Below the pieces are notes generated by a model. It was not told the origin of the DNA. It made no database searches and saw only the letters and a list, made by a program, of their open reading frames with translations. Both the position numbers and the translations under genes were made by a program. Below, in pieces: positions 1 through 41,879 of a stretch of 41,879 bases of DNA (position 1 is the stretch's first letter; every line of letters starts with the position of its first letter). The stretch comes from Croceitalea sp. (GTDB lineage Bacteria > Bacteroidota > Bacteroidia > Flavobacteriales > Flavobacteriaceae): assembly GCA_013001145.1 (NCBI GenBank), contig JABDND010000182.1, forward strand, positions 1 through 41,879. The letters are read 5' to 3'.

Positions 1-1923
1 ACCATATACTTCGTAAAGAAAAGACGCAAGGCTGTCCATGTGTTCAGTGATAAAAGCATGTTTGTTTTCTACTTGACCGGCCAAATACTCGAGTATGGCA
101 AATTGACACTCCTTTTCGTTGGGATGGTTGATAAACTGCAAGAGCGATATCAAAAAAATGACCACCTCATTGCTCTTTAGCAGCAGGGCTTCTGCAGAGA
201 TAATAGGGATGCTCTGATTCGATAAAAAATCGGCAATCAGAACGCCATTTTTGTTGTCACGCACCAAAATACAGATATCTGAATAATCATAACCTTGGGC
301 CCTGATTTTGTTGATACGCTCTAAAATTGCTATACATTGTGGGTGAATTTCGGCCTCTTTGTCAATTTCTAAAAAAGATATTTCTATAAAGCCGCCAATT
401 TTATTATTGGTCATTTGCTGATTGCCCTCTTCAAAAAGTTTTTGATATACACTATTGCTCAATTTAGCCGCGGCATGCATGAAAAAACCATTGTTGAACT
501 CAATAATTTTACTATGGCTGCGCCAGTTTTTATCCAATAGTTGAACGTTTGGTGCAATTGCAAATGGATTTGTTTTGTTCAAACTGAGATTCAACAACTG
601 TTCGGCCTCACCGCCACGCCACCTATAGATGGCTTGCTTAACGTCTCCCACCAAATAGAGGGAACCTTGCTCGCCTTGTTCATTTTCGCCCTCCAAGGCA
701 TTGGCAATTAAGGGCACTAGGTTTTCCCATTGCATTTTAGAAGTATCTTGAAACTCGTCAATGAAATAATGGCGAAAGCGCTCTCCCAACCTCTCATAAA
801 TGAACGGGACAGGTTGATTTTTTATTTCGGCAGAAATCAAAATATTAAAATTTGAAATCGTCAAGGTGTTTTGCTCTTCTTGAATGTTTTTGATCTCTTT
901 GGATATTTCATTCAAAATGGTCATGGGCACAATATTCTTATAACTCTTTGAGTAAAAGACTTGTTTATAGAAGATGGTGCGTAATTCTTCAAAAAGCCTG
1001 CTCACTTTGGGTCTAATGTTTTCAATGGTATCTTGTATGTTGGCAGAGCTGTTCTTTGTATATAATTGAGCGCCCATAATATCTTGTTTCCATTTAGCCT
1101 TAAAGTCAATATTGGCACCCCGTTCAAGTATCTGTAGCATAAACTTGGGTAAATATTGGCTATAAAAATCACCATGTTCCAATCCATTGGCGTCGATAAT
1201 ATGCAAAATCTGTTGGGCATGCTTTTTTAGTGCTGTCGTGTTTTGGGTTATTTTAGCTTGAAGAATTTTCTGCAAATTGATAAAATCTGAAGTCGTTTTA
1301 CCCATTAAATTTTGCAGATGGGGGATATGACTTTCCACAAATAAACTCTTCCCCATTTTATTGAGGTCCAATGCAATGTTCCAACTTTTGTCGTCATCTA
1401 TTTTTTCGAGGGCAAAATCAATCAATAACCTAGTTAGTTCTTGTTGTTTTCCGGCTTTGTTGAGCACTCTACTTACAGCTTGGTCCGTAAGTGTAATGAT
1501 ATCAAGGTCCACTTCAAAGTTTTGTGCTATTTTTAAGTCTTTCGCGAAAGTCCGGATTATTCTATGGGTAAACTTGTCAATGGTAAGTACTTCAAAAAAG
1601 GCATAGTTGTGAAGTATATCTTTTAAAGTGTCTTTAGAAAGGGATTTTAATTTTTCTGGGGTATAATCAAATTTAATTTTGATTTCTTCAAACATGGTGC
1701 GACTTCCCAGGGGCACTTGTGGCATACTAAAGTCATGCAGGCTCTTTAAAATACGCTGCTTCATTTCGCCCACGGCCTTATTGGTAAAGGTTATGGCCAA
1801 CATTTGCCTATATTTTTGCCGTGATTTTGGCGCTAGAATAAGGCTCAAGAAGTTTTTGGTAAGCTGATATGTTTTACCAGAGCCCGCGGATGCGTTGAAA
1901 ATATTGAATCCTTCTGTAATCAC
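1..1923 (-). CDS. UvrD/RecB-like ATP-dependent helicase/exonuclease subunit, N-terminal part (continues beyond left edge)
   Basis: Absent from the ORF track, but the minus strand reads (GTG)ITEGFNIFNASAGSGKTYQLTKNFLSLILAPKSRQKYRQMLAITFTNKAVGEMKQRI (motifs I/Ia), then FRHYFIDEFQDTSKMQW (motif II) and LVGDVKQAIYRWRGGE (motif III). An in-frame stop lies upstream; GTG at 1923 is the likely start. Confidence 0.85.
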   Translation of the reverse strand, partial: MITEGFNIFNASAGSGKTYQLTKNFLSLILAPKSRQKYRQMLAITFTNKAVGEMKQRILKSLHDFSMPQVPLGSRTMFEEIKIKFDYTPEKLKSLSKDTLKDILHNYAFFEVLTIDKFTHRIIRTFAKDLKIAQNFEVDLDIITLTDQAVSRVLNKAGKQQELTRLLIDFALEKIDDDKSWNIALDLNKMGKSLFVESHIPHLQNLMGKTTSDFINLQKILQAKITQNTTALKKHAQQILHIIDANGLEHGDFYSQYLPKFMLQILERGANIDFKAKWKQDIMGAQLYTKNSSANIQDTIENIRPKVSRLFEELRTIFYKQVFYSKSYKNIVPMTILNEISKEIKNIQEEQNTLTISNFNILISAEIKNQPVPFIYERLGERFRHYFIDEFQDTSKMQWENLVPLIANALEGENEQGEQGSLYLVGDVKQAIYRWRGGEAEQLLNLSLNKTNPFAIAPNVQLLDKNWRSHSKIIEFNNGFFMHAAAKLSNSVYQKLFEEGNQQMTNNKIGGFIEISFLEIDKEAEIHPQCIAILERINKIRAQGYDYSDICILVRDNKNGVLIADFLSNQSIPIISAEALLLKSNEVVIFLISLLQFINHPNEKECQFAILEYLAGQVENKHAFITEHMDSLASFLYEVYG

Positions 1924-1997
1924 CGTTTTATCGCAAATTACACATTCTTTACTATCTTGTTAACATATCTTTATCGGAAAATGTTTCTCTAAAACCG

Positions 1998-2005
1998 TAT
2001 TTTTG
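1998..2005 (+). promoter_or_regulatory. Bacteroidota -7 box (TATTTTTG) upstream of superoxide dismutase
   Basis: Exact TAnnTTTG match 36 nt upstream of the ATG; no clear -33 TTG seen. Confidence 0.4.
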
Positions 2006-2040
2006 AGAATCAAATTACTAATCTAAAAAACTTAAAAATC

Positions 2041-2649
2041 ATGGCTTTTACCTTGCCCAAGTTACCTTATGCATATAATGCTCTCGAACCTAATATTGAT
2101 GCACGCACAATGGAAATACACCATACCAAGCATCATAACGGCTATACAACTAAACTAAATGCGGCGATAGCTGGAACTAAACTCGAAAATAAAAGCATTG
2201 AAGATATGATGACCAATCTTGATATGTCAAATGAAGCGGTCAGAAACAATGGCGGTGGCTTTTACAATCACTGTCTTTTTTGGGAGGTTATGTCGCCCAA
2301 TGGCGGTGGCAATCCAACTGGAAATTTGGCCGATGCCATAAATCAAGCATTCGGTTCTTTTGAAAGCTTTAAAGAACAGTTTTCTGCTGCAGCCGGCTCT
2401 CGTTTTGGTTCTGGTTGGGCCTGGCTTTGTGTTCATAAAGGGGGGAAGTTGGAAATTTGTTCCACACCCAATCAAGACAATCCCTTAATGCCCAATACAG
2501 GTTGTGGGGGTTATCCTATCTTGGGATTGGATGTTTGGGAACACGCTTATTATTTGAATTATCAAAATAGGAGGCCTGACTATATATCTGCATTTTTCAA
2601 TGTCATTAATTGGGAAAAGGTGTCTAAATCTTATACAGAAAACATGTAA
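2041..2649 (+). CDS. sod: Superoxide dismutase [Fe/Mn]
   Basis: [35 protein letters not shown]..., [26 protein letters not shown] are hallmark Fe/Mn-SOD motifs. Confidence 0.97.
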
Positions 2650-2669
2650 AATGTAATGATATAAAATAA

Positions 2670-2699
2670 AAAGCGGGGCTTTATAGCTCCGCTTTTTTT
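2670..2699 (+). terminator. Rho-independent terminator of sod
   Basis: AAGCGGGGCT-TTAT-AGCTCCGCTT followed by T-run; the one non-Watson-Crick pair is G-U only in the + transcript, so it is + oriented. Confidence 0.8.
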
Positions 2700-2724
2700 G
2701 TTCTAAAACCAGATATTTTTATAT

Positions 2725-2797
2725 AGAAAAGGGCGGGGAAGTCCCCACCCTTTTCGTCCCAAATCTTACCATAAACTTAACCTACTTATGCTATGGC
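2725..2797 (-). ncRNA. Candidate small RNA unit 1 of a three-copy tandem family
   Basis: Conserved block (rc) GCCATAGCATAAGTAGGTTAAGTTTATGGTAAGATTTGGG followed by hairpin GGGTGGGGACTTCCCCGCCC and TTTTCT. Preceded by TTG-N19-TAATTTAG. Confidence 0.6.
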
Positions 2798-2801
2798 AGG
2801 A

Positions 2802-2809
2802 CTAAATTA
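2802..2809 (-). promoter_or_regulatory. -7-like box TAATTTAG for small RNA unit 1, with TTG at 2829-2831
   Basis: One mismatch to TAnnTTTG, 13 nt from the conserved block; TTG spaced 19 nt upstream. Confidence 0.4.
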
Positions 2810-2907
2810 CTGGTATTGTGGCAAATAACAAAGAATTTTTAAGAATTTTTTGAATTAATAACGGCAACAAAATCAATGGTTTTGATAAAACGTTGGCAGT
2901 CAAACAT

Positions 2908-2977
2908 AAAGAAGGCGGAACATAGTCCGCCTTCTTTCCCCAAATCTTACCATGAACTTAACCTACTTATGCTATGG
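2908..2977 (-). ncRNA. Candidate small RNA unit 2 of a three-copy tandem family
   Basis: Conserved block (rc) CCATAGCATAAGTAGGTTAAGTTCATGGTAAGATTTGGGG, then perfect 9-bp hairpin GAAGGCGGA-CTATGT-TCCGCCTTC and TTTATG. Confidence 0.6.
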
Positions 2978-2982
2978 TTCTC

Positions 2983-2990
2983 CAAATGTA
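2983..2990 (-). promoter_or_regulatory. -7 box TACATTTG for small RNA unit 2
   Basis: Exact TAnnTTTG on the minus strand, 13 nt upstream of the conserved block; -33 region is TTTTC rather than TTG. Confidence 0.45.
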
Positions 2991-3139
2991 TTCTAACCAT
3001 TATGATTGAGAAAAGCTTTTAGACAAAAGCCCCTTAAAATGGTTGAAAGGACCCAAAGAACCTTAAGGATTATAAAGCTTAAAGAAAAGTAGTACACGTA
3101 TTGAAGAAAGATATAATTGACTTTGTCGAATAGCCATAA

Positions 3140-3213
3140 ATAAAAAAGGTGGAGAAGTCTCCACCTTTTTTGCCCCAAATCTTACCATGAACTTAACCTA
3201 CTTATGCTATGGC
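3140..3213 (-). ncRNA. Candidate small RNA unit 3 of a three-copy tandem family
   Basis: Conserved block (rc) GCCATAGCATAAGTAGGTTAAGTTCATGGTAAGATTTGGGG, then hairpin GGTGGAGACTTCTCCACC with TTTTTTATTT. About 100 nt downstream of the PurF-like stop, so it could also be a 3'UTR element. Confidence 0.6.
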
Positions 3214-3218
3214 AAGCC

Positions 3219-3226
3219 CTAATATA
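3219..3226 (-). promoter_or_regulatory. -7-like box TATATTAG for small RNA unit 3, with TTG at 3249-3251
   Basis: One mismatch to TAnnTTTG, 14 nt upstream of the conserved block start (CCATAGC); TTG spaced 22 nt upstream. Confidence 0.35.
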
Positions 3227-3313
3227 ATTCTGTTAAAATACTGGTGCTCAAAAAGACGTTGAATTGTCATATTTGTCGTTGAAATACATTTTGAATAAGA
3301 TAAACTGCACAAT

Positions 3314-5212
3314 CTAATAAGCGCGTTGATTTTTGCCCTCATAAAAATTAATGAATGCCCTGTTCACTACACGGTTTCCACCTGGGGTAGGATAATTGCC
3401 TGTAAAGTACCAATCACCTAAATTATTGGGACAGGCTTGATGTAGGTTTTCAATGGTTTGATAAATTATTTTGACATCCGCACGCAATTCTTTAGGGCTT
3501 AAAAGCGCTGCAATTTTATCAGATAATTGATCGGCCGTAAAAGGGGCGTACAGTTCTTTCACATAATTGACCACTTCGGCATCTTTGGTATTTAATTGTA
3601 GAAGGCACTTATCATAGATTTCTTTGGTAATATGTTCCGTGCCGGCATCTTTATGAAGCGCCAATGCGGCTCTAAAGGCAACAAAATCTTCCAGTTTCGC
3701 CATATCGATGCCATAACAGTCCGGGTAGCGAATTTGTGGAGCAGAGGAAACCACAACAATTTTTTTGGGCGATAGGCGATCGAGCATTCTTAAAATGCTT
3801 TTTTTCAATGTGGTACCTCTTACAATACTGTCGTCAATAATGACCAAATTATCGTTTTCCTTTACCGATCCGTATGATATATCATAAACGTGGGTGACCA
3901 AATCGTCCCTATTACTATCTTGAGTAATAAAGGTCCGCAACTTTGCATCTTTTATGGCCACTTTTTCAATTCTTGGACGTACATCTAATATTTTGTGTAG
4001 CTCTTCCTTGGTAATTGTATTGCCCAATGCCAGAATCTGCTCTTCTTTTTTATTGTTGAGGTAATTCTGAGCCTCTTTAATCATACCAAGAAAAGAGGTT
4101 TCGGCCGTATTGGGTATGTAGGAGAACACGGTATTCAAAATATCGCTGTCTATAGCTTTCAAGATTTCAGGGAAAACCAATTTGCCCAATAGCTTTCGTT
4201 CTTGATAAATTTCTTTATCACTGCCTCGTGAGAAGTATATACGCTCAAAGGAACAGGCTTTACGTTCTGTGGGTTCTAAAATTTGTTTAAACGAGACCGT
4301 GCCATTTTTTTTGACTATGATTGCTTTACCTGGATCCAGCTCTTTTACTTGATCATACTTAACATTAAAAACGGTTTGAATTACGGGTCGCTCTGAAGCC
4401 ACGACCACAATTTCATCATCTTGATAATAATAACTGGGCCTTATACCTGCCGGATCTCGCAACAAAAATGCATCTCCATGGCCCAATAGACCACCCATTG
4501 CATAACCACCATCCCAATTTTTGGCCGCTTTCCTTAACACCTTGGCGACATTGAGCCTTTCGGCAATAAGGGGGGAAGCCTCTCTTTTATTATAGCCTTC
4601 TTTTTTTATTTGCTTGTAAAGCTTGGCAACCGCATCATCCAAAAAGTGTCCAATTTTCTCCATAACCGTAACTGTATCTGCCATCTCTTTGGGATGTTGG
4701 CCCAATTCCACAAGATTGCCGAACAACTCGTCAACATTGGTCATGTTGAAATTACCAGCTACGATGAGATTACGGTGCATCCAATTGTTTTGCCTTAAAA
4801 AAGGATGCACACTTTCAATACTGTTTTTGCCAAAAGTGCCGTAGCGTACGTGGCCCAAAAGTACTTCGCCTATATAAGGAATGTGCTTTTTCTGAAGCTT
4901 TACATTATTGGCATAAGTGGGGTTGCGTGAAATTTCGGTATTGATACGATTGTTGATCTGCCTAAAAATATCTTGTATGGGCTGCTGCTCAATGGAACGA
5001 ACCCTGCTCATGTATCGCTCACCAGGCTCCATATCTAATTTAATACTTGCGAAACCTGCACCATCTTGACCCCTGTTGTGCTGTTTTTCCATCATCAAGT
5101 ACATTTTGTTCACCCCGTAGAACGCAGTGCCATATTTTTCTTGATAATATTCAAGGGGTTTTAACAACCTTATTAAAGATATTCCACATTCATGTTTGAT
5201 GGCGTCACTCAT
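3314..5212 (-). CDS. Amidophosphoribosyltransferase-like protein (long PurF paralog)
   Basis: MSDAIKHECGISL (Ntn Cys after short propeptide), MEKQHNRGQDGAGFA, GHVRYGTFG, and PRTase motif NLVIIDDSIVRGTTLKKSI. ATG at 5212 preferred over the track start at 5221. Confidence 0.9.
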   Translation of the reverse strand: MSDAIKHECGISLIRLLKPLEYYQEKYGTAFYGVNKMYLMMEKQHNRGQDGAGFASIKLDMEPGERYMSRVRSIEQQPIQDIFRQINNRINTEISRNPTYANNVKLQKKHIPYIGEVLLGHVRYGTFGKNSIESVHPFLRQNNWMHRNLIVAGNFNMTNVDELFGNLVELGQHPKEMADTVTVMEKIGHFLDDAVAKLYKQIKKEGYNKREASPLIAERLNVAKVLRKAAKNWDGGYAMGGLLGHGDAFLLRDPAGIRPSYYYQDDEIVVVASERPVIQTVFNVKYDQVKELDPGKAIIVKKNGTVSFKQILEPTERKACSFERIYFSRGSDKEIYQERKLLGKLVFPEILKAIDSDILNTVFSYIPNTAETSFLGMIKEAQNYLNNKKEEQILALGNTITKEELHKILDVRPRIEKVAIKDAKLRTFITQDSNRDDLVTHVYDISYGSVKENDNLVIIDDSIVRGTTLKKSILRMLDRLSPKKIVVVSSAPQIRYPDCYGIDMAKLEDFVAFRAALALHKDAGTEHITKEIYDKCLLQLNTKDAEVVNYVKELYAPFTADQLSDKIAALLSPKELRADVKIIYQTIENLHQACPNNLGDWYFTGNYPTPGGNRVVNRAFINFYEGKNQRAY

Positions 5213-5255
5213 AGAGGGCAAAATAAAATACCTTGAAACATTCAGGGTATGGGGT

Positions 5256-6182
5256 TTATTCTAATTCAATATTAAATTGTGTCAAAGCCGCAAATTGTCG
5301 CAATCTTTTGCTTATTTCTGTTTTGGTCAAATTCTGCATGCGTTCGGTTCCAAATTTTTCAACACAAAATGAAGCAAGGTTTGAACCTTGAATCACTGCG
5401 TTTTTCAAATTTTCAAATGATGTGTTTTCAGTTGCCGTCAAATAGCCTGCAAAACCTCCGGCAAACGTATCACCGGCACCGGTTGGGTCAAAGACCTCTT
5501 CCAAAGGCAAAGCCGGAGCAAAAAAGATATTGTGCTTGTGAAATAACAGTGCTCCATGCTCACCTTTTTTAATGACCACATACTTGGGGCCCATGGCATG
5601 AATTCTTTCAGCTGCTTTGACCAACGAGTACTCATTGGTCAACTGTCGCGCCTCTTCGTCATTAATGGTAATTACATCTATTTTGGTGATTACTTCCTTT
5701 AATTCCTCCAAACTATTGTCCATCCAAAAATTCATAGTGTCCAATACGATTAATTTGGGTCGCATGTTCATTTGATTGATGACGCTCATTTGAATGGATG
5801 GGTGCAAATTACCCAGCATGACTACATCTGCATCTTTGAAGTTTTCAGGGACAACCGGCTTAAAATCTGCCAGGGTATTTAGCTCGGTAACCAAGGTATC
5901 TCTGCTATTGAGATCATTGTGATATTTACCTTTCCAATAAAAAGTTTTGCCACCTTGCACAATTTCAACTCCCGAAATATCAATATTACGCTCCGTGAGC
6001 AGGTCTAGATATTCTTGCGGAAAATCATCACCTACAACAGAAACTATAGCAGAAGAAACATCAAATTTTGAGGCGGCCAAACCAATGAAAGTTGCAGCGC
6101 CACCTAAAATTTTATCTGTTTTGCCAAAAGGAGATTCGATTGCGTCAAAAGCAAGGGTGCCGACAATTAGAAGTTTGCCCAT
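5256..6182 (-). CDS. PfkB-family sugar/nucleoside kinase
   Basis: GGAATFIGLAASKF near the N-terminus and DPTGAGDTFAGGFAGYL near the C-terminus. Confidence 0.9.
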   Translation of the reverse strand: MGKLLIVGTLAFDAIESPFGKTDKILGGAATFIGLAASKFDVSSAIVSVVGDDFPQEYLDLLTERNIDISGVEIVQGGKTFYWKGKYHNDLNSRDTLVTELNTLADFKPVVPENFKDADVVMLGNLHPSIQMSVINQMNMRPKLIVLDTMNFWMDNSLEELKEVITKIDVITINDEEARQLTNEYSLVKAAERIHAMGPKYVVIKKGEHGALLFHKHNIFFAPALPLEEVFDPTGAGDTFAGGFAGYLTATENTSFENLKNAVIQGSNLASFCVEKFGTERMQNLTKTEISKRLRQFAALTQFNIELE

Positions 6183-6221
6183 TTATTGAAATTTGCTGCA
6201 AAGATACCTTATTTAAAAGAA

Positions 6222-6857
6222 CTATTTTCTACCAAAATCTGCAGGAATTTCACCCCAGGCTTTGGTCTCCCATTTTACAATTGGTGTATCGTATAAATTG
6301 TTCTCCAACCATGCTTCGGCGCGGGCAATAAGCTTAAAAACCGTTTTATTTTTTGCATTGGGCTTTAATTTTGTCCCGCACTTTTTTTTTCGCACCCAGC
6401 CAATGGCAATTCGGGAGTCGGAATAAATGATACGGTCACTTTTTTGTTGCTTTAAAAATGCAAGCCCATGAACCAATGCCAAAAATTCGCCTATATTATT
6501 GGTACCTTGTTTAAAAGGGCCTTGTTTGAACAATCTCTTTTTGGTTTTAGTGTCAACGCCTTGATACTCCATGATTCCAGGATTTCCACTCGAAGCTGCA
6601 TCAACTGCGATAGAATGCATATTTGGCTCACCGATTTTTAGAATTTCTTCTGGAGTAAGACTTGGCTTGCCCTTTTTTGAACCCTTATATTCCAAATAAT
6701 TGCCGTTAAATGCTTTTTTGGCTTCTTCAAAGCTATAAAATGATTTGTATTGGGCTCCCTTTACACCTGTAATCTGGGCCTTGCAGTCATCCCAAGAATC
6801 AAATATACCCGGATGTTTACCTTTCCATACAACATAAAACTTTGGTTTTTTAGCCAT
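6222..6857 (-). CDS. rnhA: Ribonuclease HI with viroplasmin-like (hybrid-binding) N-terminal domain
   Basis: MAKKPKFYVVWKGKHPGIFDSWDDCKAQITGVKGAQYKSF N-domain; RNase H residues in IAVDAASSGNPG, NIGEFLALVHGL, IIYSDSRIAIGW and a C-terminal D. ATG at 6857 preferred. Confidence 0.9.
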   Translation of the reverse strand: MAKKPKFYVVWKGKHPGIFDSWDDCKAQITGVKGAQYKSFYSFEEAKKAFNGNYLEYKGSKKGKPSLTPEEILKIGEPNMHSIAVDAASSGNPGIMEYQGVDTKTKKRLFKQGPFKQGTNNIGEFLALVHGLAFLKQQKSDRIIYSDSRIAIGWVRKKKCGTKLKPNAKNKTVFKLIARAEAWLENNLYDTPIVKWETKAWGEIPADFGRK

Positions 6858-7419
6858 GGCCCAAAAGAATTTTTTCAATCACCTTTGGAAAATGCTCATA
6901 TTCAAGGGCGTGTACCTTATTTGCAATGTCATGAATTGAGTCATTTTTAGAAAGCGAAACTTTGGCTTGATGAATAATTGCTCCTTCATCGTAATTTTCA
7001 TTGACATAGTGAATTGTAATGCCCGTCACTTTCTCAAAATTGTTTTTTACCGCTTCATGAACTTTAACACCATACATTCCCTTACCGCCATATTTTGGAA
7101 GTAAAGCAGGGTGGATATTGATTATTTTGTTTTTGAAGTCTTTAATAAAGTCTTTGGGAATCTTCCATAAAAAACCGGCGAGTACAATTAAATCAGGTTT
7201 CAAAGAATTCATGACTCCTGCGACAACCCCGTCTTCAAAGGCCATTCTATTGAAATAAAGAGCGGGCTTTTTTAAAAAAGCACAACGTTTTAATACCCCA
7301 GCATCGCTTTTGTTGGTTAGCACAGCACTAACTTCCACATTAGCGTTGTTTTCAAAATATTTGATAATATTCTCGGCATTGGAACCCGCCCCAGAGGCAA
7401 AGATGACAATCTTCTTCAT
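6850..7419 (-). CDS. purN: Phosphoribosylglycinamide formyltransferase
   Basis: MKKIVIFASGAGSNAENII, NIHPALLPKYGGKGMYG, HYVNENYDEGAIIHQ. Confidence 0.95.
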   Translation of the reverse strand: MKKIVIFASGAGSNAENIIKYFENNANVEVSAVLTNKSDAGVLKRCAFLKKPALYFNRMAFEDGVVAGVMNSLKPDLIVLAGFLWKIPKDFIKDFKNKIINIHPALLPKYGGKGMYGVKVHEAVKNNFEKVTGITIHYVNENYDEGAIIHQAKVSLSKNDSIHDIANKVHALEYEHFPKVIEKILLGHG

Positions 7420-7512
7420 TAATTATTATTGGCGTATTAACACGATTGTAATGGCAACAAAAGTAACCTGAGTTAGATTAAAATAGTAATTTACAGTACA
7501 TTTTATCGACAA

Positions 7513-7545
7513 TTGGTATATTTAAACCAAAGTTTTATATTTTTG
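7513..7545 (+). promoter_or_regulatory. Bacteroidota promoter of acpP (TTG-N22-TATTTTTG)
   Basis: TTG at 7513-7515 and TAnnTTTG at 7538-7545, 32 nt before the acpP ATG. Confidence 0.55.
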
Positions 7546-7577
7546 CCAACGATTAAATTATTAAAACCGATATAACT

Positions 7578-7811
7578 ATGTCAGACATTGCATCAAGAGT
7601 AAAAGCCATCATCGTTGATAAATTAGGGGTTGATGAGAATGAAGTTGTACCTGAAGCTAGTTTCACAAACGATTTGGGAGCAGATTCCTTGGACACTGTT
7701 GAACTTATCATGGAATTTGAAAAAGAATTTGATATTCAAATACCAGACGACCAAGCAGAAAACATTGCTACGGTTGGCCAAGCGATAAGCTATATAGAAG
7801 AAGCAAAGTAA
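7578..7811 (+). CDS. acpP: Acyl carrier protein
   Basis: 77 aa, [20 protein letters not shown] phosphopantetheine-site motif. Confidence 0.97.
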
Positions 7812-7840
7812 TTTTATGATATTTTACTAAAGTTTTCAAA

Positions 7841-7871
7841 TTATCCATGTGGTAATCATCCACATGGATAA
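7841..7871 (+). terminator. Intercistronic intrinsic terminator/attenuator between acpP and fabF
   Basis: Perfect 12-bp stem TTATCCATGTGG / CCACATGGATAA followed by a T8 run. Confidence 0.75.
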
Positions 7872-7912
7872 TTTTTTTTAATTTAAAGCTAATTTGGTTA
7901 AAATAGGGATCT

Positions 7913-9163
7913 ATGCAATTAAAACGAGTTGTCGTTACCGGTCTCGGTGCCTTGACACCGATTGGCAATAATATCAATGATTATTGGGATGGTTTGAAGA
8001 ATGGGAAAAGCGGCTCGGCACCCATTACTTATTTTGATACAGAAAAGTTCAAGACCAAATTTGCCTGCGAACTCAAAAATTTTAATGCCGAGGATCATTT
8101 TGATCGCAAAGAAGCTCGAAAGCTGGATAGGTTTGCACAATATGCCTTGGTATCTTCAGATGAAGCCATTGTAAACGCAGGACTTGATCTTGAAAAAATC
8201 GATAAATTTAGAGTAGGGGTCGTTTGGGGCGCCGGTATTGGAGGCCTCGAAACCTTTCAAAACGAAGTCATTGGTTTCGCTGAAGGCGATGGTACACCTA
8301 GATTCAACCCATTCTTTATTCCGAAAATGATAGCAGATATAGCCCCTGGCAATATTTCTATAAAACATGGGTTTATGGGACCCAATTACACCACAGTTTC
8401 TGCTTGTGCATCGGCGGCAAACGCAATGATAGATGCTCTTAATTATATTCGATTGGGCCATTGCGATGTGGTTGTCACAGGAGGAAGTGAAGCTGCTGTG
8501 ACCATGGCCGGCATGGGAGGGTTCAATGCCATGCACGCGCTGTCAACCCGCAATGAAAGTCCAGAGACTGCTTCCAGACCATTTGATGCTACAAGAGATG
8601 GTTTTGTTTTGGGGGAGGGTGCAGGTGCTCTTATTTTAGAAGAGTACGAGCACGCAAAAGCACGAGGCGCAAAAATTTATGCAGAGGTTTTGGGCGGCGG
8701 CCTTTCAAGTGATGCCTACCATATGACTGCGCCACATCCTGACGGAATCGGAGTTGTAAAGGTCATGGAAAACTGCCTAAACAATGCCGGACTAAAGCCA
8801 GAAGATGTTGATGCCATAAATACTCATGGTACCTCGACCCCGTTGGGCGATGTCGCAGAACTAAAGGCAATTTCCAATGTATTTGGAGAACATGCCCAAA
8901 AAATCAATATCAATTCGACCAAATCCATGACTGGGCATTTATTGGGTGCAGCAGGTGCCATTGAAGCCATTGCCTCTATTTTGGCCATGGAACATGGTTT
9001 GGTGCCACCAACGATCAACCATAGCACAGTAGACCCCAATATAGACCCATCTTTGAATCTAACCTTAAACAAGGCACAGAAAAGAGAGGTAAAGGTGGCC
9101 ATGAGCAACACATTTGGCTTTGGAGGTCACAACGCCTGCGTATTGTTCAAAAAAATCGATTAG
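7913..9163 (+). CDS. fabF: 3-oxoacyl-[acyl-carrier-protein] synthase II
   Basis: RVVVTGLGALTPIGNN, VSACASAANAM, NTHGTSTPLGD, NTFGFGGHNACVLF. Confidence 0.97.
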   Translation: MQLKRVVVTGLGALTPIGNNINDYWDGLKNGKSGSAPITYFDTEKFKTKFACELKNFNAEDHFDRKEARKLDRFAQYALVSSDEAIVNAGLDLEKIDKFRVGVVWGAGIGGLETFQNEVIGFAEGDGTPRFNPFFIPKMIADIAPGNISIKHGFMGPNYTTVSACASAANAMIDALNYIRLGHCDVVVTGGSEAAVTMAGMGGFNAMHALSTRNESPETASRPFDATRDGFVLGEGAGALILEEYEHAKARGAKIYAEVLGGGLSSDAYHMTAPHPDGIGVVKVMENCLNNAGLKPEDVDAINTHGTSTPLGDVAELKAISNVFGEHAQKININSTKSMTGHLLGAAGAIEAIASILAMEHGLVPPTINHSTVDPNIDPSLNLTLNKAQKREVKVAMSNTFGFGGHNACVLFKKID

Positions 9164-9171
9164 TCCAACAA

Positions 9172-9909
9172 ATGAAATTTGCTTCCAAAATATTTAATTC
9201 CCATCCGAAATCGGATGGGGATTTTTTTTTGGGAATAAAAAAAATCTTGGGTTTTAAACCCAAAAACCTCAATGTTTACAAAAAGGCATTTTTACATCGT
9301 TCATTGAACAAAAGAGACCACAAAGGGAACCCTATGAACTATGAACGCTTGGAGTTTTTGGGTGATGCCATGTTGGGGACCATTATTTCAAAACATTTGT
9401 ACAAGGTGGTTCCAGAAGGAGATGAAGGATACCTTACCAAAATGCGCTCAAAAATTGTGAGTAGAAAGCACCTGAACGAACTGGGCAAAGATTTGAAACT
9501 ACTTGATTTTGTTGAGAGTAGAATACCCAAGTCACATTTTGGAGAAAACATACATGGCAACGTTTTTGAGGCTTTGGTTGGAGCTATTTATTTGGACCGC
9601 GGGTATGAATATTGCGAAAAATTCATCAACAAACGGGTCATTAAGCCCTATGTTGACATTGAACAGCTCGAAGGAAAAGTAATCAGCTATAAAAGCCTGG
9701 TCATAGAATGGTGCCAGAAACAGAAAAAACAGTTTCACTATGAGGTATATGAAGATACGGGCAATGATATCTTAAAACACTTTGCGGTTAAATTGTCCAT
9801 AGGTGATAAAATACAGGCAAAAGCCAGGGCAACGTCGAAGAAAAAGGCCGAAGAGAAAGCCTCTAAAAGAGCCTATTTTGCCCTGCAGGATAAAATTAGC
9901 AACGGATAA
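9172..9909 (+). CDS. rnc: Ribonuclease III
   Basis: HRSLNKRDHKGNPMNYERLEFLGDAMLGTIIS signature, FEALVGAIYLDRG, C-terminal dsRBD. Confidence 0.96.
   Translation: MKFASKIFNSHPKSDGDFFLGIKKILGFKPKNLNVYKKAFLHRSLNKRDHKGNPMNYERLEFLGDAMLGTIISKHLYKVVPEGDEGYLTKMRSKIVSRKHLNELGKDLKLLDFVESRIPKSHFGENIHGNVFEALVGAIYLDRGYEYCEKFINKRVIKPYVDIEQLEGKVISYKSLVIEWCQKQKKQFHYEVYEDTGNDILKHFAVKLSIGDKIQAKARATSKKKAEEKASKRAYFALQDKISNG
9196..9230 (+). terminator. Intrinsic-terminator-like hairpin inside the 5' coding region of rnc
   Basis: AATTCCCATCCGA / TCGGATGGGGATT (single U-G wobble in the + sense) running into T9. Confidence 0.6.
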
Positions 9910-10023
9910 TTCGCATTCCATCAGCTACTCAAACGATTTCGTATATCTAATTTGTCTCTAATGCATTGCATACACTAGGCTAGTTTAGGTTTAAGCAGTA
10001 TATTTACAATTCGCACAAATTTA

Positions 10024-10485
10024 ATGGTAACAACGCATAAGATATCTGCTGAGTTATATGACAACACCTATAAACTCATTGCTTTGCACAGTGGGTTGAC
10101 AAGTTATACAATGGCATATAACATTAATAAAGTCGTGAACATCAAGCTTAAAAGATGTTTTGAAGACCTAGATGTTGCCCAAATTGATTTTCCAATTTAT
10201 GAATGGCGTGACGAAGTGACGGAAACCACATGGACCTTGTTGGGCAATACCATAAAGATTGAAGAGCAGAGCGAGTCGTATGGACTGTTTCAAGATAAAA
10301 CAAACATTAGAACCCATCATTTGATTGAGGAACGCAAAGAAGTGGATTATTTTCTAAAAATTGAAACTGAAGAAGAGTCGGTCTTATCACAAACGGTGCA
10401 GCTGTTGAAAAGTATTCCGCAGATAGTTACGGCCTATAGCATTGAAAGCGAGGCTTTAAAATCAAAAAGAAACCTAATTTTTTAG
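10024..10485 (+). CDS. IPExxxVDY family protein
   Basis: Contains HLIEERKEVDYFLKIE; located next to pyk as commonly seen in Bacteroidota. Confidence 0.75.
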   Translation: MVTTHKISAELYDNTYKLIALHSGLTSYTMAYNINKVVNIKLKRCFEDLDVAQIDFPIYEWRDEVTETTWTLLGNTIKIEEQSESYGLFQDKTNIRTHHLIEERKEVDYFLKIETEEESVLSQTVQLLKSIPQIVTAYSIESEALKSKRNLIF

Positions 10486-10487
10486 TA

Positions 10488-11930
10488 ATGCCAACGAAGA
10501 AGAAGACAAAAATTGTCGCAACCCTAGGGCCCGCGACCAGTAAGAAGGAGATTTTAAAAAAGATGGTTGATGCCGGTGTAGATGTTTTTCGCATCAATTT
10601 TTCACATGCCAACTATGATGATGTTGCAGAAAGAATTCAAATGATTCGAGATCTAAATGATGAATTTGGATATAGTACGGCAATATTAGCTGACCTTCAG
10701 GGACCAAAATTGCGTGTAGGCGTTATGGGGGGTGAAGTTGTCGTCGCCCCTGGCGACGAAATCGTTTTTGTAACCGGAAAACCCTTTGAGGGCAATGCCG
10801 AAAGGGTATACATGAATTATCAGAATTTTCCAAAAGATGTTAAACCTGGTGAACGTATTCTTTTGGATGATGGAAAATTAATTTTTGAAGTTATAACGAC
10901 CAATGGCGAAAACGAGGTAAATGCCAAAGTAATTCAAGGAGGACCATTAAAATCAAAAAAAGGGGTTAACCTGCCCAACACCAATATTTCGCTACCAGCA
11001 TTAACTGAGAAGGACATTAAAGATGCCATTTTTGCTGTTGGGCAAGATGTGGATTGGATTGCACTATCTTTTGTGCGATTTAGCCAAGATTTGATAGACC
11101 TCCAAAATCTCATCAAGGAACATTCAAAGAATAAGATTCCAATCATCGCAAAAATTGAAAAGCCAGAGGCCGTTGACAATATTGATAAGATTGTTTCTTA
11201 TTGTGATGGTTTGATGGTCGCCCGTGGGGATTTAGGTGTTGAGGTTCCCGCACAAGAGGTTCCACTTATCCAAAAACAACTTGTGCTAAGAGCAAAAAGA
11301 GCGAGAATACCTGTGATTATAGCCACACAGATGATGGAAACCATGATTACAAGTCTGACACCAACCCGCGCAGAGGTGAACGATGTTGCCAATTCAGTAA
11401 TGGATGGTGCCGATGCTGTAATGCTTTCTGGTGAAACTTCGGTAGGGAACTATCCCATTGAAGTAATCGAAAAGATGACCAGTATTTTGAAAAGTGTTGA
11501 AGGTTCCAGTTTGATTACTGTTCCTCAAAACCCGCCACATATTCGAACCAAAAGATATATAACCAAATCTGTTTGTTACCATGCCGCTCTTATGGCCAAC
11601 GAAATTCAAGCAAAGGCCATTTCAACATTGACAAATAGTGGGTATACGGCATTTCAAATTTCAGCATGGCGACCTAGCGCCCATATTTTGGTCTTTACCT
11701 CAAATAAGCGCATCCTGACCCAATTGAACCTTTTATGGGGGGTAAAAGCTTTTTATTACGACAAGTTTGTTTCAACAGACGAAACTATTGAAGATGTAAA
11801 CCAAATAGCGTGTAAAAAAGGCTTCTTGGATGTTGGAGATATGCTAATCAGTCTTGCTGCCATGCCTATTAAAGACAAAGGAATGGTGAACACCTTAAGG
11901 GTTACAGAAATTGAGACTTGTAGCTTCTAA
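10488..11930 (+). CDS. pyk: Pyruvate kinase
   Basis: TKIVATLGPATSKKEIL, FRINFSHANYDD, KIEKPEAVDNID, VARGDLGVEVP, IIATQMMETMI. Confidence 0.97.
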   Translation: MPTKKKTKIVATLGPATSKKEILKKMVDAGVDVFRINFSHANYDDVAERIQMIRDLNDEFGYSTAILADLQGPKLRVGVMGGEVVVAPGDEIVFVTGKPFEGNAERVYMNYQNFPKDVKPGERILLDDGKLIFEVITTNGENEVNAKVIQGGPLKSKKGVNLPNTNISLPALTEKDIKDAIFAVGQDVDWIALSFVRFSQDLIDLQNLIKEHSKNKIPIIAKIEKPEAVDNIDKIVSYCDGLMVARGDLGVEVPAQEVPLIQKQLVLRAKRARIPVIIATQMMETMITSLTPTRAEVNDVANSVMDGADAVMLSGETSVGNYPIEVIEKMTSILKSVEGSSLITVPQNPPHIRTKRYITKSVCYHAALMANEIQAKAISTLTNSGYTAFQISAWRPSAHILVFTSNKRILTQLNLLWGVKAFYYDKFVSTDETIEDVNQIACKKGFLDVGDMLISLAAMPIKDKGMVNTLRVTEIETCSF

Positions 11931-12452
11931 TTACGCAACTTCTCTTTCAAAGGCTATAAAATTGACCAACTTGCCTTTTTTATTGCGAATAGGTTGTCCT
12001 TTAATCCAGCATTTGTACATAGAGCCGTCTTTGCGATAATTAAGAATAACAGTTTCAAAGGGCTCTTGCCTTTTGATGGCCTCACCAATTGCAGCCGAAG
12101 TTTTTGGACAAGTTTCCGCTCCTTGAAATATTTTTGGCTTAGCTCCAATAATTTCTTCAGCAGCATAACCGTTCATGGTTTTGATGTTCTTAGTGGCATG
12201 CACTATGGTCAATTGAGGGTCAGTCACAACCACCACGTGGTTATGGTCGAGTATTTCTTTTTCAAATGCGATATTCTTTTCCCAATTCCGTTCTTTTGAA
12301 AGTTGATTCAAATTGGCAACATCGCTCAAATTCTCACATAAGGCACTAAATTCCTCTGAAAACATATCCCATGAGCTTAATGGCATATATCTAAAGTGAA
12401 GATTCTTGTAAAATTTTTGGGCAGCCCTATCGTAATGTTGCAATTCTTTCAT
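11931..12452 (-). CDS. LOV-like PAS domain protein
   Basis: NHVVVVTDPQLTIVHATKNIKTMNGYAAEEIIGAKPKIFQGAETC...ETVILNYRKDGSMYKCWIKGQPIRNKKGKLVNFIAFERE resembles a PAS_9/LOV fold. Confidence 0.8.
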   Translation of the reverse strand: MKELQHYDRAAQKFYKNLHFRYMPLSSWDMFSEEFSALCENLSDVANLNQLSKERNWEKNIAFEKEILDHNHVVVVTDPQLTIVHATKNIKTMNGYAAEEIIGAKPKIFQGAETCPKTSAAIGEAIKRQEPFETVILNYRKDGSMYKCWIKGQPIRNKKGKLVNFIAFEREVA

Positions 12453-12484
12453 ATATCAATGATAAAAAAAGTGTCATATGCGGT

Positions 12485-12492
12485 CAAATTTA
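12485..12492 (-). promoter_or_regulatory. -7 box TAAATTTG upstream of the PAS gene
   Basis: Exact TAnnTTTG on the minus strand, about 32 nt before the ATG. Confidence 0.4.
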
Positions 12493-12644
12493 ATCTTACT
12501 ATTAACAGTTCTGTTGAAAACTTTTGGCCCAAACACCCAGTAATTGGGTTAAAAGCATGAACATAAAATTGTGCTGAGCAGCACTAAATAACTAATATAG
12601 AACTAGTTTCAGGCGCGCTGGCCGCCATTATAATGGGCATATTA

Positions 12645-13232
12645 TCAATCCATTTTTAATAGTCTCGACTTCTCGTAAAATGAGCGTGAACTATTTTTTG
12701 CCAGGTGAATAGGCCAATCATTTTTATAAAGATGGCACTCTGTAAGGGCACTTTCATAAAGCAAATAAATACCACCTGAAATGGATTCAATTTCCGCTTT
12801 TGATACATTGGTGATATTCTCAGCGACCAACTCACCCAAATAAAGCAATAATTCTTTCTTTTGGGCTTGAATTACCGACAGTATATTTTTATTATTCGGT
12901 GGTATTTCACCTAATGTCTTTATCGCCCAACAACCCTGAAAATTTTCTTCTCTATATCGCAGCCGCAATAAATCAAAAATGCCCAACAACTTGGGCTCGC
13001 CAACATCTTTTTTGTCAATAAAGGTTTTAAGGTTTTCCATAAAATCATGGTGCTTTTGATTTAAATAAGCAATACAGAGTTCCTCTTTAGATTTAAAATG
13101 ATGGTATAAAGTAGCTTTGGCAATCTGTGATTTGGCGATAATGGAATTTATACCAGTTGCATTATAACCCTGTAAATAAAAAAGGTCACTGGCCGTGTCG
13201 ATGATGTGCTGGTGTACATTTCGTGTTCCCAT
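12645..13232 (-). CDS. TetR/AcrR family transcriptional regulator
   Basis: N-terminal HTH: IIDTASDLFYLQGYNATGINSIIAKSQIAKATLYHHFKSKEELCIAYL. Confidence 0.92.
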   Translation of the reverse strand: MGTRNVHQHIIDTASDLFYLQGYNATGINSIIAKSQIAKATLYHHFKSKEELCIAYLNQKHHDFMENLKTFIDKKDVGEPKLLGIFDLLRLRYREENFQGCWAIKTLGEIPPNNKNILSVIQAQKKELLLYLGELVAENITNVSKAEIESISGGIYLLYESALTECHLYKNDWPIHLAKNSSRSFYEKSRLLKMD

Positions 13233-13303
13233 GCCTTAAAATTAGTGAATTGGAGCGTTTTTGCCCTTATTAGTTAGACACCATTTTAATTGAAGGGTCA
13301 CAA

Positions 13304-14401
13304 TTAAAAATCGAACTTAAGTTGCACATAGACAGAATCTTGTGCTGTTTCTTTCTCTTTTTCGGTGTTTAGGTTAGAAAGAGAAATGCCAAGCAATCGT
13401 ACCGAATTATCCAGAGCTTCTTGGTAAAGCAAGTCTTTTGCCGTTTCTAAAATTAGGTTTTTGTCAGCTATAAAATAAGAGATGGTCTTACTACGGGTTT
13501 GCAGACTAAAATCACTGTATTTAATTTTAAGGGTAATGGTTTTTCCGGCTACTTTCGATTTTGCCAATCGGCGTTCCAATTCATGTGCTATATGTTCTAA
13601 TTTTTCCAGCATAAATACCTCACTACTCAAATTTTTACTGAAAGTACGTTCGGCACCTACAGATTTTGGAACGCGATGAGGCTTAACTTCACTAAGGTGA
13701 ACACCACGAACCACATTATAATAATAGCGACCACTTTTGCCAAATTGTTCAGTTAAAAACTCGATACCCTTTTCTTTTAAATCCCGACCAGTAAAAATGC
13801 CCAATTTGTACATTTTTTCTGCCGTTACCTTACCGACTCCATGAAACTTGCGTATTTCCAGTGCTTCCAAGAATTCAATTACTTCCTCTGGGTTAACCGT
13901 TTTTTGACCATTGGGCTTATGGTAATCGCTGGCCACTTTTGCGATGAATTTGTTGATGGAAATTCCTGCTGAAGCTGTTAACCCTGTCTTTGAAATAATT
14001 TTTTGTCGAATTTCTTGGGCAATCAAAGTGGCAGATGGGTTTCCTTTTTTATTCTTGGTAACGTCTAAGTAGGCCTCGTCCAATGATAGCGGCTCTACCA
14101 AATCGGTATATTCATAAAAGACTTCTCGAATTTGGTTTGAAATTTCTTTATAACGGTCAAATCTTGGTTTCACAAATACGAGATGGGGGCAGTTTTGCTG
14201 GGCTAAATAACCGCTCATGGCACTGCGAACGCCGAATTTTCTGGCTTCATAACTGGCCGCCGATACGACCCCTCTTTTTGAGCCCCCACCAACGGCAACG
14301 GGCTTTCCCTTTAACTCGGGGTTGTCATGTTGTTCTACCGAGGCATAAAAGGCATCCATATCTACATGAATGATTTTTCTTAATGGGAATTCAAAGGCCA
14401 T
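13304..14401 (-). CDS. dinB: DNA polymerase IV (Y-family)
   Basis: RKIIHVDMDAFYASVEQ, SLDEAYLDVT, ASAGISINKFIAKVASD. ATG at 14401 (MAFEFPLRK) preferred over the upstream track start. Confidence 0.95.
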   Translation of the reverse strand: MAFEFPLRKIIHVDMDAFYASVEQHDNPELKGKPVAVGGGSKRGVVSAASYEARKFGVRSAMSGYLAQQNCPHLVFVKPRFDRYKEISNQIREVFYEYTDLVEPLSLDEAYLDVTKNKKGNPSATLIAQEIRQKIISKTGLTASAGISINKFIAKVASDYHKPNGQKTVNPEEVIEFLEALEIRKFHGVGKVTAEKMYKLGIFTGRDLKEKGIEFLTEQFGKSGRYYYNVVRGVHLSEVKPHRVPKSVGAERTFSKNLSSEVFMLEKLEHIAHELERRLAKSKVAGKTITLKIKYSDFSLQTRSKTISYFIADKNLILETAKDLLYQEALDNSVRLLGISLSNLNTEKEKETAQDSVYVQLKFDF

Positions 14402-14403
14402 AC

Positions 14404-14411
14404 CCAAATTT
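14404..14411 (-). promoter_or_regulatory. -7 box TAAATTTG abutting the dinB start codon
   Basis: Minus-strand TAAATTTG-GG-ATG-like spacing; exact TAnnTTTG match. Confidence 0.35.
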
Positions 14412-14428
14412 AGGCTATATTTATTTTG

Positions 14429-14902
14429 ATGGAACATTTAGAAATTGAACGCAAGTTCTTGGTGAAGAATTCAGATTACCGAGATACCGCACACTCTCAA
14501 AAGCGAATCATACAAGGGTTTTTGAACTGCGATCCTCAACGTACAATACGTGTACGCATAATCGGAAATAAAGGGTTTTTGACCATTAAGGGAGAAAGTA
14601 ATTCTTCTGGAACTACCCGTTACGAATGGGAGCGGGAAATTCCATTGGATGAAGCTGCCAATTTGATTGACCTTTGTGAAGGGGTAATTTTAGAAAAAAT
14701 ACGATTTGAAGTCAGTGTAAAAGGTCATTTTTTTGAAGTTGATGAGTTTATGGCAGAGAATAAGGGACTCATTATAGCAGAGGTAGAACTAGAGCATGAA
14801 GACGAACCTTTTCAAAAGCCGCATTGGTTGGGCAATGAAGTTACTGGCCAGATAAAATACTACAACTCTCAATTATCAAAGAATCCATTCAAAAACTGGT
14901 AG
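14429..14902 (+). CDS. CYTH domain protein (triphosphatase/adenylate cyclase-like)
   Basis: MEHLEIERKFLVKNSDYR (ExExK motif), RTIRVRIIGNKGFLTIKGE, WEREIPLDEA. ATG at 14429. Confidence 0.92.
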   Translation: MEHLEIERKFLVKNSDYRDTAHSQKRIIQGFLNCDPQRTIRVRIIGNKGFLTIKGESNSSGTTRYEWEREIPLDEAANLIDLCEGVILEKIRFEVSVKGHFFEVDEFMAENKGLIIAEVELEHEDEPFQKPHWLGNEVTGQIKYYNSQLSKNPFKNW

Positions 14903-14915
14903 GCCCATTTCATTG

Positions 14916-16583
14916 TCAAAATAGCCCCGTTATTGTTCCATCCTTATCGATACATATATTTTCTGCAGAAGGCGTGGAGGGCAAACCTGGCATACGCAAT
15001 ATATCGCCCGCAATAGGGATAATGAATCCCGCACCTGTGGCAATCTCAAACTCACGTATGTTGATATCAAAATTCTCAGGTCGTCCCAATCGTTTTTCGT
15101 CATCGCTAAGGCTCTTTTGGGTTTTGGCGATGCAGACAGGTAAATTGGCGTAGCCCATTCTTTCAAATCGCCTTAATTGGGCGTTTGCCTTATTGCTTAG
15201 CAATACATTTTTGGCGCCATAAATGGTTTTACATATTTTCTCCATTTTGTCTCTCACGGAATCTTCTAGACTATAAGTGGGCTTAAAAGATTGACTACAG
15301 GTACTGGCTGCTTCAACTACTTTGGCAGCCAAATCCGTACATCCCTTTCCTCCATTGGCCCAGCCATAGCTTAGGGCTGCGGCTACCCCCAATTTACCAC
15401 AATGAGACAAAAGCAATTCTTTCTCAGCCTCCGTATCGCTGCTAAAGGCGTTGATTGACACCACAACAGGAAGTCCAAAGCTCTTTAAACTTGAGATGTG
15501 GCGTTCCAAATTAGGAAAGCCTTTTCTTAGGGCTTCTGTGTCTTCATTTGTCAATTCAGACAGTTTTTTGCCTCCATGATATTTTAAGGCCCTTATGGTT
15601 GCAACCAAAACAATGGTTTTCGGAGAAAGACCAGCAGTTCGGCATTTTATGTTCAGAAATTTTTCAGCTCCTAAATCAGAACCAAACCCAGCTTCTGTTA
15701 CTACATAGTCACTAAGGCTCATACCCATTTTCGTCGCCAAAATTGAATTGGTGCCTTGGGCAATATTGGCAAAAGGGCCACCATGGATAATAGCTGGGTT
15801 ACCCTCAAGAGTTTGTACCAAGTTGGGTTTAATGGCGTCTTTTAATAATACGGCCATCGCTCCTTCAGCATTCAAGTCGCGCGCGTAAATTGGTTTTCCC
15901 TCCCATGTATCACCGATGTAAATGTTTCCGCACATTTGCTTTAGGCTATCTAAATTGTCACACAAACAAAGAATGGCCATTATCTCTGAGGCCGCGGTAA
16001 TATTGAAACCGGTTTCACGAGGAATTCCGCCAGATTTTCCGCCCAATGCAGCAATAATGCTTCTGAGTCCGCGATCATTCATATCCATACATCGTTTCCA
16101 AATCACCGTACGGGGGTCTATGCCCAAACTTTTGGTTTTGCTCTGAATGTTATTATCTATCAAAGCGGCCAACAAATTGTTTGCTTTTTCAATGGCATGA
16201 AAATCGCCTGTAAAATGAAGATTGATATCCACCATAGGGATTACTTGGCTCCAACCCCCACCTGCTGCCCCACCTTTGATACCAAATACCGGACCTAGGC
16301 TGGGCTCTCGTATGACGACTACAGCTTTTTCACCAATTTCGTTCAGCGCATCGCCCAATCCAATAGAAGTAGTTGTTTTGCCTTCTCCTGCAGGGGTAGG
16401 GGTAATGGCGGTAACTAAAATGAGATTGCTCTTTTTTATGGATGATGCATCAATTAATTCAAGTGGAAGTTTGGCTTTATCTGAACCATAATATTCCAAC
16501 TGTGTTTCTTTGATGGCTAACTTTGAGGCAATGTCACGAATGTGTTTAGCCTTGATACTGCTTGCAATTTCTATATCGGTCAT
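14916..16583 (-). CDS. fhs: Formate--tetrahydrofolate ligase
   Basis: LVTAITPTPAGEGKTTTSIGLGDAL, LREPSLGPVFGIKGGAAGGG-type sequence, GDFHAIEKANNLLAALIDN. Confidence 0.97.
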   Translation of the reverse strand: MTDIEIASSIKAKHIRDIASKLAIKETQLEYYGSDKAKLPLELIDASSIKKSNLILVTAITPTPAGEGKTTTSIGLGDALNEIGEKAVVVIREPSLGPVFGIKGGAAGGGWSQVIPMVDINLHFTGDFHAIEKANNLLAALIDNNIQSKTKSLGIDPRTVIWKRCMDMNDRGLRSIIAALGGKSGGIPRETGFNITAASEIMAILCLCDNLDSLKQMCGNIYIGDTWEGKPIYARDLNAEGAMAVLLKDAIKPNLVQTLEGNPAIIHGGPFANIAQGTNSILATKMGMSLSDYVVTEAGFGSDLGAEKFLNIKCRTAGLSPKTIVLVATIRALKYHGGKKLSELTNEDTEALRKGFPNLERHISSLKSFGLPVVVSINAFSSDTEAEKELLLSHCGKLGVAAALSYGWANGGKGCTDLAAKVVEAASTCSQSFKPTYSLEDSVRDKMEKICKTIYGAKNVLLSNKANAQLRRFERMGYANLPVCIAKTQKSLSDDEKRLGRPENFDINIREFEIATGAGFIIPIAGDILRMPGLPSTPSAENICIDKDGTITGLF

Positions 16584-16676
16584 AGGTCTAATTTAAAGAT
16601 TAATTTAGAGATAAACCGAAAACTGCATTCGCAATTTGACCTTTTAAAAATGGAATTTTGTGAAGTAGAGTTTAGT

Positions 16677-17705
16677 TTACAAAGCCGATTTAAACTGGTC
16701 TAAAAAGCGAACATCATTTTCACTCAGCAGTCGTATATCTGAAATTTGATGTAATAGTAGTGCGATGCGGTCAATGCCCATGCCAAACGCGAAACCTGAG
16801 TATACTTCCGGATCAATATTGCAATTTTGCAATACGTTGGGATCGACCATGCCACAGCCCATAATCTCCAACCAACCTGTGCCTTTGGTCATTCGATAAT
16901 CCGTTTCTGTTTCAAGGCCCCAATATACATCTACTTCGGCGCTAGGCTCCGTAAACGGAAAGTATGAAGGACGTAGCCTTATTTTTGATTTGCCAAACAT
17001 CTCTGAAGTGAAATACTGTAGTGTCTGCTTTAGGTCGGCAAACGAAACATTTTTATCAACATAAAGGCCTTCAACTTGATGAAAAAAACAATGTGAGCGG
17101 GCAGAAACAACTTCATTGCGATATACTCTACCTGGCGAAATTGTACGAATCGGGGGTTTGTTGTTTTCCATATATCGCACTTGAACCGACGAGGTATGGG
17201 TGCGCAAAAGAATATCGGGATCGGTTTGCACGAAAAAAGTGTCCTGCATGTCGCGGGCAGGATGATATTCTGGAAGGTTCAGGGCTGTAAAATTATGCCA
17301 ATCATCTTCAATCTCTGGACCTTCAGAAACATTGAACCCTATTCTGGAGAAAATAGAGATTATCTCATTTTTTACAATCGATATGGGATGTCTTGAACCA
17401 ATTTCTATTGGTTCGCCTGGCCTTGTTAAATCACCATATTTTCCAGCTGTCTCGTTTTGGTTTTCAAGAGCGGCCTTAAGCAGGTTAACTTTTTCTGCTG
17501 CGTGAGTTTTGAGCTCATTGATAACCTGGCCAAATTCTTTTTTTTGGTCATTGGGCACGTTTTTGAAAGCAGCAAAAAACTCATTTAACAGACCTTTTTT
17601 GCCCAAATATTTTATCCTGAAAGTTTCAATTTCTTCTTGGGTGGTCGCATTAAAACTTGCAACTTGGGCTATATGCTCCTTAATGGTGTCGATCATGGTT
17701 GACAT
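16677..17705 (-). CDS. pheS: Phenylalanine--tRNA ligase alpha subunit
   Basis: YLGKKGLLNEFF, HPISIVKNEIISIFSRIGF, RTHTSSVQVRYME, GRVYRNEVVSARSH, GFAFGMGIDRIALL. Confidence 0.96.
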   Translation of the reverse strand: MSTMIDTIKEHIAQVASFNATTQEEIETFRIKYLGKKGLLNEFFAAFKNVPNDQKKEFGQVINELKTHAAEKVNLLKAALENQNETAGKYGDLTRPGEPIEIGSRHPISIVKNEIISIFSRIGFNVSEGPEIEDDWHNFTALNLPEYHPARDMQDTFFVQTDPDILLRTHTSSVQVRYMENNKPPIRTISPGRVYRNEVVSARSHCFFHQVEGLYVDKNVSFADLKQTLQYFTSEMFGKSKIRLRPSYFPFTEPSAEVDVYWGLETETDYRMTKGTGWLEIMGCGMVDPNVLQNCNIDPEVYSGFAFGMGIDRIALLLHQISDIRLLSENDVRFLDQFKSAL

Positions 17706-17754
17706 GCTTGTTAGCCAGCAAATTTAGTGAATTGTGATTTATTGAAAGATGGTT

Positions 17755-19614
17755 TTAATTACCGGTTTCGTCTTTGACATTTTCCTTGATCCAAGCCAAA
17801 CAAGACTTGAAATTGCGAAAAATATGTTCTTCGGGGATCAAGTCTGGAATGATATCAATACGCTCCATCATATATTTTGGTTGGTCTAGAATATTGACCA
17901 TTAATACAGTGATATTTTTGCTTATCAGATCTTGAAGCACGTCTTCCATGGCATAAAGCCCAGATTGATCCATATATTGCATGCGACCCAGTCTTATGAC
18001 CACTGTGGTGGCCGTTTTTGGAATCTGTTCTGCCAGTTGTTGAAATTCACTTGTAGAGCCAAAAAACAAAGGCCCTTTTAAATGCTTGATGACAACTTCT
18101 TCGGTCAGCTTTTTGGGAAAATCTTTTTCATCGGGCCAAGCTTTTTCGCGCAAGGGCTTCACATCGGAGCGCTTGGCTGTTAAATCACCTATTTTTTTCA
18201 TGAACATGAGAGAGGCGAATATCAATCCAATGCCAACGGCATAGACCAAATTCCAAATCGAAGATAGCACCATGACCACCAGCATAATTATAACCTCAGA
18301 ACTGAGCTTGAGAGGTCCGAGGGTGATATCTTTGGGTAGATAGGGTATGGCCTTTAGTCCTTTATAATCCATTACGCCTATACCAACGGTAACCAATATG
18401 CCCGCCAAGACTGCAGCTGGTATTTGTGATGCCACTGGTCCTAAAGCCAAAAGAATAATAAGCAGTAAAATACCTGCGGTCATTCCCGATAGCTTTGTTT
18501 TACCACCAGAATTGATGTTGACCACAGTTCTTATGGTAGCTCCAGCACCAGGAATTCCTCCAAAGATGGCAGCTATACTATTACCTATGCCCTGGCCTAC
18601 CAACTCTTTATTAGGATTGTGTTTGGTTTGGGTCATATTATCGGCAACTACAGAGGTCAACAGGGAATCTATCGCGCCCAATAATGCCAAAGTCAATGCT
18701 GTAAAAATATAGGGGGCTACGGAATCTAATTGAAATTTGGTGAAAATTTCAAAGTTAGGTAGGGGTAGGCCACTCGGTATTTCTTCAATAGGGCGATAGC
18801 CCAAACCAAAACCATAGGCTGTTCCTGATACAATGATCAAGGCCACCAAAGTACTTGGCACTTTGGTCGTTATTTTCTTAAAACCATAGATTATAAAAAT
18901 GGTGGTTAGGGCCAAGGCAAGTTCAAGCCAATTAATACTTTTAAGCGCCCTGGGCAAGACTTTAATTGTCCCAACTACACCTGAAGCCTCTTTGGATGCT
19001 AAGGTTTTGGCCTCTTTGGCCATATCGTAGGGGGTTATTTTTTGAGCTCGATTTATGGTTTCCTCAAAATTTTCAAGCACTAAAATTCCTTCTCCAGCCT
19101 CTTCCCTTAAAATATTTTCTAGAATTTTTTCTTCGGCAGCTGGCATGAATTTGTTCACATACTCCAAATCTTCTTTTGGGTAATAACCTATAGCAGGTAA
19201 AATTTGAGTGACTAAAATGATTACCCCAATAGCGGTCATGAAACCGGAAACTACCGGATAAGGAATGTATTTGATGTATTTGCCCAAACCAATAAATCCC
19301 AGACCTATTTGCATGAGACCAGCGAGCAAAAATATGGTCAAAATGGCTGGCAGTGCTTTTGAGACATCACCATCATTTATGGCAATTACACCGGCAATGA
19401 CAACCATGCTCACCGCGGTCATAGGTGCTGTAGGACCCGAGATTTGTGTGTTGGTACCCCCAAAAAGTGCAGCGAAAAAACTAATGAAAATAGCACCATA
19501 AAGACCAGCACTTGGGCCCAAACCAGAGCTAACCCCAAATGCCAAAGCCAAGGGTAATGCTACAATGCCCGCTGTAATACCACCGAATAGATCGCCTCTA
19601 AAATGTTTGAACAT
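17755..19614 (-). CDS. SulP-family anion transporter with C-terminal STAS domain
   Basis: GGITAGIVALPLALAFGVSSGLGPSAGLYGA, NTQISGPTAPMT; C-terminal STAS region MQYMDQSGLYAMEDVLQDL. Confidence 0.93.
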   Translation of the reverse strand: MFKHFRGDLFGGITAGIVALPLALAFGVSSGLGPSAGLYGAIFISFFAALFGGTNTQISGPTAPMTAVSMVVIAGVIAINDGDVSKALPAILTIFLLAGLMQIGLGFIGLGKYIKYIPYPVVSGFMTAIGVIILVTQILPAIGYYPKEDLEYVNKFMPAAEEKILENILREEAGEGILVLENFEETINRAQKITPYDMAKEAKTLASKEASGVVGTIKVLPRALKSINWLELALALTTIFIIYGFKKITTKVPSTLVALIIVSGTAYGFGLGYRPIEEIPSGLPLPNFEIFTKFQLDSVAPYIFTALTLALLGAIDSLLTSVVADNMTQTKHNPNKELVGQGIGNSIAAIFGGIPGAGATIRTVVNINSGGKTKLSGMTAGILLLIILLALGPVASQIPAAVLAGILVTVGIGVMDYKGLKAIPYLPKDITLGPLKLSSEVIIMLVVMVLSSIWNLVYAVGIGLIFASLMFMKKIGDLTAKRSDVKPLREKAWPDEKDFPKKLTEEVVIKHLKGPLFFGSTSEFQQLAEQIPKTATTVVIRLGRMQYMDQSGLYAMEDVLQDLISKNITVLMVNILDQPKYMMERIDIIPDLIPEEHIFRNFKSCLAWIKENVKDETGN

Positions 19615-19669
19615 AGGGATTTTTTGCTATCGCTATTGTTTATGGTAAGATAGTCATTTTGGAAGAAGA

Positions 19670-19703
19670 AAAAAGGCCAACGAATTTGTTGAAGTTGGCC
19701 TTT
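19670..19703 (-). terminator. Intercistronic hairpin between carbonic anhydrase and downstream SulP gene
   Basis: AAAAGGCCAAC ... GTTGGCCTTTT, perfect 11-bp stem with A/T flanks. Confidence 0.6.
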
Positions 19704-19721
19704 TAAATCATTTCCGATATA

Positions 19722-20348
19722 TTACATAAAGTGCACCTTGCCATCTGAAATATCATACATGGCGCCCACAATGGCAATATCACCTTGCGCTTCCATTTCA
19801 TGTAAAATGACACTTTGGCTACGGATATTTTCCAACGCCATCTCAACATTGACTTTGGCTACCTCATCAACGAATTTTGCATTTTGGGAATTCCTCAATT
19901 TTTCGTCTTTAGGTTCTTTGACTGCGTAAACAGCAGGTTCAATTTTATTTATAAGAGCCGTCAAGTTGCCCAATCTGGCATGGTCACAGGCGCCTTTTAC
20001 AGCACCACATGAAGTATGGCCAAGCACTACAATTAGCTTAGTGCCCGCTAGTTTGCAAGCAAATTCCATGCTACCCAAAATATCTTGGTTAACAAAATTA
20101 CCTGCAATACGAACACTGAAAATATCGCCCAAGCCTTGGTCAAAAACCAACTCTGCTGAGACCCTGGAATCTATGCAACTAAGAATTGTAGCAAAGGGAA
20201 ATTGCCCGTTCTTGGTTTCATTCACCTGTTGCAAAAGATTACGATTCGCTTTTAAATTTTGTTGAAAGCGTTCATTGCCCTCTTTTAAAAATTCAATAGC
20301 TTTTTCTGGGGTCATAGAGGCCTGTGTTTCTTTGGTATGTGCTTTCAT
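19722..20348 (-). CDS. Beta-class carbonic anhydrase
   Basis: ATILSCIDSRVSAELVFDQGLGDIFSVRIAGN, GHTSCGAVKGACD zinc-ligand motifs. Confidence 0.95.
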   Translation of the reverse strand: MKAHTKETQASMTPEKAIEFLKEGNERFQQNLKANRNLLQQVNETKNGQFPFATILSCIDSRVSAELVFDQGLGDIFSVRIAGNFVNQDILGSMEFACKLAGTKLIVVLGHTSCGAVKGACDHARLGNLTALINKIEPAVYAVKEPKDEKLRNSQNAKFVDEVAKVNVEMALENIRSQSVILHEMEAQGDIAIVGAMYDISDGKVHFM

Positions 20349-20353
20349 AGGGC

Positions 20354-21934
20354 TTAGGCTGTTTTAGGTCTTAGTTTAAAAAATTCAATATAACTATCTG
20401 GATTTTCGACAATTCCTTTTTCAGAAATCAATTTAATGTCAATATGGCGTTCTTTGGCTTTGCTAGAAAAATCATCTAAAATTTCAATGATGTCGTTATC
20501 AAGATACCGTGTTTTTCTCACGTCCAATTCAAGATATGAATCTTTGGGTAAACTATCTAATTCTTTTAAAATAGCGCCTTTATTAAAGAAAGTAACTTCT
20601 TCAGCCAAGGTCATTTTTATCTTATGCTTACCGTTACTTTTATCTTCAATATGCAAGAAATGTGAGTTTTGATAACTTTTTATCAATATAACCACAATTC
20701 CTACTGCAAGCCCCAATCCAATACCTACCAATAGATCGGTAAAAATGATGCCAAGAACAGTGACCACAAAGGGTATGAACTGTTTCCAACCCAATTCATA
20801 CATTTTGAAAAATAGTGTTGGTTTGGCCAATTTATAACCAACAACCAATAAAATGGATGCTAGCACCGAAAGCGGAATCATGTTCAATAATCTTGGAATT
20901 AAAATCACTGAAATTAATAGAAAAAATCCATGAATAATGGCCGATGCCTTTGTGCGGCCTCCTGATTGGATGTTGGCAGAACTGCGAACGATTACTTGAG
21001 TGATAGGCAGACCTCCTATAAGTCCTGAAATGATGTTACCTGTACCTTGCGCCAACAGCTCACGATTGGTCGGTGTTACCTGTTTTCTCGGATCTAATTT
21101 ATCGGTTGCCTCAACACACAATAAAGTTTCTAAACTCGCCACCAAAGCAATGGTAAAAGCTGTAATCCAAATTTCCGGCCTATTAATTACACTGAAATTT
21201 GGAAAACTAAATTGAGCTATAAAAGAACTTGCATCTTCAGGTATGGGAACACTAACCAAGTGATCGGGAGAAATGGATAAAGTTGCATGGTCCTTAGTGA
21301 CTACAAAGAACAAAATACCTAGCGCTACAGCTACCAAAGGCCCCTGTATCAAACTAAATATCTTTGCCTTTTTAGACAACACCCTGTCCCAAAGTATAAG
21401 AATGAACAAGCCAATTATGGCCACTATTGTTGCGCCCGGACTGATGAATTTAAGTGCATTGAAAATTTCAGAAAAAGTGTTTTCACCATCGACTTGAATG
21501 AAGCTAAAATCACCTTCTGGATCAGCATCATAGCCAAAAAAGTGCGGAATTTGTTTTAGAATGATAATTATACCAATACCGGTAAGCATGCCTTTAATCA
21601 CAGACGAAGGAAAATAGTAGCCTATAACCCCAGCTTTCAAAATACCGAAAATCAATTGAATTATTCCGCCCAGAACTACGGCCACCAAAAAATTTTGATA
21701 CCCTCCCAGGGCGCCTATAGCGGTCAATACTATGGCAGCAAGACCTGCTGCCGGACCGCTGACTCCTATTTGAGATCCACTAAGGGAACCTACAACAATA
21801 CCACCCACTATGCCTGCAATTAACCCTGAGAACAAGGGTGCGCCACTGGCTAGGGCAATTCCTAGACAGAGTGGTAGGGCCACAAAAAAGACCACTATAC
21901 TCGCGGGCAAATCATTTTTTATATATCTAAACAT
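20354..21934 (-). CDS. SulP-family transporter (bicarbonate/sulfate-type)
   Basis: DLPASIVVFFVALPLCLGIALASGAPLFSGLIAGIVGG, SQIGVSGPAAGLAAIV; C-terminal short STAS-like region. Confidence 0.93.
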   Translation of the reverse strand: MFRYIKNDLPASIVVFFVALPLCLGIALASGAPLFSGLIAGIVGGIVVGSLSGSQIGVSGPAAGLAAIVLTAIGALGGYQNFLVAVVLGGIIQLIFGILKAGVIGYYFPSSVIKGMLTGIGIIIILKQIPHFFGYDADPEGDFSFIQVDGENTFSEIFNALKFISPGATIVAIIGLFILILWDRVLSKKAKIFSLIQGPLVAVALGILFFVVTKDHATLSISPDHLVSVPIPEDASSFIAQFSFPNFSVINRPEIWITAFTIALVASLETLLCVEATDKLDPRKQVTPTNRELLAQGTGNIISGLIGGLPITQVIVRSSANIQSGGRTKASAIIHGFFLLISVILIPRLLNMIPLSVLASILLVVGYKLAKPTLFFKMYELGWKQFIPFVVTVLGIIFTDLLVGIGLGLAVGIVVILIKSYQNSHFLHIEDKSNGKHKIKMTLAEEVTFFNKGAILKELDSLPKDSYLELDVRKTRYLDNDIIEILDDFSSKAKERHIDIKLISEKGIVENPDSYIEFFKLRPKTA

Positions 21935-22008
21935 TGAAATTTATTTTAGTCTTCCAGCCAAGATTGAACTAGACGACGGTTAGTTATTTAATTGAAAAAA
22001 GCGAAGGT

Positions 22009-22329
22009 TTAAATCCGCCATTCGGGAGGAGGCAATTCTATGCCAATAGAAAAGGATGACGATAGGTTTACATAATGTTGGTATGAATTATCACTCGCAC
22101 CAAACGATATTATTGAAGGGAAAGGCTTTTTTTCATAATACAACTTGGTTGTGTCAAATTTTATTTCGTTTTGCTCTTTTTCTTCCTCTTCATTAATATT
22201 TATCACTACGTAGTTTTCTCCTTCAATATCAAGCATAGCAATTATAGAGGGTGCCGTAAGGGAAACAACCAAAAACAAAGAAATTAATTGAAATATTAGT
22301 GCCTTGGCCATTGATTTTTTGATTTTCAC
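22009..22329 (-). CDS. Small hypothetical exported/membrane-anchored protein (106 aa)
   Basis: Single hydrophobic N-terminal segment (ALIFQLISLFLVVSLTAPSIIAML) followed by an acidic stretch; no family recognised. Confidence 0.6.
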   Translation of the reverse strand: MKIKKSMAKALIFQLISLFLVVSLTAPSIIAMLDIEGENYVVININEEEEKEQNEIKFDTTKLYYEKKPFPSIISFGASDNSYQHYVNLSSSFSIGIELPPPEWRI

Positions 22330-22369
22330 TAAAATAGTAGTATTCCTACGCTTTTCCGTTAATTCTATT

Positions 22370-23134
22370 CTAAAAATCTTTCAATAATTTAATATTATTG
22401 GATGGTAGCCAACCAGTCTGTCCGTCGGCGATTCTAATTTTGTTCCAATCACCTAGTTCATCAACAACGTTCACCTTAGTGCCCTCATGAAGTGAAAACA
22501 CGCGCTCACTCCTATTATTGGGTTCTGCAGTAACTGCAATTTCACGAGCAAAAACGATGGCGGGGTTGTTTGATTTATAATCTTCATATTGCAAATAGGC
22601 CAAAACTAGGGCCGCAACACTCAATAATAATGACAGTATACTGACTACAAATGCTATTCGTTTTTGAAGGGCTAATCGCATCAAATAGTAAACTATATAG
22701 CCAAGAACAAAAACCATCATTAAGGCAACCGCTAAATAAGACCATTGCTCAAACGATAAATAATTAACGACCGCACCATAAAATTTGGCAAAAGCGGTCT
22801 CTGGCATTTCTTCTATGGCATCCAATCTCATATTTTTGGCATAGCCCAAATTGTTGATGATTTCAGGATCGTTAGGAGATAGTAAAAGTGCCTTTTCATA
22901 ATAATATACACTTGGGCCAATTTGGTTGAGCTTGTAAAATGCATTGCCCATATTAAAATAAAGTTCGGAAGAGTGTTGGCCATTTGTCAAAATTTGGTCG
23001 TAAAACTCCAACGCTTTTTCATACCTCCCATCATTGTAGGCCTCAGTGGCCTTTTCAAATAGCACGTTGTTTTGAGCTCTGCCAAAAAGAGTAAATAAAA
23101 ACAAAAGGATAAAAAGTAGTTTTGACCGCATCAT
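22370..23134 (-). CDS. batE: BatE-like protein: TPR repeats, two TM segments, SH3-like domain
   Basis: Signal peptide, TPR (EKALEFYDQILTNGQHSSELYFNMGNAFYKL), two TM helices, C-terminal SH3 (VTAEPNNRSERVFSLHEGTKVNVVDELGDWNKIRIADGQTGWLPSNNI). Confidence 0.85.
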   Translation of the reverse strand: MMRSKLLFILLFLFTLFGRAQNNVLFEKATEAYNDGRYEKALEFYDQILTNGQHSSELYFNMGNAFYKLNQIGPSVYYYEKALLLSPNDPEIINNLGYAKNMRLDAIEEMPETAFAKFYGAVVNYLSFEQWSYLAVALMMVFVLGYIVYYLMRLALQKRIAFVVSILSLLLSVAALVLAYLQYEDYKSNNPAIVFAREIAVTAEPNNRSERVFSLHEGTKVNVVDELGDWNKIRIADGQTGWLPSNNIKLLKDF

Positions 23135-24912
23135 AATTGTTTGTCAATTAAGGTGATAACTTCACTGGCTTTATTATAATCATCTTGCATTTGCACAATG
23201 GTCAACGGACTGTATCTTGCCATTTCACAATTTTGCAATAATGAAATGAACTGGGTCGTGGTTTGTTCTTCAACTTCCTTTTTATTCAATAGTTCGGTAA
23301 TTTTTTCTTTACTGAACTCGGTGGTTTCAATTTTTAATTTTGCTTTTAAGTAGTTGTGCAACGCCTTCTCCAGGGCGATATAAAAATTATCTGTATTGCC
23401 CAACTCCTTTTTGGCGGTCGAGAGATATTTTTTGGCTAATTTATTCGCTTTTCTAAGCCTGTTTCCCTCCACATTTTCAGCTTGTTTTTTTCTATTATTG
23501 CGTATTAATATAACCAAAGGAATCAGTAATAAGGGACCCAACAAAAGCATGAAGAACCTTTTGGAACCAAAAAAGTAATCCGTTCCGATACGGGTCAGAT
23601 TAGGTGAAACTTTGATAAAATGAAATTGTTTGCCAGAGGGAATGACAATTCTTTGGTTTGAAGAAAGACCACTGTTTAGGTTGCCATCCGATGGGCCATC
23701 CAACACGTTGATGGTAATTTCTTCTGAGTTCAAAGTTGTATACTTTCCGGTTTTCGGATTAAAATAACTAAAAGGTATGCTCGGTATAGGATATTTACCT
23801 CTAAATGAGGGTACTATGGTATAGTTGTTTGATACTTTACCCTGCATTCCAACCGGTGTGGTCCTCACATTTTCAGAATATTCCGGTTCATATACCTCAA
23901 GGGCACTAGGTAAATCGGGTTCAGGGAGTTGAAATAATTTTAAGTTGCCCTGACCGGTAATTTCAACGGTGGCCTGTAACGATTCTGAAGCATTTAAATC
24001 TGTTTTACTGGTAGTGACCGTAAAGTCAAATTCACCGACCGCACCACCAAAATTTGATGGTTTGCCATCTTCAGGGAGTGGTTTTACGTTGAGTGTTCGC
24101 TGGCCTGCAGAAACCGTTTTGCTGGCCTGGGAATAAATTTTACCCCCAAAAAAATCACGCCTGTTGGTTGGTACATCGACAAACACTTCAAGGGTAAGCG
24201 GCTCAATGGCCAATTTGCCCGTTTTTTGAGGATAAAGAACAACCCTTTTTAAGATAACACTGCGATAGGGTTTGCCTTGGTATGTGGTATTAAGGGTGTT
24301 GTACTTTGTCACTGGTATATCTTGGCTCCAAAAATTGTTGTATTTGGGGCTATCGACGGGGCGAAAATTGGTGACTGATATGGAAGGACTTATGTATAGT
24401 TTATAGATGACTGTCACGGCCTCGTTTAAATAAGGGCTGGCCTTTGACAATTCAGCTACCAAATGCAGGCTCTCATCGGCTACATCATCGGCTGTTTTTG
24501 GTGCGTTGGGATTATCGACTGCAGCTGTCACTTCCACTTTTTTGGCAATGGTCTTATAGGTTTTGCCATCAATTTCTATGGTCGCCTGCGAAATTTCAAA
24601 TGTTCCTTGGGCCTTGGGCTTTAATATGTAACTATATGATTTGGAAAAACTTCGTTTGCCATTGATGAAAGAAGAACTAATGGATTGTGATGGACCCATA
24701 ATGACCTGAAATCCATTAAAATTGGGAGGAACAAAATTATCACCATCACGGTTCATATCAAACTCTACCCTTAATCGTTCATTGACTCCAAGCTTTTCTT
24801 TGCTCAATTTGAGTTCAAAGGTTACGTCGTCTTGGGCTACAACAAAATTGGGTAACCCCAATATAAAAAAGGGCAGTATTAAAAACAGATATTTGAACCA
24901 TGCACTATGCAT
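23131..24912 (-). CDS. batD: BatD-family protein (oxygen tolerance)
   Basis: Signal peptide, Ig-like BatD repeats (VTFELKLSKEKLGVNERLRVEFDMN), C-terminal TM and cytoplasmic tail. ATG at 24912 overlaps the BatC stop. Confidence 0.88.
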   Translation of the reverse strand: MHSAWFKYLFLILPFFILGLPNFVVAQDDVTFELKLSKEKLGVNERLRVEFDMNRDGDNFVPPNFNGFQVIMGPSQSISSSFINGKRSFSKSYSYILKPKAQGTFEISQATIEIDGKTYKTIAKKVEVTAAVDNPNAPKTADDVADESLHLVAELSKASPYLNEAVTVIYKLYISPSISVTNFRPVDSPKYNNFWSQDIPVTKYNTLNTTYQGKPYRSVILKRVVLYPQKTGKLAIEPLTLEVFVDVPTNRRDFFGGKIYSQASKTVSAGQRTLNVKPLPEDGKPSNFGGAVGEFDFTVTTSKTDLNASESLQATVEITGQGNLKLFQLPEPDLPSALEVYEPEYSENVRTTPVGMQGKVSNNYTIVPSFRGKYPIPSIPFSYFNPKTGKYTTLNSEEITINVLDGPSDGNLNSGLSSNQRIVIPSGKQFHFIKVSPNLTRIGTDYFFGSKRFFMLLLGPLLLIPLVILIRNNRKKQAENVEGNRLRKANKLAKKYLSTAKKELGNTDNFYIALEKALHNYLKAKLKIETTEFSKEKITELLNKKEVEEQTTTQFISLLQNCEMARYSPLTIVQMQDDYNKASEVITLIDKQL

Positions 24913-25805
24913 CACCAATCTTTTTCATTTTTAATTTTGGCACCTTTGACTTTTTTGGCCTCCATTTTTTCCTGGACCTTCTTTTCTTCGTTTTGCATAG
25001 CTTCTAGCAGATTTTGTATTTGCTGCTTAGAAAGTTGGTTGGGACGTGGTTTTTGTTTCTCATCTTTCTGATCTCCTTCTTTTGGTTTTTGTTTTTCTTC
25101 CTTCTTTTCGTCACCATCGCCTTTTTTGTTCTCCTCAGGCTTTTCATTGCCCTTATCACCATCATCGCCCTTATCTTTATTCTCCCCGTCTTTTTGATCT
25201 CCTTCTTTATCCTTCTCGTTGTCTCCTTGGTTGTTTTGGTCTTTATTCTCGTCTTTTTCGTCTTTTTGATCCTGTTTGTCCTCTTGGTCTTTGTTTTGGT
25301 CGTTTTTTTGTTCGTCTTGTTGTTTTTTGAGCATTTCTTTGGCCAAGGCTAGATTATAGCGGGTTTCTTCATCATTGGGATTATTCCGCAAAGATTCTTT
25401 ATATGCTTCGACCGCTTTCTCATACTCTTTATTTTTCATGAACACATTGCCCATGTTATGAAATGCTTTGTGCTTTTCTGGTTTGGCTTCGGCCTTTTCA
25501 CCAGCTTGTTTAAATCGTCCAAAAGCTTCGGTCAACAGTGATCTGTTATAATAGGCACGGCCAAGATTGTATGGCGCACTAACATTTTCATCACTTTTTG
25601 AAATTGCTACACGGTATTCGGCTTCTGCTGAGGTAAAATCATTTTGAATTAATGCTTCATTTGCCTCGTAAGTCAAATTCTTTGATTCTTGAAGCGCTTT
25701 TTGATCGATCGCAATTTCCTCTTTGCGCTCTTGACCTTGGGCAAGGTTCAAAATACCCATTACTACCCCTAAAAATAAAAGTGTTTTACTCATTTTCTCG
25801 TTCAT
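24912..25805 (-). CDS. batC: BatC-like TPR protein with K/D/E/Q/N-rich low-complexity tail
   Basis: TPR units (YNLGRAYYNRSLLTEAFGRFKQAGEKA...; FHNMGNVFMKNKEYEKAVEAYKESLRNNPNDEETRYNLALAKEML) followed by ~110 aa charged low-complexity sequence. Confidence 0.82.
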   Translation of the reverse strand: MNEKMSKTLLFLGVVMGILNLAQGQERKEEIAIDQKALQESKNLTYEANEALIQNDFTSAEAEYRVAISKSDENVSAPYNLGRAYYNRSLLTEAFGRFKQAGEKAEAKPEKHKAFHNMGNVFMKNKEYEKAVEAYKESLRNNPNDEETRYNLALAKEMLKKQQDEQKNDQNKDQEDKQDQKDEKDENKDQNNQGDNEKDKEGDQKDGENKDKGDDGDKGNEKPEENKKGDGDEKKEEKQKPKEGDQKDEKQKPRPNQLSKQQIQNLLEAMQNEEKKVQEKMEAKKVKGAKIKNEKDW

Positions 25806-26831
25806 TAAAGAGGTTCAATTTTTTAAGCCATTGTGTTTTTCTATCCAACAAAAAGATATCAAGAAACAGAAATAATAGTCCAAGACCAAGAAACCACTGA
25901 AATTGGTCTTTGTATTCAGCAAACTGTTTTGCCTCAAATTCCTTCTTATCCATTTGGTTGAGTGTTTCTTTAATATACTCCACAGCATCTTCAGTATTGG
26001 CACCATTGATGTACGCTCCGTTTCCTTCATCTGCGATGGCGGCCAGCACAGGTTCATTCAATTTTGTAATGACCACCTCGCCTTCGGCATTTCTTTTTAA
26101 ACTTTCTACAACCCCTCTTCTTTTAATGGGAATTGGCGCGCCTTTGGGCTTTCCCACTCCAATGGTAAATATTTGAATACCATTTTGGGTGGCCTCTTGT
26201 ACTGCGCTCAAGGTAGAGCCTTCTGAATGGTCCTCACCATCGGAGATGATAAAAAGCACCCGATTGGTCTGTTCTGAATCATTGTAATAAGTGGTGGCCA
26301 GATCAATGGCCGAGTTGATCGCCGTACCTTGCGATGAGAGCATATCGGTGTTCATGCTTTGTAAAAACATTTTGGCAGCACCGTAGTCTGTGGTAATGGG
26401 CAATTGCGGATACGCCTGTCCGGCATAGGCGATAATGCCAATACGGTCACTTGCCAATTGATTGATAATTTCTGAAACCAGGCGCTTGGCCTTCTCAAGT
26501 CTGTTTGGAGCTATATCTTCGGCAAGCATGCTTTTAGAGACATCTACTGCAAATACAATATCGACCCCCTCTCTTTTAACAGTTTCCAATTTGGTCCCAA
26601 TTTTAGGATTGACCAAGGCCAAAATTAAAAAAGAAAGGCCCAATATGAAGCATACGAGTTTGAGTACCGACTTAAAACTTGATTTATTGGGGGCCAATTT
26701 TTTAAGAAGCGTTAGATCGGCAAATTCTCGTTGTTTGCTACGTTTCCAAAACTGCTGTAAAATGAACAGGATTATTATTATTGGAACAATGCCCAAAAAA
26801 TAGAAGTATAATTTTTCGTCAAACTGTACCA
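25786..26831 (-). CDS. batB: VWA domain protein BatB
   Basis: VDIVFAVDVSKSMLAEDIAPNRLEKAKRLVSEI (MIDAS DxSxS), N- and C-terminal TM segments. ATG at 26831 preferred. Confidence 0.9.
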
Positions 26832-26837
26832 TTTTCT

Positions 26838-27836
26838 TTAAATAAAACTTTTGAATAAAGTGGTTCTCAGCAACCATTCCAATAAAAGGAATATACCAGC
26901 TAAAAATACCAGTGACCTAAACTTTTCTTCGTATTTGTAATATTTGAACTCTTCAATTTCGGTCTTTTCCAACTTGTTGATTTCATCATAGATGGCCTCT
27001 AATTTCTCATTGTCCGTTGCCCTAAAATATTGTCCACCAGTAGCATTTGCTATATCTTCCAACAATTTCTCATCAATTTCCACCTGCCGCATTCCATATT
27101 GAAAAGAACCATCACGTTTGTAGGCTATTGGCGTTAGTGCGTTACCATTGGTGCCCAGGCCTATGGTATAAGTCTTAATGTCATATTCCACAGCTAGATC
27201 GGCTGCTGTTTGAGGTTCAATAAAACCTGAATTGTTGACTCCATCTGTCAACAAAATGATTACTTTACTGATCGCCTGGCTTTCTTTTAGTCTGTTCACA
27301 GAGGTTGCCAATCCCATACCTATTGCCGTGCCGTCTTCCAACTGTCCATAGGTTATTTCACGTAGTGCGCTCAATACAATCGATTTATCACTGGTGATTG
27401 GTGTTTTGGTATAACTTTCTCCGGCATAGGCCACAAGGCCAATACGGTCGTTTGGCCTTTTTTTAATAAACTCGGCAGCTACCTCTTTCAGCGCAGAGAG
27501 CCTGTTTGGTTTTAAATCACGGGCCAACATACTTGACGATACATCAATGGCCATAACAATGTCAATGCCCTTGGTGGTTTTTGTTCGGGTTGAAATATCT
27601 TCGGTCTGTGGGCGAGCCAGGGCCATTATAACCATGCTTAGGGCAAGTAGGCGTAAAATGAACAAGATTGGTTTTAGTTTAGCCAAATAATTGGCCCCAT
27701 TGAAGGCGCTGGTACTTGATAATTTTACCGAAGCAACTTGTTTATGTCTGGTTATAAAATACCACAATATGGCAATGGGCAACAATAATAGCAGCCAGAA
27801 AAACTGAGGGTTCGCAAATTCTACATTTTCAAACAT
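26838..27836 (-). CDS. batA: VWA domain protein BatA
   Basis: IDIVMAIDVSSSMLARDLKPNRLSALKEVAAEFI (MIDAS), TM segments at both ends. Confidence 0.92.
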   Translation of the reverse strand: MFENVEFANPQFFWLLLLLPIAILWYFITRHKQVASVKLSSTSAFNGANYLAKLKPILFILRLLALSMVIMALARPQTEDISTRTKTTKGIDIVMAIDVSSSMLARDLKPNRLSALKEVAAEFIKKRPNDRIGLVAYAGESYTKTPITSDKSIVLSALREITYGQLEDGTAIGMGLATSVNRLKESQAISKVIILLTDGVNNSGFIEPQTAADLAVEYDIKTYTIGLGTNGNALTPIAYKRDGSFQYGMRQVEIDEKLLEDIANATGGQYFRATDNEKLEAIYDEINKLEKTEIEEFKYYKYEEKFRSLVFLAGIFLLLEWLLRTTLFKSFI

Positions 27837-29500
27837 TAGGCTTGTGTTTTTACATTGACCGAAGCCAATATCCGTTGCACAATCTGCTCTGCATATCTGT
27901 CATCATCGGCCCAAGTCAATACTATTTGTTGTTGAAATCCCTTACCGCCAAAACTTAAAATGGCATATTTACCACGTATCATTTTATCGGAATCGGGCAC
28001 TTTGAATTTACCAGTACCGTATGTTTTGAGTCCTTGAACACCAGTGAGTGTTACAAACTCCTCTTGTTTGGTAATTATGTTTTTGACACCTTTTTTCTCA
28101 AATGACTTCAATAAATCTTCAATGGGTTTGACAAAATCTGGCTCATCCATGCTAGTAAATGTGGTTGAGGACGTCTCAATGCTGAAAATGCCCTCTTCAT
28201 TTTGATAACCAAAACTTTGTTTAGCAGCAATGATAGCCTTGGCTTCATCGGTCAAAGGGGTATCCAGCCTTAAGAGCACCTTGGGTGTTTCTATCTCAAT
28301 AGGAGGATAGCCATATGAACTCTGAATCCATTCACCATCCAATAATTGTTTGGAAGGATGTCTCAAGACAGTATCCTTAACAGATTCGAATCCGTAATAA
28401 GCTGTTGAAACGGCCCCGGCCAATAGCATAATGCCGAGAATGGATGCTGCAGCCACATAGACCCGTTTACGTTTTTTTTGTTGGGCCATTTCGTGCAAGT
28501 AGGCCTCATTTAGCATTAAATCTTCTTCGGTAGGTTCGGGTAAAGCTTCTTTTGTTTTTACAACGATGGATTCTATGACCTTTCTATCTTCTTCGGCCAC
28601 AGAGGTAGGTGGTTTTGATTTGGCAAATTTTACCAAATCGGCGGTTTGCAAAACCTTTTTGAACTGAACAATTGTATTTTCTTCCAATTTTAATTCTCCA
28701 GCATCCTTTAGCATTTCCAATTTATCGATCAATTGATCGGTCGTACTTTCCAAAGCTGATACATGCACATCTTCCTCAAGATAAGAGCGTACAATATCCG
28801 TCAGTTCTGAGTAATATTTTTTGTATTCGTCTTGGATGAGGTATTTTGATTTTTCCAACTCCTTTAGTTGCATTATGGCTCTATCAAATGGAGGTAATAA
28901 GGCCACCTCTTCTTCGGGAGTCAAAGGGGGTTTTCTAAGTTTAAGCCAGTAAAAAAGAAAGCCTGCCGCCAGCAGCACACCAACTATCAAAAGTATCAAC
29001 CATAAGGTTTGTGCATAGCTCTTTTCAACCTTGATCATGGGTTTGATGTCAAACATTTGTTGTTTGGTGGTATCTACAGCAACATTGGCCACATTTATAT
29101 GGAATGAATCGGTAAAAAATGGCTGTTCATTGATAGCGATTCTTTGGGGTGGGATGGTATATGCGCCACTATCAAATTGTGTGAGGGCATAAATTCGTTC
29201 AAGGGTAATTCTGTCTTTGTTCTTGGTCGTGTCTATTTTCAGGGCTTCGACCATTTCAAGGGGTGAAAATGTTTGATCCTCCGGAAAATAAACAATATTC
29301 AATGAATCGGTCTCCACCGATATCTTATATTTAATCTGTTCACCAATCTTAATTGCCAAAGTGTCTAAAGTGGCTTTTACAGATGAGTTTGACTGCCCCC
29401 ATAAGACCGTAAAAGACATAAGCGTAAGAATTGAGAAAACGCTCAATGCCCTTTTCTGCGAGTTTTTACAGTAACTGTTATGAACCTCCTTCAATTGCAT
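27836..29500 (-). CDS. Bat-operon membrane protein: BatD-like N-domain, two TM segments, C-terminal periplasmic domain
   Basis: Signal peptide, beta-rich N-domain, TM (TLWLILLIVGVLLAAGFLFYWL), helical cytoplasmic domain, second TM (VYVAAASILGIMLLAGAVSTAYY), C-terminal domain. Confidence 0.7.
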   Translation of the reverse strand: MQLKEVHNSYCKNSQKRALSVFSILTLMSFTVLWGQSNSSVKATLDTLAIKIGEQIKYKISVETDSLNIVYFPEDQTFSPLEMVEALKIDTTKNKDRITLERIYALTQFDSGAYTIPPQRIAINEQPFFTDSFHINVANVAVDTTKQQMFDIKPMIKVEKSYAQTLWLILLIVGVLLAAGFLFYWLKLRKPPLTPEEEVALLPPFDRAIMQLKELEKSKYLIQDEYKKYYSELTDIVRSYLEEDVHVSALESTTDQLIDKLEMLKDAGELKLEENTIVQFKKVLQTADLVKFAKSKPPTSVAEEDRKVIESIVVKTKEALPEPTEEDLMLNEAYLHEMAQQKKRKRVYVAAASILGIMLLAGAVSTAYYGFESVKDTVLRHPSKQLLDGEWIQSSYGYPPIEIETPKVLLRLDTPLTDEAKAIIAAKQSFGYQNEEGIFSIETSSTTFTSMDEPDFVKPIEDLLKSFEKKGVKNIITKQEEFVTLTGVQGLKTYGTGKFKVPDSDKMIRGKYAILSFGGKGFQQQIVLTWADDDRYAEQIVQRILASVNVKTQA

Positions 29501-30366
29501 TACCCTCTTCTTTTAAAATAGCCAAGTAATTTTTTAACATAGCTTTCATCTACCCGACAATGAATCACACCGCTGCCCGATTTGGTAAAGGCATCATTAA
29601 AATAATCAACACGTTCCATATGATAACGCCAGTACTCATGACGCACTTTTCGTGAACTTGTGTTTACCAAGCGCACTCCACCCGATTCTGCATCTTGTAC
29701 TTGAATTACCCCTAAATTTGGTATATACTCCTCCTTTTCATCATATACCCTAATACCGGTTACGTCATGTTTGTTGCCAACAATGCGAAGGGTATTGTCA
29801 TAACCTTCTGCAATGAAATCTGACAAGACAAAAACAATAGCCTTCTTCTTCATCACATTGGTCAAAAATTTTAGCGCCTCGGCTATATTGGTCTTATGGC
29901 TTTTGGGTTCAAACTCCAGTAACTCACGGATTATGCGCAATACGTGGCTTTTGCCTTTTTTGGGTGGTATAAACAGCTCAACTTCGTCTGAAAATAAAAT
30001 GAGCCCAACTTTATCGTTGTTCTGAAGGGCAGAAAAGGCCAAGGTGGCCGATATTTCGGTAATTACTTCTTTTTTGAACTGTTTGTGTGTTCCGAACATT
30101 TCTGACCCACTAACATCGACCATCAACATCATGGTCAGCTCCCGCTCTTCTTCAAATACTTTTACAAAAGGCTCATTATAACGGGCCGTAACATTCCAAT
30201 CAATGGACCTTACATCATCACCATATTGATATTGCCGAACTTCACTAAAGGTCATTCCACGGCCCTTAAATGTAGAATGGTACTCTCCACCGAACAAGTG
30301 GTCGGACAACCGACGTGTCTTTATTTCAATCTTCCGTACTTTTTTGAGTAACTCTTTTGTATTCAT
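29500..30366 (-). CDS. DUF58 domain protein (VWA-like)
   Basis: HLFGGEYHSTFKGRGMTFSEVRQYQYGDDVRSIDWNVTARYNEPFVKVFEEERELTMMLMVDVSGS. ATG at 30366. Confidence 0.93.
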   Translation of the reverse strand: MNTKELLKKVRKIEIKTRRLSDHLFGGEYHSTFKGRGMTFSEVRQYQYGDDVRSIDWNVTARYNEPFVKVFEEERELTMMLMVDVSGSEMFGTHKQFKKEVITEISATLAFSALQNNDKVGLILFSDEVELFIPPKKGKSHVLRIIRELLEFEPKSHKTNIAEALKFLTNVMKKKAIVFVLSDFIAEGYDNTLRIVGNKHDVTGIRVYDEKEEYIPNLGVIQVQDAESGGVRLVNTSSRKVRHEYWRYHMERVDYFNDAFTKSGSGVIHCRVDESYVKKLLGYFKRRG

Positions 30367-30432
30367 GGGGTTCAAGTTTTTGGCTTTTCGTGTTCAATAT
30401 GCATTGAACATGGAACAAGAAACGTTGAACGA

Positions 30433-31434
30433 TTAAGGTACTTCTACTTCGTTTACTATTTTGTTGATAATTTCTTCAGAAGTAACATTTTCAGCCTCGG
30501 CTTCATAGGTGATGCCTATTCGGTGTCGCAATACATCATGCACAACGGCGCGAACGTCTTCGGGAATGACATACCCTCGGCGCTTGATAAAGGCATAGCA
30601 TTTAGCAGCATTGGCCAAGTTGATGCTGCCCCGTGGTGAAGCTCCAAAACTGATCAAGGGCTTCAAGTGTTCCAAATTGTACTTTTCGGGAAAACGGGTT
30701 GCAAAAACGATATCAAGAATATATTTTTCAATTTTTTCATCCATGTAGACTTCACGAACGGCTTTTTGGGCACTGAGTATTTGTTTGGTCGTCACAACAG
30801 GTTTAACACTTTCCAATGTGCCGTTTAAATTTTGACGAATGATCAATTGCTCTTCGTTCATTTTGGGGTAGTCAATCACGGTTTTTAACATGAAACGGTC
30901 AACTTGGGCTTCCGGTAAAGGATACGTGCCCTCTTGCTCTACAGGATTTTGGGTAGCCATGACCAAAAAAGGAGGTGCCAACTTAAAAGTTTCGTCACCA
31001 ATGGTCACTTGCTTTTCCTGCATCGCCTCCAATAGGGCCGATTGTACCTTGGCGGGAGCCCTGTTTATCTCATCCGCCAGCACAAAATTGGCAAATATGG
31101 GACCTTTTTTAATGGTAAAATCATTTTCCTTGATGTTGTAGATCATGGTACCCACAACATCAGCTGGCAAAAGGTCAGGAGTAAATTGAATACGGCTAAA
31201 ACTACCCTTTACTGCCTTCGCCAAAGTATTGATGGCCAGAGTTTTGGCCAACCCCGGAACACCTTCCAATAAAATATGCCCTTGCCCCAAAAGACCAATC
31301 AATAAACGCTCTATCATGTGTTTTTGACCCACGATGGCCTTGTTCATCTCGTGGGTGAGCAAATCGATAAAAGCACTTTCTTGGGCAATTTTCTCGTTCA
31401 CGGCACTAATATCTATCGTTGTGTTTTCTTGCAT
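30433..31434 (-). CDS. MoxR-family AAA+ ATPase
   Basis: GQGHILLEGVPGLAKTLAINTLAKA, FTPDLLPADVVGTMIYN, ADEINRAPAKVQSALLEAMQEKQVTIG. Confidence 0.95.
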   Translation of the reverse strand: MQENTTIDISAVNEKIAQESAFIDLLTHEMNKAIVGQKHMIERLLIGLLGQGHILLEGVPGLAKTLAINTLAKAVKGSFSRIQFTPDLLPADVVGTMIYNIKENDFTIKKGPIFANFVLADEINRAPAKVQSALLEAMQEKQVTIGDETFKLAPPFLVMATQNPVEQEGTYPLPEAQVDRFMLKTVIDYPKMNEEQLIIRQNLNGTLESVKPVVTTKQILSAQKAVREVYMDEKIEKYILDIVFATRFPEKYNLEHLKPLISFGASPRGSINLANAAKCYAFIKRRGYVIPEDVRAVVHDVLRHRIGITYEAEAENVTSEEIINKIVNEVEVP

Positions 31435-31576
31435 ATGAAATTCTCTAATGACTTGATTTATATACGTTTTATAAGAAGATGCAAAATGAAAATTTATTAC
31501 AAATTGGGCTGTTAATTATTGGTTAAAAAAACTCGGGAAGCCTAAGTTTTATGAAGAGTTTAAGGGATTATCTTTA

Positions 31577-31584
31577 TATTTTTG
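31577..31584 (+). promoter_or_regulatory. -7 box TATTTTTG directly upstream of the AKR start codon
   Basis: Exact TAnnTTTG; only 6 nt separate it from the ATG at 31591. Confidence 0.45.
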
Positions 31585-31590
31585 ACAACT

Positions 31591-32463
31591 ATGCCCACAA
31601 AAAATAAATACTCAAAAATTATAGCGGGAACAATGACCTGGGGAAGTTGGGGCAAAAAGCTTTCGACTACCCAAATGGTTGAACTCATGAACCATTGTCT
31701 TGCTTTGGGCATTTCAACCTTTGATCATGCCGATATATATGGTGATTACGGCAATGATGCTGAATTTGGAAAGGCCTTTGTGAAAAGTGGAATCGATAGA
31801 GCAAAGATTCAATTGATCACCAAATGTGGCATTCAGCTGAAACAGTCACGTAACAATAAAGTAGGCCACTATCAATATGACAGCGCTTATATTATTGAAT
31901 CGGCCGAAGATTCACTCAAAAAATTACACACCGATTACCTTGATCTGTTTTTGTTGCATCGGCCGAGCCCGCTTATGGAGCCCGAAGAAATCGCAAAAGC
32001 CATAGAAACCTTGAAAAGCGATGGAAAGATCATTGATTTTGGTGTTTCCAATTTTACACCCTCACAAATTGCGATGGTCGAAACAAGGGTGCCCGTAGTG
32101 TGCAACCAAGTGGAGTATTCATTGACCCATGTACTGCCCATGTATGACGGCACTTTTGATGATTGCATAACAAAAGGGCGCATGGCAATGGCCTGGAGTC
32201 CTTTGGGGGCTTATTTTAGAGCAGAAAATGACCGGCAGCGACGAATAAAAAAGATGATCAAAGGATTAATGGATAAATATGGTGCCGATGAAAGCCAGCT
32301 GCTTTTGGCTTTTATTTTAAAACATCCTGTTGGTATTTATCCCGTTGTGGGAACTTCAAATAAAAAACGCCTGGCAGACTCTTTTAAGGCCGCCGAAATA
32401 GATTTGGAATTACAAGATTGGTTTTTGCTTTTGGAGGCAAGCCAAGGTGAACCCGTACCATAA
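31591..32463 (+). CDS. Aldo/keto reductase
   Basis: SKIIAGTMTWGSWGKKLS, GISTFDHADIYGDYGND, DYLDLFLLHRPSPLM, GVSNFTPSQI. ATG at 31591 preferred over TTG at 31582. Confidence 0.93.
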   Translation: MPTKNKYSKIIAGTMTWGSWGKKLSTTQMVELMNHCLALGISTFDHADIYGDYGNDAEFGKAFVKSGIDRAKIQLITKCGIQLKQSRNNKVGHYQYDSAYIIESAEDSLKKLHTDYLDLFLLHRPSPLMEPEEIAKAIETLKSDGKIIDFGVSNFTPSQIAMVETRVPVVCNQVEYSLTHVLPMYDGTFDDCITKGRMAMAWSPLGAYFRAENDRQRRIKKMIKGLMDKYGADESQLLLAFILKHPVGIYPVVGTSNKKRLADSFKAAEIDLELQDWFLLLEASQGEPVP

Positions 32464-32472
32464 ACTTATTAT

Positions 32473-33228
32473 ATGTCAAAAACAGTATTGATAACTGGTG
32501 CCACCAGTGGCATTGGTAAAGCCGTTGCCGAACTTTTTGCGGCAAACAATTTTCAATTGATTCTTTGTGGACGTAGGCAAGAACGCCTTAACGCACTTAA
32601 AGAAACTTTGGGAAAAAGCACCCAAGTTGCGACCTTAAATTTTGATGTTCGAAATCGTGAAGATGTTTTTAAGGCTATACATTCTTTAGTGGGCAAGTTT
32701 GCCCAAATAGATGTTTTGATCAATAATGCGGGCAACGCACATGGGCTTGATTATATTGATGAGGGCAATACAGATGATTGGGATGCCATGCTCGATATCA
32801 ATGTAAAAGGATTGTTATATGTATCTAAAGCCATTATTCCGCAAATGGTTGCCCGAAAATCTGGGCACATTATCAATATTGGCTCAACAGCAGGAAAAGA
32901 AGTGTATCCCAAAGGTAATGTATACTGTGCGAGCAAACATGCGGTTGATGCCATCAATCAAGGGATGCGCCTTGATTTGAACGAGCATGGCATTAGGGTC
33001 GGTGCAGTAAATCCGGGTTTGGTCGAGACCGAATTCAGTGAGGTTCGTTTTAAGGGTGATACCGAACGGGCAGAAAAAGTATATCAAGGTTTTCAACCAT
33101 TAAAACCTGAAGATGTTGCAGACATCATTCATTTTGTAGTGACCCGTCCCGGTCATGTAAATATTGCAGATTTGGTGGTCATGTCGACCGCTCAAGCGAG
33201 TTCTACGATTGTGAAGAAAACAATATGA
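32473..33228 (+). CDS. SDR family NAD(P)-dependent oxidoreductase
   Basis: VLITGATSGIGKAVAELFA, INNAGNAHG, YCASKHAVDA. Confidence 0.95.
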   Translation: MSKTVLITGATSGIGKAVAELFAANNFQLILCGRRQERLNALKETLGKSTQVATLNFDVRNREDVFKAIHSLVGKFAQIDVLINNAGNAHGLDYIDEGNTDDWDAMLDINVKGLLYVSKAIIPQMVARKSGHIINIGSTAGKEVYPKGNVYCASKHAVDAINQGMRLDLNEHGIRVGAVNPGLVETEFSEVRFKGDTERAEKVYQGFQPLKPEDVADIIHFVVTRPGHVNIADLVVMSTAQASSTIVKKTI

Positions 33229-34361
33229 TCAACAAACGCCTATTAGTCAAAAATCTACTTGCCCACAATGATGAGAATAGTTTTTATGACAAAAAGCGTT
33301 TTATATCAATTGGCGAAAAAGAGGGCAAAGCAAAATTCTTAAAGCATGTATGTGCGTTGGCCAATAGTAATCCTAAAAACAATTCTTTTATTGTCATTGG
33401 GGTAGAAGATGAAGACAACAAAATTGTAGGGGTCGATTTTTTTGATGATAGCAAAATACAGAACTTGGTCAATGCCTATTTAGATAACCCACCGCGAATT
33501 TCATACGAAAACATTCCGTTTCCCCATTTGCCCGAGGGCAAAGTGGTTGGTTTGGTGACCATTCGTTCCAATGGCAAAGTCTGCGCATTACGCAAGAACA
33601 TCTGGAAATATTATGGGGGGGCCGTTTTTTTTAGGGAGGGCAGTATAAGTTTGCCCAAGGCGTATGATATTGAACTAAAGGATATCAACTCAGACAAGGT
33701 AGCGACCATAGAACAACATGCGAGAAACAATATTGAGTTAACCTTGGATGGTGTCATTGATTTTATCAATAACCGGCATGCCCATTTGACCAGTAATTAT
33801 AAAGTTTTTAAAGAACAATTTGTGGTATGCTGGGCGGGCAATGAAAAAAAAGTAAAGGGAGACACTTATTATTCGCGGGTTGATATTGAATTGATCAACG
33901 AGCAGGTAAAACTCTTCTATTCTGCATTGGATGAAATCACCATCACCTATAATGACGATTCTTTTTCCACTTTAGAATATGTGCAATTGGGCTTGGGAAA
34001 ACAACAAAAATATTACCCATTGGAAGAGGCGACCATCACTTTTTCGGAAAACGGCAATTATTCCATCGACAGCAGATTGGTTTTTGACCCACCCCAATAT
34101 GACAAAAAAACACTGTTTCATGTGCTCAATACCAATAATGCCCTGCTTCAAAAGATAGAAAAGAACATACGTTTGACCCCAACCGAAAAGCTGGATCTAT
34201 TATACTTGCCAGATGCCTATCTGATTTGTTATTTAAATGGTTTTGAAGAAGCAAAGGAACAAATGGAACATGCTAGGCCCATTTTAAAAAAGGCCGATGA
34301 AAAAGTTTATTTGTCGCTCAAGGAATCTTTACGGATTTTACGAAAAGTAAGGTACAATTAG
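33225..34361 (+). CDS. Schlafen/AlbA_2-type putative DNA-binding domain protein
   Basis: EKEGKAKFLKHVCALANSNPKNNSFIVIGVEDEDNKIVGVDFFDDSKIQNLVNAYLDNPPRISYENI is AlbA_2-like. Start overlaps the SDR stop (ATGA). Confidence 0.75.
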   Translation: MINKRLLVKNLLAHNDENSFYDKKRFISIGEKEGKAKFLKHVCALANSNPKNNSFIVIGVEDEDNKIVGVDFFDDSKIQNLVNAYLDNPPRISYENIPFPHLPEGKVVGLVTIRSNGKVCALRKNIWKYYGGAVFFREGSISLPKAYDIELKDINSDKVATIEQHARNNIELTLDGVIDFINNRHAHLTSNYKVFKEQFVVCWAGNEKKVKGDTYYSRVDIELINEQVKLFYSALDEITITYNDDSFSTLEYVQLGLGKQQKYYPLEEATITFSENGNYSIDSRLVFDPPQYDKKTLFHVLNTNNALLQKIEKNIRLTPTEKLDLLYLPDAYLICYLNGFEEAKEQMEHARPILKKADEKVYLSLKESLRILRKVRYN

Positions 34362-36286
34362 TATTTTTTCAACCATAATAATTGATAAGGTGACAATGCT
34401 AAAAACCCGCTATTGAGTTGGGTTGATTGATTGGCGATAATATCATGGTACTTTTGGTCTTTTAAATAGCCCAATTTGGCAATTCTGTTGCCATCAAGTA
34501 CTTGGGTATGCTCATCAAAATTGCTAATTACCAATACGCCCTCATTCGTAGCCCCGGTACGTTCAAATATCAAAATGTGCTCATTGCTCGTATGGTGCAA
34601 AACCATATTGTTGCCATCAGCGAATTCCGGAGTTTTTTTGCGCCGAGCGATCATGTTTTTCAGGCTACCAAAAATCGTGGCTTGAGGACCTTTTTTCTTT
34701 TTTACAGATGCGATCGTAGCCCAGTCTTGTTGGGGTCTGTTGGCCCAACGACTGTCTTCTTTCTTGTTCGCATCCTTCAGAAAAGAATAATCGTTCAAGG
34801 TGCCAATTTCATCACCGGCATAAATAAATGGGATACCCCCAAAAGAAAGAATGATTCCATGCAACATGATAATTTTGTCCACGGCCTGTTCTTGTAAAGC
34901 CACATCATTTGTTTCAAGGGCTTTTTCAAGACCCAAAAGCGAAGCGGCACTTCCTGTAATTCTCCCATCGCCATTTTTAGGATTGTACATGAACATCAAT
35001 CCTTTGGCAGGGGACCAAGCTAAATTTTGGCAATAATAATCCAATAAAAATTTACGGTGTCCTTGTGGATTCCAACCCATCTCATTGATGAATCGGTCAT
35101 CCAATCCCAATCCAATGTCATCATGGCAGCGTATATAATTTATCCATGTGGCATCTTGGGGTTTGGTAGGAATGTTGGCTATGGTTTTGTAGAGCAGCGC
35201 TGTTTTTTTGGTAGCCATAGAGTTCCATAGCAATGCCATGAGCGAAGCATTGTAGGCCACTTCACATTCATTGCCTTCTTTGTTGCCTTCACCAAAATAT
35301 CTGATTATGTTCAAAGGGGCCACTATGGCCTCGGCCAGTAAAATAGTGCCTGGAGCTACCACTTGTAAACACATTTTAAATAGAGCTATTATGGTATGTG
35401 CTTCAGGTAAGTTTTGAGAATCGGTTCCCATTTTTTTCCACAAAAAAGCCAAGGCATCAAAGCGAACAATATCTACTCCCAGGTTGACCAATTTCACCAA
35501 ATTGGCAAGCATTTCCATAAATACCTGGGGGTTGGTATAGTTCAAATCCCATTGATAACTATTGAAAACGGTCATTACCCATTTGTCCATTTCGGGAACA
35601 TAAGTGTAATTGCCAGGTGAGGTCTCCGGGAAAATCTCTGGAAGTGATTTTTCAAATTCGTTGGGGATGGTACGATCGGGATAGGTATAGTAATAATCTT
35701 GATATTTTTTTTGTCCGGCTTTGGCCTTTTTCGCCCAAGAATGCTCGTTTGATGTATGGTTGACCACAAAATCGAGCATTAGATACATTTTTTTTGCCCG
35801 CAATGTTGTGGTAAGTCCATCCAAATCTTTTTTGGTACCATAGCGTTTGTCAATCGCGGTGTAATCATTGACCGCATACCCGCCATCATTTTCACCCTTG
35901 GGCCTTGTTGTTATAGGCATCAGATGCAATAAGTTGATACCCAAATCTTCAAAGTAGGATAATTTTTGTTGCAACCCATTCAAGTCTTTGTTAAAATGGT
36001 CAACATACAATTGCATGCCCATTATTTTTTCTGATTGGTACCAATTACCACTGTTTATTCTTGACAGATCTTGCTCTCTCAGGGTATGGGACCTAGTTTT
36101 GTACAGTTTGGGCAACAATGTCAATAAATCATTAAAGGCTCCTGATTCTATACCCTTTGGATAAATAGCTAAAAACAAGTCTTTTAACAGGGTTAAATTG
36201 GTGGCCAAACGAAGCTCAAAATGGGCATCTAAATCTTTTGGCTTAGTGGTTTGGGCCAATAACTTATGCAATGCAGCTTGGTTCAT
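34358..36286 (-). CDS. Alpha-amylase family glycosyl hydrolase, amylosucrase-like (GH13_4)
   Basis: MLDFVVNHTSNEHSWAKKA, VDIVRFDALAFLWKKMGTDSQNLPEAH, LLAEAIV, NYIRCHDDIGLGLDD (catalytic D/E/D regions). Confidence 0.9.
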   Translation of the reverse strand: MNQAALHKLLAQTTKPKDLDAHFELRLATNLTLLKDLFLAIYPKGIESGAFNDLLTLLPKLYKTRSHTLREQDLSRINSGNWYQSEKIMGMQLYVDHFNKDLNGLQQKLSYFEDLGINLLHLMPITTRPKGENDGGYAVNDYTAIDKRYGTKKDLDGLTTTLRAKKMYLMLDFVVNHTSNEHSWAKKAKAGQKKYQDYYYTYPDRTIPNEFEKSLPEIFPETSPGNYTYVPEMDKWVMTVFNSYQWDLNYTNPQVFMEMLANLVKLVNLGVDIVRFDALAFLWKKMGTDSQNLPEAHTIIALFKMCLQVVAPGTILLAEAIVAPLNIIRYFGEGNKEGNECEVAYNASLMALLWNSMATKKTALLYKTIANIPTKPQDATWINYIRCHDDIGLGLDDRFINEMGWNPQGHRKFLLDYYCQNLAWSPAKGLMFMYNPKNGDGRITGSAASLLGLEKALETNDVALQEQAVDKIIMLHGIILSFGGIPFIYAGDEIGTLNDYSFLKDANKKEDSRWANRPQQDWATIASVKKKKGPQATIFGSLKNMIARRKKTPEFADGNNMVLHHTSNEHILIFERTGATNEGVLVISNFDEHTQVLDGNRIAKLGYLKDQKYHDIIANQSTQLNSGFLALSPYQLLWLKKY

Positions 36287-36287
36287 A

Positions 36288-37235
36288 CTAGGCGTTCAAT
36301 TGTTTAGTGGTGGGCAAGGCGGATATTGCCCCATACTTTGTTGTGGTAATGGCGCCTGCTTTATTAGCTATTTCAATCATTTTTAGCAATAGTGCCTTAT
36401 CATCAAAAATCAATTTGAAATTTGACAACTGGGCGATTTGGTGCAGCAGACAACCAATAAAGGCATCGCCAGCACCCGTAGTGTCAATAGGCTCCACTGT
36501 AATACTGGGCACAATTTTATTAAATGAAAAGGTGCTAATATATGTGCCTTCTTTGCCTAAAGTAATCGCTATAATCTGAGCACCTTCTTCATGTAAAAAA
36601 GCACAAGCTTCTGCCAAATCTTGCTTACCCGAAAGCAATTGGGCCTCCTCCAAGCTGAATTTGCACAAGTGTGATTTTTGGACAAAGGGCAGGCATTTTT
36701 TAATAAAAACGGCCTCATTGTCTTTCCAAAGATCATGACGATAATTGGGGTCAAAACTTATAAAGGAGTTTTTGGTAAGGGCATCAAATAGGTAATGTCC
36801 GTAAGCCTCTTCAAGTGGCCCGCCCAACATGGCGGTGGCCGCACCAAAATGAATCATATTTCGGTCAAAATCCCTTTTAATGGCAGAGTCATATTTTAAT
36901 TCTTTGTCGGCACCCCTGCTAAATACAAAATCACGTTCGCCGTTTTCAGAAATTGAAACGAAAGCGAGTGTGGTAAATGTTTTTGACCTTTGTGCCAACG
37001 AAATATCTACCCCTTCTTTTTTGAGCACATCCAGTAAAAAGGTGCCAAAAGGATCTTTGCCCACGCAGCCAATAAAGGTGCTTTTACCGCCTAATCTACT
37101 AATTGCGCAGGCGACATTGGCGGGAGCACCGCCAGCTTTTTTGGTAAATATGCCTGCTTTAGAAAGATTGCTACCCTGGTTTTCTGCAACAAAGTCAATT
37201 AATAGCTCGCCAACACAAAATATTCTAGTTATCAA
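36288..37235 (-). CDS. PfkB-family fructokinase
   Basis: FCVGELLIDFV, GGAPANVACAISRLGGKSTFIGCVGKDPFG, DTTGAGDAFIGCLLHQI. Confidence 0.9.
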   Translation of the reverse strand: MITRIFCVGELLIDFVAENQGSNLSKAGIFTKKAGGAPANVACAISRLGGKSTFIGCVGKDPFGTFLLDVLKKEGVDISLAQRSKTFTTLAFVSISENGERDFVFSRGADKELKYDSAIKRDFDRNMIHFGAATAMLGGPLEEAYGHYLFDALTKNSFISFDPNYRHDLWKDNEAVFIKKCLPFVQKSHLCKFSLEEAQLLSGKQDLAEACAFLHEEGAQIIAITLGKEGTYISTFSFNKIVPSITVEPIDTTGAGDAFIGCLLHQIAQLSNFKLIFDDKALLLKMIEIANKAGAITTTKYGAISALPTTKQLNA

Positions 37236-37284
37236 ACGACTGAAGATTTAGAATTACAAGGTACACAGAAATCTATTGACGTGC

Positions 37285-37292
37285 CAAAAATA
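37285..37292 (-). promoter_or_regulatory. -7 box TATTTTTG upstream of fructokinase (second TAAATTTG box at 37324-37331)
   Basis: Exact TAnnTTTG on the minus strand about 50 nt upstream of the ATG. Confidence 0.4.
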
Positions 37293-37376
37293 TATAGCCC
37301 TCTAATACGATAAATCTTAACCTCAAATTTATATGGGTTGCTTTAATTGTACTTAATTTTATAAAAAATTGTTTAC

Positions 37377-38105
37377 ATGCGCCGACTTGTTATAGGTGAT
37401 ATTCACTCAGGATTGAAAGCATTGCACCAAGTTTTGGAACGTGCAGAGATAACAAAGAACGACCACTTGATTTTTTTGGGTGATTATGTTGATGGGTGGA
37501 GTGCTGCCTTCGAGACCGTTTCGTATTTAATAACGCTCAAAAATACCCACAATTGTACTTTTATACGTGGCAACCATGATGAACTGTGTTATAAATGGAT
37601 GACCACAGGGGAGGCAAATCCGCAATGGTTGGCACATGGCGGCCACGCCACTAGGGCATCGTATTTAATTGCGGGCAAAGACAAATGGAAATCACATCTT
37701 GAATTTTATGAACAGCTTGAAAACACTTTTGTTGATGAGAACAATCGTTTGTATTTGCACGCTGGCTTCACTAATTTAAAGGGAATAGAATTCGAATATT
37801 TTGATCAGTTGTTTTATTGGGACCGTACTTTATGGGAATTGGCAAGGGCCATAGACCCAAATATGACCCCCCAAGATGCCAATTATCCAAAGCGATTGAT
37901 TCACTATAAAGAGATATTTATTGGGCATACGCCCATTTCAAAAATCGACATTGCTGTGCCCAAAAAAGCAGCAAATGTATGGAATGTAGATACTGGGGCA
38001 GGTTTTAAAGGGCCCCTAACCATTATGGAAGTTGGAAACAATGTCTTTTGGCAGAGTAATCCCGTTCATGAATTGTACAAAGGAGAAGCAGGCAGAAATC
38101 CGTAA
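37377..38105 (+). CDS. Metallophosphoesterase (PPP-type serine/threonine phosphatase-like)
   Basis: RRLVIGDIHSGLKAL, LIFLGDYVDGW, FIRGNHDEL, IGHTPI. Confidence 0.93.
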   Translation: MRRLVIGDIHSGLKALHQVLERAEITKNDHLIFLGDYVDGWSAAFETVSYLITLKNTHNCTFIRGNHDELCYKWMTTGEANPQWLAHGGHATRASYLIAGKDKWKSHLEFYEQLENTFVDENNRLYLHAGFTNLKGIEFEYFDQLFYWDRTLWELARAIDPNMTPQDANYPKRLIHYKEIFIGHTPISKIDIAVPKKAANVWNVDTGAGFKGPLTIMEVGNNVFWQSNPVHELYKGEAGRNP

Positions 38106-38157
38106 TATAGTACCATAATCTCAAGAATATTGGAGACCTTTACAGAAAGCAGTCTCC

Positions 38158-39153
38158 ATGTCAACCAAAAACATCCGATTAGAAGTTATGCAGGCCATTG
38201 AACCCAAGGTAAAAGGGTTTATGGACTCATTTTTAATGCCCATAGAAGAAATTTGGCAACCTACAGATCTACTTCCTAACCCTCAATCTGATAGCTTTTT
38301 TGATGAAATTGAAGAGATTCGTGAAGAATCAAAAGAATTGGGCTATGATTTTTGGGTCACCTTGGTGGCCGATACAATTACGGAAGAGGCGCTGCCTACA
38401 TATGAATCATGGCTTATGGATGTGGAAGGCATAAATCAACACTCTGGCAAGGAAAATGGCTGGTCAAAATGGGTTCGTGCGTGGACTGCCGAAGAAAACC
38501 GGCACGGTGATGTGCTCAACAAGTACCTTTATATTTCTGGAAGGGTCAATATGCGCGAAGTTGAAATTACCACACAACATTTAATCGCTGACGGTTTTGA
38601 CATTGGAACAGATAGAGATCCCTACAAGAATTTTGTCTACACGACTTTTCAAGAATTGGCAACCAATATTTCGCACAAAAGGGTAGGTAAAATGGCCAAG
38701 CAAAAAGGGAATCTCTTATTGGGTAAAATGTGTACCATCATTGCCGGGGATGAAATGCGGCACCATTTAGCCTATCGCGAATTCGTCAAAACTATAATAG
38801 ATCAAGACCCCAACGGACTCATATTGGCCTTTGCAGATATGATGAAGAAAAAAATAGTCATGCCTGCCCATTTTTTAAGGGAGTCAGGTGGTCAAATAGG
38901 GACCGCCTTTGAACTATTTTCAAATTGTGCGCAACGTTTGGGAGTCTATACGGCCCAAGATTACGTGGACATACTCCAAAAGTTGAATGATTATTGGGAT
39001 ATTGGCAGCGTTAGGGGCCTCAATGAACATGCCGAAAAAGCCCGTGACTATTTAATGAATCTACCTGCCCGATTGCAACGCATATCTGAACGAATGAAAT
39101 TTGGCCAAGATCAGTATCAGTTCAAATGGGTGACTGCCAATGGTATGCTATAA
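38158..39153 (+). CDS. Acyl-ACP desaturase
   Basis: Di-iron ligands EENRHGDVLNKYLYISG and GDEMRHHLAYREF; family-typical length. Confidence 0.92.
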   Translation: MSTKNIRLEVMQAIEPKVKGFMDSFLMPIEEIWQPTDLLPNPQSDSFFDEIEEIREESKELGYDFWVTLVADTITEEALPTYESWLMDVEGINQHSGKENGWSKWVRAWTAEENRHGDVLNKYLYISGRVNMREVEITTQHLIADGFDIGTDRDPYKNFVYTTFQELATNISHKRVGKMAKQKGNLLLGKMCTIIAGDEMRHHLAYREFVKTIIDQDPNGLILAFADMMKKKIVMPAHFLRESGGQIGTAFELFSNCAQRLGVYTAQDYVDILQKLNDYWDIGSVRGLNEHAEKARDYLMNLPARLQRISERMKFGQDQYQFKWVTANGML

Positions 39154-39180
39154 TAAAGATTGTTGCTATCACCTTGTGAT

Positions 39181-39756
39181 TTAGAACTTGCCTGCCTTAT
39201 GGTCATCTTGCCATTTGGCTAACTGCTTCCACTCCCCTAAATGGGCCATTTGGGCTTGCATGGGCCAGGATGCAGGATCATGTATACGATACCTTTTACC
39301 CCCAGTATTCAAGACTTCTTGGCATTTATTGGCTGAAGTATCGGCGAGCGCTTTCCAGGTTTTTATTCCGGCTTCATGAAAAAGACCTTCAATCTTTGGA
39401 CCAATTCCTTCTACAACTTTTAAATCGTCGAATTTAATGCGCTTGCCAAAAGCGGCCTTGGCTTCATTGGCATCAAATGCGACATCCTTGGCAGTAGATG
39501 GTGTAATTTTAGAAGCGGCTATGTTTGACGCACCTCCAGTTTCACTTTTTATGGCACCCATTGCAGGTGCTTTTTGATTTTTCAAACACGCATCAAGATC
39601 GGCTTTGAGTTGAGCGTTATGATTTTTAAGCGCATTGATTTCATCCCCGCCATCAGTTCCTTTATTTTTTCCTTTGCCCCAATAATAGCCTATAATCAAG
39701 CAGATTAAACCAAACAGCAATACCAGTAACCAGTGCAGCACATTTTCTGAGTCCAT
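39181..39756 (-). CDS. Membrane-anchored helix-hairpin-helix domain protein
   Basis: N-terminal TM (LHWLLVLLFGLICLIIGYYWGKG), coiled region, HhH motif DDLKVVEGIGPKIEGLFHEAGIKTWKALA. Confidence 0.8.
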   Translation of the reverse strand: MDSENVLHWLLVLLFGLICLIIGYYWGKGKNKGTDGGDEINALKNHNAQLKADLDACLKNQKAPAMGAIKSETGGASNIAASKITPSTAKDVAFDANEAKAAFGKRIKFDDLKVVEGIGPKIEGLFHEAGIKTWKALADTSANKCQEVLNTGGKRYRIHDPASWPMQAQMAHLGEWKQLAKWQDDHKAGKF

Positions 39757-40070
39757 CGTTGTTTATTTTTTGTTAGCCATACAAAGTATTGAAAAATTTG
39801 CAAAAAAGTACTACAAACGCCGATGAATATGTTAAAAACCAGATATTTATGAAAATCCAAAAAGGTTTTTCCCATCCTGTGCATTTCATCTAAACATATA
39901 TTATTTATAACCAACTACACACTTTTATTGACCGCCTATAATTGACGTACAATTCAACTGAAAAATTATTAAGACTTTTAACTAACGAAAATTCACACCC
40001 TATTTCTCCCGACCAAGATCCGGCATTGAAGTAGGGTTTTTCTAGTAATTAGATTGAGTTAGTTTGGTTA

Positions 40071-40106
40071 AAAGCCGTTTTCTTTATTTTGAAAGCGGCT
40101 TTTTTA
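40071..40106 (+). terminator. Orphan plus-sense intrinsic terminator
   Basis: AAAGCCGTTTTC ... GAAAGCGGCTTT followed by a T-run; the single non-WC pair is U-G in the + sense but A-C in the - sense. Confidence 0.55.
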
Positions 40107-40162
40107 TTTAAACATGAACTCTTGACTCAAGTGGTTTATAGAAGTCTAAAAAGAGGGTAATA

Positions 40163-41716
40163 TTATAAATCAAACTTAATGCCTTGAGCTAAGGGTAATT
40201 CCGTTGTATAATTGATGGTATTGGTTTGTCTGCGCATATACACTTTCCAAGCATCTGAACCACTCTCACGACCACCACCAGTTTCTTTTTCTCCTCCAAA
40301 GGCACCTCCAATTTCGGCACCTGAGGTGCCAATATTGACATTGGCAATACCGCAATCACTACCAGCGGCAGATAGAAATCGCTCTGCCTCCCTCAAATTA
40401 TTGGTCATAATTGCCGATGACAACCCTTGTACTACGCCATTTTGTTGTGCGATCGCATTTTCAACATCGCCTGAATATTTCAATAGATATAAGATGGGGG
40501 CAAATGTTTCCTCTTGAACTATTTGAAATGAATTTTGGGCTTCAACAATCGCGGGCTTAACATAACAACCACTTTCGTAACCATCACCGTCTAAAACTCC
40601 ACCTTCAATAAGAATATTTCCGCCCTCTTCTATGGCCTTTTTGAGCGCTTTGGAATACATTTTAACTGCATCGGTATCAATCAACGGACCAACATGGTTA
40701 TTTTGATCAAGCGGATTTCCTATTCGTAATTGTTTGTAGGCGGCAACAAGGGCCTCTTTTACTTGTTCATACATGGACTCATGAACTATGAGACGGCGGG
40801 TAGAAGTACAGCGTTGGCCTGCAGTGCCAACTGCGCCAAAAACGGCTCCTATGACCGTCATTTTAATGTCCGCATCTGGTGTAACAATTATAGCATTATT
40901 GCCACCTAGTTCCAACAGTGATTTCCCTAGTCGGGCCGCTACGGCCTGGGCCACGATTTTACCCATACGAATTGAGCCGGTAGCTGAAATTAATGGAATG
41001 CGTTTATCATTTGTCATCATTTCACCAACTTTATAATCGCCATTGATCAAACATGAAATGCCCTCTGGCAGATTATTCTGTTTGATTATCTCGGCCATTA
41101 TATTTTGACAAGCAACGCCACATAGGGGTGTTTTTTCAGAGGGTTTCCACACACATACATCACCACATACCCAGGCCAAAGCTGTATTCCATGCCCAAAC
41201 GGCCACAGGAAAGTTAAAAGCTGAAATAATCCCCACAACGCCCAACGGATGGTACTGCTCATACATGCGGTGGCCAGGCCTTTCGGAATGCATGGTAAGG
41301 CCGTGCAATTGCCTTGATAGACCAACCGCGAAATCACATATATCGATCATTTCCTGCACCTCGCCCAACCCTTCCTGATATGACTTTCCCATTTCGTAGG
41401 ATACCAATTGCCCTAAAGGCTCCTTAAGTTCACGAAGCTTATCACCAAATTGTCGCACAACTTCGCCTCTTTGAGGCGCCGGAATCGTCCGCCATTCTTG
41501 AAAGGCTTTGGTAGCTGCGGCCATCACTTTTTCGTAATCATCTTTTGAGGTGCCTTTTACTTTGGCAATTAGCGCCCCATCAACGGGAGAATGGGAGGTC
41601 AATACATCGCCCGAGCCAAAATGGTTTGTGCCGGTTGAAGTACCAGCGTTAATTTCTTTTAAGCCCAATTGTTTCATGGCCTTGTCCAATCCAAATGAAG
41701 AAGTGATTTTTGACAT
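40163..41716 (-). CDS. Aldehyde dehydrogenase family protein (ALDH7/AmaB-like)
   Basis: FNFPVAVWAWNTALAWVCGDVCVWKPSEKTPL, LLELGGNNAIIV, AVGTAGQRCTSTRRLI (catalytic Cys), EIGGAFGGEKETGGGRESGSDAWKVYMRRQT. Confidence 0.95.
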   Translation of the reverse strand: MSKITSSFGLDKAMKQLGLKEINAGTSTGTNHFGSGDVLTSHSPVDGALIAKVKGTSKDDYEKVMAAATKAFQEWRTIPAPQRGEVVRQFGDKLRELKEPLGQLVSYEMGKSYQEGLGEVQEMIDICDFAVGLSRQLHGLTMHSERPGHRMYEQYHPLGVVGIISAFNFPVAVWAWNTALAWVCGDVCVWKPSEKTPLCGVACQNIMAEIIKQNNLPEGISCLINGDYKVGEMMTNDKRIPLISATGSIRMGKIVAQAVAARLGKSLLELGGNNAIIVTPDADIKMTVIGAVFGAVGTAGQRCTSTRRLIVHESMYEQVKEALVAAYKQLRIGNPLDQNNHVGPLIDTDAVKMYSKALKKAIEEGGNILIEGGVLDGDGYESGCYVKPAIVEAQNSFQIVQEETFAPILYLLKYSGDVENAIAQQNGVVQGLSSAIMTNNLREAERFLSAAGSDCGIANVNIGTSGAEIGGAFGGEKETGGGRESGSDAWKVYMRRQTNTINYTTELPLAQGIKFDL

Positions 41717-41753
41717 TATATAACTTTTTAAAGCTCTATTGTTAGAATTTTGA

Positions 41754-41761
41754 CAAAACTA
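41754..41761 (-). promoter_or_regulatory. -7 box TAGTTTTG upstream of ALDH
   Basis: Exact TAnnTTTG on the minus strand about 38 nt upstream of the ATG. Confidence 0.35.
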
Positions 41762-41795
41762 CAAAGAATACTCATGAAGAAACATACGAACACTC

Positions 41796-41879
41796 ATGAA
41801 TAAAGTTGTACCAGTAAAAGCAGTAATCCTATCAATGCAGGAAAGCTCTGCACAACAAGTATCTTTTTGGAGACCGAAT
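41796..41879 (+). CDS. 5' end of an unidentified CDS running off the right edge
   Basis: Open frame MNKVVPVKAVILSMQESSAQQVSFWRPN; too short to assign. Confidence 0.35.
   Translation, partial: MNKVVPVKAVILSMQESSAQQVSFWRPN

Follow-up and report, generated by a model that had tools for sequence, protein, structure and literature searches.

A tandem array of predicted small RNAs beside purF and sodA in Flavobacteriaceae, with complementary start codons in exported-protein genes

The closest described system is FopS of Bacteroides. It has 14 copies, pairs with susC at the start codon, and is antagonised by RbpB (PMC11697453). Its consensus is GUGUUUUUCAUgGUAUUAGAUUUAAGG. Qrr of Vibrio, LhrC of Listeria, and RybB and MicA of enterobacteria are systems that work in a similar way. 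The RNA described here is not known to be related to them in sequence. The classical chaperones on which sRNAs of this kind rely are absent from Bacteroidota (PMC11697453). The Rfp sRNAs of Flavobacterium psychrophilum (Rfp1-89) are conserved flavobacterial sRNAs, and Rfp18 is required for normal protease expression (PMC9723704). Marine polysaccharide turnover is dominated by Flavobacteriaceae, and some members of the family are pathogens of fish. Regulators or targets are known for only a few of their sRNAs.

The window is the whole stretch of DNA analyzed here, 41,879 nucleotides from the draft assembly of a member of Flavobacteriaceae (88% complete, with 2.64 Mb spread over 222 contigs). 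It contains three ~74-nt units, each with its own Bacteroidota -7 box and its own terminator (Table 1). The 37-nt core ATAGCATAAGTAGGTTAAGTTNATGGTAAGATTTGGG was present in exactly three exact copies on the minus strand (2758-2794, 2939-2975, and 3174-3210), and dinucleotide shuffles of the window gave an expectation of 0. The claim of an earlier note, made from the sequence, that three near-identical ~40-nt blocks lie on this strand was upheld. No further copy was found in the rest of the assembly at up to 3 mismatches in a 21-nt core. Each unit contains, in order, the -7 box, 12 to 13 nt, the block [A/G]CCATARC-ATAAGTAGGTTAAGTT[C/T]ATGGTA(A)GATTTGGG, a short A-rich linker, and the terminator. 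The flanking genes are those that we take to be sodA and purF from our reading of the protein sequences.

Table 1. Coordinates of the array, its predicted elements, and its neighbours in the window
Feature	Position	Strand	Basis or remark
sRNA copy 1 (T-type, sodA side)	2725..2798	minus	R1 covariance model 80.3 bits; fold z -3.82
sRNA copy 1 layout	2725..2798	minus	predicted 5' hairpin, then UAAGAUUUGGGA linker, then terminator
sRNA copy 2 (C-type, middle)	2907..2979	minus	R1 86 bits; fold z -3.63
sRNA copy 3 (C-type, purF side)	3141..3214	minus	R1 88.7 bits; fold z -3.76
Predicted seed CAUAAGUAGGUU, copy 1	2779..2790	minus	perfect complement AACCTACTTATG at start codons of relatives' exported-protein genes
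Predicted seed CAUAAGUAGGUU, copy 2	2960..2971	minus	as for copy 1 seed
Predicted seed CAUAAGUAGGUU, copy 3	3195..3206	minus	as for copy 1 seed
-7 box TAATTTAG, copy 1	2802..2809	minus	sequence; conserved across copies
-7 box TACATTTG, copy 2	2983..2990	minus	sequence; conserved across copies
-7 box TATATTAG, copy 3	3219..3226	minus	sequence; conserved across copies
Fixed promoter of sodA-side copy, TTTGTTATTTGCCACAATACCAGTAATTTAG	2802..2832	minus	alignments; no LytTR-like repeat pair
LytTR-like direct repeat, copy 2: TTCAACCATT and TTTGTCTAAA, 20 bp apart	3018..3047	minus	TTnRnCnWW regular expression
LytTR-like direct repeat, copy 3: TTTCAACGAC and ATTCAACGTC, 20 bp apart	3255..3284	minus	read from sequence
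sodA (superoxide dismutase)	2041..2649	plus	convergent with array; conserved neighbour, synteny by tblastn
purF-like amidophosphoribosyltransferase gene	3314..5212	minus	same strand, upstream of array; conserved neighbour, synteny by tblastn

A pattern scan of genome contigs returned at least 120 stretches, all from Flavobacteriaceae or from less precisely named Bacteroidota records. Matches with up to 3 mismatches were found in 29 of the 59 relatives searched, and exact matches occurred in 1 to 6 copies each, mostly clustered. We collected 298 copies with a -7 box and a terminator, 295 of them with the exact core, and aligned 61 copies. The block is conserved over ~33 nt. The R1 covariance model gave 27 matches in a 300-genome sample of the phylum, all in Flavobacteriaceae, where 27 of 31 sampled genomes matched. 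Either C or T follows GTT, and the T form is the sodA-side copy in many genera. One genus, probably Flavobacterium, has CATTAGTAGG in place of CATAAGTAGG. The order of -7 box, block, and terminator recurs in ~295 copies, at an intergenic site that is itself conserved, and the array is therefore best read as three discrete small RNAs, individually promoted and terminated. This supports the three discrete ~70-nt RNAs proposed in the earlier note. The family and its architecture are shown by sequence; transcription is inferred, with no expression data. We found no earlier description of this Flavobacteriaceae-wide sRNA.

Of 105 full-length loci, tblastn placed the array next to purF and/or sodA in 101, with fixed orientation and usually ~115 bp from purF. 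This synteny indicates a fixed chromosomal locus and not a mobile element. A rival reading takes the repeats for a mobile or recombination element, such as a miniature repeat or integration site, and not RNA genes. The tandem copies, near-identical block, and variable copy number are in its favour. It is nevertheless very unlikely, as the locus is fixed between purF and sodA across Flavobacteriaceae and each copy has a promoter and a terminator whose stem varies in sequence among copies but keeps its pairing. One locus (L178, genome G259) contains five tandem units ~242 bp apart, and four of these are almost the same, with promoter and spacer included. It is a recent amplification, as inferred from sequence alone.

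Folding gave each copy in the window a hairpin at its 5' end and a second one at the terminator (z = -3.6 to -3.8), and both were predicted in every unit folded. The terminators claimed by the earlier note, a hairpin and T-tract per copy, held by these folds, and two are also perfect inverted repeats. A generic terminator scan of the window did not list the three. The 5' stem-loop that the earlier note drew from the pairing of CCAT(A) with (T)ATGG rests on folding energy only. RNAalifold placed 11 pairs in this hairpin, none changed on both sides. The conservation is of sequence, without covariation, and the hairpin is therefore likely but not proved.

The block may instead encode a short conserved peptide (ATGGTAAGATTTGGG...), since every copy has an ATG inside it. 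This rival is all but excluded. Two sequence classes follow ATGGTA, a longer AGATTTGGG form (~65%) and a GATTTGGGG form one base shorter (~34%), and the 1-nt indel (GGTAAGATTT versus GGTAGATTT) shifts the frame in roughly one copy in three. It rules out a conserved reading frame, and we rejected the coding reading on this ground. No frame is maintained beyond the block, and the ATG sits in the predicted hairpin stem.

The -7 box has the consensus TAYWTTTG over ~294 copies and agrees with the TAHHTTTG reported for F. johnsoniae (PMC6847099). It lies 12 to 13 nt ahead of the block. The boxes named in the earlier note are real. The TTG that it saw at 19 and 22 nt in copies 1 and 3 failed as a conserved -33 element: there was no -33 box of note, and TTTG at -23 before the -7 box was present in just 33 of 294 copies. 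Its view that the DNA between copies is unrelated held in part, as conserved direct repeats lie upstream. The earlier note contains nothing on these repeats, on the synteny with purF/sodA, on the spread of the RNA across the family, on the resemblance of the seed to FopS, or on targets.

Of 249 copies, 105 have a pair of TTnRnCnWW half-sites 18 to 23 bp apart upstream of the -7 box, and the spacing is exactly 20 bp in 91. The shuffle expectation was 1.9, with a maximum of 6. The copy 3 pair in the window is a looser match that the strict regular expression missed. In the best flavobacterial repeats, TGCATTTCAT recurs after 20 bp. The sites of LytTR regulators consist of two repeats of 9 to 11 nt with 11 to 13 nt between them, and YpdB of E. 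coli binds GGCATTTCAT repeats (PMC4847170). The paired half-sites of the array promoters fit this geometry, with a period of 20 bp, and they resemble the YpdB site. At 8 of 10 matches to GGCATTTCAT, one half-site was present in 109 of 292 copies (shuffles, 14.3) and a pair in 9 of 292 (shuffles, 0.05). The repeats are shown by sequence. We infer that a LytTR activator acts on the copies that bear them; its identity, binding, and activation are not shown, and no LytTR gene adjoins the array in the window. The sodA-side class contains 43 copies with a nearly invariant promoter, CACAATACCAGTA(A/T)TTTAG, and the repeat pair is present in 0 of 43. The array copies are therefore probably under two controls.

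Complements of the RNA were searched for at the start regions of genes in 800 kb of Zobellia uliginosa, which we take to be NZ_FTOB01000001.1. Perfect complements of at least 10 nt were present in 10 of 619 start regions, compared with counts of 2 in mid-gene windows and of 2 with reversed controls (p about 0.05 against dinucleotide shuffles). At 12 nt or more the counts were 4 of 619, 0, and 0. Several of the matches span the start codon with (AA)CCTACTTATG. Three matches gave the idea of T9SS/PorP-SprF targets, which remains only a lead because the 101-genome test indicated lipoproteins and exported proteins generally.

That family-wide test used one 12-nt pattern, AACCTACTTATGR, chosen after the Zobellia matches were seen, and two permuted controls. 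The R in it excludes the sRNA genes themselves. It gave 68 matches in 101 family genomes, all classified by one rule. True gene starts numbered 26 by the rule and 28 by inspection (adding L324 and L396). The controls gave 17 matches with 0 starts and 31 matches with 3 starts among 30 loci. The excess of starts had a Fisher p of 6e-5 against both controls (3/47) and 0.003 against the closer one. The pattern leaves out the sites of other segments, TTAACCTA and CCATGAACTT, and the matches do not amount to a complete target list. The excess of complementary start codons is shown; pairing in the cell is inferred.

Most of the predicted target starts encode lipoproteins or signal-peptide proteins. 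A crude classifier called 25 of the 28 exported, compared with a 60% background (p 8e-4), with the caveat that ATGA starts favour MK- signal peptides. Those that we take to be lipoproteins, by our reading of the lipobox, are L318, L319, L324, L382, L384, L385, L388, L390, L398, L399, and L415. Other products are the TonB C-terminal protein of L331 and its homologue L409, a DUF5686 protein (L339), and a secreted 516-aa family without a name (L338, L394, and L396). Orthologues recur across genera (L399/L415, L331/L409, L324/L388, L338/L394/L396, and L390/L398), as does a 22-aa sORF (L383/L387/L391). The 516-aa family keeps its site, ACCTACTTATG, in four genera whose flanking intergenic sequence has diverged. 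The site is degraded or lost in more distant genera, the window's genome included. Its bases at -3 and -6 are C, whereas translation in F. johnsoniae favours A there (PMC6847099), and a translation-enhancer explanation is therefore unlikely.

Other target searches gave little. No exact 12-nt target is present in the assembly from which the window comes (88% complete). Duplex energies taken in bulk over every start were only marginally better than shuffles (p 0.07-0.15). SusC start regions were not enriched in the one genome examined, Zobellia (mean -12.65 against a background of -12.62 kcal/mol). A test of seed and target compensation in a Flavobacterium-like genome whose RNA has CAUUAGUAGGUU found neither CTACTAATG nor CTACTTATG start codons in 991 genes. 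The seed pattern at 2 mismatches in 396 genomes of the class gave noise about equal to the control, and exact matches alone were useful.

Several single sites were recorded. L383, L387, and L391 contain, at the AACCTACTTATG site, a conserved 22-aa hydrophobic ORF (MKNIKRIIILVSLVVMVSKIFF) in three genera, and its start region is perfectly complementary to the sRNA loop. L311, L379, and L413 contain apparently homologous membrane-protein genes starting (M/V)KNW..., whose likely start codon is closely preceded by AACCTACTTATG. L330:1510-2208 encodes a LytTR response regulator with a 12-nt complement at its start codon; it may form a feedback loop with the sRNA promoters through their LytTR-like repeats. 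In the window, TACCATAAACTT at 32456-32467 is complementary to the T-type copy over 12 nt and lies shortly before an SDR gene (32473). At the Zobellia counterpart (551747), TACCATAAAC is likewise present. Neither was counted, as the end of the upstream gene may also explain the site.

In our main reading, the locus would encode ~75-nt small RNAs that act in trans and form a tandem family. Transcription of each copy would start from its own sigma-A type promoter and end at its own terminator. Many copies would have the upstream 20-bp-period direct repeat bound by a LytTR-family response regulator, and the sodA-side copy would use its separate, fixed promoter. The loop CAUAAGUAGGUU would pair with the start-codon region of chosen mRNAs, mainly those for lipoproteins and other exported proteins. 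Pairing would block translation initiation and switch off envelope proteins on a signal-dependent cue, and several copies may add dose and speed. We lean toward this reading with a probability of roughly 0.62. Expression, regulator, and repression are inferred, and the sign of the effect is taken by analogy from the FopS precedent and the position of the site over the start codon. The fold predictions place about half of the seed in base pairs (mean unpaired 0.54-0.59), which is a point against this reading.

The RNAs may instead be mainly ligands or sponges for an RNA-binding protein (e.g. RRM-1), with the block as a protein-binding element and the mRNA matches incidental. The ~33-nt conservation of the block exceeds the need of a 12-nt seed, UAAGAUUUGGGG is conserved and predicted to be single-stranded yet is unexplained by the loop targets, and FopS RNAs bind RbpB (PMC11697453). 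We consider this unlikely, as it leaves the excess and recurrence of complementary start codons unexplained.

A further rival holds that the RNAs are FopS orthologues in which a second segment (UUYAUGGUA-AGAUUU-GGG) is the seed at AUGAA start codons and the loop is secondary. The FopS R1/R1' seed GUGUUUUUCAUGGUAUUAGAUUUAAGG and the array RNA have UUCAUGGUA--AGAUUU in common, which aligns with the FopS 5' region, and the rest differs. In Zobellia, a 14-nt match spans the start of lspA. A family of the same order (f4; genomes G038, G053, and G700) has RNAs that resemble both, with 3 to 6 dispersed copies per genome, each with UUUUCAUAGUAAGAUUUUGGGUUAG and a terminator. This rival also appears unlikely. 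The FopS model (RF04319) gave 20.2 bits, below the gathering score of 56, no own-genome match was found at E<=1, and susC starts were not enriched in Zobellia. None of 40 relatives exceeded the cut-off, nor did any match in the FopS genome scans. At the gathering score, Rfam cmscan matched no family to the array RNA. STnc40, sraA, and others at E<=10 scored mostly on the terminator and were rejected. The Flavo-1 motif, the first comparison named in the earlier note, had no match at either level.

The f4 loci (L229-L240) contain FopS-like sRNAs below the Rfam threshold, with AGUAGUUAAGU upstream in two copies. Judging by sequence only, we infer that they are intermediate between FopS and the flavobacterial unit. 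Another family of the same order (f7) has a single sub-threshold FopS match of 43.9 bits (L198:1501-1569, genome G054). Common descent of FopS and the array RNA is plausible but remains only a possibility, as the common segment is short. A bolder, tentative reading is that the multicopy anti-start-codon sRNAs of Flavobacteriaceae and Bacteroidaceae belong to a single ancient superfamily, bridged by f4. In Flavobacteriaceae, this superfamily would have become a LytTR-driven tandem array repressing a lipoprotein and export regulon. If true, this would be a family-wide sRNA regulon outside Bacteroides.

Under the main reading, most genera of Flavobacteriaceae would have a conserved sRNA, for which LytTR two-component control is the predicted input. 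The predicted targets, with their exact pairing sites, form a short list. Post-transcriptional control of the envelope in the family becomes directly testable, and a single origin of Bacteroidota sRNA seeds becomes a testable question.

The array RNA is unlike Rfp18, which has at least three stem-loops, and Rfp11, which has an ECF-type promoter (PMC9723704). An Rfp number may already denote its F. psychrophilum copy. It resembles Qrr and LhrC in its several near-identical copies, and these and RybB/MicA in its proposed start-region pairing and envelope-protein targets. Its control appears LytTR-like, unlike the sigma-54 or sigma-E control of Qrr/RybB-type sRNAs. Its closest likeness is to FopS/GibS of Bacteroides (RF04319; PMC11697453). 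Both are multicopy RNAs of ~70 nt with a conserved 5' segment and a terminator, both contain UUCAUGGUA..AGAUUU, and pairing at start codons of surface-protein mRNAs is proposed for both. A single-stranded 5' segment ahead of a terminator hairpin is characteristic of FopS. The array RNA has the terminator, and its 5' segment is predicted to form a hairpin, without covariation. The array RNA also has an extra 5' block, which holds a second seed and this hairpin, and has GGGG in place of the FopS GGUUAAUAAAA. It is far under the Rfam cut-off for FopS, and susC starts are not enriched. The 14 FopS genes are dispersed, and the flavobacterial copies stand in tandem at one locus.
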